Shown here piece by piece: positions 1 to 64,000 of a stretch of 64,000 nucleotides of DNA; the stretch's first letter is position 1; the number at the start of each line of letters is the position of its first letter. The notes under the pieces were generated by a model that worked only from the letters and a program-made list of their open reading frames with translations, was not told the origin of the DNA and ran no database searches. The stretch covers positions 62,001 through 126,000 of the forward strand of contig NZ_JAKNHJ010000007.1 of NCBI RefSeq assembly GCF_022133705.1, read 5' to 3'. The stretch comes from Varibaculum cambriense. Its GTDB lineage: Bacteria > Actinomycetota > Actinomycetes > Actinomycetales > Actinomycetaceae. The position numbers were made by a program, and so were the translations under genes.

Positions 1-2545
1 GTTTAGTAGAGCGACCGCGGCCGACACCTTCCTTGACCAAACGACCCACACCATGAGTATCAATCGTTTCGAAAGGAGAAGTTCCAAATACGCCCTCTTC
101 AATGTACTTGGGGAAGAACACACCCTCACAATCATCGCGAGAGAAACCCCAGGTAGTCTGAGTTAGGTCATTGGTTCCGAAGCTGAAGAAATCAGCTTCT
201 TTAGCCATAGACTCGGCGGTAATCGCAGCGCGCGGAAGCTCGATCATACAACCAATCGGGATATCCAATTCCACACCAACTGATTGAGAAATCTCGTCAA
301 TAATCGCCTGAGCGCGGTCACGGATAATTCCCAGCTCAGTAATCGAGCCCACCAAGGGCACCATAATCTCCGGGCGCGGATCCCGACCCTGCTTCTTCAA
401 CTCTGCGGCGGCAGACACTAATGCATGAATCTGCATTTCAAACAGACCCGGCATCCACATGCCCAACCGCACCCCACGCAAACCTAGCATCGGGTTAGCC
501 TCATGCATCTTTCGCACTGCAGTGAGCATCCGCTGGTCATCCGGATTTACCTTGCCTTCAGCTTTTTGCAGAGCCACTTTAACCTCTAGACCAGTCAAAT
601 CTGGCAGGAATTCGTGCAGCGGGGGATCAATCAACCGCACCGTCATCGGCTTGCCGTCCATAACCTGCAGCATTTCCACAAAATCCTGCTGCTGACGCTG
701 ACCCAACTGACCGAGAGCGTCTTTACGGTCAGCCGAACCCGGCTCCGAAAGGATAGCGTGTTCAACCAGCGGACGGCGATCGCCTAAGAACATGTGTTCC
801 GTACGGCAAAGCCCAATCCCTTTAGCTCCAAAATCTACTGCTAGCTGTGCGTCCTGCGGATTATCGGCATTAGCGCGCACCTGCAAGCGGGCACGCTTAT
901 CTGCCAGTTCCATCATCCGGTCTACGCAACGCACCAAATCTTGCAAATCAGCATCGTTGTCACAAGCTTCAAGACCCGCAGTTAGACCGCTCTCCAAATA
1001 GGTAGTTACCGGGGAGTCTTGAACCGGAACCGCACCCTCGAACACTTCACCGGTTCCGCCATCAATCGCGATCATGTCGCCTTCGTGGAAGGTCTTGCCT
1101 TCAACGGTCAAAGTCCCGGCTTCTGCATCAATCTCTAGAGATTCCGCGCCACAAACACAGGTCTTGCCCATACCGCGAGCCACTACCGCGGCGTGAGATG
1201 TCTTACCGCCGCGCGCTGTAAGCACGCCCTCAGCAGCGACCATACCTGCCAAATCGTCAGGATTCGTTTCCCGCCGCACCAAAATACAGGATTTACCGGC
1301 ATTCTTTGCGGCCTCGGCCTGTTCGTTATTAAATGCAACTCCGCCCACGGCAGCCCCGGGAGAAGCCGGCATACCGCGAGTTAGCCGTACCCGCACGGCA
1401 TCAGTATCGAACTGGGGGAACATCAACTGGGTGAGCTGTTCACCGGTGACGCGCTCTAGCATCTGATCCTTGGTGATTAGACGTTCCTCGTTCAGTTGAA
1501 CCGCAATCCGGAAAGCAGCCGCTGCTGTCCGCTTACCCACGCGGGTCTGCAGCATCCACAGCTTGCCTTTCTCGATGGTGTACTCAATATCGCACATATC
1601 CTGGTAGTGAGTTTCCAGTTTGCGCATAATCTTGATTAGCTGATTGTAAACCGGCTCATTTACCGTCTTGAGGTGAGAAAGAGGCTCGGTGTTACGGATA
1701 CCGGCAACCACGTCCTCGCCCTGAGCGTTCATCAAGAAATCACCGTAAACACCTGATTTCCCAGTTGAAGGATCCCGAGTAAAGGCCACACCGGTACCCG
1801 AATCGTCACCCATATTCCCAAAGACCATGGTGCAGATATTCACCGCGGTCCCCAAGGAATTCGGAATCCGTTCGCGGCGACGATAAATCGCTGCCCGCTC
1901 GGTATTCCAAGACCTAAATACGGCTTCAATCGCCATATCCATTTGGGTGCGAGGATCTTGCGGGAAATCATTCCCGGTCTGTTCTTTAACGATCTGTTTG
2001 AACTGTGCCGTCAGATCTTGCAGGTTTTCGGCAGTCAAATCCACATCGGCTCGCGCGCCAACTTTTTCTTTCATGGAATCGAGTGCATCGGCAAATAAAT
2101 CGCCATCAATATCTAGCACTGTCTTGCCAAACATTTGCACCAGACGGCGGTAAGAGTCCCAAGCGAAACGATCCGAGCCTGACATCTTCGCCAGCCCGTG
2201 CACCGACTCGTCATTAAGTCCCACGTTGAGGACGGTCTCCATCATGCCCGGCATCGAGAACTTCGCACCTGAACGCACTGAAACCAATAGCGGCTCATCT
2301 TTGTCTCCGAGGGTGCGTCCGATCTGATCTTCCACCCCCCGCAAAGCCTTGGTAACTTCCGGAACCAAGCTTTCGGGAACCTCGTTATGTTTGAGATATG
2401 CCCGGCAAGCATCAGTAGTAATGGTAAAACCAGGGGGAACGGGCAAACCCAGATTGGTCATTTCTGCCAGGTTGGCACCCTTGCCACCCAGCAGATCCTT
2501 CATATCCTTGTTGCCCTCGGCGAACGTGTAGACATATTTTGCCAT
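1..2545 (-). CDS. ppdK: Pyruvate, phosphate dikinase (3' end cut by window)
   Basis: The reverse strand is open from the ATG at 2545 to base 1, about 848 codons with no stop. It starts MAKYVYTFAEGNKDMKDLLG and continues GGKGANLAEM, the PPDK nucleotide-binding N-terminus. The central swivelling domain carries GGKTSHAAVVARGMG with the phosphorylated histidine, and the last visible part (GVFGTSPFETIDTHGVGRLV) belongs to the PEP/pyruvate TIM barrel. The enzyme interconverts pyruvate, ATP and phosphate with PEP, AMP and pyrophosphate in the cytosol. The family is usually 870-900 residues, so roughly 50 C-terminal residues lie outside the window. GGAGG lies about 10 bases before the ATG. The 250-base gap to the divergent gene at 2.8 kb must hold both promoters, but I see no convincing boxes. 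Confidence 0.97.
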   Translation of the reverse strand, partial: MAKYVYTFAEGNKDMKDLLGGKGANLAEMTNLGLPVPPGFTITTDACRAYLKHNEVPESLVPEVTKALRGVEDQIGRTLGDKDEPLLVSVRSGAKFSMPGMMETVLNVGLNDESVHGLAKMSGSDRFAWDSYRRLVQMFGKTVLDIDGDLFADALDSMKEKVGARADVDLTAENLQDLTAQFKQIVKEQTGNDFPQDPRTQMDMAIEAVFRSWNTERAAIYRRRERIPNSLGTAVNICTMVFGNMGDDSGTGVAFTRDPSTGKSGVYGDFLMNAQGEDVVAGIRNTEPLSHLKTVNEPVYNQLIKIMRKLETHYQDMCDIEYTIEKGKLWMLQTRVGKRTAAAAFRIAVQLNEERLITKDQMLERVTGEQLTQLMFPQFDTDAVRVRLTRGMPASPGAAVGGVAFNNEQAEAAKNAGKSCILVRRETNPDDLAGMVAAEGVLTARGGKTSHAAVVARGMGKTCVCGAESLEIDAEAGTLTVEGKTFHEGDMIAIDGGTGEVFEGAVPVQDSPVTTYLESGLTAGLEACDNDADLQDLVRCVDRMMELADKRARLQVRANADNPQDAQLAVDFGAKGIGLCRTEHMFLGDRRPLVEHAILSEPGSADRKDALGQLGQRQQQDFVEMLQVMDGKPMTVRLIDPPLHEFLPDLTGLEVKVALQKAEGKVNPDDQRMLTAVRKMHEANPMLGLRGVRLGMWMPGLFEMQIHALVSAAAELKKQGRDPRPEIMVPLVGSITELGIIRDRAQAIIDEISQSVGVELDIPIGCMIELPRAAITAESMAKEADFFSFGTNDLTQTTWGFSRDDCEGVFFPKYIEEGVFGTSPFETIDTHGVGRLVKEGVGRGRSTK

Positions 2546-2803
2546 AGGTTAATGGCCTCCATATTGAATTTCGACTGCGCTAAAAAGCGATACTTCCGTA
2601 CCTAATCCTAACAGGTGGAAGCCAAATCCTAGGCCTTGGGTCCCGAAACTGAAACCAAGGCTACTTTACCTGCAGGAAACACGCCGGCAACAGACAAAGT
2701 TTTCTGCATTTAACACCGGCACTGTGCTAGTCATTCCTCACCAATGACCACCTCCACAGCGAGGCAGTAAAACTGACTCCGGGTATCGCTTAAACTATTG
2801 AAT

Positions 2804-3643
2804 GTGTCAGAGTATCCCCCAAGGAGGCAGCGCCTGCAGTCTCGAGCCAACCGTTCACGTAGGCGCTCGGACTGGAATTTGCTTATTCGCGCCTCCTCCC
2901 TCGCGATTGCACTGACTATCACCTTTATTCTGATCATTTCCGCAATGCCGCGGGCTCCTAAGAATGCCGAGGCAGTCCAAACCGCGCCCACTTTACGCTG
3001 GACTGCGGTTCCGCTGGTTAATCCCAAACAGCAAGCTAAAGAGCCGGCGATCGCCTTGCAGGTAAAAGGGGACTTACCGGGGGGAGAAACTTCCAAAGAC
3101 GTCCCCCCCTCGGCTTCCGGAAACACCTCGGTAGTACCCGGAACCTGGCAAGGACGCGGCACCGGCAAAGTCTACTTTTATCGGGTAGAGGTAGAAAACG
3201 GACTACCTATCAACGGTGAAACTGCCGCAAAAAGCATTCACGCTATCTTGAATGATCCGCGCGGGTGGGGTGGAAAACAGGGGGAAATCTCTTTTACCCG
3301 CACCGATGGGCAAGCTGATTTTCGGATAGTTATCGCCAGCCCCGCCCTAACCGACCGGCTTTGCGCCCCCCTGACCACCAATGGGGTTTCCAACTGTCGC
3401 AATGGCGATAATGTGGTGCTCAATGCCCACCGGTGGATTGGAGGCGCACAGATGTGGTTCCAAAAGGGTAAAACCATCACCGATTACCGCATCTACGAGG
3501 TTTCCCACGAAACCGGGCATTGGCTGGGACATGGACATTTGTTCTGTCCCCAGCCAGGGGGCTTAGCTCCGGTAATGCAACAGCAAAGCTCAGATGGCGG
3601 GCAAAATATGGGATGTATTCCCAACGGCTGGGCGAATCCCTAA
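2804..3643 (+). CDS. DUF3152 membrane-anchored or exported protein with HExxH motif
   Basis: A basic N-terminus (RRQRLQSRANRSRRRSD) is followed by one hydrophobic segment near residues 27-47 (LLIRASSLAIALTITFILII), so the protein should be a signal-anchored or secreted extracytoplasmic protein. The conserved C-terminal part has the DUF3152 hallmarks: DPRGWGG, a run with FRIVIASP, and the zinc-protease-like motif SHETGHWLGHGH (HExxH plus downstream His). Three Cys outside the membrane could form disulfides. Activity is inferred from the motif only; the family has no established substrate that I know of. The start is unclear: a TTG at 2798 and this GTG at 2804 are in frame, and no ribosome binding site is visible. 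A TAAACT box at 2791-2796 would place transcription start at about 2804, which fits a leaderless GTG. Confidence 0.8.
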   Translation: MSEYPPRRQRLQSRANRSRRRSDWNLLIRASSLAIALTITFILIISAMPRAPKNAEAVQTAPTLRWTAVPLVNPKQQAKEPAIALQVKGDLPGGETSKDVPPSASGNTSVVPGTWQGRGTGKVYFYRVEVENGLPINGETAAKSIHAILNDPRGWGGKQGEISFTRTDGQADFRIVIASPALTDRLCAPLTTNGVSNCRNGDNVVLNAHRWIGGAQMWFQKGKTITDYRIYEVSHETGHWLGHGHLFCPQPGGLAPVMQQQSSDGGQNMGCIPNGWANP

Positions 3644-3712
3644 CCCCCTGGTAACAACTTATTTTCAGGTCGTTTTCAGGACTACTTCAGGCCGGGATGA
3701 GACAATCTGCGC

Positions 3713-4000
3713 ATGAGTGTTTTATTGACGATCGGTTTTGTTCTGTGTGGAGCCGCGTTAGTGTTCCTGGTGGCTCGCAACGTGAGAGGTCTAAATGCTC
3801 GTGACCGTGCTCGCAAATCGCATTTCGAACAAGAAATCGGCAGCGTAGATAATCTGCTGGCAACCTCGCAAGCTGATCGCGATAAGTTACGCCAGATGCG
3901 CGATCAAGGACGCCTGCAACGCTGGGACGCGATCCGGGACGTGATGCGCGAAGAGGGCGTCCCCGAAGACGTTGCCACCGAATTTATTGACCGCCTCTAG
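3713..4000 (+). CDS. Small membrane protein, unknown function
   Basis: This is a 95-residue protein with one N-terminal membrane segment (about residues 3-21, LLTIGFVLCGAALVFLVA). A strongly charged, helix-prone tail follows (RDRARKSHFEQEIGS onward) and ends EGVPEDVATEFIDRL. I do not recognise the family. The layout resembles small single-pass scaffolds with a cytosolic coiled tail, but nothing visible assigns a role. It follows the DUF3152 gene by about 70 bases on the same strand. The gap contains two TTTTCAGG(T/A)C-like copies (3661-3681) but no clear terminator, so co-transcription is possible. Confidence 0.65.
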   Translation: MSVLLTIGFVLCGAALVFLVARNVRGLNARDRARKSHFEQEIGSVDNLLATSQADRDKLRQMRDQGRLQRWDAIRDVMREEGVPEDVATEFIDRL

Positions 4001-4080
4001 TGCTCTGTTAGCTTCAACTTTCGAGGACGGTTTTACCTTCACCCCGGTTGTTAGCGTTGCTGGAATTCGCTTGCTGGTTT

Positions 4081-4124
4081 TACTGGAAAATTTTCCAGTA
4101 GTTTTCAAGTAGATTTTCCAGTAG
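4081..4124. repeat. Iteron cluster 1 (11-bp TTTTCCAGTAG units)
   Basis: The cluster holds one inverted unit, TACTGGAAAA (4081-4090), followed head to tail by TTTTCCAGTAG (4091-4101), TTTTCAAGTAG (4102-4112), one A, and TTTTCCAGTAG (4114-4124). The first two units form a perfect dyad. The same layout recurs at 5716-5759 on the other side of the AlbA_2-type gene, and a variant lies at 4160-4198. Spacing of about one helical turn between direct units suggests cooperative binding of a protein. This cluster lies downstream of the gene's stop codon. Confidence 0.85.
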
Positions 4125-4159
4125 GCCATTTATGCAGATAGACAGGATATTTTTTTGAG

Positions 4160-4198
4160 CTACTAGAAAAAGAAACTTTCCAGTAGATTTTCCAGTAG
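4160..4198. repeat. Iteron cluster 2 (variant)
   Basis: The cluster contains CTACTAGAAAA (4160-4170, inverted, one mismatch to the unit), a six-base spacer, CTTTCCAGTAG (4176-4186), one A, and TTTTCCAGTAG (4188-4198). It follows cluster 1 by 35 bases and has one direct unit fewer. It lies between the small membrane protein gene and the 3' end of the AlbA_2-type gene. Confidence 0.8.
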
Positions 4199-4263
4199 CT
4201 AGAACGACGCTCCGGGCAAGGGAAGTTAGCACTTTTAGATTTAGGTAATCTGCGCGCCCTCCT

Positions 4264-5685
4264 CTAGTTCAAATGCCAAGTTGCCCGCGGGTCACGCACA
4301 CTTTTCCCTTGCCAAGAAACTAGCCCCAGATCTTTCAAATCTTTCAAAGCTGCCCGCGTTGTTGGTCTGGTAAGCAACGCAAACTGCGCGATACCGCCGG
4401 TTCCTCCGGAACCTCCGAGAGCTTGCAAAGCTGATAGAACTGCTGTTGCACTGCGCGATAGTCCCGTCCCCACATCAGCAAGTCGCGGCTGATAGCGCAA
4501 AGTTAGGACTACATGCATAGGCTCTTGCCGATATTCCGGATCAGATAATCCGGCCTCATCCATTTGTGCAAATATACGCTTAATCCCCTCCCCCAGCTCC
4601 TGGGCATACCCCAGGTCGCAACAAGTGCGAGCAATCCTAGGATTTATTGCGTACCTGGCTATCTCTAGGGGTGCTTTAGCGGCGAGCTTTCTATCTCGGA
4701 AACTACCAGGGTTGCTAATTTCAATCCGATTATCAAATATTTCAACCCTAATCCCATCCCCCATCAGGTCATAGGCACGATGTATCACCGCATTAACTAA
4801 ACCTTCTAACCAGGCACCTCGAGGAATAACCGGCATATCAGCGAATTTGCCGTCTTGTCCCAAGGCGCGACGTCGGGGTATTACTTGCTCAATCCACTTA
4901 ACTGCCTGGTCTATTGCCTGAGGTATAGGCAGTTCGGATCGCTGATCGAAAACGATATTTTGGCTTTCTCCAGTCAAGCGCTCATTTCCCTGGAAACGAC
5001 ACACCCGGACATAAGCTCCTGGTAGGAGTGCAAGTGGAGAATCAGCGAACAGTAAAAATGCCGCATTATTGATGCGTCCATCTTTGTCGCAAAGTGCACG
5101 TGAACGAAGCAGGTGCTTTTTCCCGCGGGTAGCACCAGTAGCTTCCAGGAAAGGGGCAATATTTTTTTGAGGTAAATCATCGATGGTGAGGTCGCGGACA
5201 GTTTCCGCTTCGAATTGCCTAGCTCCTCGGTCGTACTCTAAACGGCGAATTTCCTCCGAGCTCAGACGCAACGAACGGTCTCCACGACGTAGGTAGCAAC
5301 TATCGTCAGTACCGTGATGCACCTGGCCACTAGGAGTTACTAAAAAAGCTAAAACAAATTTAGAACCACCATCTTGGAGAATTGTGGCTACTTCCTTTAC
5401 CTCGCAATCAATCGGCGGACTGCAAAACTGCGCACTGGGAGCAAGGCGTAGCTCGTTAATCTTTTTTGTGTACCTACTTAAGTCTTGAATGTTCTGGTCT
5501 TTAACTCCCACTATTGCCGTACCGCCCTCGGCGTTGGCGAATGCAATGAGAGTGCGAGCCAACATTTTTGGGGATACTTCTATCGCTTTACGTTCAAACC
5601 ACTGATCTTCGTCCCGCAAACATAACTGTCTAGTGCGGTCCTCGATATTGGAAGCAAGAATGGCGTCTATATTGTTCGGCGACAT
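4264..5685 (-). CDS. AlbA_2 (Schlafen-type) domain ATP-binding putative transcriptional regulator
   Basis: This 473-residue protein has three recognisable parts. Residues ~20-130 are an AlbA_2/Schlafen-type domain: WFERKAIEVSPKMLARTLIA, then FANAEGGTAIVGVKD. Residues ~260-400 carry a degenerate HATPase-like module (EGLVNAVIHRAYDLMGDGIR, then IEISNPGSF and LGYAQELGEGIKRIF), as in COG2865 putative regulators. The C-terminus (FALLTRPTTRAALKDLKDLG) looks like a winged helix. Such proteins are usually annotated as DNA-binding regulators, and some occur in defence islands; the role here is inferred. A TATACT box (5692-5697 on this strand) sits seven bases from the ATG, so the mRNA may be leaderless. 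Iterons overlap the -35 region, which points to autoregulation. Confidence 0.8.
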   Translation of the reverse strand: MSPNNIDAILASNIEDRTRQLCLRDEDQWFERKAIEVSPKMLARTLIAFANAEGGTAIVGVKDQNIQDLSRYTKKINELRLAPSAQFCSPPIDCEVKEVATILQDGGSKFVLAFLVTPSGQVHHGTDDSCYLRRGDRSLRLSSEEIRRLEYDRGARQFEAETVRDLTIDDLPQKNIAPFLEATGATRGKKHLLRSRALCDKDGRINNAAFLLFADSPLALLPGAYVRVCRFQGNERLTGESQNIVFDQRSELPIPQAIDQAVKWIEQVIPRRRALGQDGKFADMPVIPRGAWLEGLVNAVIHRAYDLMGDGIRVEIFDNRIEISNPGSFRDRKLAAKAPLEIARYAINPRIARTCCDLGYAQELGEGIKRIFAQMDEAGLSDPEYRQEPMHVVLTLRYQPRLADVGTGLSRSATAVLSALQALGGSGGTGGIAQFALLTRPTTRAALKDLKDLGLVSWQGKSVRDPRATWHLN

Positions 5686-5691
5686 ACCTAG

Positions 5692-5697
5692 AGTATA
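5692..5697 (-). promoter_or_regulatory. -10 box of the AlbA_2-type gene, next to iterons
   Basis: The reverse strand reads TATACT about seven bases before the ATG at 5685, which would put the transcription start at or next to the start codon. The expected -35 position falls at the inner edge of iteron cluster 3 (5716-5759). A protein bound there would cover the RNA polymerase site. Confidence 0.45.
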
Positions 5698-5715
5698 AAC
5701 CTGCTGAATATATTT

Positions 5716-5759
5716 TACTGGAAAATTTTCTAGTAGTTTTCTAGTAGATTTTCCAGTAG
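5716..5759. repeat. Iteron cluster 3 (promoter side of AlbA_2-type gene)
   Basis: The layout is TACTGGAAAA (5716-5725, inverted), TTTTCTAGTAG (5726-5736), TTTTCTAGTAG (5737-5747), one A, TTTTCCAGTAG (5749-5759). This matches cluster 1 in unit order, spacing and orientation over 44 bases, with single C/T changes. It lies 30-75 bases upstream of the start codon at 5685 and is a candidate operator. Confidence 0.85.
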
Positions 5760-5805
5760 GCAGCCAGTGCCTTCTAGGTCAGCCGCGCTAAGGCACTCGC
5801 CACAC

Positions 5806-6816
5806 TTAAGCGATACGATCAACCAAAGTGTCGGCAAACTTTTCCAGCGCGGCTTTAACTTCGTTATCTTCAAGAAATGCAATCGCTGCTTTCGCGTCCT
5901 CGCACCAAGAAAAAGCCAATTGTCGGGTACGTTCCAGCACCGCGTGCGCTCGCAGCATTTGCACTACCTGCTCCAGTGCCGCATCATCGCTAACCAAGGT
6001 GCCTCGGCTAAGCTCCGCCAAAATCTTTTGCCCGTCCTCATCGAGAACCCCGCGCGCCGCATCCTGCCTCAGCAGCAAAATCGGCATAGTATCTACGCCC
6101 TCACGCAAATCCGTGCCGGGAGTTTTACCGGAATCGGCACTGTCAGAGGACAGATCAATAACATCATCTGCCAACTGGAACGCTACCCCGATCTTTTCGC
6201 CGAACTGGACTACCGCTTCCGTCACGGCCTCCGAGGCTCCGGAAAGCTCCGCGCCAAAGCGCGCCGACTGCGCTACCAAAGAACCAGTCTTATCCGCCAG
6301 CACCTGGATATAAAACTCCACCGGATCTTGACCGGATTCCGGGCCAAAAGTTTCGTTCAACTGCCCGCGACATAGGCGATCAAAAGTTACCGCGTGCTGC
6401 AACACTGCGTCCGGCCCTAAAGTGGCAACCACTTGTGAGGCGCGAGCAAAGACTAAATCACCTGCCAGTACCGCACGGTTATTACCCCACACGCGTTGCA
6501 CCGCGTTCACCCCGCGCCTGGTGGGAGCCGAATCCATTACGTCATCGTGGTACAAAGTAGCCAGATGGGTAAGCTCGACAACCACGCAGGCACGCAGAAT
6601 CTGTTCAGAGGAAGGACGCTCACCCAGATGGGAGCACAGGAGCACCAAACCGGGACGCATTCTTTTGCCACCGGCTTTCGCCAAGTGCCCGACAATATCG
6701 TCAAGCACCCCGCGGTCATCTGATAGTACCTGGCTCAGGCGCTCCTCCACCTGAGCCAGGCCATCGGAAATCTGATCTTCGAGCTCGTCGATACGCGACT
6801 GGGACAAGTTACTCAC
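5806..6816 (-). CDS. Long-chain polyprenyl diphosphate synthase (menaquinone side chain)
   Basis: This trans-isoprenyl diphosphate synthase carries both aspartate motifs: DDVMD in LYHDDVMDSAPTRRG and DDVID in FQLADDVIDLSSDS. It also has GGKRMRPGLVLL near the N-terminus. It condenses isopentenyl diphosphate units into an all-trans chain, probably for menaquinone given its place after nuoN and near menA/menG/menJ. The start is set at the GTG at 6816, which overlaps the nuoN TGA as GTGA and gives 336 residues. An in-frame ATG at 6897 would add an unconserved tail inside nuoN. It appears to be the last gene of the nuo transcript. An 8-bp inverted repeat (5766-5773 with 5790-5797) follows the stop but has no T-run. 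Confidence 0.92.
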   Translation of the reverse strand: MSNLSQSRIDELEDQISDGLAQVEERLSQVLSDDRGVLDDIVGHLAKAGGKRMRPGLVLLCSHLGERPSSEQILRACVVVELTHLATLYHDDVMDSAPTRRGVNAVQRVWGNNRAVLAGDLVFARASQVVATLGPDAVLQHAVTFDRLCRGQLNETFGPESGQDPVEFYIQVLADKTGSLVAQSARFGAELSGASEAVTEAVVQFGEKIGVAFQLADDVIDLSSDSADSGKTPGTDLREGVDTMPILLLRQDAARGVLDEDGQKILAELSRGTLVSDDAALEQVVQMLRAHAVLERTRQLAFSWCEDAKAAIAFLEDNEVKAALEKFADTLVDRIA

Positions 6817-8399
6817 GGGATAACAATAGCGGTATTTTGTAAAATATCGAGAACTGATCCCGGGAAAATCCCCAGAAGCACTGTCAAGAGAGCACACATA
6901 CCTATCGCCACATAAGTGATCTCGGCATGGGGAGCTACCGTAGTATTTTCTGCCACCGGATCTAGGAACATGATCTTACCCAGGCGGAAATAGTAGAAGG
7001 CAGTAATCGCAGAAGCAATCACCGCACAGATAACCAGCGCAGTTGCCCCGCCTTGCACACCAGCACTAAAGGCTAGGAATTTACCTACAAACCCGGCAGT
7101 CAGCGGAATCCCTGCGAAGGACAGCAAGAACAGCATCATGCAGCCAGCTAAAACCGGGTGAGTCTTCCCGAAACCAGCCCATGCGGACATGGAATGTTGC
7201 TCTGCAGTTCCGACCCCGTCCTCATTGCTAACCCGAACCAGGTAGATGATCGCGAAGGCACCAATGGTGGCGATCCCGTAGGTCAACAGGTAGAACAGGA
7301 CTGCCCCATTAGCGTTTAAGGCTCCCTTAGTGAAGGCAATCAAAATAAAGCCGGCATGGGCAATCGAGGAGTAGGCAAGCATCCGTTTGATGTTATCTTG
7401 CACCAAACCGAAGAATGTCCCTACCGCCATGGTCAAAATGGCGACTGTCCACAAGAAGGGCTTGAAGTTCGCCTCGAACTGTACCACCACCGTGGAGAAG
7501 AAGCGCAGCATCGCGAGGAATGCCGCCGCCTTAACTCCCGCAGCCATGAAACCAGTCACCGGGGTAGGCGCACCTTGATACACATCCGGGGTCCAAGCGT
7601 GGAAGGGAGCAGCACCAATCTTGAAGAGCAAACCTACCATCATCAATGCAGCACCAGTCATCAGCAGTGCCGGAGAAGCTACTCGATAAGGAATCGCTAA
7701 TGCTAGCTGATCCAACAGCAGGGACCCGGAGTAGCCGTATAGCAAAGACATACCCATGAGCATGAATCCCGAAGCGAAGGCTCCCAGCACGAAATACTTA
7801 AGCGCAGCTTCCTGGCTGAGGAGGCGACGGTAACGCGCCATGGCACTCATCGCATATAGGGGCAGCGAAATTATCTCTAGTGCCACAAACAAGGTGAGCA
7901 TCGAGTTTGCCATGGGGAACAGCATCATTCCCCCTAGGGAGAATAGGCTGAGCGGCAGCACCTCGCTGCGCTGATAGCCACGTCTCTCAGTCTGTTCTTC
8001 TTGGAAAGAACCGGGAATATCTGAGGGCTGTCCGGCGAAAGCAGAAACCCGATTTCCGGTACGATCAATCATCGGAAGCAGCGCCAGCAAACCCACAATC
8101 AGCATCACCAGCTGGGAGAACATGGAGAATCCATCCACGATTAGCTCTCCGCGTACTAGCCGCTGACCAGTTTGCAGATCGAAGGCCCCGAATGAGGGCG
8201 CAAACGCCAGCAAGGCAGCCGCAACTACTGCAACTGACCAGGCACATTGCACGCCCCAGCGCTGTTTTGCGGGTACGAATGCCTCTAGCAGAATCCCGAT
8301 GATTGCCCCAAAAAGCACCACCAATACCGGAGCCATTAGCGCCCAGTTAAAACCGAGCTCGCTAAAGTCATTAATCACGGTAGCGTTCATTAAGCTCAC
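6813..8399 (-). CDS. nuoN: NADH-quinone oxidoreductase subunit N
   Basis: This is one of the three antiporter-like membrane subunits of complex I: a multi-pass protein of 528 residues with the proton-channel signatures ALKYFVLGAFASGFMLMGMS and FKIGAAPFHAWTPDVYQGAP, including the conserved Lys and His. It helps pump protons as NADH electrons reach menaquinone. The GTG start overlaps the nuoM stop as GTGA; an ATG three codons downstream (8390) is an alternative. It is the last structural nuo gene, and the next gene (polyprenyl synthase) again overlaps by four bases, so transcription is very likely continuous. Confidence 0.96.
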   Translation of the reverse strand: MSLMNATVINDFSELGFNWALMAPVLVVLFGAIIGILLEAFVPAKQRWGVQCAWSVAVVAAALLAFAPSFGAFDLQTGQRLVRGELIVDGFSMFSQLVMLIVGLLALLPMIDRTGNRVSAFAGQPSDIPGSFQEEQTERRGYQRSEVLPLSLFSLGGMMLFPMANSMLTLFVALEIISLPLYAMSAMARYRRLLSQEAALKYFVLGAFASGFMLMGMSLLYGYSGSLLLDQLALAIPYRVASPALLMTGAALMMVGLLFKIGAAPFHAWTPDVYQGAPTPVTGFMAAGVKAAAFLAMLRFFSTVVVQFEANFKPFLWTVAILTMAVGTFFGLVQDNIKRMLAYSSIAHAGFILIAFTKGALNANGAVLFYLLTYGIATIGAFAIIYLVRVSNEDGVGTAEQHSMSAWAGFGKTHPVLAGCMMLFLLSFAGIPLTAGFVGKFLAFSAGVQGGATALVICAVIASAITAFYYFRLGKIMFLDPVAENTTVAPHAEITYVAIGMCALLTVLLGIFPGSVLDILQNTAIVIP

Positions 8400-9961
8400 T
8401 TTCCGGTCCCTTCTACTTGAAACGCCACATCCTGGGTGACAATCACCTGATCGGCAACCTGTGACATTGGATCAACCAGCGGTTGTGGATGCAAACCAAT
8501 CACCAGCATCAGCACGATCAACGGGGCAGCGACTCCCCAACGTTCCCGGTTATCCAAATCCTTAATCGACTTGCGATGTTCCGGAGCCTTTCCGGTGAAA
8601 ATCTTTTGGTAAGGCAAAAGCACATAAACCGCGCCCGCGACTACTCCCACCAAGCAGAGCACTGCTACCCACTGGTAGAGGCGGAAGGTACCAATCAGTA
8701 CCATCAGCTCCGGCACGAAACCAGAAAGACCGGGCAAGGCAATGGCAGCTAATCCAGAGATTAAGAAGGTACCGGCAATCAACGGAGTCACCCGCTGCAT
8801 ACCGCCGTAAGCCTCAATGTCTTGGCTATGTCCGCGCTCAGTGAGGAACCCGCCAATCAAGAACATACCCGCGATCGAGAGGCCGTGCGCCACCATATAA
8901 ACCATGGCACCAGCCAGCGCCACGGTGTTGCCAACATAGATACCCAGCACCATCAGACCAAAGTGCGCTACCGAGGTGAAGGAAATCAGGCGCATTAGAT
9001 CCTTTTGCGCCAAAGCCGTCAGTGAACCCCAGATTACGGAGATCACGGCCAGAATAATGAAAGCCAAGGCGGCACGCCGGGAGGCATTCGGGAAGATGGT
9101 CAAACATAAAGTGATCATCCCGAAGGTACCGATTTTATCCAGGATTCCTACCAGCAGAGCAGAGGTTCCCGGACGGGCGTTCTCGGCGGTGTCTGCAAGC
9201 CAGGTGTGTACTGGCACCATCGGCGCTTTGACCGCAAACGCGATAAAGAAGCTGATCATTAGCGCCATTTCTACCCCGGGGCTAGCTTGCAGCTTTCCGG
9301 CCAAGTTCTCTATGAGGTACAGGCGAGCGTGCTGCTCATTAGAGGCCGCAGCCAGCGGAGAGTAAACATAGATTCCCACGATGCCGATTAGCATAACCAG
9401 TCCGCCTGCCAGGGAATAAAGCAGGAACTTCATAGCTGCGGCTTTCCGTTTTGCCCCATTTCCGTAGCGGCCAACCAGGAAGAACATCGGTACTAGCATG
9501 GCTTCAAATGCCAGGTAGAACACGAAGACGTCACGAGCTGCAAAAATCAGCATCATAAATGCCAGGGTGGCTAAGGTAAGACCCACATACCCGGCGTCAT
9601 CGTAAGGTTTGTTCTCGCCTTCTACATCATGCGCCGAAGCAATCAGCACGATCAAAGTGAGCAGTGCCGAAAGCACTAGCATTGCCAGTCCGAGGCCGTT
9701 TACACCCAGCGCCCAAGAAACTCCCAGGGCGCGAATCCAACTGTGGGTTTCTGCGAACTGGTACGCGGCCGCTTTACCGTAGTCAAAATTCAGCGCCAGG
9801 TAGATGGTGCCCAGCAAGACCAAGGCGGATACTGCGAGACCGATCTGCCGCGCGGCAATCCGTGTTGGCTTTATCAGCCACAGCGCCAAAGCCGCCAGGG
9901 CTGGCAGCACTACTAGCAGCGTTAGCACCGGGAAAGTTGAGTTCAAGACTGTAATTTCCAT
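8396..9961 (-). CDS. nuoM: NADH-quinone oxidoreductase subunit M
   Basis: This 521-residue polytopic antiporter-like complex I subunit has FEAMLVPMFFLVGRYGNG, with the conserved Glu of transmembrane helix 5, and KAPMVPVHTWLADTAENARP, the helix 7 region with the conserved Lys. It takes part in proton translocation in the distal membrane arm. It begins 19 bases after nuoL and overlaps nuoN by four bases. Confidence 0.96.
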   Translation of the reverse strand: MEITVLNSTFPVLTLLVVLPALAALALWLIKPTRIAARQIGLAVSALVLLGTIYLALNFDYGKAAAYQFAETHSWIRALGVSWALGVNGLGLAMLVLSALLTLIVLIASAHDVEGENKPYDDAGYVGLTLATLAFMMLIFAARDVFVFYLAFEAMLVPMFFLVGRYGNGAKRKAAAMKFLLYSLAGGLVMLIGIVGIYVYSPLAAASNEQHARLYLIENLAGKLQASPGVEMALMISFFIAFAVKAPMVPVHTWLADTAENARPGTSALLVGILDKIGTFGMITLCLTIFPNASRRAALAFIILAVISVIWGSLTALAQKDLMRLISFTSVAHFGLMVLGIYVGNTVALAGAMVYMVAHGLSIAGMFLIGGFLTERGHSQDIEAYGGMQRVTPLIAGTFLISGLAAIALPGLSGFVPELMVLIGTFRLYQWVAVLCLVGVVAGAVYVLLPYQKIFTGKAPEHRKSIKDLDNRERWGVAAPLIVLMLVIGLHPQPLVDPMSQVADQVIVTQDVAFQVEGTGK

Positions 9962-9980
9962 TTATCTTTTCCTCCTGCCC

Positions 9981-11981
9981 CTAAACCAATTGGCTTCCGA
10001 CAACCAGGACCAGGGCTAAAAGCACGCCGCCCAGAATGTAACTGGCGTATGCACGGATGTAGCCATTTTGTACATGGCTAAGGGCACGTCCTAGAGCCCC
10101 AGCACACCAGGCGATCCCCCGAACGATGCCATCTATGAGGCCGCGGTCAGCGCCCCCAACTCCGACAGTAAGTAGCTGTGCCGGTAGCATGGCGACCGAC
10201 TCGTTAACCGTGTCCTGATACAGATCCACTCGAGCCGCTTCCACCAGGGCGTTGGAGGCCGGAGCAACTTTCGGTACCGGCTTGCGAACGTACATTACGA
10301 ACGCCAAAGCCAGCCCGCAAAGAACCAGGATCAAAGTGATTACCGAAATCGCGACGTGGGATAGCACGGAAACCGAAGCGTTTTCCGTAGCAGCTGCAGT
10401 GCCAGTAACTGGCTCGAGCCACTGGGTGAACTTATCGGTGAAGCCTAACACCATCCCCATGGCCAGAGAGAACACTGACAGCACCACGATCGGTCCGTTC
10501 ATCAACCAGGAAGCTTCATGCGGATGCACATCGCTGCCACCGTCAAACTCGGTTGTCCACCGCTTTTCGCCATGGAAAATCATGAAGAACAGCCGCGACA
10601 TGTAGAACGAAGTGATTCCCGCGCCCACCATGGCGATCAATCCGAAGATCCAAGCCCCAGTGGTTCCAAAGGCCGCCGAGTTAAAGGCAGCTGCGATAAT
10701 CGGTTCTTTGGAGAAGAAACCCGAGAACGGGGGAATCCCCAAGATCGCCAACCAGGCAATACCAAAACAGATCCAGGAAACCTTCATTACCGTACGCAGA
10801 CCGCCGAACCGACGCATATCTACCTGCTCGTTCATCGCATGCATTACCGAGCCGGCGCCCAGGAACAACTGGGCTTTGAAGAATCCATGTACGAACAGGT
10901 GGAAGATAGCTAGTGTCCAGCCGATGGGCCCCAAACCAGCGCCAAGCATCATGTAGCCAATCTGGGACATAGTGGAGGCAGCCAGTACCTTCTTCATATC
11001 GTCCTTGGCACAACCCACGATTGCCCCGAACAGTAAGGTGATCGCCCCGACGATTGCCACACAGAGCTGGGCAGTCGGAGAGGCCACAAAGATATCGCCA
11101 GAACGCACAATCAAGTACACACCGGCGGTAACCATGGTGGCCGCGTGGATTAGTGCCGACACCGGGGTGGGGCCGGCCATAGCGTCGCCGAGCCAGGCTT
11201 GCAGCGGGAACTGCGCGGATTTACCGCAAGCAGCCAGTAGCAAGAACAGCCCGATGGCAGTAGCCCAGCCGCCGGTCATATCCCCCGAGCGAGAAGCTCC
11301 CAGTACATCGACGAACTTCATGGAATTGAATTCCGCGTACATGGCCATCATGGCCAGCAGCAGACCCAGGTCACCGACGCGGTTCATTACGAAGGCTTTC
11401 TTGGCGGCTACCGCATTGGCTAGTTCGTGATTCCAGAAGCCGATCAACAGGTAGGATGCCAGGCCGACGCCCTCCCAACCGAAGAACAATGCCACATAGG
11501 AATCCGATAGCACCAGCGTCAGCATCGAGGCCACGAAGAAGTTCAGGTAGGCGAAGAAACGTCGCCGATCCGGATCGTGTTCCATATAGGCCACGGAATA
11601 GACGTGGATCAGAGAACCCACAAACGTAACCAGCAGTACGAAGGTCATCGAGAGCGGATCCAGGAGCAGATTCCAGGAAAGCTCAATGGTCTCATTTCCG
11701 CCTCCGGCCTTAAACCAGGTAAACACCGGAGCTAAAATCGATCTTTCAGCTGGCGCCTGCCCGATCATTTGGCAGAAAATAATAAAGCCGATCAGGAAAG
11801 AGCTCCAGGAGGCAGCAACTGCCAACCAGTGTCCCCATTTATCGGTAACCCGACCACATACCAGCAGAAAAGCGGAAGATAACAGTGGAATTGCCACCAT
11901 CAGCCAAGCGTATTCCGCTAGTCCCGTAGCCGACACATTTGCCATTTGCTCTGCCGCGGTATTTAGCAACAACGAGTTCAT
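9981..11981 (-). CDS. nuoL: NADH-quinone oxidoreductase subunit L
   Basis: At 666 residues this is the largest membrane subunit of complex I, with a long C-terminal region that contains the lateral helix. Signatures are FFGWEGVGLASYLLIGFW, KKAFVMNRVGDLGLLLAM and SAQFPLQAWLGDAMAGPTPV with a downstream HAATMVTAGVYL. It forms the distal antiporter module of the pump. The gene starts 15 bases after nuoK and is a normal length for the family. Confidence 0.96.
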   Translation of the reverse strand: MNSLLLNTAAEQMANVSATGLAEYAWLMVAIPLLSSAFLLVCGRVTDKWGHWLAVAASWSSFLIGFIIFCQMIGQAPAERSILAPVFTWFKAGGGNETIELSWNLLLDPLSMTFVLLVTFVGSLIHVYSVAYMEHDPDRRRFFAYLNFFVASMLTLVLSDSYVALFFGWEGVGLASYLLIGFWNHELANAVAAKKAFVMNRVGDLGLLLAMMAMYAEFNSMKFVDVLGASRSGDMTGGWATAIGLFLLLAACGKSAQFPLQAWLGDAMAGPTPVSALIHAATMVTAGVYLIVRSGDIFVASPTAQLCVAIVGAITLLFGAIVGCAKDDMKKVLAASTMSQIGYMMLGAGLGPIGWTLAIFHLFVHGFFKAQLFLGAGSVMHAMNEQVDMRRFGGLRTVMKVSWICFGIAWLAILGIPPFSGFFSKEPIIAAAFNSAAFGTTGAWIFGLIAMVGAGITSFYMSRLFFMIFHGEKRWTTEFDGGSDVHPHEASWLMNGPIVVLSVFSLAMGMVLGFTDKFTQWLEPVTGTAAATENASVSVLSHVAISVITLILVLCGLALAFVMYVRKPVPKVAPASNALVEAARVDLYQDTVNESVAMLPAQLLTVGVGGADRGLIDGIVRGIAWCAGALGRALSHVQNGYIRAYASYILGGVLLALVLVVGSQLV

Positions 11982-11996
11982 TACTTTCTATACCCC

Positions 11997-12296
11997 CTAG
12001 CGTCCCATCAAACGCACTTCATCGACCGAGGTCGAACGACGCGTCCTAAAGATCGAGACGATGATCGCCAGGCCTACCACCACTTCTGCGGCGGCTACCA
12101 CCATGACGAAGAAGGCCATCACTTGCCCTTCAATGTTTTGATGCATATTGGAGAAAGTCACCAGCATCAAGTTACAGGAGTTAAGCATCAACTCCACTCC
12201 CATCAGAGCGATTACCGCCGAGTGGCGGGTCAAAACGATCACCGCACCGATGAAGAAGAGGATGACTGCCAATACTAGATATGAAGTCAAAGACAT
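11997..12296 (-). CDS. nuoK: NADH-quinone oxidoreductase subunit K
   Basis: This 99-residue protein with three predicted membrane helices is the usual size for NuoK. It contains [17 protein letters not shown], with the conserved glutamate of helix 2, and a second acidic residue in [11 protein letters not shown]. It contributes to the central proton path of complex I. Start and nuoJ stop overlap by one base (TAATG), so translation is coupled. Confidence 0.96.
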
Positions 12297-13321
12297 TATT
12301 CACTGACCTCCGTTTGTGAGGCATCCAGGTTGGATGCGGCCGGCGGATCGCTAGGGGGCGTTCCCTCAATCTTGGGGGTGACTACCCGGGTCTTAGGGGC
12401 GTTCAATCCACTAGGAGCGTCTTGGCCGGCCATCCCCCAGGCTCCAGATTTAGCAACTGCTTTCGAGGCCGCAGTGGAGTGTACCCCTTGCGCGGGGTTC
12501 GCTCCGAGGTCGGCGCGAATCTTCTCTACCAAGTGAGGTGCCGCTTCTCCCAGCGAGCGGTCAGCGTTGCGGGCACGCAGCGCCGGGGAAACCGAGTTGA
12601 CGATCGGACGTTGATCTTCGCCTGAAATGTTGGGAGTGTCGGTCGCGTTAGTAGTTTGGTAAACACCCGCGGCGGGCTGTTGACCGGGATGAATACCCCG
12701 TTTAGCATAATCTTCCATCCGCGCCTGCGCCGTCTCGGGCTGCTTAAACAGCTTATGGAGACGATCGCCGTGAGTTAGCGACACCGCCGCGACTACCGCG
12801 ATGATCAGCAGACAGCCGATTACTTCCATAGTGTAAATATGCTCGGTGAACAGGCTCATCGCGATCTTGACCGGGTTAGAATCGGTGGTACCTTGGGGTG
12901 AGCCAGTAGGCATATCCGGAACTTGACCAAACTTTGGTAAATACGCCTTGACTAGCATAACTGCCACGAAAATCGCTCCGAAAGCACCGGCACAAATTGC
13001 ACCCCAGCGGAGGAAACGACGGGTACGCAAGTAGTTATCCGAGGCAGCGACCCCCACCATCATGATAATGAACAGTATCAAGGTCATGACGGCGCCGGTA
13101 TAGACCACGACTTGCACTACCCCAATAAAGTAGGCCCCCTGCGAGGCGTACATCATCGCTAGGCAGAGCATTACCCCTACCATGCAGATCGCAGAGTGTA
13201 CTGCGGTTCGGCAAAACAGTACGCCGAGCGCTAGCGCCACCATGATTACTGCCGTGACCCAGAAGAATACGGTTTGTCCCGTACTAAAATCTGTAGCTGC
13301 GGCTTGGGCTAGCAATGTCAT
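12296..13321 (-). CDS. nuoJ: NADH-quinone oxidoreductase subunit J with long C-terminal tail
   Basis: The first ~190 residues are a NuoJ membrane domain with five helices (for example [20 protein letters not shown], the conserved helix 3 with a pi-bulge region). The remaining ~150 residues are soluble, rich in Ala, Pro, Ser and Thr, and unlike core NuoJ; they start around [19 protein letters not shown]. Extended NuoJ tails occur in actinobacteria, but at 341 residues this one is long. The start overlaps the nuoI stop as ATGA. Confidence 0.94.
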
Positions 13322-13971
13322 TGCTGAACCTCCTTAACCCCCGACTGTTTAAGAGTCGGATCGTCTGGACGGTGCTCGGCGACCCAATCACGTTGCGCCT
13401 GGGTCACACCGGTCACCTTCCCCCGGTAATAATCACCATCGGTGGTTCCTTCCACCATCGGGTGCGGAGCCGAAAGCATCCCGTCCTCAAGAGGAGCGAG
13501 GATCTGATCTTTCTCGTAAATCATAGTTTCGCGGTGATAATCCGCCATCTCAAAATCATTGCTCATGGTAAGAGCTCTGGTGGGACAGGCTTCAATACAC
13601 ATTCCGCAGAAAATACAACGCAGATAGTTGATTTGGTAAACCCGGCCGTAACGCTCCCCGGGTGAATACTGTGCCTGCGGAGTATTAGCCGCGGCCTCTA
13701 CATAGATGGCATCCGCGGGGCACGCCCAGGCACAAAGCTCACATCCGATGCATTTTTCCAAACCATCGGGATAGTGGTTCAGCTGATGGCGTCCGTGAAA
13801 CCGTGGTTGCACATGCGGCGCCTCATAGGGGTATTGCTCAGTTACCGTGGGACGGAAGAAGGAGCGAAAAGTAACCCCGAATCCGGCTACGGGAGCGAAA
13901 AACTCGCCTAACGCGCCCTTTTCATCGGGCTCAAAGCTCATATCTTCCCTGGTGGGATTGCGTTTACTCAT
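13318..13971 (-). CDS. nuoI: NADH-quinone oxidoreductase subunit I (2x[4Fe-4S])
   Basis: This peripheral-arm subunit carries two ferredoxin-type clusters: [12 protein letters not shown] and [12 protein letters not shown]. The clusters (N6a/N6b) pass electrons towards NuoB near the quinone site. The protein has 217 residues; the ~60 after the second cluster form an ordinary tail. It overlaps nuoH by eight bases and nuoJ by four. Confidence 0.97.
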
Positions 13972-15313
13972 TTGATTCCCCTTCGTTGGCTACCAGGTGA
14001 TCTTCCCCGGCACTCGCCCGCACCAAGGAGCGCGGACTGGGAGGTAGTACTTGCCCTGGCAGAGGTGGCACCGGATATCCGCCTTTAAAAGCGTCAAAGG
14101 GCTCGCTGGCTGCGGCATCCTTTTGTGCTTGCTTTTCTAGAGCCTTGCGATCGGCCTTGCCCCCGGTTATCCAAATAATGATAAGGGCAACTACGAAGAC
14201 GGCCGCAATCGCCATCATTCTTTGCGAAATACTGCCGATTCCATAGACGGTAACTACCCGCATCACGACTACCACTACCATCCAGGCGATCGATACCGGC
14301 AGCAGAATCTTCCAACCGAGCATCATTAACTGGTCATAGCGAACCCGCAGCAGGGTACCGCGTACCCAAATCATGAACCACATGACCGCCCAAACTTTGA
14401 TTCCAAACCACAGGAATGGCCAAAGTCCGCTGTTGAGCGCGCCCCCGAGAATCGCATCCCCACCGGGGAAACGCCAACCACCCAGGAACAGGGTCACGCA
14501 GATCCCCGATACGTTAAACATGTTGATGTATTCCGCCAGGTAGAACCAGGCGAACTTCATCGAGGAGTACTCGGTCATATGCCCAGCGACGATCTCACCT
14601 TCACATTCAGGCAAGTCGAAAGGCAAACGGTTAACTTCACCCATCATCGAAATCACGTAGATTACGAAAGCGGGGAAGAGGGCGACGCACCACCACATGG
14701 GGCTTTGCGCAGCCACAATCTCCGAGGTTTTCATGGAACCGGAAACTACGAATACTGATACCAGAGACATTCCCATTGCCAGCTCGTAGCTGATTACCTG
14801 CGCCGCGGAGCGGGTTGCACCATAAAGCGGCAGGTGCCCGTTGGACGCCCAGCCGCCGAGGATAATACCGTAAACGCCCAGACCTGCAACGGCGAGCATA
14901 TAAAGCACCGCCACATTAGAATCGGTCAGCTGTAAGGGGGTGGAGAAACTGCCAATATGCAGATCGGGTCCGAAAGGAATCACCGCGTAAATGCAGAAGG
15001 CACAAGCGGCGGTAATAACCGGTGCCAGTAGATAAAGCACCTTGTCTACATTCCGTTTGAAGATATCTTCTTTAGTTAGTAGCTTGATGGCATCGGCTAG
15101 CGCCTGGAAAAGCCCCAGTGGACCGTGCACATTCGGCCCCGGTCGGGTCTGAATTCGCCCCAGGCCGCGCCTTTCCACCCACAGGGCCATGATCACACTG
15201 ATAATCAGCCATGCCACGATGAATACTGCCTTTATCAAGGTTATCCACCAGGTGTCATTACTGAAATCAGCGGCACCAGTACTACTTGCGCTTAGCAGGA
15301 TTGTGGTATTCAC
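13964..15313 (-). CDS. nuoH: NADH-quinone oxidoreductase subunit H
   Basis: This membrane subunit forms the quinone entry chamber. It shows [20 protein letters not shown] and [20 protein letters not shown], the two acidic cytoplasmic loops conserved in NuoH. At 449 residues it has an extra soluble C-terminus of about 70 residues (after [18 protein letters not shown]), rich in Ala and Pro. Overlap with nuoG is four bases. Confidence 0.96.
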
Positions 15314-17913
15314 TGCTGCACCTCCGCATTGGGCTCTAACTGGACTAAGGCGCCACTGGTGACGCCCAAAGATTCATACACGTGTGAGCCGGCTGAACAT
15401 TCGGGCACCCACACGACACGCTGCGGCATTTTGGTTAGTACCACGGGCACCTGGATTTGTCCCCCGTCCGTTATCAGGCTGATAGCGCCGCCATCTGTTA
15501 TGCCAAACTCTTGCGCAGTTTCCGGGCTGATACGCGCAAACGAGGCGCGCCCAGCCGCTTGCATATCGGTGGCTCCCACCTGCAAAAGACCTTCATCGAT
15601 CTGAGTCTTATGGCAAGTGATCACCACTTGCTTATCGGGGGGAGTTACCAACTCGGCAGGGGTGGCACCTGCAAACGTTACCCGTTTGCCATCCCAGTCC
15701 ATAAGCTCATTAGCTTCCGCGTAAAGGGACTTCAGGGAATCAATCCCCAATTCCACTCCCATCACTTGGGCTAACTTGCCCAGCACTTCCCAGTCCGGCA
15801 TGTCATGGGAAACCAGGGCCTGTCCGAAGGGACGCAATCGGCCTTCCCAGTTAATAAAGGTACCGGGTTTCTCCGAAACTGGCGCCACCGGGAAAACTAC
15901 GTCCGCTGCCTGAGCAGCCGGCGTGAGATTAACTTCCAGGGAAACCACGAAGGAGGCCGCAGCTAAGGCTTTTTGCGCTAACTCCTGATTTGGCAGGTCG
16001 CGCAAGTCTAGACCACCGAGCACCAGGGCAGACAGTTCCCCAGAGCATGCGCCCTCTAGAATCTTCTGCGTATCACGGCCAGGAGTATCTGGCAGTTGCG
16101 CATTCCAAGCAGCAGCTAGATCACTGCGGGCTTCCGCGTCCCGCGCATCGCGGCCAAAGGGCAACAAGCCGGGTAAAGTGCCGGCTTCTACTCCCCCGCG
16201 TTCGCCGCTGCGGCGCGGAATCCAAGCTAGCCGGGCTCCACTGCGAGCTGCCAAATCATTAACAGCCGCTAGTAAGCCCGGAACGGTACCGGCGCGTTCG
16301 CCAACTACGATTACTGCGTCCTCGTCTTTAAGGCCGGCAAAAACTGTACCGAAGTCCCCTTCGGCCTCTGCTTTTACATTGGCTACTACTTCCGGCTCAG
16401 TTCCGGGAGCGGCGAACAGTACGGTGGCGGCAGTTTTTACCGAGGAGGGAGAGGCGAAAGGAGCCACTGTAGCTACCTTTACGCTTCCGGAGCGTACCCC
16501 TTTACGCAACCGCAAGAATACCGCACCGCATTCGTCCTCAGGTTCGAAACCTACCAATAGCACTTGACCGGCTTTTTCGAGGTCAGAGTAGGTTATTGGC
16601 ATTCCTGCACCCGCGAAATAGGCGCCTAAGAAAGTTTCTTCTTCCCGGCCAGCCGCGCGGGTGCGCTGATCAATATCATTAGTTCCGCAAACAACGCGAG
16701 CAAACTTGGACCAGGTGTAGGCGTCCTCGAAAGTTAGCCTGCCACCGGGGAGGAAACCAACTTTTCCTTTCCCAGCTGCTGCCAGTCCCTTAGCGGCGCG
16801 ATCAAAAGCATCCGACCACGAGGTAGGAACCAGTTTCCCGTCCTCACGCACCAGCGGAGTTTTAATCCGGGAAGACTGGAATTGCCACTGGTAACCAAAG
16901 CGATCTTTATCGGTGATCCATTCTTCGTTTACCTCCAGATCCTTTTGCGCTAGGCGTCGGGTGATGGTTCCGCGACGAATATCGGTGCGCAAAGCAGAAC
17001 CAGAAGCGTCCTGTTCGGTGACTCCCCGGGTGGAAACCAAATCGAAAGGCCGTGCCCGGAAGCGATAACGTTTTGAGGTCAGTGCCCCTACCGGACAGAT
17101 TTGAATGATATTGCCCGAGAAATAGGAGCTAAACAGCCTGCCTGCCTGGTCTTTCTCGTCCACGCCAGCGCCGATGGCGGCCGGGGAAGAAAGCGGAGCA
17201 GGTTTGCCGTGAGAGTCCGAAAACGCTTCAGCACCGGGATTGAGGCGAAGGCTCGGGTGAGAACCGTCAGAATCGGAGATTCCCAAGATCTTCTGGTCAA
17301 AGGCGCCAATGTTTTCACCCATGAAATCGTGATCGTCACGGGGAGAGGAACCGCCCCCGCGTCCTTGCAAAGCGATGAAAGAGTCGCCCGCAATCTGGTT
17401 AGCGAACCGCACACAGCGCTGACACAGCACGCAGCGTTCCCGGTCAATCAAAATCTGGCTAGTAAGCTCTACCGGTTTTGGCCACAGCCGCTTTTCATCA
17501 CTAAAGCGGGTATGCAAAGTGCCATGCGACATGGCTTGATTTTGCAGTGGGCATTCCCCGCCCTTATCGCAAATCGGGCAATCCAGGGGGTGGTTAATCA
17601 ACAGGAATTCGGTAATCCCGTGCTGAGCTTTCTGCGCTACTTCCGAAGTCGCGGCAGTTTTTATCTCCATCCCGGCCATCGCGGTCATCGTGCAGGCTGG
17701 CTGAGGCTTGGGCATGGGACGAACTACCCCATCACGTCCCGGCATCGCCACCTCTACCAGGCATTGCCGGCAGGCTCCTGCCGGGTCTAGCAGCGGATGG
17801 TCACAGAACCGCGGAATATGGATTCCCAGTTTTTCGGCTGCGCGAATTAGCAGTGTACCTTTAGCGACCTCAATGTCCTGGCCGTCAATATTGATTTGGA
17901 CTTGCTCACTCAC
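15310..17913 (-). CDS. nuoG: NADH-quinone oxidoreductase subunit G
   Basis: This is an 867-residue iron-sulfur subunit. The N-terminal ferredoxin fold has GACRQCLVEV; further cluster ligands are CPICDKGGECPLQNQ, RCVLCQRCVRFANQ and IIQICPVGALTSKRYRFRAR. The remainder is a molybdopterin-oxidoreductase-like domain without cofactor, as in all NuoG. Clusters N1b, N4 and N5 conduct electrons from NuoF to NuoI. A GTG start overlaps the nuoF stop by four bases. Confidence 0.96.
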   Translation of the reverse strand: MSEQVQINIDGQDIEVAKGTLLIRAAEKLGIHIPRFCDHPLLDPAGACRQCLVEVAMPGRDGVVRPMPKPQPACTMTAMAGMEIKTAATSEVAQKAQHGITEFLLINHPLDCPICDKGGECPLQNQAMSHGTLHTRFSDEKRLWPKPVELTSQILIDRERCVLCQRCVRFANQIAGDSFIALQGRGGGSSPRDDHDFMGENIGAFDQKILGISDSDGSHPSLRLNPGAEAFSDSHGKPAPLSSPAAIGAGVDEKDQAGRLFSSYFSGNIIQICPVGALTSKRYRFRARPFDLVSTRGVTEQDASGSALRTDIRRGTITRRLAQKDLEVNEEWITDKDRFGYQWQFQSSRIKTPLVREDGKLVPTSWSDAFDRAAKGLAAAGKGKVGFLPGGRLTFEDAYTWSKFARVVCGTNDIDQRTRAAGREEETFLGAYFAGAGMPITYSDLEKAGQVLLVGFEPEDECGAVFLRLRKGVRSGSVKVATVAPFASPSSVKTAATVLFAAPGTEPEVVANVKAEAEGDFGTVFAGLKDEDAVIVVGERAGTVPGLLAAVNDLAARSGARLAWIPRRSGERGGVEAGTLPGLLPFGRDARDAEARSDLAAAWNAQLPDTPGRDTQKILEGACSGELSALVLGGLDLRDLPNQELAQKALAAASFVVSLEVNLTPAAQAADVVFPVAPVSEKPGTFINWEGRLRPFGQALVSHDMPDWEVLGKLAQVMGVELGIDSLKSLYAEANELMDWDGKRVTFAGATPAELVTPPDKQVVITCHKTQIDEGLLQVGATDMQAAGRASFARISPETAQEFGITDGGAISLITDGGQIQVPVVLTKMPQRVVWVPECSAGSHVYESLGVTSGALVQLEPNAEVQQ

Positions 17914-19223
17914 AGGGCGCCTCCTTTATTAAAAACCTCCGAGGCGGCGGGCGGGAATGCCTCCCACCAGGGAGTCGTATATCCGGCCTCGAACTCTTCG
18001 CGGAACTTGTCGATTCCGCTACGCACCGGGGTGGCCGCTGCATCACCGAGGGCGCAGAAGCTGCGTCCCGCGATATTGCCGGCAATATCGTAAAGCAGGT
18101 CTACATCGCCCTCTTGACCTTTGCCGGCCTCTAAGCGGTGCATTATCTGTTTCATCCAATAGGTACCCTCACGGCAGGGGGTGCATTTACCGCAAGATTC
18201 ATGCTGGTAGAAATCAGTCCAACGGCTAATTACCCGTACTACGGAAGTAGTTTCATCAAAGACTTGCAGGGCGCGGGTTGCCAGCATGGATCCGGCGGAT
18301 GCCACGTCCTCGTAAGTTAAGGGGACATCTAAGTCATCGGCGGTAAATAGCGGAGTCGAGGATCCACCCGGGGTGTAGAACTTTAAGGTGTGCCCCTCGC
18401 GAATCCCGCCGGAGTATTCCAGCAGTTCGCGCATGGTAATTCCAAACGGTGCCTCATAAAGACCCGGATGTTTAACGTGTCCAGAAAGGTTAAACATGCC
18501 GTAACCTAGAGATTTGTCTTGTCCCATCGAGGCATACCATTCCACCGAATTACGGAAGACCGTAGATACCTGGGCAATAGTTTCGGCGTTATTGATTACC
18601 GTAGGACGAGCATAAAGCCCCTTGACTGCCGGGAAGGGCGGTTTCAAACGGGGGTGCCCTCGCTTGCCCTCTAAGGAATCCAGCAGCGCGGTTTCTTCCC
18701 CGCAAATATAGGCACCGGCACCGGCGTGGGCAATCAGCTTCAGATCACCCAATAACCCGGCATCTTCGGCCTCTTTAATTGCCACTAGCAGGCGATTATA
18801 GGCGTGAACGACTTCGCCCCGGATATAGATAAAAGCGTGATCGCAACCGATAGCCAAGCAGGTGATGGCCACCCCTTCGATAACCGCGTGCGGATTAGCC
18901 AAAATCATCGGGATATCTTTGCAGGTACCCGGCTCGGATTCGTCGCAGTTAACGGTCAGGTAACGCGGACCGCCGTCATCAGGCGGTAGGAACGACCATT
19001 TCAGACCAGTACCGAACCCGGCACCACCACGTCCGCGCACGCCGGCTTGCTTGACTGCATCCAGAATTTGCGCCGGTTCCATTTGCTTGGCTTTTTCCAG
19101 GCCGGCGTACCCGCCAGTTTTCTGGTAGGCCTGCAGCGTCCAGCTCTCCGGCTCCCGATACTGTTTAGTGATAATCGGGGTCAGCGGAACCCGGCGGATC
19201 TCAGACTTTCCGTTTTCGCTCAC
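17910..19223 (-). CDS. nuoF: NADH-quinone oxidoreductase subunit F (NADH/FMN site)
   Basis: This flavoprotein oxidises NADH. The glycine-rich NADH/FMN region GRGGAGFGTGLKWSF is at about residue 65, followed by CGEETALLDSLEGKRGHP. The N3 [4Fe-4S] ligands are in ESCGKCTPCREGTYWM plus a Cys near the C-terminus (SFCALGDAA). The length of 437 residues is typical. The GTG start overlaps nuoE by four bases. Confidence 0.97.
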   Translation of the reverse strand: MSENGKSEIRRVPLTPIITKQYREPESWTLQAYQKTGGYAGLEKAKQMEPAQILDAVKQAGVRGRGGAGFGTGLKWSFLPPDDGGPRYLTVNCDESEPGTCKDIPMILANPHAVIEGVAITCLAIGCDHAFIYIRGEVVHAYNRLLVAIKEAEDAGLLGDLKLIAHAGAGAYICGEETALLDSLEGKRGHPRLKPPFPAVKGLYARPTVINNAETIAQVSTVFRNSVEWYASMGQDKSLGYGMFNLSGHVKHPGLYEAPFGITMRELLEYSGGIREGHTLKFYTPGGSSTPLFTADDLDVPLTYEDVASAGSMLATRALQVFDETTSVVRVISRWTDFYQHESCGKCTPCREGTYWMKQIMHRLEAGKGQEGDVDLLYDIAGNIAGRSFCALGDAAATPVRSGIDKFREEFEAGYTTPWWEAFPPAASEVFNKGGAL

Positions 19224-20014
19224 TTGTCCGCCTCCTTATGATCAGCAGAGGAATGCTCCTTGCCGACCGGATCTTTTCCGGCCTCATTAGCAGCACCGCC
19301 CGAAGCTGTATCCCCAGCCTGAGCAGCTTCAGGTTCTCCAAACTGCCCGGGGTCAGGGGCTTGCATACCTTGTTCTTCGGCTACTTTTAGTCCCCACAAA
19401 CTGGCGGGACCGGCAGCCACGCCCTGATTTGCAGTCTCGGGATTAGGGAATCCGGCCAAGATCCGGCTGGCCTCTTTGAAAGTAGGAGCCGCCTCGGATC
19501 CTCGCGTGGGATGCACCGGTTTTCCAGCTTTAATATCGCGCACCAATTGCACCGCTGATTCGGGAGTTTGATTATCAAAGAACTCCCAGTTAACCATGAC
19601 TACCGGCGCATAGTCGCAGCCAGCATTGCATTCCAGTGCCTCAAGAGTAATCTTGCCGTCAGCGGTAGTCTCATCATTTCCGACCTCTAGTTCTTTTTCT
19701 AGAGTCTCCATGATGTTATCCCCTCCGAGGACGGCGCAGAGGGCGTTGGTGCATACCCCCACGGTGTATTCACCGTTAGGGTGCCGTTTGAACTGGGTAT
19801 AGAAGGTGGCAACCGCGCTGACTTCCGCCCGTTGGCAGTTAAGAATATCGGCGATTAGTCCGATACCGTTGGAGGTGACGTATCCGTCGATGCTCTGCAC
19901 TAGGTGCAGCAACGGGATCATAGCACTGCGTTCGTGCCCCTGTGGATAGCGAGCAATAATTTCCGCTGCTTCTGCACGGAACTTTTGCTCGACCTCAAAA
20001 TCGTAAAAACTCAT
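19220..20014 (-). CDS. nuoE: NADH-quinone oxidoreductase subunit E with low-complexity tail
   Basis: This thioredoxin-like [2Fe-2S] subunit has ligands in CTNALC and CNAGC (GVCTNALCAVLGG, then LECNAGCDYAPVVMVN), cluster N1a. The conserved core ends near residue 170. The last ~80-90 residues are rich in Ala, Gly, Glu and Asp and look disordered (for example AAQAGDTASGGAANEAGKD). The start shares one base with the nuoD stop (TAATG). Confidence 0.95.
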   Translation of the reverse strand: MSFYDFEVEQKFRAEAAEIIARYPQGHERSAMIPLLHLVQSIDGYVTSNGIGLIADILNCQRAEVSAVATFYTQFKRHPNGEYTVGVCTNALCAVLGGDNIMETLEKELEVGNDETTADGKITLEALECNAGCDYAPVVMVNWEFFDNQTPESAVQLVRDIKAGKPVHPTRGSEAAPTFKEASRILAGFPNPETANQGVAAGPASLWGLKVAEEQGMQAPDPGQFGEPEAAQAGDTASGGAANEAGKDPVGKEHSSADHKEADK

Positions 20015-21384
20015 TAGCGATCGACACCTCCCAGGACGGGATCCACACTGGCCAGCGTGACGATCAAGTCAGAGATCGTACCGCCTTGTGCCATTAGGGA
20101 TAAGGACTGCAGGTTAGCAAAGCTGGGGTCACGGAAGTGCGCCCGATAGGGACGAGTGCCCCCATCTGAGACCACGTGTACTCCCATTACGCCTTTAGCG
20201 TGTTCCACCAGCTGCGTGGCCTGGCCAACCGGTGCTCTAAAGCCTTCGGTCACCAACTTGAAATGTTGAATCAGGGATTCCATGGAGTTACCCATGATCT
20301 CTTTAATGTGTTCGGGAGAGTTACCTTGCCCGTCGGTACCTACGCTCAGCTGTGCCGGCCACTTAATTTGTGGATCGGAAATCATCACCGGTTCGCCCTC
20401 GGTTTCATCCAGGCGATCCAGCACCTGGTAGATAATCTTGAGGGATTCGTAACATTCGTCGAAGCGAACCACAGTCCGGTTATAAGCATCGGACTGGTCA
20501 GCTACGGGAACATCGAACTCGAAGTTTTCGTATCCACAATAGGGCTGCATCTTCCGCATATCCAGGGGATATCCAGCTGCCCGCACGGAAGGACCGGTCA
20601 TAGACATCGCCATGTGTCCCGATAAAGGCAAAACCGCTACATCGCAAAAACGAGCCTTAAAGATCGGGTTCTGCAAAGTTAGATCCTGCAGCTCGTTGAT
20701 ATCACGGCGGGTCTTGGGGAGCAGATCACGAATATAATCGGTGCACCCAGGCGGCAAATCTTGTGCCACCCCACCGGGACGAATATAGGCGTGGTTCATA
20801 CGCAAACCGGTGATCTGTTCGAAGATCCGCAGGATTTCTTCGCGTCCCCTGAACCCGATAGTCATCATGGTGGTAGCACCGAGCTCGTTACCACCGGTGG
20901 CGATGGCCACCACATGCGAGGCAATCCGGTTTAACTCCATCATTAGGATGCGGATTAGGTTAGCCCGCTCCGGGATCTCAGCGGTTTTCTTTAGAAGTTT
21001 TTCTACTGCCAAGCAGTAGGCGACTTCCTGGAAGAAGGGGGCTACATAGTCCATTCGGGTGCAGTAGGTAACCCCCTGCGTCCAAGTACGGTATTCCATA
21101 TTCTTTTCGATACCGGTATGCAAGTATCCGGTTCCCACCCGTACATCGCGAACGTATTCTCCATCGAGTTCCACAATCAGGCGTAATACCCCGTGGGTCG
21201 AGGGGTGAACCGGTCCGATATTCATCACGACCCGCTCATTAGCGAGTTTTTCGACTTCGGACGCCATCTCTTCCCAGTCTCCGCCATGCAGATCGTATTG
21301 CGGAGTGTCCTCGGTTACTAGACTGTCGAGGGCGGGACCGGCAGCTCGGAGCAGGGGGCTGTTCTTTTCGTCAGTGTATTTCAT
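20014..21384 (-). CDS. nuoD: NADH-quinone oxidoreductase subunit D
   Basis: This is the 49-kDa-type subunit at the quinone reduction site. It contains [38 protein letters not shown] and the C-terminal FREPSFANL-type end seen here as [19 protein letters not shown]. The length of 456 residues is typical for actinobacteria. The gene follows nuoC without a gap (TAA then ATG). Confidence 0.97.
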
Positions 21385-22137
21385 TTAGCTGTATGACCTC
21401 CGAGAATCGGCGGGCGGAACTGTCGCGCCCTTAAATTGCACCGGGATACCGCCTAACGGATAGTCTTTCCGCTGCGGGTGTCCTACCCAGTCGTCGGGTA
21501 AAGCAGTTCTGGTCAAACCGGGATGACCGGTAAAGATAATTCCCATCAGATCCCAGGTTTCGCGCTCCCACCAGTCATTTCCGGGATAGGTAGCTACCAC
21601 CGAGGGAATCCGAGGATCAGATTCCGGGCAGGTAACTTCTATACGCAGCTGGCGGTTATGGGTTGCGGAAAAGAGCATATAGGCTGCGTGCAGCTCTTTC
21701 CCGGTGTCATGCGGATAGTGCACGCCGTTAACACCCAGGCATAGCTCAAAACGCAGATCTTGATCGTCGCGGAGCCATCTGGCGACCTGTGGCAAGTGCT
21801 GGCGGGCGATAAAAATAGTCAGTTCATCATTGTCGACTACCACTCGCTCGATTACCTGTGCTATTTCCAGGTCAGACTGTTCGATAAGCTCTTCTAAAAT
21901 ATCCACCACTTCATCGAACCAAGAGCCATAGGGACGTCCGCTTTCAGCCGGCATCTGGCGACGCAATTGCATTTCAGTGAAACCGGTGGTGTCACCGTCA
22001 TCGTGCACCCCGAATAGACCATGGCGGGTACCCATATCTGAGCCGGCCGTAAAACCGCGCGGAGCGGTTACCTCGACTGCTACTGGCCCGTCCTCAACAT
22101 CGGAATGGAGGACTACTGTCTTGTCGTCTTCGCTCAC
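21385..22137 (-). CDS. nuoC: NADH-quinone oxidoreductase subunit C
   Basis: This is the 30-kDa-type subunit. The signature is [20 protein letters not shown], then [16 protein letters not shown] near the C-terminus. It has 250 residues; the first ~70 are a less conserved leader typical of high-GC Gram-positives. The GTG start overlaps the nuoB stop as GTGA. Confidence 0.96.
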
Positions 22138-22694
22138 GCCAACAGTCCTTTCATCTGGGAGGTAGGAGTCGCTTCCAAGGCTGCCTTTTCGGCTTTACGG
22201 GCGATCTCCAGCCGTTCTTTTTGCGTAATAGGAGTGCGGTAGTGGATCTGATCCCACAGCACCATAATCGCGTGGATCAGGGCTTCGGGACGCGGGGGGC
22301 ATCCGGGCAGATAGACGTCAACTGGAACTACGTGGTCGCAGCCTTGCACTACCGCATAGTTATTGAATACCCCGCCGGAGGAAGCGCAGGCACCCATGGA
22401 AATAACCCATTTAGGCTCTGGCATGGCATCGTAGCAATTGCGGATAATCGGCGCCATCTTCCAGGAAACCCTGCCCGATACAATCATCAGATCTGCATGC
22501 CGCGGAGAGGCGCGGAAAACTTCCATCCCGAAACGAGAAATATCGAAGCGCGGGGTGCCGGTGGCCATCATTTCGATAGCGCAGCAGGCTAGCCCCATAG
22601 TCACCGGCCAGACACTAGCTTTACGGTTAAGACCCATAAACTTGTCTAGGCTGGTGAGGGCGACTCCTGCCGGCAGCTCATTATCAAAAGACAT
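22134..22694 (-). CDS. nuoB: NADH-quinone oxidoreductase subunit B (cluster N2)
   Basis: The N2 cluster ligands are visible: tandem Cys in [20 protein letters not shown] and the Cys of [13 protein letters not shown]2 is the terminal donor to quinone. The ATG at 22694 ([10 protein letters not shown]) is preferred because AGAGAGG lies about eight bases upstream and it clears the nuoA coding region. An in-frame ATG at 22736 would extend the protein inside nuoA with an unconserved leader. Confidence 0.96.
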
Positions 22695-22708
22695 GCTGTA
22701 CCTCTCTC

Positions 22709-23077
22709 TTAATAGTCCAGTCCGCCGCGGCGCCACTCATAAATATAGGGCACCAGCACCAACACAATGAACAGTAGGATGTCGATCAATACCGGAATGG
22801 CCATCACCTGACCAAAATGCCCAATTGATACCGCGAACGGGTATAGGAACACCATTTCCACGTCGAAGACAATGAACGTCATCGCAATCAAGTAGTACTT
22901 AATCGGGAAACGCCCGCGAGCGTCCTCGTGAACATTGGGATCAATCCCGCATTCATAAGTCGCCAGTTTGGTGCGGGTCTTGCGCCCCGGGCCGAGAACT
23001 GCCGACAGTACCAAACCGCCGACGGCCAGCACAATCGCGACCGCACCCATGATTAACAGTGATGCCGATGGACTCAT
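22709..23077 (-). CDS. nuoA: NADH-quinone oxidoreductase subunit A
   Basis: This 122-residue, three-helix membrane subunit contains [20 protein letters not shown], with the conserved Cys-Gly and acidic loop, and [16 protein letters not shown], with the conserved FD-E. It starts the nuoA-N order. GGAGG is placed five bases before the ATG, and the ATG overlaps the stop of the small ORF at 23074-23184 (ATGA). Confidence 0.97.
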
Positions 23078-23184
23078 TTGGCCTCCACATCCTTTTTATC
23101 CGCTCCGCTAGCTTTAGCGAAGTTACTGCTGTAGTTTCCGGTTAGATTCCGGATTAGTTGTTCTTTCTGACCGATGTTCTTCAT
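23074..23184 (-). CDS. Candidate 36-residue small protein between menJ and nuoA
   Basis: The frame reads MKNIGQKEQLIRNLTGNYSS and continues [16 protein letters not shown], then TGA. Its ATG overlaps the TGA of the upstream reductase gene (ATGA), and its own TGA overlaps the nuoA ATG (ATGA). AAGGTGG lies about 11 bases before its start. Two exact four-base junctions that join three frames are typical of translationally coupled genes and are unlikely for noncoding DNA, since the frame must stay open and both junctions must fit. The peptide is soluble, basic and lacks a membrane segment. I do not recognise a family. It could instead only carry ribosomes to nuoA. Confidence 0.62.
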   Translation of the reverse strand: MKNIGQKEQLIRNLTGNYSSNFAKASGADKKDVEAK

Positions 23185-24470
23185 GACGGTATTACCACCT
23201 TAGTCAGAATTCGCAGCATCTTGTCGGAGGCTACTCCGCCGCGGCGTTCATAACCATCAGAAAGCATCTTATGGACAAAGCGCATCAGCGCCGGTTTATC
23301 CAACCCGTACTTGGTACAGGCATGCATAATTTTGGGATTCTCGATCAGACGCACAAACACACGACCCAAACTGTAATAACCCCCGTATTGATCTTGCAGG
23401 TCACGAGGGTATTCCCGGAGGGCGAGTTCTGCTTGTGCGCGCGTGGTACGTCCCAGCGCCTGGATTAAAGCGTCAGCGGCGCGCCGTCCGGCGAACATCC
23501 CCGGGGCGATTCCTTCCCCGTTGAAAGGAGATACCATTCCGGCAGCGTCACCGACCAAAAGTAGTCCATTTTCGTAAGCCGGTTTGCGATTAAATGCCAT
23601 TGGCAAGGGGGCAGACCGCAGCGACCCCACCATATTTTCCTCGGTCAGTCCCCATTCCTCGGGCAGATTAGCGACCCACCGTTGGAAGATCTGTTTGTAC
23701 GGCAACTTGGTGGATTGGGCTCCCGAGGATACTGACCCTAAACCCACGTTGACCAGCCCATCACCCATCGGGAATAGCCAACCGTACCCGGGAAGCAAAT
23801 TGGATTTACCGGGTTTGCCATCCCACAGCTCTAGATGCGATTCCATCATGGTTTCATTGCCCCGGGGAGAGCGGAAATACGCCCGCGCAGCTACCGCTAG
23901 CGGACGATTCTTGAGGGGAGTGCGCCCTTGCCGCGAAGCCAGCCGGGCATTCGCTCCCGAACAATCCACCACGTATTGCGCGCTGAAACTGACTTCCTGT
24001 TTCTTGCGAGTCTTAGGATCGCGCTTTATGGCGCTGACCCCGCGGGCATATCCATCACCATCGGTGAGTAAGTCCTGAACCACGGTATTTTCCACCAGCC
24101 GGGCACCCGCGGACACTGCCTGTTTAATTAGCCGGTGGTCTAGCTGGGTGCGCTGGCGGGTAAGACCATAGGCGGGCAGGGATCCGTTTTTCGGCCACGG
24201 CAAAGTAATCCGATGTCCGCCCCCGATTACGCTCAACCCGTAGTTGGGCTGCCATCCTTCTGCTAAGGGATTAATCCCCATCGCCAAAATTTCTTTAACC
24301 GCTCCGGGGGTTAGACCGTCACCGCAAATTTTGTCCCGTGGGAAAGCAGATTTTTCTAACACGAGGATGTCAATGCCGGCTTTAGCTAGGTGATAGGCCG
24401 TGGCAGCCCCTGCCGGGCCGGCACCCACTACCAGCACCTGACAGCGATCGCCTGCAAGCTGATCCGCCAT
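23181..24470 (-). CDS. Geranylgeranyl reductase family FAD protein (MenJ-type menaquinone reductase)
   Basis: The N-terminal FAD fold reads VLVVGAGPAGAATAYHLAKA, followed by FPRDKICGDGLTPGAV. The C-terminal flavin motif is LLVGDAAGMVSPFNGEGIAP. Mycobacterial MenJ saturates one isoprene unit of the menaquinone side chain, and family members next to nuoA are common in actinobacteria, so the same role is inferred. The ATG at 24470 (MADQLAG) is chosen because GGGAGGGG lies nine bases upstream; an in-frame ATG at 24494 has a weaker site. The gene leads the nuo transcript through the ATGA overlap with the 36-residue ORF. Confidence 0.85.
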   Translation of the reverse strand: MADQLAGDRCQVLVVGAGPAGAATAYHLAKAGIDILVLEKSAFPRDKICGDGLTPGAVKEILAMGINPLAEGWQPNYGLSVIGGGHRITLPWPKNGSLPAYGLTRQRTQLDHRLIKQAVSAGARLVENTVVQDLLTDGDGYARGVSAIKRDPKTRKKQEVSFSAQYVVDCSGANARLASRQGRTPLKNRPLAVAARAYFRSPRGNETMMESHLELWDGKPGKSNLLPGYGWLFPMGDGLVNVGLGSVSSGAQSTKLPYKQIFQRWVANLPEEWGLTEENMVGSLRSAPLPMAFNRKPAYENGLLLVGDAAGMVSPFNGEGIAPGMFAGRRAADALIQALGRTTRAQAELALREYPRDLQDQYGGYYSLGRVFVRLIENPKIMHACTKYGLDKPALMRFVHKMLSDGYERRGGVASDKMLRILTKVVIPS

Positions 24471-24560
24471 GCCTGAACGCCCCTCCCGTGCCATGTTTCG
24501 TTCCTGCCTCTACCTTGATGTCGGTAGGCAAACCGAGGATTTTAGGCAGCCTCCTCACGC

Positions 24561-24579
24561 CTGTCCTAGGCTAACCTGC
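24561..24579. promoter_or_regulatory. Weak DtxR/IdeR-like box upstream of the menJ-nuo transcript
   Basis: The 19 bases CTGTCCTAGGCTAACCTGC contain an 11-base run that matches the actinobacterial iron-regulator consensus (AGGTTAGSCTAACCT core) in one half, but the other half is poor. It lies about 90 bases before the menJ start. Iron control of the iron-sulfur-rich complex I would make sense, but the match is partial. The same gap holds a dyad AGGTTT/AAACCT at 24604-24609 and 24618-24623. No clear -10/-35 pair was found. Confidence 0.25.
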
Positions 24580-24759
24580 TTTTTTATTTGCCTAAAGCCA
24601 CAGAGGTTTACGCTGGCAAACCTAATTATTCCAGGACCTAAGTCCATGACATATTCTAAGTGATTAAGCAAGGGATTTATTACTTAATTAGATACGACTT
24701 TCAGGAAATCTCCATATTTCCCGGTCATAGCCATTCGTAGTTATCCGAGTAATCAGCTA

Positions 24760-25473
24760 TTAGTTCTCTTTAAATGCGCGATGAATCGCCACCGTTCCTA
24801 ACGTTAGATTGCGATAAGAGACCTCACCCCAACCATTTTCTTGGATTAGGTGCCCCAAAGTCTCTTGGTTTGGCCAATCCAAAATGGAATCAAACAGGTA
24901 AGTGTAGGCATCTGAATCTGAAGAGACCAGGCGTCCGGCAGTGGGCAATACGTTGCGCATGTACAGCTCGTATAGCCGGGCAATCAGGGATGAGGGCGGG
25001 GTCGAGAACTCCATAATCGCCAGCTTGCCTCCCGGCTTGGTTACTCGCGCCAGTTCCCGCAGTGCCTTCGCCGGATCATGCATATTCCTAAAACCGAAAG
25101 AGCAGGTAACAGTGTCGAAAGACTGATCCGCGAAAGGTAGGTCATGGGCATCACCGACAACAAAGTTAAGTTCGCGGTGACGTTTTTTCCCCTCCGCTAC
25201 CATGCCTGCCGAAAAATCGCAGCAGGTAACTTCGGCGCCTGCCCGGTGGAAGCTCAGGGAAGAAGTGCCGGTGCCAGCGGCGATGTCTAGAATCTTTTGC
25301 CCTGGTCGCGGTGCCACCACTTGCTGCAGACAGCGCCGCCAAATCCGATGCTGCCCGAAAGTCATCACATCATTAGTCAAGTCGTAACGGGCGGCCACCT
25401 GGTCAAACATTCCAGATACTTCTTCGGGCTGCTTATCTAGACCAGCGGCTGCCGGCGGTTTCTTTTCGCTCAA
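24760..25473 (-). CDS. menG: Demethylmenaquinone methyltransferase (MenG/UbiE)
   Basis: This class I SAM methyltransferase has motif I KILDIAAGTGTSSLSFHRAG, CDFSAGMVAEGK and the UbiE signature DVMTFGQHRIWRR near the N-terminus, plus GDAHDLPFADQSFDTVTCSF. It catalyses the last step of menaquinone synthesis, the C-methylation of demethylmenaquinone. It has 237 residues. The start is a TTG at 25473 with a good AAGGAG seven bases upstream. It is separated from menJ by about 290 bases, so nuo probably has its own promoter. Confidence 0.93.
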   Translation of the reverse strand: MSEKKPPAAAGLDKQPEEVSGMFDQVAARYDLTNDVMTFGQHRIWRRCLQQVVAPRPGQKILDIAAGTGTSSLSFHRAGAEVTCCDFSAGMVAEGKKRHRELNFVVGDAHDLPFADQSFDTVTCSFGFRNMHDPAKALRELARVTKPGGKLAIMEFSTPPSSLIARLYELYMRNVLPTAGRLVSSDSDAYTYLFDSILDWPNQETLGHLIQENGWGEVSYRNLTLGTVAIHRAFKEN

Positions 25474-25508
25474 AATGGCTCCTTCTCAGTAGGCATTTGC
25501 CAGGTTAC

Positions 25509-26264
25509 TCAGAAACGTTGCCCCAATCCAACCAGGTTAAAACCGCGCCGCTTGGCCTTGGCTTTTTGCAGGGCTTTACTGATCCGGGAGCGACGGCGAA
25601 AATCGATCACCGGCCACCCGCGCTGCAAGGCGCGCACCCGCAACCAAATATCAGGATTAATAGCCGAAGGCTTGCCCACCAGGGTTAGTAGCGGCATATC
25701 GTTATCGGAATCTGAATAAGCAAAACAGGATTGAAGGTCGTAGCCGCGCTCTGCCGCCAGCGCCTCCACCCGATCCCGCTTGCCTTGGGCGTGCATAAGT
25801 TCGGATGCTAGCCGCGCCTCGTAAATCCCACCTTTCACCGCAACTTGGGTGCCGATGCCTCCGGTAATCCCTAAACGCTCGGCCAACATTTGGGGAAGTT
25901 CCGAGGGCGCGGCGGAGATCAACCAAATATCGTGCCCGGCTGCCTGATGTCGTTTTATGAGTCCTTGTGCCTGCGGGAAAAGCTTTTTCTCTAATCGGTC
26001 GCATACCCGCTGCGAAATGGCCATAATCTCTTCGCAAGTATGCCCGGCCATCACCTGTAAAGCCCGAGTTTTTACCTGTTCGATACGCTTTTGATCTTCT
26101 CCCAACACCACATAGAGAAAGGCGTGACGCGCGGCAAAGAATAGGTCGGAAATCCCAAAAAATCCGTGTCTAAAAAGCTCGCGAGTGAGTATCCAGGAAC
26201 TAGCTCCCCGAATCACGGTTTCGTCAAGATCGAAGAAGGCTGCTACCTTCGGTTCTGCGCTCAC
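25509..26264 (-). CDS. HAD-superfamily hydrolase, subfamily IB
   Basis: Motif I is AAFFDLDETVIRGASSW with the nucleophilic Asp, motif II is WLISAAPSE, and motif IV is YSDSDNDMPLL. The cap and the overall 251 residues fit SerB/HAD-IB phosphatases of the type often annotated as phosphoserine phosphatase-like or glycerol-phosphate-linked in actinobacteria. The substrate cannot be told from sequence. The gene is transcribed towards menG with a gap of 35 bases and probably shares its transcript. The start is a GTG. Confidence 0.85.
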   Translation of the reverse strand: MSAEPKVAAFFDLDETVIRGASSWILTRELFRHGFFGISDLFFAARHAFLYVVLGEDQKRIEQVKTRALQVMAGHTCEEIMAISQRVCDRLEKKLFPQAQGLIKRHQAAGHDIWLISAAPSELPQMLAERLGITGGIGTQVAVKGGIYEARLASELMHAQGKRDRVEALAAERGYDLQSCFAYSDSDNDMPLLTLVGKPSAINPDIWLRVRALQRGWPVIDFRRRSRISKALQKAKAKRRGFNLVGLGQRF

Positions 26265-26288
26265 GCCTCTAGCCTAACGGTCTAGCTA

Positions 26289-26329
26289 GGTTTTGCGCAC
26301 CCTAGTTAGCAAAACCGGTTTGCTAGGGT
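26289..26329. promoter_or_regulatory. Overlapping dyads in a 63-72-base divergent promoter region
   Basis: Two nested inverted repeats occupy the short gap between the divergent HAD and histidine phosphatase genes: GGTTTTGC (26289-26296) with GCAAAACC (26309-26316), and ACCCTAG (26299-26305) with CTAGGGT (26323-26329), the latter enclosing AGCAAA/TTTGCT (26308-26313 and 26319-26324). The second dyad runs into the possible GTG start at 26328. This could be an operator that controls both genes. No regulator is identified. Confidence 0.45.
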
Positions 26330-26336
26330 GGAGGAT

Positions 26337-27056
26337 ATGCAGAACCTAACCACGATTCACCTAATGCGCCACGGCGAAGTCGATAATCCGGATGGGGTTT
26401 TATATGGGCGCCTTCCCGGCTATCACCTAACCGATCTCGGCAAGCAAATGGCGCAGATGAGCGCGGAATACCTCTTGGAAAAGGGCGCCTATTTAGAGGC
26501 TATCGTTTCCTCGCCCCTGGAGCGCGCGGTCGAGTCTGCTACTCCGGCCTCTAAGCTATTCGATCTGCCTATTCACACCGATAAACGGCTTTTAGAGTCG
26601 ATGAATATGTTCGAGGGCGAAGTGGTTAACGGTAACCGCGCCTCCCTCTTCCATCCGCGCAATTGGCCGCGCTACCGTAATGTTTTCCGTCCTTCCTGGT
26701 GCGAGCCTTACGCCGTCCAAGCCAGCCGGGTTACCGAAGCGGTGCGTTCTGCTCTCCACCTGCCGATTACCGATCCTTCCCGCCTGGGCCGCTCCGCCGA
26801 TGGCGCTACGATTCGAGAAATCTTGATAGTGTCGCACCAGCTGCCTATCTGGTCTTTCCGCCTGTTTGTGGAAGGTCGCCCGCTCGCGCATATTCCTACC
26901 CGCCGGCAATGCGCCCTAGCTTCGCTTACTTCTCTGACTTTCTTAGGAAACACCCTGATCAGTTTGGACTACTGCGAACCGGCGGCTCCGCTATTAGCTC
27001 AGGCTTCCGATATGGTACCGGGAACTTCCGCCGCCGCTCTAAATCAAGGAAACTAA
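26337..27056 (+). CDS. Histidine phosphatase (phosphoglycerate mutase-like) family protein
   Basis: The RHG motif is LMRHGEVDNPDGVLYGRLPG, with the catalytic His near residue 11. EAIVSSPLERAVESA follows, and a later histidine is in ILIVSHQLPIWSF. About 239 residues from the ATG at 26337; a GTG at 26328 is in frame. GGAGG is only two bases before the ATG, so the start is uncertain. Substrate is unknown: family members include phosphoglycerate mutases, cobalamin-pathway and acid phosphatases. It faces away from the HAD gene, with a shared dyad region. Confidence 0.85.
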   Translation: MQNLTTIHLMRHGEVDNPDGVLYGRLPGYHLTDLGKQMAQMSAEYLLEKGAYLEAIVSSPLERAVESATPASKLFDLPIHTDKRLLESMNMFEGEVVNGNRASLFHPRNWPRYRNVFRPSWCEPYAVQASRVTEAVRSALHLPITDPSRLGRSADGATIREILIVSHQLPIWSFRLFVEGRPLAHIPTRRQCALASLTSLTFLGNTLISLDYCEPAAPLLAQASDMVPGTSAAALNQGN

Positions 27057-27147
27057 ACGCCGGCCGAGCCCATAATGCGCAGAGTATTTGGCTGAAAATG
27101 ACCCGGCCAGTGCAGTTACTGTGGCTACGCTGAGCACTGGTAGCGCT

Positions 27148-27687
27148 TTAATCGTGAGCGGAAGGCTTTTCCGGAGGGTTCGCGTCCGGGTCGGCTTCGT
27201 CGTCTCCGGTGCCTTCTGTTGAGGTAGTTTCCCCGTTTCCCCAGGTATTTTCCCCGCTGCCAGCGGCGTCATGCCCATTATCGCGATTCTGCTGATTTTT
27301 CGCCGCTCGCCGCTGCGCCTCTTCTTCGGCTTCCCGTGCCAGCTTCTCCCGCCGCATCTTTGCCTCTAATGAGAACAGGAAATCGGGGTTATCGTCTGGC
27401 GCCTGAGGTATCTCTACTTCCTGCGAGCGGGAACCCTGCCCGCTTCCTCGGAAAATGTCCAGCGGATTGCGGGGAATCTCTATCCTGCCGTCAGCGCTTT
27501 CGGCTTTGCTCGCCCAAGAAATCACGATCCATGCGAGCGGACCAAAAAGCGGTAAGACAATGATAATTAACAGCCAAAACGCCCGCGGAAGTCGCCCGGG
27601 GAGATCAGATTTATCCGTGCGCAAGCAATCTACTAGCGCGTATACCGCTAGCAGAATCTGTACGAGGGCAATAACTACCGCAGCCAT
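27148..27687 (-). CDS. PLDc_N-domain membrane protein with charged tail
   Basis: Two membrane helices at the N-terminus (AAVVIALVQILLAVYALVDC and FWLLIIIVLPLFGPLAWIVI) form a PLDc_N-type hairpin. A long hydrophilic region follows with a probable coiled coil (AKMRREKLAREAEEEAQRRA) and a Gly/Glu/Asp-rich, probably disordered end. PLDc_N proteins are common small actinobacterial membrane proteins without known enzymatic function; the catalytic phospholipase D part is absent here. The 3' end faces the histidine phosphatase gene. Confidence 0.75.
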   Translation of the reverse strand: MAAVVIALVQILLAVYALVDCLRTDKSDLPGRLPRAFWLLIIIVLPLFGPLAWIVISWASKAESADGRIEIPRNPLDIFRGSGQGSRSQEVEIPQAPDDNPDFLFSLEAKMRREKLAREAEEEAQRRAAKNQQNRDNGHDAAGSGENTWGNGETTSTEGTGDDEADPDANPPEKPSAHD

Positions 27688-27723
27688 GTTCCCAGCCTAA
27701 CAACTATAAATTTTTTGGTCTGT

Positions 27724-28614
27724 CTAAATACCGTGGAAAGCCCACTGAACCGCGATAGCCAGCCCATACCCCAAGGTGATTTGCCCCACCTGTTTTAAGG
27801 TTTTTATCAGCTCTTTCCCGCGCGCTCCCTGCAACACTTTCATCTGCGGATAACTCACCCAAATCACCAGGGCGAGGCCAAACACTAGCGCTTCCCAACG
27901 GACACTGAAGGATACTACCCCCAGCACCAAAGCCACATAAAGATAGGCAACAAAGAGGTACCGTGAGCCTTTATCCCCTAACTTCACCGCTAGCGTATTT
28001 TTTCCGCTCTGACGGTCTCCGGGAATATCACGCAGATTATTTATTAACAATAGGGCGCAAGAAAGTAGCCCGATACCACTGGCCGCTGTCCAGGTGCGCC
28101 ACGGCAACATATGGGCATGCACCCAGATAGTTCCCTGCACCGCCAAAAGACCGAAAAAGGCGAACACCATGACTTCGGATATCCCGGGCAAATAGCCGTA
28201 TGGATGTTTTCCTCCGGTGTAGAACCAAGCCGCCAAGGCAGCCAGCACCCCGAGCCCAATCAAGCCGTAGCTACCTGCCCAGATACACAGGGCAATTCCA
28301 CAAATCCCTCCAAAGGCGTAGCAGCTCAAGGCCGCGAGTAACACCGTGCGGGGGGCGGCTAATCCCGCACCGGTCAGGCGCTGGGGCCCTACCCGTTTTC
28401 CGCTCGCATCGGTGCCACGAATCCCATCGGAATAATCATTAGAGAAATTCACGCCTACCTGGAAGGCTAACGCCACTAACAGGGCTAATACTGATTTTCC
28501 TAGCGAGGCGTGTCCCAGGCCAATTGCCCCGCCAATCCCCATAATCACCGGCGCCAGGGAGGCGGGTAAGGTTTTCGGGCGGGCAGCTTCAATCCATTGT
28601 GAACCAGTTGCCAT
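27724..28614 (-). CDS. menA: 1,4-dihydroxy-2-naphthoate polyprenyltransferase
   Basis: This UbiA-family membrane enzyme attaches the polyprenyl chain to DHNA and makes demethylmenaquinone. The first Asp-rich motif is NDYSDGIRGTD (near residue 59) and the second lies around NNLRDIPGDRQSGK. About eight to nine membrane helices are predicted in 296 residues. The start ARPKTLPASLAPVIMG is typical for MenA. Downstream of the MenE-like gene on the same strand with an 85-base gap. Confidence 0.95.
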   Translation of the reverse strand: MATGSQWIEAARPKTLPASLAPVIMGIGGAIGLGHASLGKSVLALLVALAFQVGVNFSNDYSDGIRGTDASGKRVGPQRLTGAGLAAPRTVLLAALSCYAFGGICGIALCIWAGSYGLIGLGVLAALAAWFYTGGKHPYGYLPGISEVMVFAFFGLLAVQGTIWVHAHMLPWRTWTAASGIGLLSCALLLINNLRDIPGDRQSGKNTLAVKLGDKGSRYLFVAYLYVALVLGVVSFSVRWEALVFGLALVIWVSYPQMKVLQGARGKELIKTLKQVGQITLGYGLAIAVQWAFHGI

Positions 28615-28699
28615 TACGGCTTAGATTCCTTTCTATTCGCGGTGCATTATCGCTTTTCTTCGTTTTCACAGTAATGAAACTTCTTTGACTGTCGCCGGA

Positions 28700-30433
28700 T
28701 TATCTAATCCAAGCTTCCCCGGCTGCGACTCGCTGGGTAGCCAGTTGCCGGCAGGCGCTACGATCAAGATTTCCTTGCAGATCAGTAGGAATTTCATTTA
28801 CAAGGACGAGGGCGCGGGGGGCATGTGCCCGATCCAGCTGGCCGGTCACCAAGGCTCGCACCAGCATCGCTAAATCGGTGGATGGTTCGGATTCATCCTC
28901 GGTAGGAACCGTGGCGCTATGGGGACGGTCTCCCGCTTCGGGACGGTTGCTGCTCCCCGTGATCTCAGTTGCCGCGATTTCCATTTCTTCTAAATCGCCC
29001 TCTAGATCCTCGGGCAGAGTTACCGGGGTCGCGGGGGCAGCATCGGCAGCTGGAAAGACAATCTCTCCTTCGGAAGTGGGATTAGCGGTTCCCCGCGCCA
29101 CCTCGTAGATTCCGGCCGGCAGTTCCCCGGTTTCTGCGGCGGCAACCACATCCACATCGGCTCCCCTGATCTTGGCGGCCATTGCGGCCATCGCCGCTTC
29201 CAAGGGAGTTAGTTGCGGCTTCGATTCCTCTACCTCCGTAGAAGGAAGCCCGGCCAGGTCTCGTACTTTTTTAGCATCAACTTTTATGACGGATCCGCGT
29301 GAAAGCCCTGCCGAAACGGCTGGCTTTACCGCTAAATTATGCTGAGGATTTAGCAGCTGCTCCGCGATATCTGATGCCGGCTTGATGACTGCAGTAACCA
29401 GGGAACCCCACCTCGGATCTGGTACTCCCACCACTACTACCTGGTCAACTTGCGGTAGATCCTGGATTACTCTTTCCACCAAGGAGGCTTGGATATGAAC
29501 TCCCGCAGTGGCTATTACATCGCGCATTTTTCCGTCCACGACTAGACGCGACCCGCGCATATGACCCGCGTCTTTGCTACGCATCCAACGCCGCCGTCCT
29601 CGCGTAACCCACTCCACCTGTCCAGGTTTACCCAGATAACCGGCCATCATGCAGATCCCAGAAAGCCAAATCCGATCCCCAATAGTAGCTACGTGCACTC
29701 CGGCTACTGGTTTGCCATCCAGTACGCATAGTCCACACGATTCAGGGATCCCGTAGCCGGGAATAATATCTATTCCCGCTTCTCTCGCGGCGCACCTTAG
29801 ACGATCGTGACTAGTTAAACCGGTAACTATCAGTACTGATACCTCGCTCAGAGCGCTGCGCTGTGCAGGAGGAATTTCCAGGAGCTGAGTTAGTTGCTCC
29901 TTAGTGATCTGCATATAGATAGGTGCCTGATCTTTGTCGCTGCGATCCTTCGCTCGCTCCACGGCCCTCACAATCTCGAGGGCGCTAGCCGGTGTGGTTT
30001 TGGCGGCAATGATCGGAGGAATATTTACCGCAATGGCTCGTGCCAGGATCATCATGCCGTCAATCTCGGTGACTGGAGCGGTAAGAATCCAGCGTCCCGG
30101 CCTACCTACCGCGGAATTTACTGCTTCCGCCATATTTTTAATACTGAGCTGCGAGTAACAAATAACGGCACCCCCTGCCGGTGCCGGCAAGGCTAAGACC
30201 GCGGATTCTGGCACTTGACGCTTGCGGGTTTCATAGTCTGCCAGTCCCTTCGGGCGACCCGTACTCTTGGGGAAAGGGAAAAGTACTTGCGATTTTTTCA
30301 GGCGAGTGCGATTTAGATTAGGAGGGAGATCTGCGTCCCCGGTCATTTGTTTAGCTAGCGCAGAAAGCAAAGTGGAGACGTCTGCCGAAGAATCTGCTAC
30401 CGGCAGGTAATGAAAAGGAGAAAAGATTTCCAT
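28700..30433 (-). CDS. MenE-like AMP-binding (ANL) family protein, degenerate, with internal insertion
   Basis: The framework follows o-succinylbenzoate-CoA ligase (MenE): VLALPAPAGGAVICYSQLSI, IDIIPGYGIPESCG, GKMRDVIATAGVHIQ, and a C-terminal PRALVLVNEIPTDLQGNLDR. Several catalytic motifs are altered. The TSG(S/T)TG loop reads PAPAGG, YGxTE reads YGIPE, the YxTGD aspartate region reads SKDAG, and the A10 lysine of PxxxxGK is Asn (LQGNLDR). About 140 residues of acidic, Ala/Pro-rich sequence are inserted in the C-terminal subdomain (roughly residues 385-525). MenE activity is therefore doubtful, although the position next to menA supports a menaquinone link. It has 577 residues; related MenE proteins are usually shorter. 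Confidence 0.7.
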   Translation of the reverse strand: MEIFSPFHYLPVADSSADVSTLLSALAKQMTGDADLPPNLNRTRLKKSQVLFPFPKSTGRPKGLADYETRKRQVPESAVLALPAPAGGAVICYSQLSIKNMAEAVNSAVGRPGRWILTAPVTEIDGMMILARAIAVNIPPIIAAKTTPASALEIVRAVERAKDRSDKDQAPIYMQITKEQLTQLLEIPPAQRSALSEVSVLIVTGLTSHDRLRCAAREAGIDIIPGYGIPESCGLCVLDGKPVAGVHVATIGDRIWLSGICMMAGYLGKPGQVEWVTRGRRRWMRSKDAGHMRGSRLVVDGKMRDVIATAGVHIQASLVERVIQDLPQVDQVVVVGVPDPRWGSLVTAVIKPASDIAEQLLNPQHNLAVKPAVSAGLSRGSVIKVDAKKVRDLAGLPSTEVEESKPQLTPLEAAMAAMAAKIRGADVDVVAAAETGELPAGIYEVARGTANPTSEGEIVFPAADAAPATPVTLPEDLEGDLEEMEIAATEITGSSNRPEAGDRPHSATVPTEDESEPSTDLAMLVRALVTGQLDRAHAPRALVLVNEIPTDLQGNLDRSACRQLATQRVAAGEAWIR

Positions 30434-30591
30434 CGCGACTTCCTGGAAGTTAATTAATGTCGAATGCTATTCTAGCCTGTCATTAGCTTAGAGTTCTTAA
30501 AACTCCGTAACCTTAGCTACGGATAAAGCCACAGGGTGTAGCATTTTATGACTTGTAGCACATGAAAAAGATTAGGCTTCTTCCATCTTTT

Positions 30592-30600
30592 TGCTATACT
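30592..30600 (+). promoter_or_regulatory. Extended -10 promoter TGCTATACT
   Basis: TGC followed by TATACT is an extended -10 element, with transcription expected to start about seven bases later, near 30607. The -35 region is poor (TTAGGC at 17-base spacing). It precedes the hairpin-rich noncoding stretch 30607-30850 on the plus strand. A possible promoter for the divergent menE-like gene is TAGAAT on the minus strand at 30469-30474. Confidence 0.5.
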
Positions 30601-30606
30601 TATATA

Positions 30607-30850
30607 AGCTGGTCGCTCCGGCTATTTTAGGGGAACGTGTGTCAAGATAACCCCTAAACTACAACCTAGAGTCGGTTCCGCATATGCGCAGGAGGGAGCG
30701 CGTGGAACCGACTCTAGGCATTTAAGCTCCCTTATCATTTCGCCGGGAGGCTCCCTGTGGGCTTCCGATCAGGGTGCACTTGCTGGGCGTGCGCCTTTCG
30801 ACATTAGCCCACATATCACGACAGTCGACCTGTGGTTACTACTTGCTCTG
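30607..30850 (+). ncRNA. Candidate structured noncoding RNA, unidentified
   Basis: The 419-base gap between the menE-like gene and the Sir2 gene has no good ORF but is dense in stems. These are TTTAGGGG/CCCCTAAA (30626-30633 with 30651-30658); a perfect 15-bp stem, CCTAGAGTCGGTTCC with its complement (30665-30679 with 30704-30718), whose loop has a GCGC-closed AGGAGGGA; an AGCTCCC/GGGAGGCT stem; and GTGGGCT/AGCCCAC (30757-30763 with 30806-30812), which encloses GGTGCAC/GTGCGCC (30773-30779 with 30789-30795). An extended -10 element lies just upstream. It does not match tmRNA, RNase P RNA or SRP RNA as I know them. No U-run terminator is seen, so the 3' end is approximate. Confidence 0.5.
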
Positions 30851-30852
30851 CG

Positions 30853-31698
30853 CTAATCCAGCAAGATCTCTGCTACTTGGGTTAGTACCTGAGAGGCGCC
30901 GCCAGATACCCGCACGTCGGCGAGGGAATCTGCAGCCGTAGGTCCCCGGTTAATCACCGCCACTTTGGCGCCGGTTCCCCAGGCTTCCCGCAACACCCAC
31001 AGCCCCGTAAGCACCGCCAGGGAAGTTCCTACCGCCAGCACCACGTCAGCTTCCCGTGCCGCCGCGAAAGAACGATCCATGGCCTCGCCGGGCAGGGATT
31101 CTCCGAAAAACACGATTCCCGGTTTAATGGTCCCGCCGCAACGCGGACAAGACAGCAGGTTGAACTGGCAGGCACGCGCTGCCTGCTCATCGGCTGCCGC
31201 TAGCACTGCCACATTTTTAGGATCGGGATCGTCTTTTACATCCGGATTAAGTTTGCGTAGCTCCTGGTCAATATGGTCACGCGAAAATACTGCTCCGCAC
31301 CCTAAGCATTGAACCTCCTCAAAACTGCCGTGCAGCAGCTGCACATTCTTACAACCCGCTTTCCGGTCTAAGCCGTCTACGTTCTGGGTGGCGATGCAGT
31401 TAATCAGCCCCGCCTCCTCTAGCCGCGCTAAAGCCTGATGCCCCGGGGTGGGCTGCAGCCGCGCTACCGTTTTCCAGGTTTCTTGATTACGCCGCCACAC
31501 CCATTTTTGCCAGTACAGCTCACCTAAAAACTGATCCATATCTACGGTGGGCATACCCGACGAACCAGTTCCGCGATAATCCGGGATCCCGGCATCGGTG
31601 GACATGCCGGCTCCCGCCACCACAATCGTTTTCTTCCCCGCCATCAAATCCGCTACGGCCTGGGCTCCCGCTATTTCTTCCTCAATGAACTCGCTCAC
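30853..31698 (-). CDS. Sir2-family NAD-dependent protein deacetylase
   Basis: The NAD-binding motif GAGMSTDAGIPDYRGTGSSG is near residue 30, TQNVDGLDRKAG follows, and LLHGSFEEVQCLGCG carries the catalytic His. Zinc ligands are CLGCG and CPRCGG, and the late motif is GTSLAVLTG. The enzyme removes acyl groups from lysines at the expense of NAD, for example on acetyl-CoA synthetase. It has 281 residues with a GTG start preceded by GGGAGG. It is divergent from tatA; no operon partner is visible. Confidence 0.92.
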   Translation of the reverse strand: MSEFIEEEIAGAQAVADLMAGKKTIVVAGAGMSTDAGIPDYRGTGSSGMPTVDMDQFLGELYWQKWVWRRNQETWKTVARLQPTPGHQALARLEEAGLINCIATQNVDGLDRKAGCKNVQLLHGSFEEVQCLGCGAVFSRDHIDQELRKLNPDVKDDPDPKNVAVLAAADEQAARACQFNLLSCPRCGGTIKPGIVFFGESLPGEAMDRSFAAAREADVVLAVGTSLAVLTGLWVLREAWGTGAKVAVINRGPTAADSLADVRVSGGASQVLTQVAEILLD

Positions 31699-31914
31699 GT
31701 TTTGCCTCCCGCCCTCAGATTACCCCGTTTAGAGGACGATTATCGCGGAGGTAAACAGCATTAACCTACCTAGCGCTATTTACCCCTTAAATTTGCTGGT
31801 TAACCGGGGAAGTTTTAGCTATTGTCGATAGGAGTCACCTATTTGCCGGCGAACCCCGCTACAATTGGGGAAGGCAATTATCGATGCCGTCTGCAAGAAA
31901 GGAAGGGCATCCCT

Positions 31915-32196
31915 GTGAGACCGACACACATTCTGATTCTGCTCCTGGTGTTAATCCTCGTTTTTGGAGCTTCCAAACTGCCCGATATCGCCCGCAATAT
32001 CGGCAAATCGGCGAAAGTCCTCAAGTCGGAACTTTCAGATCTCAGCGAGGACGACAATCCCAAGCAGGTAACATCTGAAACTCCGGCACCACAAATTTTG
32101 ACTTCTTCTCCGGCGCCCACGCAGAACACACAGGCTTCCTCTCCGGAAGTGGCTAGCGGGCAGTCCGAGACCGCGGATTCGCCGGAAACCAAATAG
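31915..32196 (+). CDS. tatA: Sec-independent translocase subunit TatA/E
   Basis: The membrane helix HILILLLVLILVFGASKLPD is followed by the TatA hinge and amphipathic helix (IARNIGKSAKVLKSELSD) and a Pro/Ser/Thr-rich tail, 93 residues in all. TatA forms the pore for folded proteins. The GTG at 31915 is chosen because the conserved protein begins here and AAGGAAGG lies upstream; the frame is open further 5' but that extension is not TatA-like. A TACAAT -10-like box lies at 31859-31864. tatC follows after 14 bases. Confidence 0.93.
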   Translation: MRPTHILILLLVLILVFGASKLPDIARNIGKSAKVLKSELSDLSEDDNPKQVTSETPAPQILTSSPAPTQNTQASSPEVASGQSETADSPETK

Positions 32197-32210
32197 TTCT
32201 CTAACCCCCG

Positions 32211-33032
32211 ATGCCGGGACAAAAAAAGAACAACCCGCAAGCCCGCATGCGGGTAAGCGAACACCTGGTAGAACTACGAAAACGCCTACTGTTGGCGCTG
32301 GCCGGGATACTTATGGCCTCGATTGGTGGCTGGTTCTTAGTTACTCCTACCTTGAACTGGATGCAGGCACCACTACTGGCCGTCAGTGAGCAAGCTCCGC
32401 AACTTAACTTCCAAACGATTGGCGCCGCCTTTGATATGCGGATTCAGGTTTCTCTGTGGCTGGGAGTATTGATTTCCGCGCCCTGGTGGATTTTCCAAAT
32501 TGGCGCTTTTATCGCCCCGGGATTGAAGCGCAAAGAAAAAATCTATATCGCCAGTTTTGGTTTAGTAGGGGTATTACTTTTCAGCGGCGGCGCCCTGTCT
32601 GGGATATGGGTAATCCCCAAGGCAGTTGCTATCCTTAACTCTTTCACTCCCGACGGAGCCTTAATGCTGCTAAGGGCAGATTCCTATATCACCTTCTTTA
32701 TGCGCATGGTGCTGGCCTTCGGTCTGTCCTGCCTGGCGCCCGAAATCTTGGTGGCGCTGAACTTTATGGGGGTAATGACAGCAAAAACCATGCTCAAAGG
32801 CTGGCGGTGGGCAGTGGTGATTGCCGCTGTTTTCTCGGCAGTCGCCAATCCCCTGCCTACGGCCTGGCCGATGATCGTCCAGATGTCAGCTTTAATCGGG
32901 CTTTACCTGTTGGCAGTGGGGATCTCCGCTATCAATGACTGGATTAAAGCCGGAGGTAGCCTGCGCTCGCACTTCGGAAAGATTTTGCGAAAACGGAAGC
33001 ATTCCGAGGCATCCTCCGCTTCTAAGCAATAA
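32211..33032 (+). CDS. tatC: Sec-independent translocase subunit TatC
   Basis: This six-helix membrane protein has the TatC N-terminus RVSEHLVELRKRLLLALAGI. Conserved features are MQAPLLAVSEQAPQLNF and APWWIFQIGAFIAPGLKRKE, and a C-terminal basic tail. It recognises twin-arginine signal peptides. It has 273 residues. No clear ribosome binding site precedes the ATG, so translation may be coupled to tatA. The pair could serve any exported cofactor enzyme; nothing in the window obviously carries a Tat signal. Confidence 0.95.
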   Translation: MPGQKKNNPQARMRVSEHLVELRKRLLLALAGILMASIGGWFLVTPTLNWMQAPLLAVSEQAPQLNFQTIGAAFDMRIQVSLWLGVLISAPWWIFQIGAFIAPGLKRKEKIYIASFGLVGVLLFSGGALSGIWVIPKAVAILNSFTPDGALMLLRADSYITFFMRMVLAFGLSCLAPEILVALNFMGVMTAKTMLKGWRWAVVIAAVFSAVANPLPTAWPMIVQMSALIGLYLLAVGISAINDWIKAGGSLRSHFGKILRKRKHSEASSASKQ

Positions 33033-33174
33033 TGATTGCTCGAAATCCGCGCCTATTTTCCTGACCTACGCCCTCGGAAAACAAAGCCTTAGCAAAGATT
33101 ATCTTCCCTGGTATCGTTAATATTTAAGACGGATGCGCGGCCTTAATCCGGTCGCGGCAAGCGAAAGGGGGAAC

Positions 33175-33450
33175 ATGATGGCCGGCCACGGCAAGAAAGA
33201 CGACCCAGAAAAGATGGCGCGGATGCATCGCTGGTTAGAACAAGTGCGCACAAACCTGCAATTGGAGGATAATCCCCTGGAAGCGGTGGAATCAGAACTG
33301 CTGTCCCTGATTGGAACCGTAGCCCATGGGCCTTCCCGCCCGGGAGCCCCTTTAACTGCCTTTCTTGCCGGATATCTTGCTGGTCACGGCGCTGACGCCA
33401 AGCAGGTTATTGCCCAGCTGCAAGAACTAGCTGACAACTGGGAAGACTAG
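33175..33450 (+). CDS. DUF6457 protein (molybdopterin-cluster associated)
   Basis: This 91-residue protein carries the motif VAHGPSRPGAPLTAFLAGYL, characteristic of DUF6457. In actinobacteria this domain occurs as a small protein next to, or fused to, molybdenum cofactor guanylyltransferase. Its biochemical role is unknown. The ATG at 33175 follows GAAAGGGGG at the right distance; a second ATG is directly after. It precedes moaA by 40 bases and probably shares its transcript. Confidence 0.8.
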   Translation: MMAGHGKKDDPEKMARMHRWLEQVRTNLQLEDNPLEAVESELLSLIGTVAHGPSRPGAPLTAFLAGYLAGHGADAKQVIAQLQELADNWED

Positions 33451-33490
33451 TCAACTAGCATCACGCAGAGTAATACAGGCAGGAGGGGTA

Positions 33491-34525
33491 ATGCGCGTCG
33501 AATCCGGAGGTGACGAGCCTTCGTCACAGCTACTCGACCATTGGGGACGGGTAGCAGCAGACCTGCGCCTATCGGTTACCGACCGGTGTAACTTACGCTG
33601 CAGTTACTGTCTTCCCGAGGACGCCGACAGCTGGATTCCCCGCCAGGATTTACTGACTCCCGCCGAGATCGGGCGACTAACCCAGGTGGCGCTGTCTCTA
33701 GGAATTCGTAAAGTTCGTCTAACCGGAGGCGAACCCCTTTTACGCCCCGATTTAGCCGAGATTATCCACCAGATTCACCAGGCATTCATGCAGGCGGGGA
33801 TGCCGGCAGATATTGCCCTGACTACCAATGCTATTGGTTTAGCATCCCGGTTAGATTCATTAATAGCAGCCGGACTAGGGCGCATCAACATTTCTTTAGA
33901 CACGTTGGATCCCGAACGGTATTTCGCCCTCGCAAAGCGTAACCGTTTTCCCGAGGTAGCCACGGCACTGGACAAGCTACCGGGTAGCGTCCTAAAACCC
34001 ATAAAACTTAACTCGGTGATCTTAGATCAGCAGTCCTTAGAGGAAATACCGGAGCTAGTTCGCTTTGCGCTGCGGCGCGACTTCCAGTGGCGGGCAATCG
34101 AATTTATGCCCATTGGCCCCTTAGGGGATTCCGCCGCGACTCGCCCTCATGCCCGCGATATTCTCGCGCGTCTGCAGGAATGTTTTTCGCTCACCCCGAT
34201 TGAAACTGACCCGGCGGCTCCGGCGCGCCGTTGGAACGTGGCGGCCGGCAGCGACCATCCTGCCGGGATTATTGGGGTTATTGCCTCCGAATCCGCGCCC
34301 TTCTGCGCCACCTGCGACCGCACCCGCCTGTCTGCCGATGGAAAAGTCTATTCCTGCCTGTTTTCTTTATCTTTTGTCGATTTACTTACTCCTTTGCGTC
34401 AAGGTGCCTCTAACGATGAGCTGGCTCAACTTTGGCTCACCGCTCAGGCAGCTAAACCAGCTGGTCACCGCGAAATAGCAGGGGCAGGACGCAGAACCTA
34501 TTCTCTTTCTCAGATCGGAGGCTAA
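33491..34525 (+). CDS. moaA: GTP 3',8-cyclase MoaA
   Basis: This radical SAM enzyme carries the first cluster in CNLRCSYCLPE (CxxxCxxC) and the C-terminal cluster in CATCDRTRLSADGKVYSC. It ends in QIGG, the double glycine tail needed for catalysis. It makes the first molybdopterin intermediate from GTP together with MoaC. It has 344 residues; GGAGGGG precedes the ATG. moaD starts two bases after the stop. Confidence 0.96.
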   Translation: MRVESGGDEPSSQLLDHWGRVAADLRLSVTDRCNLRCSYCLPEDADSWIPRQDLLTPAEIGRLTQVALSLGIRKVRLTGGEPLLRPDLAEIIHQIHQAFMQAGMPADIALTTNAIGLASRLDSLIAAGLGRINISLDTLDPERYFALAKRNRFPEVATALDKLPGSVLKPIKLNSVILDQQSLEEIPELVRFALRRDFQWRAIEFMPIGPLGDSAATRPHARDILARLQECFSLTPIETDPAAPARRWNVAAGSDHPAGIIGVIASESAPFCATCDRTRLSADGKVYSCLFSLSFVDLLTPLRQGASNDELAQLWLTAQAAKPAGHREIAGAGRRTYSLSQIGG

Positions 34526-34527
34526 GC

Positions 34528-34773
34528 GTGATCACGGTACGTTTTTTCGCTGGGGCTGCCCAGGCAGCAGGTGTTGACAGCGCTAGAGTTCCGGCAACTG
34601 CCAACCAGACTCTGCGAGAAATTGCCCAAGCAGCCAGCAAGAACGATCTGGCATCGATCCTAGAGGTTAGTTCTTTCCTAGTAGATGGTGCCCTCGCCGA
34701 TGGCGACACTCCCCTCGGTGAATCCGCCACTAACGGACAGTTAGATGTTCTCCCTCCCTTTGCGGGGGGCTAG
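34528..34773 (+). CDS. moaD: Molybdopterin synthase sulfur carrier subunit MoaD
   Basis: This ubiquitin-like 81-residue protein ends in PPFAGG, the C-terminal Gly-Gly that is adenylated and thiocarboxylated by a MoeB-type enzyme. With MoaE it inserts the dithiolene sulfurs. The start is a GTG, and its GGAGG is formed by the last codons of moaA. moaE, its partner, lies almost 7 kb away, beyond the xylose genes. Confidence 0.95.
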   Translation: MITVRFFAGAAQAAGVDSARVPATANQTLREIAQAASKNDLASILEVSSFLVDGALADGDTPLGESATNGQLDVLPPFAGG

Positions 34774-34796
34774 GAGTTTTCAGTTCTCCGACTAGT

Positions 34797-34904
34797 GCGT
34801 GGGGGAGAAGTTTTTCCTCCCGCCCAAAGAATCGGCAAATGACTTGGTCATTTTCCGATTCTTACGCCCGCCTAGCCTGATCGGATAAAACTTCTCCCCC
34901 ACGC
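34797..34904 (+). repeat. Double-stem repeat, family 1, copy A
   Basis: Outer arms of 18 bp (34797-34814 with 34887-34904, GCGTGGGGGAGAAGTTTT and its exact complement) enclose a second stem (34827-34843 with 34847-34863, one mismatch). The linkers are conserved: TCCTCCCGCCCA on the left and ACGCCCGCCTAGCC onward on the right. Three further copies occur at 34948-35058, 45284-45390 and 45472-45577, with the same size (106-111 bases) and different but still complementary arms. It lies in the convergent gap after moaD. Confidence 0.9.
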
Positions 34905-34947
34905 AAGGGGTACAGCTTGTACGAGATTCCCGTAAGGTACGCGCTGA

Positions 34948-35058
34948 GCGTGCAGGGGCGGATTTATGCCGCAGGGTAGGCTGCGGGCGTTAAATCCGTG
35001 AAAATGCCAGAGCATTTTCCGGATTTCGGGGCGCGAGGCAAAATCCGCCCCTGTACGC
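34948..35058 (-). repeat. Double-stem repeat, family 1, copy D (inverted)
   Basis: Outer arms are GCGTGCAGGGGCGGATTT (34948-34965) with 35041-35058, complementary except one G-T pair. The inner stem is AAATCCG/CGGATTT plus AAAATGC/GCATTTT with a small internal loop (34992-35007 with 35012-35026). Read on the minus strand it has the family linkers (GCCTCGCGCCCC and ACGCCCGC). Most diverged of the four copies. Confidence 0.8.
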
Positions 35059-35093
35059 GGACGACAGCGGGAGGGAAAACTTCTTGCTGCCCG

Positions 35094-35250
35094 TTAGGGT
35101 CGCGGCCGGTAAAAGATACGAGAGGGACACGCAAGCCGCAGGTACCTTGTTTAGTCGGAAACATAGCTATTTGCCTCTCCTTACAACTCCCTATCCTCGC
35201 TTAAGCGAGGAAATTGGGGTCCCCGGAGTGCTTTTACCGTGCCAGACCCG
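35094..35250 (+). repeat. Nested-stem repeat, family 2, copy 1
   Basis: It starts TTAGGGTCGCGGCCGGTAAA and ends TTTTACCGTGCCAGACCCG. The two ends pair as GGGTC, GGC and CGGTAAAA with their complements, separated by small internal loops. The same ends, and a shared inner block (GATACGAGAGGG and GGGGTCCCCGGAGTGC), recur at 41314-41408 in the same orientation. This copy has about 60 extra bases in the middle, including the perfect palindrome CCTCGCTTAAGCGAGG (35195-35210). A degenerate third start may be present at 35284-35309. Confidence 0.85.
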
Positions 35251-35339
35251 TGACACTAGGCGGGAAAAACTTATTTTCCGCGCAAGGGTCGGAACCGGAA
35301 AAAGAGACGGCAGCAATGACAGTGCCCAAGCGGATGTAC

Positions 35340-36749
35340 CTACAGTAATTCTTCCATTAGGGGCAGATAGCGTTCCCACGCGGGATTTTCTTCTTTCGGC
35401 TGTATTTCAGCACTGAATTGTGGCTCCCAGTTTTGCCCGGGTATTTCCCCAGCAACGATTGCTGCCTGGCGGGCGGCTCCTTTAGCAACATATTCGCCGG
35501 GCTCGGGCAGGCGTAACGGAATCTGCAAAATGTCAGAAAGTATCTGCGCCAAAACCGCTGACTTAGCTGCTCCCCCTATCAGCATCGCTTTATTTACTGT
35601 GACCCCACCAGCTCGCACAGATTCAAGCGCAGCACGCATGTGGCAAGCTATACCTTCAAATGCAAGACGGGCGAAATTCTCTTTAGTCATTGCCCCGGGA
35701 GTCATCCCGAAAATACTGGCTGTTGCTTCAGGGAGATTCGGGGTACGTTCCCCGGCAAAATAGGGCAATAAAGTCATTCCTCCGCATCCGGTTTCACCCT
35801 TGGCAGCGAGCTCATCGAGTTCGAGGTAGTTAATCCCTAAGATTCGGCAAAAGTAGTCTTGTATTTGCGAACCGTTGATAGTACACGCGAGTGGTAACCA
35901 CTTTCCGGTGGCATCCATGAAACCGGTAACTCCGCTTTTGGAATCCTGGAGGGGATGGCTAGAAACTGCCGCCACTACCCCGGATGTTCCTAAAGATAGC
36001 GAAGCCTCTCCCTCCTGAAGGTTTAGCCCCAAAGCCGCACCGGCGTTATCCCCACACCCGGGTCCTAAAATACCCCCACCGAACTCTGCGCTGGCGTTAC
36101 CTACTTTTTCGAAGGAGTCCGCAATGCGCGGCAGAATTATTTTCCGCGCTTCTTCTTCGGATATTCGCAACGCATGCGCCAAAATGTCATAGCGATAAGA
36201 TCCGTCCTCACAATCCACATAACCGGTTCCAGAGGCGTCCGAGAGGTCCGTTACTAGGTCACGTAAATCACCTGACCCCCGAATTTTCCAGGTTAGCCAA
36301 TCATGGGGCAAACAAATTGCCGCGATCCGGTTTAAGTTTTCTTTTTCATGATCAGCTAGCCACCGCAACTTGGAAACCGTAAGGGAAGCAACCGGAACGG
36401 AACCTACCGCCTGAGCCCAGAAATCCGCCCCTTTTTCTTCGATTAATGCCGCTGCGCTTGCTGCTGACTTGGTGTCATTCCAAAGTTGCGCGGGTCGAAT
36501 CACTTTTCCGGCTTCATCAAGTAACACCATGCCATGCTGTTGTCCTCCAACCGCGAGCGCAGCGACATCATTGAGACCGCCAGCTTGGGTAGATGCTTCA
36601 CGAAATGCTTCTAACCAGGAACTAGGTGCTACTTCAGTCCCTTCGGGATGAGGCGTTTTCCCTTGTCGGACAATTTTCCCAGTTTCTACTTCGATTACCA
36701 GAACTTTACAAGATTGAGTTGAGGAATCTATCCCGGCTACTAAAGTCAT
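35340..36749 (-). CDS. xylB: Xylulokinase
   Basis: This FGGY-family carbohydrate kinase has the N-terminal phosphate-binding GIDSSTQSCKVLVIE and VGGQQHGMVLLDEAGKVI, with WNDTKS typical of xylulokinases, and the C-terminal IGGAAKSAVLAQILSDIL. It phosphorylates D-xylulose to xylulose 5-phosphate. It has 469 residues from the ATG at 36749, which follows AGGAG; a TTG-type start six codons upstream (36767) is less likely. The gene is divergent from xylA, with a shared regulatory region. Confidence 0.94.
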   Translation of the reverse strand: MTLVAGIDSSTQSCKVLVIEVETGKIVRQGKTPHPEGTEVAPSSWLEAFREASTQAGGLNDVAALAVGGQQHGMVLLDEAGKVIRPAQLWNDTKSAASAAALIEEKGADFWAQAVGSVPVASLTVSKLRWLADHEKENLNRIAAICLPHDWLTWKIRGSGDLRDLVTDLSDASGTGYVDCEDGSYRYDILAHALRISEEEARKIILPRIADSFEKVGNASAEFGGGILGPGCGDNAGAALGLNLQEGEASLSLGTSGVVAAVSSHPLQDSKSGVTGFMDATGKWLPLACTINGSQIQDYFCRILGINYLELDELAAKGETGCGGMTLLPYFAGERTPNLPEATASIFGMTPGAMTKENFARLAFEGIACHMRAALESVRAGGVTVNKAMLIGGAAKSAVLAQILSDILQIPLRLPEPGEYVAKGAARQAAIVAGEIPGQNWEPQFSAEIQPKEENPAWERYLPLMEELL

Positions 36750-36906
36750 TTTTCTCCTATATAGCATGGAGCGTACTTATTCACCCTTCGCTGGGCTAGA
36801 CAACTCCGTCGATGCTTACTTTGTTTTATTCTCAAACATAGGCTATTGAGCCATTAGTGATTAGTCAAGGTTATTTTCGCAGGATATATGCGTGATATAA
36901 CTCACT

Positions 36907-36956
36907 TTGATAATTGTTTTATCTCCGTGCTAGGCTTTGTTTTGTTACGCAACAAA
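36907..36956 (+). promoter_or_regulatory. Putative xylA promoter and XylR operator
   Basis: TTGATA (36907-36912) is followed at an 18-base spacing by TAGGCT (36931-36936). Immediately downstream is the perfect dyad TTTGTT-ACGC-AACAAA (36941-36956), placed where a repressor would block transcription start. The ROK-type regulator gene at 40 kb is the likely binder. For the divergent xylB, TTGACT with a TAGCCT at 17 bases is visible on the minus strand upstream, and a degenerate half-site TTTGTT lies near 36820. Confidence 0.5.
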
Positions 36957-37022
36957 TAGTCTATCTCTGGTTCAGGTGTAAAAAACACTCTTACCGATGG
37001 GCTCGTACGAGGAGGTACTTAA

Positions 37023-38369
37023 ATGTCAGATTTATGGAAAACGGATACTATTCCCTTTGTTGGAAACGACGATCCACGACAAGGACTAGGATTCCACTAC
37101 TACCAACCGGACAGGGTTGTCGCGGGGAAGAAAATGTCGGAATGGCTACGCTTCGGAGTCGCCTATTGGCACAGCTTCCAACAGCGGTTGGTGGATCCCT
37201 TCGGAGAGGGAACCGCGCAACGCCCCTACGACTCTCTAACTGACCCCCTGGAGCTGGCGTTAGCCAAAGTTGATTATTCCTTCGAGTTTTATCAAAAACT
37301 GGGTGTTGAATACTTCTGCTTCCATGACCGCGACATCGCTCCCGAAGGCGACACTTTACGGGAAACTAATCAAAACCTGGACAAGGTAGTTGACCGGATT
37401 GAAAAACGTCAACAGGAAACTGGAATAAAACTTCTTTGGAACACCTGCAACTTGTTCACTAACCCGCGGTTCCAAGCCGGGGCAGCAACTTCCCCCTTTG
37501 CAGATGTATTCGCCTACTCGGGCGCCCAGCTTAAACACAGTTTAGAAATTGCAAAACGTTTGGGTGCAGAAAACTACGTATTCTGGGGTGGCCGTGAAGG
37601 CTATGAAAACTTGTGGAACACAGATCTAAAGCGCGAACAAGACCATATGGCCAGGTTCTTCCATGCTGCGGTGGATTACGCGAAAGAGATAGGTCTTGAC
37701 TCCCAATTCCTGATTGAGCCGAAACCGAAAGAGCCCACCACTCACCAGTATGATTTCGATGCCGCCACCAGCATTGCGTTCCTCAAGACCTACGGCTTGG
37801 ACGACAGCTTCAAACTCAATCTAGAAGGCAACCACGCCAACCTTGCAGGACATAGCTATCAGCATGAAATCAGGGTTGCGCGTTCTGCCGGGATGCTCGG
37901 CTCCCTAGATGCCAACCAAGGCGACAAACTATTAGGTTGGGATCTGGATGAATTCCCCTCCGACCTGTACGAAACCACTGCAGTAATGTGGGAAGTACTT
38001 TCCGAAGGAAGCATCGGCCCTCGCGGCGGTCTCAACTTCGATGCGAAACCGCGGCGTAGCTCTTACACTGAGGAAGATCTATTCGCAGCACATATCGTGG
38101 GGATGGACTCCTATGCGGCTGGCCTACTGGTTGCCGCCAAGCTAAAAAAGGATGGCTTCATCGATGAAATCCTACAAAAACGCTATTCCTCCTTTGACCA
38201 GGGAATAGGCAAGAAGATTGAGGACGGTCAGTTCACTTTGGCAGATTTGGAGGAGTACTCCCTAGACAAGACGCAATCTGAACTGATGAATGCCAACGAA
38301 CCTGGGGAACTAGAAACCATCAAGGCTACTTTGAACAACTACTTGGTAAAAGCTCTCGCTGACGCCTAG
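37023..38369 (+). CDS. xylA: Xylose isomerase
   Basis: This TIM-barrel metal enzyme has the catalytic His in [12 protein letters not shown], the metal-site motifs [18 protein letters not shown] and [19 protein letters not shown], and a downstream [10 protein letters not shown]. It converts D-xylose to D-xylulose in the cytosol. It has 448 residues, the length of the class II enzymes. GAGGAGGT precedes the ATG. It is followed by a strong hairpin, then the sugar porter gene. Confidence 0.97.
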
Positions 38370-38395
38370 TTATTAACTGACATCTAGTCACGCCG

Positions 38396-38426
38396 GTTGG
38401 GTTCAGACATTTTGTCTGAACCCAAC
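38396..38426 (+). terminator. Hairpin after xylA
   Basis: A perfect 13-bp stem (GTTGGGTTCAGAC with its complement) closes a five-base loop ATTTT. It lies 27 bases after the xylA stop. No T-run follows, so it may attenuate or protect the mRNA rather than end transcription, and the porter gene could be partly read from the xylA promoter. Confidence 0.65.
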
Positions 38427-38504
38427 CCCACTCTCAATAAACGAGTTCCCAAAAGGAACTTACAAAACTAGCTCTGCAAGCTGCAAAGATGCGGCAAATA
38501 ATCG

Positions 38505-39866
38505 GTGATAAAAATGCGAAAAAATAAAATTTCGATGACTTTCGTATACCTGTTCGGTTCCCTAGGAGGACTACTCTTCGGATACGATACCGGCGTTATT
38601 TCAGGTGCAATTCTATTTATTCAAGACCAGCTCCACCTTGATGCCTGGGGTCAAGGTTGGGTAGTTAGCTCCGTCTTACTAGGGGCAGTAGTGGGAGCCG
38701 CCGTAATCGGTCCCCTATCTGACCGCTATGGGAGACGCCGCCTCATCCTCCTGGCTTCCATAATTTTCTTCGTTGGCGCCATTGGATCCGGCATCGCATC
38801 AGGGGTTGCGGTGCTGATTATTTCCCGTCTAATCCTCGGTTTGGGAGTCGGAACCGCCTCCGCTCTAATTCCCACCTACCTATCGGAAATGTCGCCAGTT
38901 TCCAAGCGTGGTTTCATAACCGGTTCGTTCCAACTAATGGTGATGACCGGGATTCTGCTGGCATACGTCACTAACTACGCTTTCGCTAGTTTATACACCG
39001 GGTGGCGTTGGATGCTCGGTATCGCAGCGCTTCCCTCGGCCATTTTGTTCATTGGGGCATTGATCCTACCTGAAAGTCCTCGCTACTTAGTTAAAGTAGG
39101 TCGCCCTGAAGTTGCAAGGCGCTATTTGAGCGCTATGTATAAAGGTGATGAAGCCGAAGTCGAGACAAAAATTAAGGAAATTCAGCACCAAGTTGATATG
39201 GAAGAAGGTACCTGGAGCGAACTGTTTGGCAAGACTGCCCGTCCAGCTCTCATAGCAGCCATTGGCTTGGCGATTTTCCAACAGATAATGGGCTGTAATA
39301 CCGTACTTTATTACGCCCCCACTATCTTCACTGATGTCGGATTTGGGGTTTCGGCAGCGTTACTTGCACATATCGGAATCGGCGTTTTCAACGTGATAGT
39401 GACCGTAATCGGAATTTGGTTAATGGACAAAATTGACCGCAAGAAAATGCTTATTGGAGGAGCTGTCGGTATGGCAATTTCTCTATTAGTAATGAGCATC
39501 GGCATGCATTTTTCCAGTCAATCACATATCGCAGCGTATATTTGCGCGATCGCGTTAACGATTTACATCGCCTTTTTCTCAGCAACTTGGGGACCGGTCA
39601 TGTGGGTAATGATTGGGGAAATGTTCCCTCTAAATATCCGCGGTATCGGAAACTCCTTCGGAGCGGTCATTAACTGGGGTGCCAACTCCGTGGTGTCGCT
39701 AACCTTCCCCTTCCTACTCAACTTCTTTGGGACCGGTAGCTTGTTCTTCGGATATGCGGCAGCTTGTGTACTGGCAATTTGGTTTGTACACAGCAAGGTT
39801 TTCGAAACTCGTAATCGCTCCTTGGAGGAGATTGAGGATGGTCTACGTAAGGGCAACCTAAAATAA
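38505..39866 (+). CDS. MFS sugar porter, probable xylose:proton symporter
   Basis: This 12-helix sugar porter family member has GGLLFGYDTGVISGAIL in helix 1, DRYGRRRLI after helix 2, LPESPRYLVKVGRPEVARR after helix 6, and the conserved WGPVMWVMIGEMFPLNIRG region. Specificity for xylose is inferred from the neighbours. It has 453 residues. The start is uncertain: GTG at 38505 or ATG at 38514, neither with a clear ribosome binding site. Confidence 0.9.
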   Translation: MIKMRKNKISMTFVYLFGSLGGLLFGYDTGVISGAILFIQDQLHLDAWGQGWVVSSVLLGAVVGAAVIGPLSDRYGRRRLILLASIIFFVGAIGSGIASGVAVLIISRLILGLGVGTASALIPTYLSEMSPVSKRGFITGSFQLMVMTGILLAYVTNYAFASLYTGWRWMLGIAALPSAILFIGALILPESPRYLVKVGRPEVARRYLSAMYKGDEAEVETKIKEIQHQVDMEEGTWSELFGKTARPALIAAIGLAIFQQIMGCNTVLYYAPTIFTDVGFGVSAALLAHIGIGVFNVIVTVIGIWLMDKIDRKKMLIGGAVGMAISLLVMSIGMHFSSQSHIAAYICAIALTIYIAFFSATWGPVMWVMIGEMFPLNIRGIGNSFGAVINWGANSVVSLTFPFLLNFFGTGSLFFGYAAACVLAIWFVHSKVFETRNRSLEEIEDGLRKGNLK

Positions 39867-39900
39867 GACTCGCATAAACGAAATAAATTTTTATCAATCC

Positions 39901-39963
39901 CCACCGAACTGGCAGAATAAATATAGCTGTGAAGCAAAGTATTGCCAGTTCGGTGGCATTTTT
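39901..39963 (+). terminator. Terminator after the sugar porter gene
   Basis: A perfect 14-bp stem, CCACCGAACTGGCA (39901-39914) with TGCCAGTTCGGTGG (39943-39956), is followed by CATTTTT. The 28-base loop is long for an intrinsic terminator. It separates the porter from the regulator gene. Confidence 0.7.
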
Positions 39964-39990
39964 CCTATGCTCTACTTCAAGGAGTGATAA

Positions 39991-41172
39991 ATGAGACCTG
40001 GGAAAAACGCTCAAACAATCAGAAAAGAAAATCTGCTTCTTATTCTGGAAAATGTTTTGGGGGCAGACAGATTCGTATCACGAGCGCAGGTCGCACAAAG
40101 GACAGGATTAACTCGGGCCACGGTCTCTCGTCTAGTAGATGAGTTAATTGGTTTAGACATTCTTACTGAACTCGATCCGGTTCGCACCACAATCGGGAGA
40201 CCATCTGCACCATTGGTTGCTAAAAGTGGCACTTTTTGCGTTGTGGGTATTGAAGTTGCCTTGCAATATATTTCCTTAGTGGTTACAGATTTGTCTGGCA
40301 CGGAACTCTATAAAGTTTCACAACCGATTAATGCTCGATTATCTGATCCAAAAGTAATACTAGGGCGCTGTGTGCAGATGCTAGAAGAGTGGAAAGCACC
40401 CACAGAAGTTCGTATTGCTTCAATAATAATGGCTATCCCGGGTTTAGTTTCAGACGCTAAACATCGAATTGTAACCGCGCCAAACTTGGGCTGGATTGAC
40501 ATTGAAATTACAGATTTCTTTACCTCCCACAAATATGCTGCTACCCCGCTAACAGTGGTAAATGAGGCGGATGCTTCCGCGTATTCAGTGCTGTATAAAA
40601 ATCCTGGCCAAATTGGCGATACCTCCGATTTTCTGTATTTATCGGCTGGTGTAGGGGTAGGTGCTGCATTGATATATGAAGGTCGTTTATTTTACGGACA
40701 GCACGGATGGGCAGGAGAAATCGGTCATATGTGCGTAGATACCAGTGGACCGAAGTGTAGTTGCGGTTCCAATGGCTGCTTAGAACAATATGCCGGATTA
40801 GACGCGATGTTTACTCGCGCGAATCTCCCCTTGGATGAGTCGGTAGATCCCCTAATCGAGCAGATGGTTAGGGGAAACACTCAAGCTCGAAAGACTGTTG
40901 ATTTATGCGCGAAATCCCTGGGAACCACTATCGCTAACGTATTAAATCTTTTGGATTTAAACACTGTGGTCATGGGTGGTCACTTCTCCCAGCTATTTGA
41001 CTATATGGAAGTAATCCTCATGTCGGAGCTGAAATACCGGTTACTGTCCTCCAGGTGGTCCAGCATAACCGTAAAACCGGGACAGCATGGAGCTTTCACC
41101 GCCGCACAGGGAGCTTGCCTGCTGGGATTCGAGCGCTTCCTTAACCATCCGGAACTCTGGGTTAAGCCATAA
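39991..41172 (+). CDS. xylR: ROK-family transcriptional regulator (XylR-type)
   Basis: An N-terminal helix-turn-helix (SRAQVAQRTGLTRATVSRLV, residues ~30-55) precedes a ROK sugar-binding domain with GVGVGAALIYEGRLFYGQHG and the zinc-type motif CSCGSNGCLEQYAG. Located with xylose genes, it probably represses them and is released by xylose; the dyad at 36941-36956 is a candidate site. It has 393 residues and AAGGAGTGA before the ATG. Its codons look more AT-rich than those of the moa and nar genes, suggesting a separate origin. Confidence 0.88.
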   Translation: MRPGKNAQTIRKENLLLILENVLGADRFVSRAQVAQRTGLTRATVSRLVDELIGLDILTELDPVRTTIGRPSAPLVAKSGTFCVVGIEVALQYISLVVTDLSGTELYKVSQPINARLSDPKVILGRCVQMLEEWKAPTEVRIASIIMAIPGLVSDAKHRIVTAPNLGWIDIEITDFFTSHKYAATPLTVVNEADASAYSVLYKNPGQIGDTSDFLYLSAGVGVGAALIYEGRLFYGQHGWAGEIGHMCVDTSGPKCSCGSNGCLEQYAGLDAMFTRANLPLDESVDPLIEQMVRGNTQARKTVDLCAKSLGTTIANVLNLLDLNTVVMGGHFSQLFDYMEVILMSELKYRLLSSRWSSITVKPGQHGAFTAAQGACLLGFERFLNHPELWVKP

Positions 41173-41292
41173 AAGCTGCGCTAACAGCGCTAGCGCCCGG
41201 GCGGATTTGTGCCTCAGGACAAACAGAAAATCACATTCCCAGGATTCGGATACGCACCAGCTCACCGATTTACAACCAATTCTTTTTTCGAG

Positions 41293-41432
41293 ACTGGTCA
41301 ACCTGTCCCCACATTAGGGTCGCGGCCGGTAAAAGATACGAGAGGGGCTTGAGCTGAGCCTTGCGAAGCTCACGGGGTCCCCGGAGTGCTTTTACCGAGC
41401 CAGACCCGGAACTCAGGGACAGTTTGACCAGT
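41293..41432. repeat. Nested-stem repeat, family 2, copy 2, with outer arms
   Basis: The core (41314-41408) shares ends and inner blocks with copy 1 at 35094: TTAGGGTCGCGGCCGGTAAA at the start and TTTTACCGAGCCAGACCCG at the end. Around it, ACTGGTCAACCTGTCCC (41293-41309) pairs with 41416-41432 with one mismatch. That right arm encodes the last residues of MoaE and contains its stop region. An inner TGAGCT/AGCTCA hairpin lies in the middle. The element sits in the convergent gap xylR/moaE, at the right boundary of the xylose cassette. Confidence 0.85.
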
Positions 41433-41889
41433 GGTTACTTCCATTGGAGAAGTATTGATCCTTCCAAATCGGCACCTGCGCCTTGATCTGGTCAACGATT
41501 TCGGCGCTCACGTTGAAGGCGGCGGCGCGGTGCGGGGCATCAACTACCACTAGCAGGGCGGTTTCTCCGATCTCTAAGCGCCCGATCCGGTGACGCACAA
41601 AAACTGCATCCAAACTCTCAGCGCTACCGCCAGTACCCTCGACAGATACCGCGTCCTCGCCCTCGGAAAGAGCAATCTGGATCGCGTCCCGGACGGCTTT
41701 AACCAGAAACTTTTCGGCCTCCGGATGGGCAGAATAAATCAGGTGGGTAACTCCTTGACCGCCATCGTGGTTACGGACGCAGCCGTTAAAGACTACGCGC
41801 GCGCCACTAGTGGCCGGAATACCCGCTACCCCCATAGATGAACTCAGATCTGCCAGGGATTCTTCGGTCATTTTTACATCGAATAGCAT
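41413..41889 (-). CDS. moaE: Molybdopterin synthase catalytic subunit MoaE
   Basis: Characteristic motifs are VTHLIYSAHPEAEKFLVKAV, RHRIGRLEIGETALLVVVDA, PHRAAAFNV and VPIWKDQYF with the catalytic lysine. With MoaD it converts precursor Z to molybdopterin. It has 158 residues; GGAGGGC precedes the ATG. The last residues are encoded by one arm of a repeat. It is divergent from the MoeB-like gene, with a 64-base gap that contains TATAAG. Confidence 0.94.
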   Translation of the reverse strand: MLFDVKMTEESLADLSSSMGVAGIPATSGARVVFNGCVRNHDGGQGVTHLIYSAHPEAEKFLVKAVRDAIQIALSEGEDAVSVEGTGGSAESLDAVFVRHRIGRLEIGETALLVVVDAPHRAAAFNVSAEIVDQIKAQVPIWKDQYFSNGSNHWSNCP

Positions 41890-41953
41890 CTGCCGCCCTC
41901 CTGAAGCACTCTACCGGTATTGTATAAGGCAGTAGCTACGGGAAAGGACGCGC

Positions 41954-42691
41954 ATGGTTTTTGAGCGGGATCGCCTCACCGCCACCGTGGACGGGATCGG
42001 CGAACGCGGAATTGATTTTCTACAGGCCGCGCGGGTTTTAGTGGTAGGAGCGGGTGGTTTAGGTTCGCCTGCCCTGGCCTATTTGAGTGCCGCCGGGGTC
42101 GGCACCTTGGGTATTTCTGATCCCGATCGAGTCGAACAATCAAATCTGCAACGCCAAGTAATCCATCCCGCTTCTAGCTTGGGGCAAATAAAATCGGTGT
42201 CAGCTGCGGCTACTGTCCATGCTTTGAATCCGAATGTGCGAGTGCAATTGGAACCGAAGATCACTGCTGACAATGCCCGCAGTATTATCGGCGCTTATGA
42301 CTTGGTGATTGATGCGACTGATAATTTTTCCGCTAAATATTTGCTTGCGGATACTTGCGCCGAGGTGGGGCGCCCGCACCTGTGGGGAACTTTGGTAGCG
42401 ATGAATTTTCAGATTTCAGTATTCGCGGAGGGACTCACTTTGCGGGACCTGTATCCGGCGCCTCCACCCGCGGGAACTACCCCCACTTCTCGGGTAAATG
42501 GCGTGCTGGGAGCGGTTTGCGGGCAGGCCGGATCGATTCTGGCAACTGAAGCTATCAAAATGATCGTGGGAGTAGGCGAACCACTGATTGGAAAACTCTT
42601 AATCGTCGATGCCGCCAGTGGAAAGTGGAATGTGGTGCATTTTGGGAACGGATCCCCAAAGCCAGCAACGGTATCCGGAAAGGATAAATAA
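41954..42691 (+). CDS. moeB: MoeB/ThiF-family adenylyltransferase without zinc cysteines
   Basis: This E1-like enzyme activates the MoaD C-terminus with ATP. The nucleotide-binding motif is VVGAGGLGSPALAYLSAAGV, with the arginine of SNLQRQVIH and the conserved VIDATDNFSAKYL. The C-terminal LGAVCGQAGSILATEAIKM is typical. It has 245 residues and no rhodanese domain. The two CxxC pairs that bind zinc in E. coli MoeB are missing: the region reads LYPAPPPAGTTPTSR where CxxC is expected. It could also serve a ThiS-like carrier. Confidence 0.85.
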   Translation: MVFERDRLTATVDGIGERGIDFLQAARVLVVGAGGLGSPALAYLSAAGVGTLGISDPDRVEQSNLQRQVIHPASSLGQIKSVSAAATVHALNPNVRVQLEPKITADNARSIIGAYDLVIDATDNFSAKYLLADTCAEVGRPHLWGTLVAMNFQISVFAEGLTLRDLYPAPPPAGTTPTSRVNGVLGAVCGQAGSILATEAIKMIVGVGEPLIGKLLIVDAASGKWNVVHFGNGSPKPATVSGKDK

Positions 42692-42693
42692 TC

Positions 42694-44058
42694 ATGAAAC
42701 CGGTAGATGAGTACCTGAATCAAGTATTAGCCCAGGTAAATTCGCTTCCACCTACGGTGATGCCAGTTGCGGAGGCTTTGGGTGCTACCTTGGCGGAAGA
42801 TGTTTTTGCCCGTTTCCCGGTTCCGCCTTTTACTAATTCCGCGATGGATGGGTTTGCGGTACGTTCTGGCGATCTGCCTAACGTCCTCGAAAATACGCCT
42901 ATCCCGGCGGCTACCCAAACAGAAATACCCGCAGAGCCGGTGCCTGCCGGTGCGCCCAGGCCAGCCGAATTGCCCAGCGCACCCGGGGATGATGGGGCGC
43001 AAAAATCCTTGCCTTTAACCCTGCCAGTCGAGGCCGATATTGCCGCTGGCGATAACGGGGATTACCAGCTCACTCCCGGGCATGCTATCCGGATTATGAC
43101 TGGGGCGCGGATGCCTGCCGGTGCCGATACCGTGATTAAAGTGGAGGACACTACCCTGCCGCCTGGCCCACTTGACCTGCCTAAAGAGGTCACGATTGAG
43201 CGTTGCCCGCGTGCGGGAGCCAATGTGCGTAAAGCAGGCGAGGACGCCGCCGTGGGTGACCTGGTACTAACGGCAGGAACAGTCCTTACTCCCGCGGCAC
43301 TTTCTTCTGCGGTTTCGATTGGTTATTCAGAGTTACCGGTGTATCGCCGCCCGCGAGTAGCCGTAATCTCTACCGGATTGGAGCTGCGTCCGGCAGGCGC
43401 GAGCCTAAAGGGAGCGCAAATCCCAGACTCGAATTCGGTGCTGCTAGAAGCGTTGCTGCGCCGCCAAGAGGTAGTCGTGTCGGGGGTTTACAGTTCCGAT
43501 GATGAACCGGAAGTGTTCGCGAAAACCCTGAGTCTAGCGGCCCAGGGCGCAGATTTGATTGTCACCACTGGCGGAGTGAGCGCTGGCGCCTATGACGTGG
43601 TTAAACAAGTTGGTTTATCGGGAGGTTTAGCGTTTACCAAAGTGGCGATGCAGCCAGGGAAACCGCAGGGATTTGGCACTATTCCGGCTCCTGATGGGGC
43701 TAAGGTTTATGTGGCGACTTTACCCGGCAATCCGGTCAGTGTGTTCGTGTCTTTCCACGTATTCGTGCGCCCGGTTTTGGCTGCTTTGGCTGGTAAACAG
43801 GGGCGTGCGGCGCTGCAGACTCGCGCCGCCACTACTAAGGTGGCCTGGAAGTCCCCTGCCGGTAAACGACAGTTCGTGCCGGTACATTTGACCGAGGCAG
43901 AGCGGGTAGGAGACACCCCCACGGTTACTCCGACTCACCGATTAGGGGCGCGTTCGCACTTTGTGGCTTCGCTACATCAGGCGAATGCGCTGGCAATCAT
44001 CCCGGAGGACGTAACCGAAGTGGAGCAATGGAGTCTGGTAGATGTGTTGCCCTGTTAG
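42694..44058 (+). CDS. moeA: Molybdopterin molybdenumtransferase MoeA
   Basis: The N-terminus ends in FTNSAMDGFAVRSGDL. Further motifs are IMTGARMPAGADTVIKVED, VISTGLEL, the molybdopterin-binding VTTGGVSAGAYDVVK, MQPGKPQGFG and TLPGNPVSVFVSF. It inserts molybdate into adenylated molybdopterin. Residues about 70-115 form a Pro/Ala-rich insertion absent from compact MoeA proteins. It starts two bases after the moeB stop. Confidence 0.95.
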   Translation: MKPVDEYLNQVLAQVNSLPPTVMPVAEALGATLAEDVFARFPVPPFTNSAMDGFAVRSGDLPNVLENTPIPAATQTEIPAEPVPAGAPRPAELPSAPGDDGAQKSLPLTLPVEADIAAGDNGDYQLTPGHAIRIMTGARMPAGADTVIKVEDTTLPPGPLDLPKEVTIERCPRAGANVRKAGEDAAVGDLVLTAGTVLTPAALSSAVSIGYSELPVYRRPRVAVISTGLELRPAGASLKGAQIPDSNSVLLEALLRRQEVVVSGVYSSDDEPEVFAKTLSLAAQGADLIVTTGGVSAGAYDVVKQVGLSGGLAFTKVAMQPGKPQGFGTIPAPDGAKVYVATLPGNPVSVFVSFHVFVRPVLAALAGKQGRAALQTRAATTKVAWKSPAGKRQFVPVHLTEAERVGDTPTVTPTHRLGARSHFVASLHQANALAIIPEDVTEVEQWSLVDVLPC

Positions 44059-44116
44059 GGAGACATTTATAGCACCAGAGAGCAGTCCGGGCGCCAGGAA
44101 AGAAGAAGGAGCAGTT

Positions 44117-44644
44117 ATGGAAGACAAAGAGGCACAGCACTTACCCCACTTAAATGCGTCTGGGCAGGCACATATGGTGGATATTACCGGCAAGCAACCC
44201 ACAGTGCGCGAGGCGCGGGCACGCGCTTTTGTGCAGTGCTCTCCGAAGATTATGGCGGCTTTGCGAGCCGGAGAAGTCCCGAAAGGGGATGCTTTGGCGG
44301 TGGCGCGTATCGGCGGAATCGCGGCATCCAAACGTACCCCGCTATTACTTCCCTTAGCGCACCCGATTGGGGTGCATTATTGCGCGGTGGATCTCCACCT
44401 GGCGGAGGAAGGGGTAGAGATCCTCGCTACCTGCCGCACTGCTGACCGCACCGGAATCGAAATGGAGGCACTCACCGCCGCTTCCGTGGCCGCTTTAAAC
44501 CTGATTGACATGGTGAAAGGGGTCGACAAGATGGTATCTATCCGCGAGTGTTACGTCCTGGAAAAACGAGGCGGACGCTCGGGTACTTGGGTGCGCCCCA
44601 GCTGCGAGCAGGATGCTACCGGGAGGGATGTAAATCATGACTAG
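44117..44644 (+). CDS. moaC: Cyclic pyranopterin monophosphate synthase MoaC
   Basis: MoaC works with MoaA to form cyclic pyranopterin monophosphate. Motifs are HMVDITGKQPTVREA, the catalytic-region IAASKRTPLLLPLAHPI and TGIEMEALTAASVAALNLID, then DMVKGVDKMV. The ATG at 44117 follows AAGGAG and gives 175 residues; the frame is open to 44042 inside moeA but that leader is unlikely. The 3' end overlaps mobA by eight bases. Confidence 0.95.
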   Translation: MEDKEAQHLPHLNASGQAHMVDITGKQPTVREARARAFVQCSPKIMAALRAGEVPKGDALAVARIGGIAASKRTPLLLPLAHPIGVHYCAVDLHLAEEGVEILATCRTADRTGIEMEALTAASVAALNLIDMVKGVDKMVSIRECYVLEKRGGRSGTWVRPSCEQDATGRDVNHD

Positions 44645-45257
44645 TTCACCGCAGCATCTCAATGGGATGATTGTGCTGGCAGGCGGGACGGGAAAACGTC
44701 TGGGTGGGCGCAGTAAACCTGATCTGCTGATTGCCGGGGATCGCCTTATCAGCTGGACACTGTCTTTCTTGGCGAAGGTTCCCACCGTGGTGGTGGCGCC
44801 CGAGGGGCTTGAGGTTCCCGAAAAGGTTTTCCTCACTATGGAGGAGCCCCCCGGTTCGGGACCGGCAGCCGGGATAGTTGCAGGCTGGCACCGTTTAGCT
44901 GACTCGTTCGTGTTTTCGCCCTCCGATATTATCGGGGTTTGCCCGGTTGATGCTCCACTTTCCGGTTTTGCTTTGCGGCAGCTGGGCAGGCAACTCCAGG
45001 AGATGAATGAGGAGGAACCGGGAAAAGAAAAAATTCTTTTAGGGCAAGTTGGAGAGGTTACCCAATATGTCCTGGGGGCGTTTACCGTGAGGGCGCTCAT
45101 GGAGATGGCGCGATCTAATCCTTTAAACCGTTCAGTGCGGGGATTACTAGGTGAAATCGGTTTTGCCACTAGCGAGATTTCCCCTAACTATGCCCGCGAC
45201 GTGGACACTCCCGCAGATATCGCCCCGGTAACCGAGCTGCTACGCATTTCCCGCTAG
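44637..45257 (+). CDS. mobA: Molybdenum cofactor guanylyltransferase
   Basis: This nucleotidyltransferase has LAGGTGKRLGGRSKPDLLI at the N-terminus and the loop PPGSGPAAGIVAGWH, with a later VDAPLSGF metal-site aspartate. It attaches GMP to Mo-molybdopterin to form the MGD cofactor used by NarG. It has 206 residues. GGGAGGG precedes the ATG inside moaC. The context and a DUF6457 gene in the cluster support the call. Confidence 0.88.
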   Translation: MTSSPQHLNGMIVLAGGTGKRLGGRSKPDLLIAGDRLISWTLSFLAKVPTVVVAPEGLEVPEKVFLTMEEPPGSGPAAGIVAGWHRLADSFVFSPSDIIGVCPVDAPLSGFALRQLGRQLQEMNEEEPGKEKILLGQVGEVTQYVLGAFTVRALMEMARSNPLNRSVRGLLGEIGFATSEISPNYARDVDTPADIAPVTELLRISR

Positions 45258-45283
45258 CTAGACGAGGACACCGGGGCAAGTCG

Positions 45284-45390
45284 AGCGGGGGAGTAGATTG
45301 TCCCTCCTGCCCAAGAATTCGGAAAACGTAGCGCCGTTTTCCGAATTCTTATGCCCACCGCGCCTGCTCGGAACAATCTACTCCCCCGCT
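45284..45390 (+). repeat. Double-stem repeat, family 1, copy B
   Basis: Outer arms AGCGGGGGAGTAGATTGT (45284-45301) and 45373-45390 are perfectly complementary over 18 bp. The inner stem is AAGAATTCGGAAAACG (45313-45328) with 45335-45350, also perfect. Compared with copy A, many stem positions differ on both sides in a compensating manner, while the linkers (CCTCCTGCCC; TGCCCACC) stay similar. Confidence 0.9.
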
Positions 45391-45471
45391 ACGGTTAGTT
45401 ATCCCTCGGTACAAGCCCACCCCTGCAAGCTAAGCGTGTTTCTCCCTTTCCGGTTACTGAAGACATCTGCT

Positions 45472-45577
45472 GCGCGGGGAGAAGTTTTATCCGAGTCGGC
45501 TAGGCGGGCGTAAAAATAGGAAAATGCTTTGGTCATTTTCCTATTTTTTGGGCGGGAGGAAAAACTATTCCCCGCGC
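45472..45577 (-). repeat. Double-stem repeat, family 1, copy C (inverted)
   Basis: Outer arms 45472-45488 and 45561-45577 pair at 15 of 17 positions. The inner stem AAAAATAGGAAAATG (45512-45526) with 45534-45548 is perfect. Read on the minus strand, the left linker TCCTCCCGCCCA is identical to that of copy A and the right linker (ACGCCCGCCTAGCC...) differs at only a few positions, which proves common origin. Confidence 0.88.
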
Positions 45578-45599
45578 CTTTGGGGGCGCGCCCGAATAT

Positions 45600-46151
45600 T
45601 TAATCCAGGGGGAAAGCTTCGGGATCTAGCTGCTCTAATAGGTGGGGCAATAACGGGCCGAGGACGCTCAGGGTGTCGCGCACTCCACCTCGCGAGCCGG
45701 GCGCATTGGCTACGATCGCGCCCGCGGCGCCACGAGCAGTGATTCCCACCAGGCCGCGCGAAAGTGACGCGAGCGGAGTGGCTTTTAGACCCTGCTGGCA
45801 GATTTGCCAGGCAATCCCGTCCAGACGTGCCTCCAACAAGGGGGCAGTTGCTTCCGGCGTCAGGTCGCGTTCGGTAATCCCCGTACCGCCGGTAGTAATT
45901 ACTACTCGCGCGCCCTCGGCAATAGCCGCGCGAATTTCACTTTGCACCGACTCGATTCCGTCGCTCACTACCCGCACTCGATCAGCATTGATTCCGTACT
46001 TACTCAACAGCTCTTGCGCTAACGGCCCCGACCTATCTGGACGTTCGCCGATTTTACAACGGTCTGAAACCGTTATTACCGCACCTGCGGCACGACCGCG
46101 TAATTTTTGCAGTTTTTTCTCTTTTAAATGCGCATGCGGGTCTACTGACAA
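45600..46151 (-). CDS. mog: Molybdopterin adenylyltransferase-type protein (Mog/MoaB)
   Basis: This MogA/MoaB-fold protein has AVITVSDRCKIGERPDRSGP, the molybdopterin-binding VVITTGGTGITERDLTPEA, and IVANAPGSRGGVRDTLSVL. It adenylates molybdopterin ahead of MoeA, or is a MoaB-type paralogue; sequence alone does not separate them, but it is the only candidate here. It has 183 residues and a TTG start preceded by GGAGGG. Confidence 0.88.
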   Translation of the reverse strand: MSVDPHAHLKEKKLQKLRGRAAGAVITVSDRCKIGERPDRSGPLAQELLSKYGINADRVRVVSDGIESVQSEIRAAIAEGARVVITTGGTGITERDLTPEATAPLLEARLDGIAWQICQQGLKATPLASLSRGLVGITARGAAGAIVANAPGSRGGVRDTLSVLGPLLPHLLEQLDPEAFPLD

Positions 46152-46346
46152 GGCGAATCCCTCCTATTAATTACGCAAATGCAAGCTTGCGATTACCAGA
46201 TTATTTTTCCACAAACCGGGTCACCATCATAGGAAACTATATCGCTGTAACCTGCACATACTATCGCGAGGCATCATAACACGGAAATAGCGGTAAAAAT
46301 CTGAAAGGCTACAGGGGTTACCCAGCATTAAAGGAAGTTTTTAGGT

Positions 46347-47666
46347 ATGGAAGCTACGAAGAAGTCTAAATACGTACTAACCGACTGGGAACCGAACAAT
46401 CCAGATAAATGAAACTCTGGTCTTGCCTGGCGCACCCTGGCGATTTCTACCTATTCCCTAATCTTGGCGTTCACAGTTTGGTTTCTGGTCTCCGCAATCG
46501 CCCCCAAACTTAACGAGATCGGATTTGACCTTACCAAGGCGCAGCTTTATTGGCTGACCTCGATGCCTGGCCTGTCCTGCGGGTTTTTGCGTTTGATTTA
46601 CACTTTCTTGCCACCGATCGTGGGTACCCGCAAACTGGTGGGCTGGTCGTCAATCCTTTATATGATTCCCATGCTGGGCTGGTTCTTCGCGGTACAGAAC
46701 CCGAACACTCCCTACTGGTGGCTACTAACTTTAGCTTTCATGTGCGGTATCGGGGGTGGTTCCTTCTCTGGATATATGCCCTCTACCGGCTACTTCTTCC
46801 CCAAGCGACTCTCGGGGACTGCTTTGGGGCTGCAAGCCGGAATCGGGAACCTCGGGATGTCAATCATTCAGCTGGTCGGCCCGATGCTAATGGGATTCTC
46901 ACTGTTCGGACTCACCTGGATGAGCCCCCAGCAGACCGCGGACGGGGCAAGTATTTGGGTATCTAACGCCGCGATTTTCTTCGTGCCTTGGTGCATCGTA
47001 GCTGCCATTTTGTCATTCACCCTGCTACGTGACGTACCAATTAAAGCCAATATTCGCCAGCAGCTCGACATCTTCACTAACGCCAACACCTGGTACATGA
47101 CGGTGCTGTATGTGATGACCTTCGGACTGTTTTCGGGGCTATCGGCAGTATTCGGCCTGCTCATTAATGACAATTACGGCGCCGAGTCCCCCCTGAAACT
47201 GGCGGTTGCCGGCGCTTCCTTCGCCTTCCTGGGGCCGCTGATCGGTTCAGTGGTCCGCATGGCCTGGGGGCCTTTCTGCGACAAAATGGGCGGAGCGATC
47301 TGGACTTTCATTTCTGGAGTGGGAATGGCAGTTACCCTGGCCATTGCCGGCTTCTACCTAAGTAATCCCCACGGCATGAGCGACTTTTACGGTTTCCTGA
47401 TTGCCATGCTGGTGATGTTCTTCTTCGCTGGCCTGGGCAATGCCGGCACCTTCAAACAGATGCCGATGATTATGCCCGCTCGCCAAGCAGGTGGCGCCAT
47501 CGGATTCACTGCCGCAGTAGCATCCTTCGGTCCCTTCGTAGTGTCGGTAGCACTGACCATGATTTCTCCGGCCGTCTTCTTCTACGGTTGCACCGTCTTT
47601 TGCGTTATCGGTTCCGCGCTCTGTTGGTGGCAGTACGCCCGCAAGAACGCACCCTTCCCCGGATAG
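46347..47666 (+). CDS. narK: NarK-type nitrate/nitrite transporter, interrupted by an in-frame TGA
   Basis: From the ATG at 46347 the frame reads MEATKKSKYVLTDWEPNNPDK, then TGA (46410-46412), then NSGLAWRTLAISTYSLILAF and on through an intact 12-helix MFS protein. Family features are FLVSAIAPKLNEIGF, LSCGFLRLIYTF, GLQAGIGNLGMSIIQLVGP and GAIGFTAAVASFGPF. NarK proteins usually have a Trp in the N-terminal segment before helix 1, and TGA is one base from TGG. The 418 codons after the TGA have no other defect. Either this is a nonsense mutation, a sequence error, or translation restarts inside helix 1 (for example TTG at 46464). It precedes narG by 74 bases. Confidence 0.8.
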
Positions 47667-47740
47667 GCATTTATTTTCGAGGGCGCGGGCGCGTCCTCGG
47701 GAGAAAAACTTAGTAAGCACAATAGTTAAAGGAAAATAAA

Positions 47741-50700
47741 ATGGCTGTTTCTTCGTTATTAAAACTAGGTGCGAAGCTTAGGCGTGGGCAGGTAAGCCAG
47801 GACGCTCGCCAAATGTTCCTGGTCGGAGGACGCGAAGCGGATGCGTTCTACCGGCAACGTTTCAGCCATGACAAAGTGGTGCGCTCGACGCACGGGGTGA
47901 ACTGTACCGGTTCTTGCTCCTGGCGAGTATTTGTAAAAGACGGGTTAATCACCTGGGAGGCGCAGGCAGTCGATTACCCCTCTACCGGCCCGGATATGCC
48001 CGACTATGAGCCGCGTGGCTGCCCGCGCGGCGCCGCGTTCTCCTGGTACGAATATTCCCCCACCCGGATCCGTCACCCCTACGTACGGTCGGTGCTGCTA
48101 GACGCCTACCGCAAAGCGAAGCAAACCCACCCCGACCCGGTAGAGGCCTTCCGAGCAGTCGCTTCCGATCCGGTAGCCTCCGCCGCCTACAAATCGGCGC
48201 GCGGCAAAGGGGGCATGGTGCGTACCAGCTGGGAGGAAGCCCTAGAAATCGTAGCCGCCGCCAATGTGGCCACCATTAAAGACTACGGACCGGACCGCAT
48301 CGCCGGATTCTCGGTGCTCCCCGCCATGTCTATGGTTTCTTTCGGTGCCGGTGCTCGCTACCTGCAGCTAATCGGCGGGGTAAACCTATCCTTCTATGAC
48401 TGGTATGCCGATCTTCCGGTCGCCAGCCCCCAGGTATTCGGAGATCAAACCGATGTTCCCGAGGCCGGAGACTGGTTTAACTCTTCCTATCTGCTAGTTT
48501 GGGGTTCAAACCTGCCGCTTACCCGTACCCCGGATGCTCACTTCATGACGGAAGCGCGTTACCACGGACAAAAGATGGTGTCGATTAACCCCGACTATTC
48601 CGATAACACCAAGTTCGCGGATGAATGGCTGCGGGTTAATCCCGGTACCGATGGAGCGCTGGCGACCGCGATGGGACACGTGATTCTAAACGAGTTCCAC
48701 GTGGGTAAACAGTCTCCCTATTTCTTGGACTATATGCGTAGCTATACCGACTCTCCCTTCCTAGTGAAACTAGAAGAAACCCCCGAAGGACTAGTGCCGG
48801 GCAAATTCTTAAGCGTCGCTGATGTGTCTAGTCTGCCGGCAGAAACTAAAGACAAACCAAAACCGGAGTTCCGTTTCCTGGTGATGGATGCCGACGGCAG
48901 TGTCAAGGATCCGGGTGGCACCTTGGCTGACCGATTCACTGCGGAAGGTAAAGGGCATTGGAACCTAAAGATGGAGGGGGTAAACGCCCAGCTCAGCCTA
49001 TATCAAGAGGGCGGAGAAACCGCTGAAATTACCTTGCCGCGCTTTGACCTGGTGGCCGGGGAAAGCAAAGGTGGCTCCGTGGGTGCAGGCACAATTAAGC
49101 GGGGGGTGCCGATCCGCAAGGTTGACGGACACCTGGTGACCACGGTTTACGATATTTTGCTAGCGCAGTACGGAGTCAAACGTGCCGGTCTCCCGGGTAT
49201 GTGGGGTGAGGATTACCAGGATTCCTCCAACCCCGGGACTCCCGCTTGGGCGGAAGAAATCACTGGAGTGCCGGCTAACGCCACTATCCGGATTGCCCGC
49301 GAGTTCGCGCAAAATGCCCTCGATTCTAAAGGACGCAGCCAGATCGTTCTCGGTGCCGGTACTAACCACTATTTCCACTCTGACCAGATTTACCGCACTA
49401 TCTTGGCGCTGACTTCGATGTGTGGCACCCAGGGGGTTAACGGTGGCGGCTGGGCGCACTATGTCGGTCAGGAAAAGGTGCGGCCGATTACCGGATGGAC
49501 GCAATACTCTTTCGCCCTCGACTGGCAGCGTCCGGCGCGGCAAATGATCTCCACCGGTTTTTGGTATTTAACCACTGATCAGTGGCGTTACGACTCCCTG
49601 AGCACTGACCGTTTAACTTCTCCCGCGAGCGCGGCGAAGGTTCCCACGCAAAACATTGCGGATTCTTTACTAGAAGCTACTGAACGCGGCTGGATGCCGG
49701 CATACCCGCAGTTCAACCGGTCTTCTTTGGAGCTGGGGCGGCAAGCGCAAGCATCCGGGCAAAAACCTGCCGACTATGTAGCCGCACAACTAGCTGCCGG
49801 AAAGCTAGAGTTCGCGGCGAAAGACCCGGATAACCCGGTCAACTACCCGCGCGTCCTCTTTAATTGGCGCACCAACCTGCTGGGGTCATCTGCCAAGGGA
49901 ACCGAGTTCTTCTTACGCCACATGATCGGCGCCGATAATGACGTCCAGGCGGAGGAAGTACCAGAAAGCCAGCGTCCTCGTAACGTTCGTTGGCGCGAGC
50001 AGGCCGCGAAAGGTAAGTTGGATTTGGTAGTTACTGCGGATTTCCGTAACACTTCCACCACTTTGCATTCTGACGTGGTGCTTCCTGCCGCCACCTGGTA
50101 CGAGAAACATGATCTGTCCAGTACTGATATGCACCCCTATGCGCATACTTTTAACGCGGCGATCTTGCCGCCTTGGCAAGCCCGCACTGATTTTCAGCTG
50201 TTCCAAGATTTAGCACAGCTAGTCTCCAAGATGGCCGGCAATCACCTGGGCACCCAACTGGATCTCCTGGCGGCTCCTTTGAACCACGACAGCCCGGATG
50301 AGCTGGCTAATCCCGCGGGGGTAGTGATTCCCCGCGAGGAATGTGGCTGGGTGCCGGGAGTCAATATGCCAAAGATTATCCCGATTGAGCGTGATTACAC
50401 CAAGATCGGGGAGAAATTTAACTCCCTAGGGCCGGTTATCGAAAAAATGGGGATGGGCACTAAGGGCGTGCCTTTCACTCCCGACAAAGAGCTGCAGGAA
50501 ATGCGCGAACAGTTTGGAGAAATCGAGACTGCGATTGGCCCGCGTCCGCGCCTAGACACCGATCAGATTGCCGCCGAGTTCATTTTGAAGTTCTCGGGCA
50601 CCACCAATGGACGCCTGGCTACTCAAGGCTTTAAGACCCTCACCGAAAAGGTGGGCGCGGCCGGAGATATGACTGAAATGTCTCGCGGACACGCTGATTA

Positions 50701-51442
50701 CCAGATCACTTTGACCGATGTGCAACAGGCTCCCAAGACAGTCGTTACTTCCCCCGAATGGTCAGGCAGTGAGCATGGAGGCCGGCGTTACACCGCGTTT
50801 AGCCAAAACGTAGAGTACCTGAAACCCTGGCACACCCTCACTGGCCGGATGCATTACTATCTGGATCACGACTGGATGTGTGCCTACGGGGAATCCCTGC
50901 CCACCTATCGTCCTCCGCTGGATTTACATCACCTGTTTGGGGAACCCGCGCCGGGCATGGTGCGCGGGGATGGCACCCCCAGTGCTGAGGTCGCAGTCCG
51001 CTACCTCACTCCTCATAACAAGTGGGCGATCCACTCCCAGTATTTCGATAATCTCTATATGCTCACTTTGGGACGCGGCGGACAAACCGTGTGGATGTCT
51101 CCGCAGGATGCCGCCAAGATTGGGGTGCGCGATAACGAATGGATTGAAGCCCATAACCGTAACGGGGTGGTTAGCGCCCGTGCGATTGTGTCCCACCGTA
51201 TCCCGGAGGGAACGGTATTTATGCATCACGCGCAGGAACGGATTACCCACACTCCGCTTAACCAGTCAACCGGTAAACGCGGCGGCACCCATAACTCTCT
51301 GACCCGCATCTTTATCAAGCCAACTCACCTGTTGGGCGGCTATGGGCAGTTCTCGTACGCCTTTAACTACACCGGTCCTACCGGCAACCAGCGCGACGAA
51401 GTCACCTATATTCGCCGCAGCAGCCAGGAGGTGGAGTTCTAA
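47741..51442 (+). CDS. narG: Respiratory nitrate reductase alpha subunit
   Basis: This is a molybdopterin guanine dinucleotide enzyme of 1233 residues. The N-terminal FS0 [4Fe-4S] region is STHGVNCTGSCSWRVFV with His as first ligand, followed by EPRGCPRGAAFSWYEYSP. The molybdenum Asp region lies in LVWGSNLPLTRTPDAHFM context, and the C-terminal cofactor domain ends with YIRRSSQEVEF. It reduces nitrate to nitrite on the cytoplasmic side of the membrane with NarH and NarI. AAAGGA precedes the ATG. It depends on the moa/moe/mob/mog genes nearby. Confidence 0.97.
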   Translation: MAVSSLLKLGAKLRRGQVSQDARQMFLVGGREADAFYRQRFSHDKVVRSTHGVNCTGSCSWRVFVKDGLITWEAQAVDYPSTGPDMPDYEPRGCPRGAAFSWYEYSPTRIRHPYVRSVLLDAYRKAKQTHPDPVEAFRAVASDPVASAAYKSARGKGGMVRTSWEEALEIVAAANVATIKDYGPDRIAGFSVLPAMSMVSFGAGARYLQLIGGVNLSFYDWYADLPVASPQVFGDQTDVPEAGDWFNSSYLLVWGSNLPLTRTPDAHFMTEARYHGQKMVSINPDYSDNTKFADEWLRVNPGTDGALATAMGHVILNEFHVGKQSPYFLDYMRSYTDSPFLVKLEETPEGLVPGKFLSVADVSSLPAETKDKPKPEFRFLVMDADGSVKDPGGTLADRFTAEGKGHWNLKMEGVNAQLSLYQEGGETAEITLPRFDLVAGESKGGSVGAGTIKRGVPIRKVDGHLVTTVYDILLAQYGVKRAGLPGMWGEDYQDSSNPGTPAWAEEITGVPANATIRIAREFAQNALDSKGRSQIVLGAGTNHYFHSDQIYRTILALTSMCGTQGVNGGGWAHYVGQEKVRPITGWTQYSFALDWQRPARQMISTGFWYLTTDQWRYDSLSTDRLTSPASAAKVPTQNIADSLLEATERGWMPAYPQFNRSSLELGRQAQASGQKPADYVAAQLAAGKLEFAAKDPDNPVNYPRVLFNWRTNLLGSSAKGTEFFLRHMIGADNDVQAEEVPESQRPRNVRWREQAAKGKLDLVVTADFRNTSTTLHSDVVLPAATWYEKHDLSSTDMHPYAHTFNAAILPPWQARTDFQLFQDLAQLVSKMAGNHLGTQLDLLAAPLNHDSPDELANPAGVVIPREECGWVPGVNMPKIIPIERDYTKIGEKFNSLGPVIEKMGMGTKGVPFTPDKELQEMREQFGEIETAIGPRPRLDTDQIAAEFILKFSGTTNGRLATQGFKTLTEKVGAAGDMTEMSRGHADYQITLTDVQQAPKTVVTSPEWSGSEHGGRRYTAFSQNVEYLKPWHTLTGRMHYYLDHDWMCAYGESLPTYRPPLDLHHLFGEPAPGMVRGDGTPSAEVAVRYLTPHNKWAIHSQYFDNLYMLTLGRGGQTVWMSPQDAAKIGVRDNEWIEAHNRNGVVSARAIVSHRIPEGTVFMHHAQERITHTPLNQSTGKRGGTHNSLTRIFIKPTHLLGGYGQFSYAFNYTGPTGNQRDEVTYIRRSSQEVEF

Positions 51443-51483
51443 ATGTCAGTGGCAGTTTGCATTTTCTCTAAAGGAGACCAGTC

Positions 51484-52977
51484 ATGAAAGTAATGAGCCA
51501 AGTGGTCATGGTTATGAACCTGGACAAGTGCATTGGTTGCCACACTTGCTCGGTGACCTGTAAGCAGGCCTGGACTAACCGTACCGGCACTGAATATATG
51601 TGGTTCAACAATGTGGAGACTCGTCCCGGACTCGGTTATCCGCGCACCTGGGAAGACCAGGAAAAGTGGAAGGGCGGCTGGCGGCGCACCGCCTCCGGCA
51701 AGTTAGTTCCGCGATCGGGTGGCAAACTAGCGCAGCTGGCTAAAATTTTCGCCAACCCCAATATGCCGCAGATAGACGACTATTACGAGCCCTGGACTTA
51801 CGACTATGACAAGTTATTGTCGGCTCCGGCAGGTTCTAAAGCACTACCGGTGGCGCAGGCACGCTCCCAGATGAGCGGCAAGCCCCTAAAGAACATCGAG
51901 TGGGGACCGAACTGGGATGACAACCTGGCCGGATCTACCGAAACCATGCAGGATGACCCCATCCTCAAAAAGATGAACCAGCAGGTAAAAACGGATATTG
52001 AAAATTCGTTTATGTTCTACCTGCCACGGATTTGCAACCACTGTTTGAACCCCACCTGCGTAGCCGCCTGCCCCTCGGGAGCGATGTATAAACGCAGCGA
52101 GGACGGGATTGTCCTGGTTGACCAGGATGCCTGTCGCGGCTGGCGGATGTGTGTTTCCGGCTGCCCCTATAAGAAGGTTTACTTCAACCATAAAAGCGGC
52201 AAAGCTGAAAAATGCACCCTCTGCTATCCCCGGATTGAGGCCGGTGACCCCACGGTTTGCTCCGAAACCTGCGTAGGCAGACTCCGCTACTTGGGGGTAA
52301 TCCTCTATGACGCTGACCGGGTCAGCCAAGCCGCGGCAGTCAAGGAGGAAACCGATCTCTACCAGGCTCAGCGCGATGTCATGTTGGATCCCACAGATCC
52401 GGAAGTAATTGCGGCTGCGCGGCAAAGCGGAATTCCGGAGTCCTTCATCGACGCCGCCCAAAACTCTCCGGTCTATAAGCTGATTGTGGAATACTCTCTG
52501 GCGTTGCCCCTGCATCCGGAGTTCCGCACCCTGCCGATGGTCTGGTACATTCCCCCGCTATCTCCGGTAGTAGAGGCAGTAACCGCTTCGGGAGCCGACG
52601 GGGAGAACCATAAGATCCTGCTGACCGCTCTCGCCACTATGCGTATTCCTCTGGAGTACCTAGCAGACCTATTTGCTGCTGGGGATCCGCGACCAGTGGA
52701 ACGCTCCTTGCGGCGCTTGGCCGCCATGCGTTCCTATATGCGCGATATTAATCTGGGCGATCAGCCGAATCCGGATATCCCCGCGGCGGTGGGCATGAGC
52801 GAAGAACAGGTAAAAGCTATGTACCGCCTGCTCTCGATCGCTAAATATAAAGATCGCTACGTTATCCCCACCACTCATCCGGAGGCTGCCCGCACCCCCA
52901 GCGAATATATTTGCCCAGTAGGTCAGGGCGCGTCCGCGGGTAAAGTCCCGGTGGAAATCGGGAGGGCACCGCGGTGA
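51484..52977 (+). CDS. narH: Respiratory nitrate reductase beta subunit
   Basis: Iron-sulfur subunit with the four cluster motifs of NarH: NLDKCIGCHTCSVTCKQAW, ICNHCLNPTCVAACPSGAMY, CRGWRMCVSGCPYKK (Trp in place of a Cys, giving the [3Fe-4S] cluster) and KCTLCYPRIEAGDPTVC. It carries electrons from NarI haems to NarG. The 497-residue length is typical. AAAGGAGA precedes the ATG; narJ overlaps the stop. Confidence 0.97.
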   Translation: MKVMSQVVMVMNLDKCIGCHTCSVTCKQAWTNRTGTEYMWFNNVETRPGLGYPRTWEDQEKWKGGWRRTASGKLVPRSGGKLAQLAKIFANPNMPQIDDYYEPWTYDYDKLLSAPAGSKALPVAQARSQMSGKPLKNIEWGPNWDDNLAGSTETMQDDPILKKMNQQVKTDIENSFMFYLPRICNHCLNPTCVAACPSGAMYKRSEDGIVLVDQDACRGWRMCVSGCPYKKVYFNHKSGKAEKCTLCYPRIEAGDPTVCSETCVGRLRYLGVILYDADRVSQAAAVKEETDLYQAQRDVMLDPTDPEVIAAARQSGIPESFIDAAQNSPVYKLIVEYSLALPLHPEFRTLPMVWYIPPLSPVVEAVTASGADGENHKILLTALATMRIPLEYLADLFAAGDPRPVERSLRRLAAMRSYMRDINLGDQPNPDIPAAVGMSEEQVKAMYRLLSIAKYKDRYVIPTTHPEAARTPSEYICPVGQGASAGKVPVEIGRAPR

Positions 52978-53699
52978 GCGCGAAGGTTTCCTTTATCCCT
53001 ACCCGGCAGGAGGCGCCCCCGGTAAACGCGGTGGCACTTGCGCCGGAGCAGCGCTCGGCTGCCCTTATGGCTTGCGCACTACTCTTGGATTACCCCGGCG
53101 ATGACTTTGAGGAGATCTTGTCCCAGGTAAAAGCAGAGGCTGAGCTACTACCCCCGGAGGTTGGCCAGGAACTGCGGGAGTTTTGTTCTTGGGCACGGAT
53201 GCGCGGGGTACGCGGGGTGCAAGAGGACTACGTGGATACTTTTGACCGCAAACGTCGCTGCTCCCTGGAGCTGACCTATTACGCCACTGGAGATACCCGG
53301 CAACGCGGGATAGCGCTGACGGTGTTCTCGGATTTATTTAACGCCGTAGGTTTCGCGCCTCCTCACCGCGAATCCCTACCCGACTATCTGCCACGAGTTT
53401 TAGAGTTAGCTGCCCGCTGCGAGGGCGAAGATTTAGCTTTAGTACTGGGCGCAATCGCGGCTAGCCGCGAGGGTATCGAAGTACTGCACGCTGCCCTACT
53501 GTCTCTAGATTCTCCCTGGCAGAAAGTAGTGGCTGCCCTACGCATGGTATTGGGGGAAGCCGATGGTGAAACCACCGAGCGCATGGAGCGCCTCATCCGT
53601 CAAGGCCCGCCTACCGAATTGGTGGGCTTGGATGACAGTAATAACTTGCCGTGGCCGCAGTTAGCCCCGGTTCAATCAGACACCGCGAGCGAAGGGTGA
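52974..53699 (+). CDS. narJ: Nitrate reductase molybdenum cofactor assembly chaperone
   Basis: This TorD/NarJ-type all-helical chaperone contains ALLLDYPGDDFEEIL near the N-terminus and EDYVDTFDRKRRCSLELTYY, the NarJ signature. It keeps apo-NarG competent for cofactor insertion and is not part of the final enzyme. It has 241 residues with a GTG start that overlaps the narH stop as GTGA. Confidence 0.94.
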   Translation: MSAKVSFIPTRQEAPPVNAVALAPEQRSAALMACALLLDYPGDDFEEILSQVKAEAELLPPEVGQELREFCSWARMRGVRGVQEDYVDTFDRKRRCSLELTYYATGDTRQRGIALTVFSDLFNAVGFAPPHRESLPDYLPRVLELAARCEGEDLALVLGAIAASREGIEVLHAALLSLDSPWQKVVAALRMVLGEADGETTERMERLIRQGPPTELVGLDDSNNLPWPQLAPVQSDTASEG

Positions 53700-53703
53700 A
53701 GTA

Positions 53704-54480
53704 ATGGACGTGTTGTTTTGGGGAGTTTTTCCCTATATTTGCATTACGCTGCTAGTTGGCGGTCTCATTTGGCGTTACCGCTCAGACCAGTATGGATGGA
53801 CTTCCCAGTCCTCACAGCTGCGGGAAGCTAAAATTCTGCGACTAGCTTCTCCCCTATTCCATTTCGGAATCCTATTCGTGCTGTTGGGGCATTTTATGGG
53901 GCTATTTATCCCCGACTGGATGACCGAAGCTATGGGGGTTTCCCAACATCAATATCACCTGCTAGCCACCGTTGGGGGTACCGTAGCCGGGATTGCGGCG
54001 CTAGTGGGTTTTATCGGTTTGTTGTGGCGACGTTTCGTTAACCATTCGGTGCGCTTCGCTACTACCGGCCGCGACCTAGTTGCCTATGTTTTCTTGGCGA
54101 TTCCCCTAACGTTGGGGGCGATAGCTACTGCCGCCAACCAGCTCTTTGGGGCTGATGGCGGTTACAACTACCGCAAAACGATTTCGGTGTGGCTGCGATC
54201 CCTGTTTATGCTGCAGCCTCGGGTAGATCTAATGGCTAATGTCCCGCTCAGCTTCAAACTGCATATTATTGCCGGTTTGCTATTGCTAGCAGTATGGCCC
54301 TTCACCCGCTTGGTGCACGTCCTTTCCGCTCCGGTGGGTTATGTTACCCGTCCGCCGATTGTTTATCGTTCCCGCCGCCCCGCCACTGCTGCTAGCCCTG
54401 AACAGCCGGGTTGGACTCCGGTGCGGGCTACCGCTGCCGGTGGTGAGGACGCTGGCGGGGCGCCTGCACAGGGGGCTTAA
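53704..54480 (+). CDS. narI: Respiratory nitrate reductase gamma subunit (cytochrome b)
   Basis: This five-helix membrane protein oxidises quinol and passes electrons to NarH through two b haems. Haem-ligand histidines are in FHFGILFVLLGHFMGLF and the C-terminal LHIIAGLLLLAVWPFTRLVH; HQYHLLATVGG is the typical loop. It has 258 residues, with an Ala/Gly-rich C-terminus. AAGGGTGA precedes the ATG four bases after narJ. Confidence 0.96.
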   Translation: MDVLFWGVFPYICITLLVGGLIWRYRSDQYGWTSQSSQLREAKILRLASPLFHFGILFVLLGHFMGLFIPDWMTEAMGVSQHQYHLLATVGGTVAGIAALVGFIGLLWRRFVNHSVRFATTGRDLVAYVFLAIPLTLGAIATAANQLFGADGGYNYRKTISVWLRSLFMLQPRVDLMANVPLSFKLHIIAGLLLLAVWPFTRLVHVLSAPVGYVTRPPIVYRSRRPATAASPEQPGWTPVRATAAGGEDAGGAPAQGA

Positions 54481-54495
54481 ATCAGATCACTTTGC

Positions 54496-54560
54496 CGAGG
54501 GTGCCGGTTCGCTTTTTGAGCTATCCGGCGCCCTCGATGGTTTTATCATTAGATTTTTCC
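54496..54560 (+). terminator. Terminator after narI
   Basis: A 12-bp stem, CGAGGGTGCCGG (54496-54507) with CCGGCGCCCTCG (54535-54546), one G-T pair, is followed by the T-rich ATGGTTTTATCATTAG and ATTTTT. It probably ends the nar transcript before the mod genes. Confidence 0.7.
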
Positions 54561-54640
54561 GCGTACACCAGCCGGTTTTACTTCATTTTTAATACCGGCA
54601 CCTACTTTTTCTATCAGGAGTTTTATTTTAATTATCCCCG

Positions 54641-54686
54641 TATAATATCTATTTCTTAGGCATTTTTTCCGTTTCTGCGATACACT
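54641..54686 (+). promoter_or_regulatory. -10 boxes upstream of the HTH-Mop/mod genes
   Basis: A perfect TATAAT lies at 54641-54646, and TACACT at 54681-54686. The second ends six bases before the ATG at 54693, and that ATG lacks a purine-rich ribosome binding site, so a leaderless transcript from TACACT is possible. No good -35 sequence is evident for either. Confidence 0.45.
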
Positions 54687-54692
54687 ATTTTA

Positions 54693-55097
54693 ATGCCGAG
54701 TTATCGTATATCTACTATCGCCAATCTTTTGGGGGTCAGCGATGACACCATTCGTCGTTGGCTCGATGAAAATTTAATCAAAGCAGTTAACGGATCTGGC
54801 CCTAAGCGGGTAGACGGAGCCTCAGTAGCTCGTTTCCTGCAGGAGCGTCCCGCCGGAACCCAACTGGGGGACGATCCCAATGAATCGATCCGTAACCATT
54901 TCCAAGGGCTAGTGGTTGCTCTTAAGAAAGGCCAGGTGATGAGCCAGGTAGACCTGCAATGCGGACCCTACCGGGTAGTATCCCTGGTTTCTACCGAAGC
55001 GGTAGAGGAACTCAACCTAGAGATAGGTTCGGTAGCGACCGCCCAGGTAAAAGCCACCAATGTTTCGGTACAACTTCCAGAAGGAGATAAACTGTGA
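54693..55097 (+). CDS. Helix-turn-helix plus Mop (TOBE) domain molybdate-responsive protein
   Basis: Residues 1-50 form an excisionase/MerR-like helix-turn-helix (RISTIANLLGVSDDTIRRWL). Residues ~68-133 are a molybdate-binding Mop/TOBE domain (GPYRVVSLVSTEAVEELNLE, ending QVKATNVSVQLP). Similar small HTH-Mop proteins sit ahead of modABC in actinobacteria and clostridia and are taken to sense molybdate, either as regulators or storage proteins. It has 134 residues. The stop overlaps the modA GTG (GTGA). Confidence 0.85.
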   Translation: MPSYRISTIANLLGVSDDTIRRWLDENLIKAVNGSGPKRVDGASVARFLQERPAGTQLGDDPNESIRNHFQGLVVALKKGQVMSQVDLQCGPYRVVSLVSTEAVEELNLEIGSVATAQVKATNVSVQLPEGDKL

Positions 55098-55891
55098 AAA
55101 AACTTCGTCTGGTCGCATTAGCAGCCGGGCTCGCCCTCGCGCTGGGAGCTTGCTCGTCCTCCGGCGGCACTAAAGCTGAAGAAAGCAAAGTTTCGGCAGA
55201 AAAAACCCAGTTAACGGTGTTCGCGGCGGCCTCATTAAATAAAGCTTTCCCGGAAGTTGTAGAGAAAGTACTAAAGAAGTCAGATCCCAATATTGAAGTA
55301 AAGTTTTCCTTCGAAGGTTCATCTACCCTGGTAGATCAGCTAAAGAACGGTGCAGCGGCGGACGTGTTTGCTTCTGCTGACGAAAAGAACATGAACAAAG
55401 CTACCGCTGCGAAGCTAGTTAGCGATGTCAAACCCTTCGCTTCGAACACTTTGGAACTAATCGTCCCTAAGGGGAACCCCGCCAAGATCACCGGGCTCGA
55501 TGCTTCTTTGGAAGGTAAGAAACTAGTGGTGTGCGCCGAGGGTGTCCCTTGTGGTAATGCCACTAAAGAGCTGCAGGAAAAGCTGGGGGTCACCCTGAAG
55601 CCGGCATCTGAGGAACAGAAAGTTACCGATGTGCGCGGCAAAGTGGAGAGCGGAGAGGCCGATGCGGGACTGGTTTACCGCACCGATGCCCTGGCTGCCG
55701 GTGACAAAGTGGAGATTATCAAGGTTGAAGGCATCGAGCAGGTAGTTAACGCCTACCCGATTTCTTTGGTGAAGGATTCTAAGAACCAGGAAGCCGCGAA
55801 GAAGTTTATCGAGGCGGTGCTATCTGACGAGGGGCTAAAGATCCTCGAAAACTACGGTTTCTCTGCTCCGCTGTCAAAAGATAAGAGCTAA
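55094..55891 (+). CDS. modA: Molybdate ABC transporter substrate-binding lipoprotein
   Basis: The signal peptide MKKLRLVALAAGLALALGAC ends in the lipobox LGAC with the lipidated Cys at residue 20. The mature part is ModA-like: LTVFAAASLNKAFPEV, SFEGSSTLVDQLKNGA, ADVFASAD, and YPISLVKDSKNQEAAKKF. It captures molybdate (or tungstate) outside the membrane. It has 265 residues. AAGGAGAT precedes the GTG start, with coupling to the HTH-Mop gene. Confidence 0.95.
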   Translation: MKKLRLVALAAGLALALGACSSSGGTKAEESKVSAEKTQLTVFAAASLNKAFPEVVEKVLKKSDPNIEVKFSFEGSSTLVDQLKNGAAADVFASADEKNMNKATAAKLVSDVKPFASNTLELIVPKGNPAKITGLDASLEGKKLVVCAEGVPCGNATKELQEKLGVTLKPASEEQKVTDVRGKVESGEADAGLVYRTDALAAGDKVEIIKVEGIEQVVNAYPISLVKDSKNQEAAKKFIEAVLSDEGLKILENYGFSAPLSKDKS

Positions 55892-55899
55892 AGCCTCCC

Positions 55900-57486
55900 T
55901 TGCGTAAGTCTTTCGGAGCTAATCAAGCGGCGGGATCCCCAGCCTGGCTGGCCGGTCCCGCCGCCTTAGCGTTACTTTTCCTGCTGATACCTTTCGGCGC
56001 CTTAGTAATGCGGGTGCACTGGGGGCAGATCCCCCAACTCCTTGCCACTACCCAAAGCCAAGATGCCCTGTGGTTATCTTTAGAAACCTGCCTGATTTCT
56101 ACCGGGCTGTGTATCGTTTTTGGGGTGCCCCTAGCGCTTTGGCTTTCGCAGGCACGCAACAGTTTCTTTCCTCGCCTGGTACGCACCATCGTAACTCTGC
56201 CCATGGTATTACCGCCGGTAGTCGCCGGTTTGGTACTGCTGATTACCTGGGGACGCATGGGGATTTTAGGTTCAAAACTGGATCTATTAGGAATTCAGAT
56301 CGGTTTCACCACCCTTGCGGTAGTTATCGCCCAAACTTTTGTGGCTATGCCCTTTTTAATTACCTCTCTTGAGGGGGCGCTGCGCACTCGTGGTTTCCAA
56401 TACGAGGCTGCTGCTAGAGGATTAGGGGCTTCTCGCACCCGTACCCTACTGCAAGTAACTTTGCCCTTATCAGCACCGGCGATCGTTTCTGCAACCGCCT
56501 TAGCCTTTTCTCGTTGCCTGGGAGAATTCGGCGCGACCATAACTTTTGCCGGTTCCCTGCAAGCTATCTCGCGCACCTTGCCTCTGGAAGTTTATTTACA
56601 GCGAGAAACTGACACTGACTTGGCACTTTCTTTATCCTTAATGATCATTGCCCTGGCGATTGTGATGGTGGGCGGTACCCAAGTGCTTTCCGACTATTGG
56701 TATGCGCGCCTAATGGGACAACACCAGCAAAGCGCAAGCACCGGAACACTTGGTGCGATCAGTGGCTTGTCCAAGAAACAGCGAGACAAACAAGCCGGAC
56801 CCGGAGTGCATTTAGATGCAAAAATCGCGGTTCGGCACCTAGATGTAGATATAGATTTTGCCCCCGGTTCTGCCACTGCCCTGCTCGGCCCCAATGGTGC
56901 CGGAAAGTCTACGATTATTTCTCTCCTAGCGGGCACCCTAGTACCTGATTCTGGCTCCATTGAGTGGAGCCGAAATCAGCCCCGGATCGTGCTTCTCGCC
57001 CAAGATCCCGCCCTATTTCCTCATATGTCCGTGCTGAAAAACGTGGTTTTTGGGCTGCGCTGTCTGGGGATTGAGACGGATCGTGCAGAAAAACTAGCCC
57101 GCGCTCAACTGGCGGCAGTAGGAATGCAAACTTTGGAGAAGCGGCGTCCCAACCAGCTTTCCGGGGGGCAAAAGCAGCGGGTAGCTATTGCTCGCGCCAT
57201 GGCAATTGAACCCGATGTGGTGCTATTGGATGAACCGATGGCCTCCCTGGATGTGGAAGTAGCCGATCAGCTGCGAGTATTACTGCGTGAACGCATTGGG
57301 GGAGCTACCACTATCCAGGTCACCCACGACCTAACAGATGTGATTGCCCTCGATTGCCAGGTAGTAGTACTAAAGCATGGCCAGGTTACCCAGCGCGGTT
57401 ACTGGCGGGATCTGTTTGAGGAAACGCAAGATCGCTTCTTGCAACAGCTCACCCGGAAAGCCCAGCTTGATAACGCCATCAAATAG
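55900..57486 (+). CDS. Molybdate ABC transporter permease-ATPase fusion (ModB-ModC)
   Basis: The first ~265 residues are a ModB permease with the ABC-contact motif [20 protein letters not shown] and [16 protein letters not shown]. From ~300 the protein is an ATPase: Walker [14 protein letters not shown]-loop [14 protein letters not shown], signature [16 protein letters not shown], Walker [13 protein letters not shown] and switch His in VTHDLTD. These are two separate genes in E. coli. The usual C-terminal Mop domain of ModC is absent; the separate HTH-Mop protein may compensate. The start is a TTG at 55900, just inside the only open stretch, and lacks a clear ribosome binding site. Confidence 0.9.
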
Positions 57487-57582
57487 GGCTGGACTTTCCC
57501 CACCCCAAAGTTGCCGGTTAGGAAAAGATAGTTATGGCAACCGGGTAGGGGCTACCTTTCAGCAATAGGTAAGCTAACAGCT

Positions 57583-58722
57583 ATGAGCATTTCCGATCCT
57601 GCCCAGGCTCCCCAGGTAAAACCGTCTTCTTCGCAACCTTCACCATTTGTAGAGGATGCAGTCCCTACTCCAATTACTGCCGAAGATCGCTTAATCGCCG
57701 ATTTTACTTCCAATTTGCATTCGCACTCCCGCGTACTGGTGGGATCGGGAGATGATTGCGCGGTTTTGACTCACCCCGATTCCCGCTCTGTGATTTCCAC
57801 CGATGTGTTGGTAGAAGGGGTACATTTTCGCCGCGACTGGATGAGCCTGGAACAAATCGGGCGGCGCGCCGCCGCCCAAAACGCCGCCGATATTGCAGCT
57901 ATGGGGGCGAGTGCCCATAGCGCTGTCGCCGCGGTAACCATCCCCAAGAATATGGGTAAAACCGAGATTAACGCCCTCGCTGCCGGATTGGCTACTGGCT
58001 TAGAAAGCTACGGGTATTCCCTGGTGGGCGGGGATCTATCTTCGGGGCCGTGCCTACAGGTAGCAGTTACGGTGATTGGGGATTTAGAGGGCCGCCCTCC
58101 CCTATTGCGTTGCAACGCGCGATCCGGTGACCTAATTTATTTCGCGGGTAACCTGGGGAAGTCTGCTGCCGGTTTAGCACTGCTAGAACGCTTCCAGAGC
58201 CCCCAGGAGGCGATAGCTGCCCCTACCCTACCCACGGAGCTGCGTGCCCTCGCCATCGAGGCATTATCCTGCTACCAGGTGCCGCAGGTACCTGCCGACC
58301 TCGCGTCGAAGTTAGCTGACGCGGGAGCCCACGCTCTGATGGATGTGTCTGATGGACTTAGTCGCGATGGCGCTAAAATAGCTGCCGCCTCTGGGGTAGT
58401 GCTTAATTTGTCCCGCTCCCATTTAGAAGCATATGCCCAACGCCTAGCGGGCTTAGCAGATTTCTTGGGCGCCAACAGTTGGGATTGGGTCTTCGGGGGA
58501 GGCGAAGATCATGGCCTGCTGTGCAGCGCTTCCGCCGGGTTCGCGGTTCCCGGTTTTACTGCTATCGGTGAGGTGTTACCCGCGAAGGCCGACAAATATG
58601 CGGATAACAGAACTGGAGGTAGGAAAAATACTGACCAGGATTTGGCGAACTCGCTTAACCCGTACCTGTTAGTTGACGGTAGTCCCTATGATCAGCAAGG
58701 TTGGGATCACTTTTCTGGCTAA
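57583..58722 (+). CDS. thiL: Thiamine-monophosphate kinase
   Basis: It phosphorylates thiamine monophosphate to the diphosphate cofactor. ThiL motifs are VGSGDDCAVLTHP, STDVLVEGVHFRRDWMS, GRRAAAQNAADIAAMGA, VGGDLSSGP and MDVSDGLSRDG. It has 379 residues, with a ~35-residue Ser/Pro-rich N-terminal extension ahead of the usual start, so a later start is conceivable. No TPP riboswitch core (CUGAGA) is seen in the 96 bases upstream; a GGTAG/CTACC hairpin is at 57545-57557. Confidence 0.93.
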   Translation: MSISDPAQAPQVKPSSSQPSPFVEDAVPTPITAEDRLIADFTSNLHSHSRVLVGSGDDCAVLTHPDSRSVISTDVLVEGVHFRRDWMSLEQIGRRAAAQNAADIAAMGASAHSAVAAVTIPKNMGKTEINALAAGLATGLESYGYSLVGGDLSSGPCLQVAVTVIGDLEGRPPLLRCNARSGDLIYFAGNLGKSAAGLALLERFQSPQEAIAAPTLPTELRALAIEALSCYQVPQVPADLASKLADAGAHALMDVSDGLSRDGAKIAAASGVVLNLSRSHLEAYAQRLAGLADFLGANSWDWVFGGGEDHGLLCSASAGFAVPGFTAIGEVLPAKADKYADNRTGGRKNTDQDLANSLNPYLLVDGSPYDQQGWDHFSG

Positions 58723-58752
58723 AACCTGTAGCGCGAAAATAACCGAAAATGG

Positions 58753-58825
58753 TGGCTCCGACCGGCATCGATCCGGTGACCTTTCGATTTTCAGTCGAAC
58801 GCTCTCCCAACTGAGCTACAGAGCC
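58753..58825 (-). tRNA. tRNA-Phe (GAA)
   Basis: The reverse strand folds into a full cloverleaf: acceptor GGCTCTG with CGGAGCC, D arm GCTCAGTTGGGAGAGC, anticodon stem TTCGA/TCGAA around CTGAAAA (anticodon GAA), and a T arm CCGG...CCGG with ATCGATG loop. Discriminator A is followed by an encoded CCA at 58750-58752. It is the last gene of a Glu-Asp-Phe cluster. Confidence 0.96.
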
Positions 58826-58845
58826 TGGGGTCCTAATAAGACCTG

Positions 58846-58919
58846 CGACCCAGACGGGACTTGAACCCGCGACCTCCGCCGTGACAGGGCGGCGCGCTAA
58901 CCAACTGCGCCACTGGGCC
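58846..58919 (-). tRNA. tRNA-Asp (GTC)
   Basis: The reverse strand gives acceptor GGCCCAG with CTGGGTC (one G-T pair), anticodon stem CCGCC/GGCGG around CTGTCAC (anticodon GTC), T loop TTCAAGT, and discriminator G, which is typical for Asp. CCA is not encoded. Confidence 0.95.
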
Positions 58920-58952
58920 ATATTCATTTATCTTCCACCTTTCGGCGGATCG

Positions 58953-59025
58953 TACCCCCAACGGGATTCGAACCCGTGCCGTCGCCGTGAAAGGGCGGTG
59001 TCCTAGGCCTCTAGACGATGGGGGC
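58953..59025 (-). tRNA. tRNA-Glu (TTC)
   Basis: The reverse strand gives acceptor GCCCCCA with TGGGGGT, D arm CGTCTAGAGGCCTAGGACA, anticodon loop CTTTCAC (anticodon TTC), T loop TTCGAAT and discriminator A. CCA is not encoded. It is first in the three-tRNA cluster; a TTGCCT/TAAGCT pair on the minus strand, near 59090 and 59067, could be the promoter but is weak. Confidence 0.95.
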
Positions 59026-59124
59026 CTTGCGGCCTAGCCTAATGGCCTCGGCTCAGACTTGAATAAGCTTACCGGCATTGAGCAACTAAAGGCAAAGCGT
59101 TAGCCTATGAAGCCTCTCACAACT

Positions 59125-59144
59125 TAGATTCACCGCTGAATCTA
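59125..59144. promoter_or_regulatory. Perfect 8-bp hairpin between tRNA cluster and mscS
   Basis: TAGATTCA (59125-59132) and TGAATCTA (59137-59144) are perfect complements around CCGC. The divergent gap of about 165 bases must contain promoters for the tRNA cluster and the channel gene, and this dyad could be an operator for either. No T-run follows on either strand. Confidence 0.35.
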
Positions 59145-59191
59145 GGAGTTTAATGACTGCATTTTTCGTCGGTGAAACGTAATCTAGATAT

Positions 59192-60367
59192 ATGCAGCTG
59201 CAACCTTTAGACACGTCCTCGTCAGATGAAACCGTCGAACAAGTTTTTGACTGGTTAACTAGTCTCGCGGGCATGGGCGTGGGGGTGCTAGCGGGTTTTG
59301 TCCTGGCTTTAATTACTATTGGGATTTTAAAACTGCTGGCTAAGCGCGAACCCTTAACTCAACTGGTACTCAATCGCGCCACCCGCAGCCTCTTTGTGAC
59401 TCTGATGATCCTGGGAGCCTATCTTGGCTGGAAATACACTACTTCCGGCCTAGAGATTTCCAGCTCGACTGGCATTGGCCGCTTCAGCCAAGGACTGCTA
59501 ATCGCGGTCATATTGGCTTTCACTTTCTTGACCACGCGGATTTGCTACTTGATTGAAGATGTGGCGGTTAAAGCTAAGCGCGAGAAACCCTCACGCAACC
59601 GTTCAAAAATGCTTACCCAAGCACAGGTGATTCGCCGGCTACTGCAAGCAGTTGTAGTAGTGGTGGGGATTTCTAGCGCCATCCTAACTTTCCCATCTGC
59701 CCAGGTGGCAATGAGTTCTATGCTAGCCTCGGCGGGGGTAGCCTCGATCGTGGCCACTTTGGCTGCCCAGTCAACTCTGGCCAATGTTTTTGCCGGGGTG
59801 CAGATGGCGCTTTCAGATGCCCTCCGGGTCGGCGACAAAGTTCAGGTTCCCGGTTTAGACGGGACAAAAGAGCTGGGTACGGTAGAAGAAATCACCCTCA
59901 CCTACGTGGTGCTAAACCTCTACGATGAACGGCGCATGATTGTGCCTTCCACCCATTTCACCCAGCAAAAGTTCGAAAACTGGACGCGTAAACACAGCCA
60001 ACAGTTAGGGGTAGTCGAATTGCAATTAGACTACTCTGCCCCCATTGACTCTATTCGAGCACAAGTGGATCTCTTACTTTCTGGAACTGAGCTTTGGGAT
60101 GGGCGCAGCGCCAGCGTCGAAGTATCCGATATGACCGTCGACTGTCAGACAGTTAGGATCTCAGTGTCGGCAGCCGACAGTTCCGATTTATGGGTATTGC
60201 GCTGTTACCTGCGGGAACAATTGATTCAGTGGTTGGTGAAGGAAGTTCCCTGGGCTTTGGTTTCTCGCCGGATTCAACCGCAGCAAGTACGCTACCTAAG
60301 CCGCGACCGGTCCGATGAAGAAGTTCATCGTCTGGCTCGCAAATTGGTGGGCGAGAATAATTTTTAG
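59192..60367 (+). CDS. MscS-family mechanosensitive ion channel
   Basis: Three membrane helices lie in the first ~100 residues, and a pore-type helix with Gly/Ala pattern around SSMLASAGVASIVATLAAQS matches the MscS TM3. The beta domain follows: DALRVGDKVQVPG, GTVEEITLTYVVL and RRMIVPSTHFTQQKFENWT. It releases solutes in hypo-osmotic shock. It has 391 residues. No ribosome binding site is obvious before the ATG. Confidence 0.9.
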   Translation: MQLQPLDTSSSDETVEQVFDWLTSLAGMGVGVLAGFVLALITIGILKLLAKREPLTQLVLNRATRSLFVTLMILGAYLGWKYTTSGLEISSSTGIGRFSQGLLIAVILAFTFLTTRICYLIEDVAVKAKREKPSRNRSKMLTQAQVIRRLLQAVVVVVGISSAILTFPSAQVAMSSMLASAGVASIVATLAAQSTLANVFAGVQMALSDALRVGDKVQVPGLDGTKELGTVEEITLTYVVLNLYDERRMIVPSTHFTQQKFENWTRKHSQQLGVVELQLDYSAPIDSIRAQVDLLLSGTELWDGRSASVEVSDMTVDCQTVRISVSAADSSDLWVLRCYLREQLIQWLVKEVPWALVSRRIQPQQVRYLSRDRSDEEVHRLARKLVGENNF

Positions 60368-60379
60368 AAAGGATAAGTT

Positions 60380-60781
60380 ATGAGTGATTTCAATCCCCGC
60401 CATGCAAGTGAAACTGATTGGCGAGCCCGCCTAGATGCCAGCGAATACCATGTTTTGCGCGAAGCAGGTACTGAACGCCCCGGCACCGGTAAATACCTGC
60501 ATGAGAAGCGTCCGGGCATCTACCGTTGCCGCGCCTGCGGGACAGAGCTATTCCGTTCCGATACCAAGTTTGATTCTCACTGCGGTTGGCCCGCATTTTT
60601 CCGACCCGAGGACGCCGCGGTCACCTACCATCAAGACTCTTCCCATGGCATGGAAAGAACCGAGGTGCGTTGCGCTAACTGTCAAAGCCACCTGGGTCAT
60701 GTTTTTGAGGACGCACCTGACATGCCTACGGGACAACGTTATTGCATTAACTCAATCTGCCTAGATTTTCAGGCCGAATAA
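60380..60781 (+). CDS. msrB: Peptide-methionine (R)-S-oxide reductase
   Basis: This MsrB has zinc ligands in CRACGTELF and [12 protein letters not shown], the motif [10 protein letters not shown] and the catalytic Cys in [13 protein letters not shown]. It repairs R-methionine sulfoxide in proteins using thioredoxin. It has 133 residues, a typical single-domain size. AAAGGA precedes the ATG, 12 bases after the channel gene. Confidence 0.96.
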
Positions 60782-60782
60782 T

Positions 60783-61616
60783 ATGCGGATTATCAGTGCA
60801 AATCTGCAACATGGCACTCCCCCAGCGGGAAAAGCTCAATCTCGAGATCACTGGCAAGTATTGGCGGAACAGTTTAGCGATTATCACCCCGATGCCATTT
60901 GCCTGCAAGAAGTCGATTTCTATCAGGCACGTTCCGGTTTTGTAGACCAAACCCGCGCCCTGGCGGATGCATTAACCGAAGTTTCTGGGAAGAAGTGGCA
61001 GCAGCGATTTTTGAGTTTTTTCGCTGGCCAGATTCTGTTAGGGCTCCGCTTACCGGTAACGCTACCCAGCGAATCCCTCGGAAAATCGCGTAATCCTTTC
61101 CGCGCCGATCGCCCGTTGCTTGGAGGGTACGGGGTAGGACTGCTTACCCCCCATCCGGTGCGGCGCTGGGTAAGTGCCAAACTCGGTTCCGCCGCCCCCA
61201 GGATAAATATTTCCAGCCCGGATCCGCGTACCTGGAAGTTTTATGGCGGGCAGACCCGCAGCTTGCTTGGAGCCGAAATCACTACCCCGCAGGGACAGTT
61301 TCTAGTGGGCGACACCCATCTCGATCTCGGGGTAGACACCGCCAAACGACAACTAATCCGCTCGTGGCAGGGATTATCTCTCCTGGCCGGCAAAACAACC
61401 CCACTACTAGTCGGCGACATGAATCTGCGCCAGGAGGTCTCGCGCACCGTTTACCCCTATTTGACTTTCGCGAGTGCCCCCACTTTCCCGGCAGATCAGC
61501 CCCGATTCCATATCGACCAGCTATTTGCTCCCCCCACCTGCCAAGTTTCACAGGTGGACACTATCGAGATGCCAATCTCTGATCATCGCGCGCTATTTGT
61601 AGACTTACACCCCTAG
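60783..61616 (+). CDS. Endonuclease/exonuclease/phosphatase family protein
   Basis: EEP-fold metal hydrolase motifs occur in order: IISANLQHG, AICLQEVDF with the metal Glu, GDTHLDLG, LLVGDMNLR and ISDHRALFVDL with the catalytic His. It has 277 residues with no signal peptide, so it should be cytosolic. Substrate is unknown: the family covers DNA, lipid phosphate and nucleotide targets. The ATG is one base after the msrB stop. Confidence 0.88.
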   Translation: MRIISANLQHGTPPAGKAQSRDHWQVLAEQFSDYHPDAICLQEVDFYQARSGFVDQTRALADALTEVSGKKWQQRFLSFFAGQILLGLRLPVTLPSESLGKSRNPFRADRPLLGGYGVGLLTPHPVRRWVSAKLGSAAPRINISSPDPRTWKFYGGQTRSLLGAEITTPQGQFLVGDTHLDLGVDTAKRQLIRSWQGLSLLAGKTTPLLVGDMNLRQEVSRTVYPYLTFASAPTFPADQPRFHIDQLFAPPTCQVSQVDTIEMPISDHRALFVDLHP

Positions 61617-61619
61617 GCG

Positions 61620-61950
61620 GATCAAACCATAGGAGTAACGATAATCGGCTCGGCCGAGATTGCGGCCGGTTGGCAAAGTAATTGGGTGTTACTTTGTTGC
61701 ATCGCCGTGGGGGTGCTTTCTACTGCGCTGTTTCCCCTTAGAGCAAGTGGCGCTACGCCGTTTGGGCCCTGATATATTTTCGCTGTTAGCATGCTTAATG
61801 CCGGCGATTAGTCAGGTGGTCAGCATGATTGGCCTGCGTCACCTGCTAAATTGGGGGGAAATAGTGGGTTTACTGTGCATTTCCTTGGCAGTCGCTTTTG
61901 CGCAATACCGTCCCGGGGTGTTAAACAGTAAGCGTAAGCATTATAACTAG
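61620..61950 (+). pseudogene. Remnant of an EamA-family transporter (C-terminal part, frameshifted)
   Basis: One frame reads IIGSAEIAAGWQSNWVLLCC and IAVGVLSTALFPL, then shifts near 61735 in a C-rich run to a second frame reading LEQVALRRLG, DIFSLLACLMPAISQVVSMI and GEIVGLLCISLAVAFA. Together they match the last three or four helices of an EamA/RhtA exporter (pattern S-A-L-P-Y-x-L-E-x-x-A-L-R-R-L). The N-terminal half is missing, so the gene is dead unless the upstream part was lost by fusion to something else. Confidence 0.65.
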
Positions 61951-61973
61951 TAAGAAAATAACGAGGGACAAAA

Positions 61974-62225
61974 ATGGGCATCATCGGTTCGATTATTGTT
62001 GGCGGCATTATTGGGGCTCTAGCGCGCTTCTTCATGAAGGGCAAGCAGAACATGGGGATGATCATCACCATCATCATCGGCATGGTTTCCGCTGGTCTGT
62101 CTGACTGGATCCTAGCCAAGGTTATTGGCGACGGTCACGGCTTTATTAGTTTTATCGTGGCAATCGTGATCGCAGTTGGTTTGATTAGCGTCTACTTGGG
62201 AATCACCAATAAGAAGACCAAGTAA
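61974..62225 (+). CDS. GlsB/YeaQ/YmgE family (transglycosylase-associated) membrane protein
   Basis: This is an 83-residue protein with three Gly-rich membrane segments: IIGSIIVGGIIGALARFFM, MGMIITIIIGMVSAGLSDWI and FISFIVAIVIAVGLISVYLG. The family is widespread and often stress-induced, with no firm function despite the name. GAGGGA precedes the ATG. A terminator follows 55 bases after the stop. Confidence 0.85.
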   Translation: MGIIGSIIVGGIIGALARFFMKGKQNMGMIITIIIGMVSAGLSDWILAKVIGDGHGFISFIVAIVIAVGLISVYLGITNKKTK

Positions 62226-62281
62226 CTGCTAGCCACTTCGATGTTTTAGTAGTTTAGGCTGCTAAAAGCTTTTTCTTTGGG

Positions 62282-62323
62282 CTGCTGCTCGGCAAAACGA
62301 TTTGTCGGGCAGCAGTTTTTTAT
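62282..62323 (+). terminator. Intrinsic terminator after the GlsB-type gene
   Basis: CTGCTGC (62282-62288) pairs with GCAGCAG (62309-62315), extended inward by three more pairs, and TTTTTTAT follows directly. A textbook intrinsic terminator. Confidence 0.85.
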
Positions 62324-62678
62324 ATTGTTCCCCACCCGGTTTACCTACAACCAGGCTGACCGTTAATCTGAAAGGGGACTCAAACCCTCAAGTAGTTACT
62401 TAAGAGTTTCATTTAGCCCCTGCTCACGGTCGCAGTCTCCAGTTGCTTCCCGAAAACATTCGCTGTTGAAAACCTCTCCACGACTTGGTGATTATTCTAC
62501 TTTTTAGGAGTTATGTCACTGGTTATCCCCAGGCTACCTTGGGATCTTGCCATTGTTGCAGCTAGTAGCTTCAATACCGTTTCTACCAGTCAAAACCCCT
62601 CATACCCTCAAGGTTTACCTGAGGTTAACTAGAAATAATTTGACATTTCAGGTTATTGGGTTAGTAAAAAAATAAATA

Positions 62679-62750
62679 TCCACAGGCAATATCCACAGGG
62701 TTGTTAACTGGTGTAAAATCGCAGCAATATCTGTGGATACTGCCTGTGGA
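62679..62750 (-). terminator. 20-bp-arm palindrome, purC terminator with DnaA-box-like 9-mers
   Basis: TCCACAGGCAATATCCACAG (62679-62698) and 62731-62750 are complementary at 19 of 20 positions, with a 32-base centre. On the purC (minus) strand the hairpin starts 12 bases after the stop and is followed by TTTATTTTTTT, so it can terminate purC. Each arm also contains two 9-mers one base from the DnaA box TTATCCACA (62676-62684, 62689-62697, 62732-62740, 62745-62753), which is unusual for a terminator. Confidence 0.7.
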
Positions 62751-62762
62751 AAATTTGCCGGC

Positions 62763-63698
62763 TTATTCGTTGAGAGTTCGTCCCGTCAGCGTCTCGTAGA
62801 TTTCTTGATAACGGTCAGAAGTTTGCTTTACCACATCCGCGGGGATCTGCGGAGGTTCTTGCCGTTTATAGGGTTGCCACTGACACGCGTCAGAATCGAC
62901 CCAATCTCGCAATATCTGGGTATCTAGCCGGGGATTACGCTTGCCAACTTCATAGCTATCGGCATTCCAAAAACGCGAAGAATCGGGGGTGAGCACCTCA
63001 TCTCCTAACACCACGGCCTCGCCACCGTAGGGAAGAGCGGAGCCAAACTCGAACTTGGTGGAGCCTAAGATAATCCCGCAGTCCCAAGCAATCTTGGCCG
63101 CTCGCTGGTACAAATCCAGCGAGTACTCGATAATTTGATCTACGCGTCCACTGCCAACTAAGGACTGTAGCGCTTCCCAAGAAACGTTACTGTCGTGCCG
63201 TCCCATCTGAGTCTTTGCTACCGGATTAAATACTGGCTCCTCTAGCTTTTGATCTTGTTGCAGACCCGCCGGCATCCGTGCACCCCCGATAGTGCCTTTC
63301 GCTTGATACTCCCGCCAGGCTTCACCTGCCAGATAACCAGACACATGACATTCCAAGGGATACATATCGAGGCGACGGCAAATCATCGCTCGTCCGGCCG
63401 CCATCTCTGGTACCGAAGAAGTAGATAGAAAATGATTGGGAATCGCATCCCCAAGCTGTTCCAACCACCAGGTAGTCAGTTGGGTAACAGCAATACCTTT
63501 ACCGGGGATTTCAGTAGGAAAGACCTGACCATAGGCACTGAAACGGTCGGTAGCCAGAATCATCACGGTGTCGGAATCATGAGCCGACTGTCCCGCGGGA
63601 TAGTAAACTTCTCGTTCTTTACCAGAAAATAAATGGCGCCATCCACGTAGCGCCGGAGTATCACTTGACGACATATTTATCATTCTTGCATCTTTCAT
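62763..63698 (-). CDS. purC: Phosphoribosylaminoimidazole-succinocarboxamide synthase
   Basis: This SAICAR synthetase has FSGKEREVYYP at the N-terminus, ILATDRFSAYGQVFPTEIPG, the SAICAR signature region ECHVSGYLAGEAWREYQ and ILGSTKFEFG later. It ligates aspartate to CAIR in purine synthesis. It has 311 residues from the ATG at 63698; later in-frame ATGs at 63683 and 63674 (MINM, MSSSD) are also possible, since none has a strong ribosome binding site. The gene is divergent from a CDF transporter. Confidence 0.95.
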   Translation of the reverse strand: MKDARMINMSSSDTPALRGWRHLFSGKEREVYYPAGQSAHDSDTVMILATDRFSAYGQVFPTEIPGKGIAVTQLTTWWLEQLGDAIPNHFLSTSSVPEMAAGRAMICRRLDMYPLECHVSGYLAGEAWREYQAKGTIGGARMPAGLQQDQKLEEPVFNPVAKTQMGRHDSNVSWEALQSLVGSGRVDQIIEYSLDLYQRAAKIAWDCGIILGSTKFEFGSALPYGGEAVVLGDEVLTPDSSRFWNADSYEVGKRNPRLDTQILRDWVDSDACQWQPYKRQEPPQIPADVVKQTSDRYQEIYETLTGRTLNE

Positions 63699-63716
63699 TT
63701 AGATTTGGGAGGGCTG

Positions 63717-63722
63717 TTGACA
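63717..63722 (+). promoter_or_regulatory. Perfect TTGACA, possible -35 for the CDF transporter gene
   Basis: A consensus TTGACA lies 79 bases before the GTG at 63801. At 17 bases the -10 reads TGTGGT, which is poor, so the promoter assignment is tentative. Confidence 0.35.
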
Positions 63723-63788
63723 AATTTTATTGGATTTGGTGTGGTTGAGGTAGCAAAAAGTTTTTTCTTTAGGTACCCCTTAGTAAGA

Positions 63789-63800
63789 GGTGACGTCACC
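63789..63800. promoter_or_regulatory. 12-bp perfect palindrome GGTGACGTCACC at the CDF start
   Basis: The palindrome ends exactly before the GTG start codon and overlaps the AAGAGGTG ribosome binding site. A bound metal sensor, or an RNA fold, could control translation or transcription. This is inference from position and symmetry only. Confidence 0.4.
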
Positions 63801-64000
63801 GTGCATCAACATGCTTCTACCAGTGAATCTACCCGTACGCGTCTGCTAATTGCCGCTGGTATCACCTTAGTGGTACTGCTTGCCCAGTTAATTGGCTCTA
63901 TCATTTCTGGTTCCCTGGCTTTAGCAGCAGATACCGGACACGTGGCGATTGATTCCATAGGACTATTCTTAGCTGCCTTTACCGCTACCTTGATGACTCG
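63801..64000 (+). CDS. Cation diffusion facilitator (CDF) transporter, 5' part
   Basis: The frame from the GTG at 63801 stays open to the window end (66 codons). After a short His/Ser-rich start, it reads LLIAAGITLVVLLAQLIGSI, then SGSLALAADTGHVAIDSIGL with the metal-site pattern of CDF helix 2 (AD...HxxxD). CDF proteins export zinc or related divalent cations in exchange for protons. The rest lies outside the window. Confidence 0.88.
   Translation, partial: MHQHASTSESTRTRLLIAAGITLVVLLAQLIGSIISGSLALAADTGHVAIDSIGLFLAAFTATLMT

Follow-up and report, generated by a model that had tools for sequence, protein, structure and literature searches.

A family of palindromic DNA repeats, each about 103-111 bp long and built of two stems, is present in dozens of copies in each of the six Varibaculum genomes that we searched. 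We propose, with a probability of roughly 0.6, that these are genus-specific, non-autonomous, dispersed elements of a BIME- or MITE-like kind, whose arms are homogenised and whose interior is inverted through template switching. At a hairpin or cruciform, DNA polymerase would be able to pass from one arm to the other as its template; because such switching would homogenise the arms, it would produce changes that look compensatory, and it may occasionally invert or exchange the interior. Copies would spread through some activity, with arm pairing renewed on copying, and if transcript ends were affected, this would be incidental. The matching arms, and the middles that are sometimes reversed, look like traces of the way in which such DNA is copied, so that paired stems by themselves do not have to indicate a functional RNA. 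Covariation is standard evidence for conserved RNA structure; the Varibaculum family displays strong covariation, yet its orthologous sites point to a cause at the level of the DNA. The family is therefore a natural test case for distinguishing the two. Its hairpins, dozens in each genome and many of them with arms peculiar to their locus, also lend themselves to measurements of template switching and of small inversions in a bacterium.

Copies in the window and across the genus

Within the window, a 64,000-nucleotide stretch of Varibaculum cambriense DNA, the R2 model finds exactly four copies (E ≤ 1e-5), at the positions given in the preliminary description (Table 1). Their orientation required correction: copies 2 and 4 are reversed relative to copies 1 and 3, and copies 1 and 2 form an inverted pair. 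Linkers that had been called conserved match exactly in copies 1 and 4, show slight changes in copy 3 and have clearly diverged in copy 2. Folding beats shuffles in every copy (z -5.3 to -10.6; six folds, with copies 1 and 2 folded on both strands). The copy 3 site is occupied likewise in two other genomes (G002 and G003), a repeat of a second double-stem family substitutes for most of the element at the G003 equivalent of copy 4, and G002 carries a full copy where the window's genome (G000) has the remnant at 35255-35283. The molybdopterin-gene neighbourhood remarked on earlier is borne out in the window by NCBIfam but is local, not a family-wide rule. As the protein of the 44637-45257 gene had no NCBIfam match at 1e-10, 'mobA', which we take it to be, is our own identification.

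Table 1. Repeats, their parts and neighbouring genes in the window
Feature	Position	Strand	Context	Basis
Copy 1, full element	34797-34904	+		sequence, fold, R2 105.6 bits
Copy 1, left arm	34797-34814	+
Copy 1, linkers	34815-34826 and 34864-34877	+
Copy 1, inner hairpin	34827-34863	+
Copy 1, spacer including conserved unpaired T	34878-34886	+
Copy 1, right arm	34887-34904	+
Copy 2, diverged subtype, arm tops GGATTTTGCC/GGCATAAATCC	34948-35058	-		R2 71.2 bits
Copy 3	45284-45390	+	sense, behind 44637-45257 gene	R2 107.5 bits
Copy 4	45472-45577	-	sense, behind 45600-46151 gene	R2 97 bits
Family remnant, left end only	35060-35095 (approximate limits)	-	directly 5' of copy 2	motif scan
Truncated family remnant	35255-35283 (approximate limits)	-	behind xylulokinase	comparison of L174, L175 and L176
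Second double-stem family, typical copy, 98 bp	41314-41411	+
Second double-stem family, copy with longer, different middle	35094-35253	+
moaA	33491-34525			NCBIfam support
Xylulokinase	35340-36767			NCBIfam support
Molybdenum-cofactor domain	45600-46151			NCBIfam support

The four copies had been taken for a family, and a search of the 2.2-Mb genome G000 bears this out with 67 matches (E ≤ 1e-5), including a few partial ones. Outside the genus, a single copy was found in 1 of 145 genomes of the taxonomic family, within a Varibaculum-like segment. Copy 1 had no match among plasmids and phages at E ≤ 0.01, and none of the papers listed by our literature searches deals with this repeat family. 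The arms vary from locus to locus; the near-constant part is TTTT/AAAA with three adjoining pairs, and an unpaired T is conserved close to this junction.

Arm changes and placement at gene ends

That the arms differ between copies yet remain complementary, as the preliminary description claimed, holds across the genome: among 33 copies from G000, both sides had changed in 29 of 38 pairs, where shuffles gave 19.1 and none of 500 reached the observed value. Covariation was found in 32 of 38 pairs among 78 matches taken from three further named genomes, which lay outside model building but were aligned to the model and include six opposite-strand echoes. At orthologous sites (52 non-overlapping pairs), arm changes were one-sided in 71 cases versus 13 compensated. 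For one to three differing positions, the ratio of compensated to one-sided changes was 4:36 among orthologues versus 35:45 among paralogues (p 1.6e-4), and paralogues were also richer in compensated changes at a matched divergence of two to four positions. An earlier value of p 4e-25 for this contrast came from non-independent pairs of unmatched divergence; the divergence-matched comparison is the fair version. The difference is not significant at exactly one position (0:7 versus 3:10), and it weakens with divergence, since orthologues differing at five to six positions have 12 compensated and 14 one-sided changes.

Placement follows gene orientation. Convergent gaps are enriched, accounting for 18 of the 40 copy-bearing gaps versus 9 of 82 copy-free gaps of at least 80 bp, which extends to the genome the convergent setting first noted for the four copies; divergent gaps hold few. 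Single copies mostly lie in sense orientation relative to the nearer gene or the gene on the same strand (19 of 23 in convergent gaps, 21 of 32 in tandem gaps). This placement favours reading the repeats as terminators or 3'-end RNA stabilisers, in which the folded transcript is selected and convergent pairs serve two genes, and two features of orthologous sites agree: the arms are better conserved (similarity 0.88-0.89) than the adjacent 40 bp (0.60-0.69; random 0.56), which could reflect constraint, and two-sided in-place changes exceed chance (16 versus 4.2 under independence), an excess that arm homogenisation would also yield. We nonetheless consider it unlikely that selection on transcripts explains the family, given that in-place arm changes are mostly one-sided, that 12 of 29 sites have the element in different orientations in different species, that by reading no T-run follows the hairpin in any of the four window copies, and that several species have separate, element-free hairpins close to some of these gene ends. 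The mismatches also argue against it: on the sense-biased strand, A·C or C·A occurs 129 times and G·T or T·G 36 times, an excess of A·C that rules out the signature of a sense RNA.

A structural RNA, another early suggestion, is not supported, given the same mismatches and one-sided changes and the outcome with Rfam, which at the gathering threshold returned only three tRNAs for the whole window and at E ≤ 5 three weak, unrelated matches for 34700-45700. The initial alternative of a structure 'under selection or actively copied' survives in part: REP-like dispersal is supported in general terms and a selected RNA structure is not. We tentatively entertain a broader idea, that the repeat spreads as a shape and not as a sequence, each insertion bringing palindromic arms of its own, with a common interior between them that may flip or be swapped in place, driven by an activity that recognises the folded complement of the sense-biased strand. 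RNA-like covariation might then arise without RNA function.

Mosaic arrangement, inversion and possible mobility

The repeats are BIME-like in being intergenic (no called gene spans any copy), alternating in orientation and combined with other repeats. Close pairs stand in +- order in 27 of 39 cases and in -+ order in one, remnants are nested among copies, and the family forms a mosaic with the second double-stem family. MITEs have terminal inverted repeats with a target duplication. Inverted arms are present here, and a search for empty sites (12 comparisons, two usable sites) brought no target duplication or fresh insertion to light. L098 and L141, compared with L211, have an extra segment between imperfect ~14-bp direct repeats, which fits insertion or deletion alike; no other site was cleanly empty. 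We discarded the idea of a cassette inside host terminators: element-free G-rich hairpins sit beside element sites, none being clearly an empty version. An arms-only hairpin lies at L182 1606-1634.

The interior is inverted beside a conserved flank at three sites, in comparisons between species with one genome per species. Not all differences in orientation are clean interior inversions, as we had supposed: some turns are larger and many undecided, the flank check leaving 5 of 26 flipped pairs (the three sites), with 7 turned together with their flank and 14 undecided. No flipped pair passed the 99% flank test on both sides simultaneously; in the comparison of L126 with L155/L095, the flanks and arms on both sides match by eye. 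At undecided sites, flips are possibly mere losses from an inverted pair. Arm homogenisation and spacer inversion are both seen, not tied to one event. Loci seen in both orientations with like arms recall invertons, in which a site-specific recombinase would flip the interior and so control neighbouring genes. We regard this as very improbable here: locus-variable arms, with their short near-constant part, are unlike usual recombinase sites, divergent gaps are poor in copies, and in none of the recombinase families that we tested do all six genomes have a member that is not Xer-like.

The REP-like mobile element proposed at the outset is upheld in its dispersed, intergenic placement, inverted pairs and nesting, but a REP/RAYT tag and transposase were not found. 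Our search covered Y1, reverse transcriptase (RVT_1), tyrosine and serine recombinase families. The Y1 (HUH) transposase PF01797 was absent from all six genomes at E ≤ 0.01, the control search being positive in 6 of 14 known genomes. At the stem feet of 220 elements, GTAG occurs 9 times five-prime and 7 times three-prime, and CGTC 11 and 3 times, with ~6 expected for each. Reverse transcriptase was rejected as mobiliser, RVT_1 being present in just 3 of 6 genomes. In G004 the only tyrosine recombinases are two high-scoring ones, which we presume to be XerC and XerD. Serine recombinases, rejected likewise, number one to nine per genome, and the single one in G000 has a relative (1e-10) in G001 alone, hence in 2 of 6 genomes. 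These results weigh against a structure-reading single-strand DNA transposase or recombinase, REP/RAYT- or attC/IntI-like in manner and not in family, for which pairing would be needed at each move. Such an enzyme would fit compensation mainly between paralogues, the conserved unpaired T, mismatches that the complementary strand would present as G·T, and a two-copy composite that is nearly identical, spacer included, at the unrelated loci L144 and L156; we judge it improbable.

Relation to known systems

Integron attC sites are variable in sequence, with a conserved hairpin shape and extrahelical bases; unlike integrons, the Varibaculum loci that we read contain no cassette arrays. Invertons share a segment found in both orientations between inverted repeats (here at three flank-supported sites, between species only), but the Varibaculum repeats lie at gene 3' ends and not at promoters, and we found no dedicated recombinase. 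Likeness to REP, BIME and REPIN sequences lies in dispersed intergenic palindromes, inverted pairs and a mosaic with other repeats, and REPs inserted within larger palindromes have been reported (PMC3733652). REPs measure 20-40 bp, whereas the Varibaculum repeat has ~108 bp, two stems and two linkers, and it differs from REP/RAYT systems in its locus-specific arms and in having neither a notable GTAG/CGTC enrichment nor a Y1 transposase. Small inversions in chloroplasts flip 5-50 bp segments between inverted repeats of 11-24 bp (PMC12928735); the Varibaculum segment is ~70 bp, in dozens of dispersed copies per genome. The mechanism that we favour has precedents in yeast, where template switching makes the arms of inverted repeats alike and turns their spacers around (PMC8604942), and in rRNA hairpins with homogenised arms and an inverted spacer (PMC8794818). 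The Varibaculum repeats differ from these in that they make up a single bacterial family of many copies, whose common interior is also exchanged between them.

Structure, covariation and spread of the repeat

The four window copies lie where the preliminary description placed them (see table). With copies 2 and 4 reversed to bring all four into one orientation, each copy reads left arm, C-rich linker, inner hairpin, second C-rich linker and right arm. In most copies TTTT and AAAA mark the junctions between arms and interior (linkers plus inner hairpin); the right arm carries an unpaired base, usually T, between its A-run and the final three pairs of the outer stem. All four fold more stably than shuffled sequences (z −5.3 to −10.6), and copy 2 represents a diverged subtype. 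The proposal that changes in the stems covary is borne out: in an alignment of 33 copies, both partners vary in 29 of 38 pairs compared with 19.1 in shuffles, 0 of 500 of which score as high, and once partners are shifted by one column at most 57% of cells remain paired, down from 88%. Two-sided change is also seen at 34/38 pairs in 71 matches from the window's own genome, G000 (including 3 echoes, opposite-strand matches to the same copy), and at 32/38 pairs in 78 matches from three named genomes (6 echoes), alignments that were fitted to the model and are thus biased towards the structure.

Copy 1 as a blastn query returns 66 pieces in G000 (2.23 Mb, 73 contigs). The genome search proposed in the preliminary description does find further copies: the covariance model R2, trained on 33 copies from G000, gives 109 matches there at E ≤ 1 and 67 at E ≤ 1e-5, with echoes beginning just above the latter value. 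Each of the six Varibaculum genomes has 46 to 91 R2 matches at E ≤ 0.01, echoes counted. A family-wide search, for which genomes were drawn evenly from a larger group under stricter filters, recovered a match at E ≤ 1e-4 in 7 of 151 genomes, comprising the 6 Varibaculum and 1 of 145 others (G136). Because the 1.4-kb segment surrounding this sole copy outside the genus shares ~90% identity with Varibaculum loci L097, L206 and L216, it probably arrived by transfer between genera. When the collection of named genomes was scanned with an exact pattern, 48 stretches matched, all within the records of Varibaculum cambriense DSM 15806, V. vaginae and one titled Tissierella sp. Marseille-P2918, which we infer to be a mislabelled Varibaculum. 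Since their match scores are identical, these three appear to be our genomes G001, G005 and G004, respectively. Plasmids and phages searched with copy 1 gave no match.

Coordinates of repeats and associated features
Feature	Sequence	Position	Strand
Copy 1	window	34797-34904	+
Copy 2	window	34948-35058	-
Copy 3	window	45284-45390	+
Copy 4	window	45472-45577	-
Gene preceding copies 3 and 4	window	44637-45257	
Second double-stem family	window	41314-41411	
Second double-stem family	window	35094-35253	
AT-rich palindromic repeat	window	4080-4198	
AT-rich palindromic repeat	window	5715-5759	
Xer-like tyrosine recombinase gene	G000:C3	5203-5751	
Copy directly behind that gene	G000:C3	5853-5960	
Serine recombinase	G000:C7	56367-57875	
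Composite	L144	3691-4009	
Composite	L156	3501-3816	
Segment with sole copy outside genus	G136, L229	2761-4193	

Arms and interiors at orthologous sites

Deduplication left 220 elements from six species, with full sampling only in G000 (68; 22 to 43 in the others), and in 181 of these the arms and interior could be parsed. Leaving out 259 pairs from multi-copy sites, single-copy orthologous sites yielded 49 pairs in the same orientation and 32 flipped pairs, of which 47 and 26, respectively, remained after parsing. These pairs represent 29 sites, with both orientations at 12; 23 sites have arm identity of at least 0.8 (both orientations at 9) and 22 of at least 0.9 (both at 7). The best-matching arms are the orthologue's in 29/47 same-orientation and 19/26 flipped pairs, whereas the best-matching interior is the orthologue's in just 21/47 and 6/26. 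Because the orthologue is thus the best match for arms oftener than for interiors, the arms seem mostly to remain with the locus, while interiors tend to be turned and exchanged. The gene preceding copies 3 and 4 has a counterpart in five of the six genomes; in the gap behind it, G000 and G002 have both copies, G003 has copy 3 together with a repeat of the second family, G005 has a rearranged form and G001 has no repeat.

How cleanly the interiors flip was assessed by comparing the 30 bp outside the arms in the gene frame with a 99% null. Five of the 26 flipped pairs, at three sites, exceed this null on one side: L126 versus L155, L095 and L209; L104 versus L151; and, behind xylulokinase, L175 versus L176. 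In another 7 the flanks agree in the turned frame only, so that the inversion extends beyond the interior; the other 14 are assigned neither way. Flanks agree on both sides in 0/26 flipped pairs and in 9/47 same-orientation pairs, the latter agreeing on one side in 21 and on none in 17. The clearest flip is L126, where alignment reveals a reversed interior with both flanks and both arms matching L155 and L095. At a separate site, the element in L120, L162 and L186 is turned relative to the genes along with 18 bp or more of flanking sequence (cagctgg..) when compared with L127 and L219, and the interiors are of different subtypes.

Compensation, mismatches and the mode of copying

In 52 non-overlapping orthologous pairs whose arms are at least 0.75 identical, 71 arm changes are one-sided and 16 two-sided, 13 of the latter being compensated and 3 not. 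The 16 two-sided changes exceed the 4.2 expected under independence (0/10,000 permutations reach 16); a single pair supplies 5 of the 13 compensated changes. At 1-3 differing positions, compensated and one-sided changes stand at 4:36 in orthologues versus 35:45 in paralogues (p 1.6e-4), and at 2-4 positions at 6:35 versus 70:52 (p 1.4e-6); the corresponding ratios are 2:26 versus 11:29 at 1-2 positions (p 0.06) and 0:7 versus 3:10 at exactly one (p 0.5). This contrast wanes with divergence, since orthologues have 12 compensated to 14 one-sided changes at 5-6 positions. Arm likeness at orthologous sites (0.88-0.89) lies above that of the neighbouring 40 bp (0.60-0.69; random 0.56), which would count against a purely neutral view.

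The canonical sense-biased strand carries 129 A·C or C·A versus 36 G·T or T·G mismatches, counted over 164 distinct, mutually non-independent arm pairs. A·C exceeds G·T in all six genomes, with p<0.05 in four (own genome 36:8, G002 30:7, G003 15:6, cambriense 18:7, vaginae 11:2, P2918 7:1), and inner-stem mismatches share this direction in five, vaginae being opposite (3:8). The direction is the reverse of what sense RNA would give; the excess could come from either a folded complementary strand or strand-biased mutation.

Together, these results are consistent with a dispersed, palindromic DNA repeat that restores its arm pairing chiefly when it is copied and that has an invertible interior. 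In earlier studies of short inverted repeats, homogenised arms and inverted spacers are put down to template switching (PMC8604942, PMC8794818). By extension from those systems, template switching at the hairpin arms would homogenise the arms and invert the interior in the Varibaculum repeats.

Gene context, candidate enzymes and known systems

Gaps were classified with a home-made gene caller. The 68 copies in G000 comprise 29 in convergent, 28 in tandem and 3 in divergent gaps, with 8 at locus edges; the 72 in the named genomes comprise 29, 35 and 2, with 6 at edges. Called genes span none of the non-edge copies in either set. Gaps holding a copy in the G000 loci (18 convergent, 19 tandem, 3 divergent), set against copy-free gaps of at least 80 bp in the same loci (9, 45 and 28), reveal enrichment of copies in convergent gaps versus all others (p 5e-5). 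Neighbouring copies less than 500 bp apart (n=39) are arranged +- in 27 cases, -+ in 1, ++ in 5 and -- in 6. Of single copies, 19/23 in convergent gaps (relative to the nearer gene) and 21/32 in tandem gaps are sense-oriented. The repeats may have a side role in transcript ends.

Several full copies have left-only pieces immediately on their 5' side, some have right-only pieces on the 3' side, and members of a second double-stem family are interspersed among the copies. This second family has outer arms GGGTCGCGGCCGGTAAAAG / CTTTTACCGAGCCAGACCC and a variable inner stem, is represented by 27 motif-identified copies in the loci retrieved from six species, and differs in orientation at 2/6 orthologous sites in a comparison confined to the elements without their flanks. 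The window also contains five AT-rich palindromic repeats of the TTTTCCAGTAG type. Two unrelated loci, L144 and L156, carry a near-identical composite in which a long-middle copy (167 bp) is joined through a shared spacer to an inverted copy; this composite is the strongest candidate for having moved recently as a unit.

A REP-associated transposase had been suggested as something to look for; Y1_Tnp was found in 0/6 Varibaculum genomes. RVT_1 occurs in 3/6, serine recombinases number 1 to 9 per genome and tyrosine recombinases 2 to 7, G004 having just two, both high-scoring, which we take to be XerC and XerD. The sole G000 serine recombinase has a 100% identical counterpart in G001 and no relatives in the four other genomes at 1e-10, and is probably a mobile element common to G000 and G001. 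Of the enzymes in these four families, the Xer-like pair alone can be present in all six genomes. In G000, one of the two Xer-like genes has a repeat copy directly behind it, and a copy likewise lies close behind such a gene in G005 and G001.

The Varibaculum repeat departs from REP/RAYT systems in both tag and transposase. It works in a manner like that of BIMEs and MITEs, and its mosaic of remnants, full copies and second-family repeats resembles that of BIMEs.
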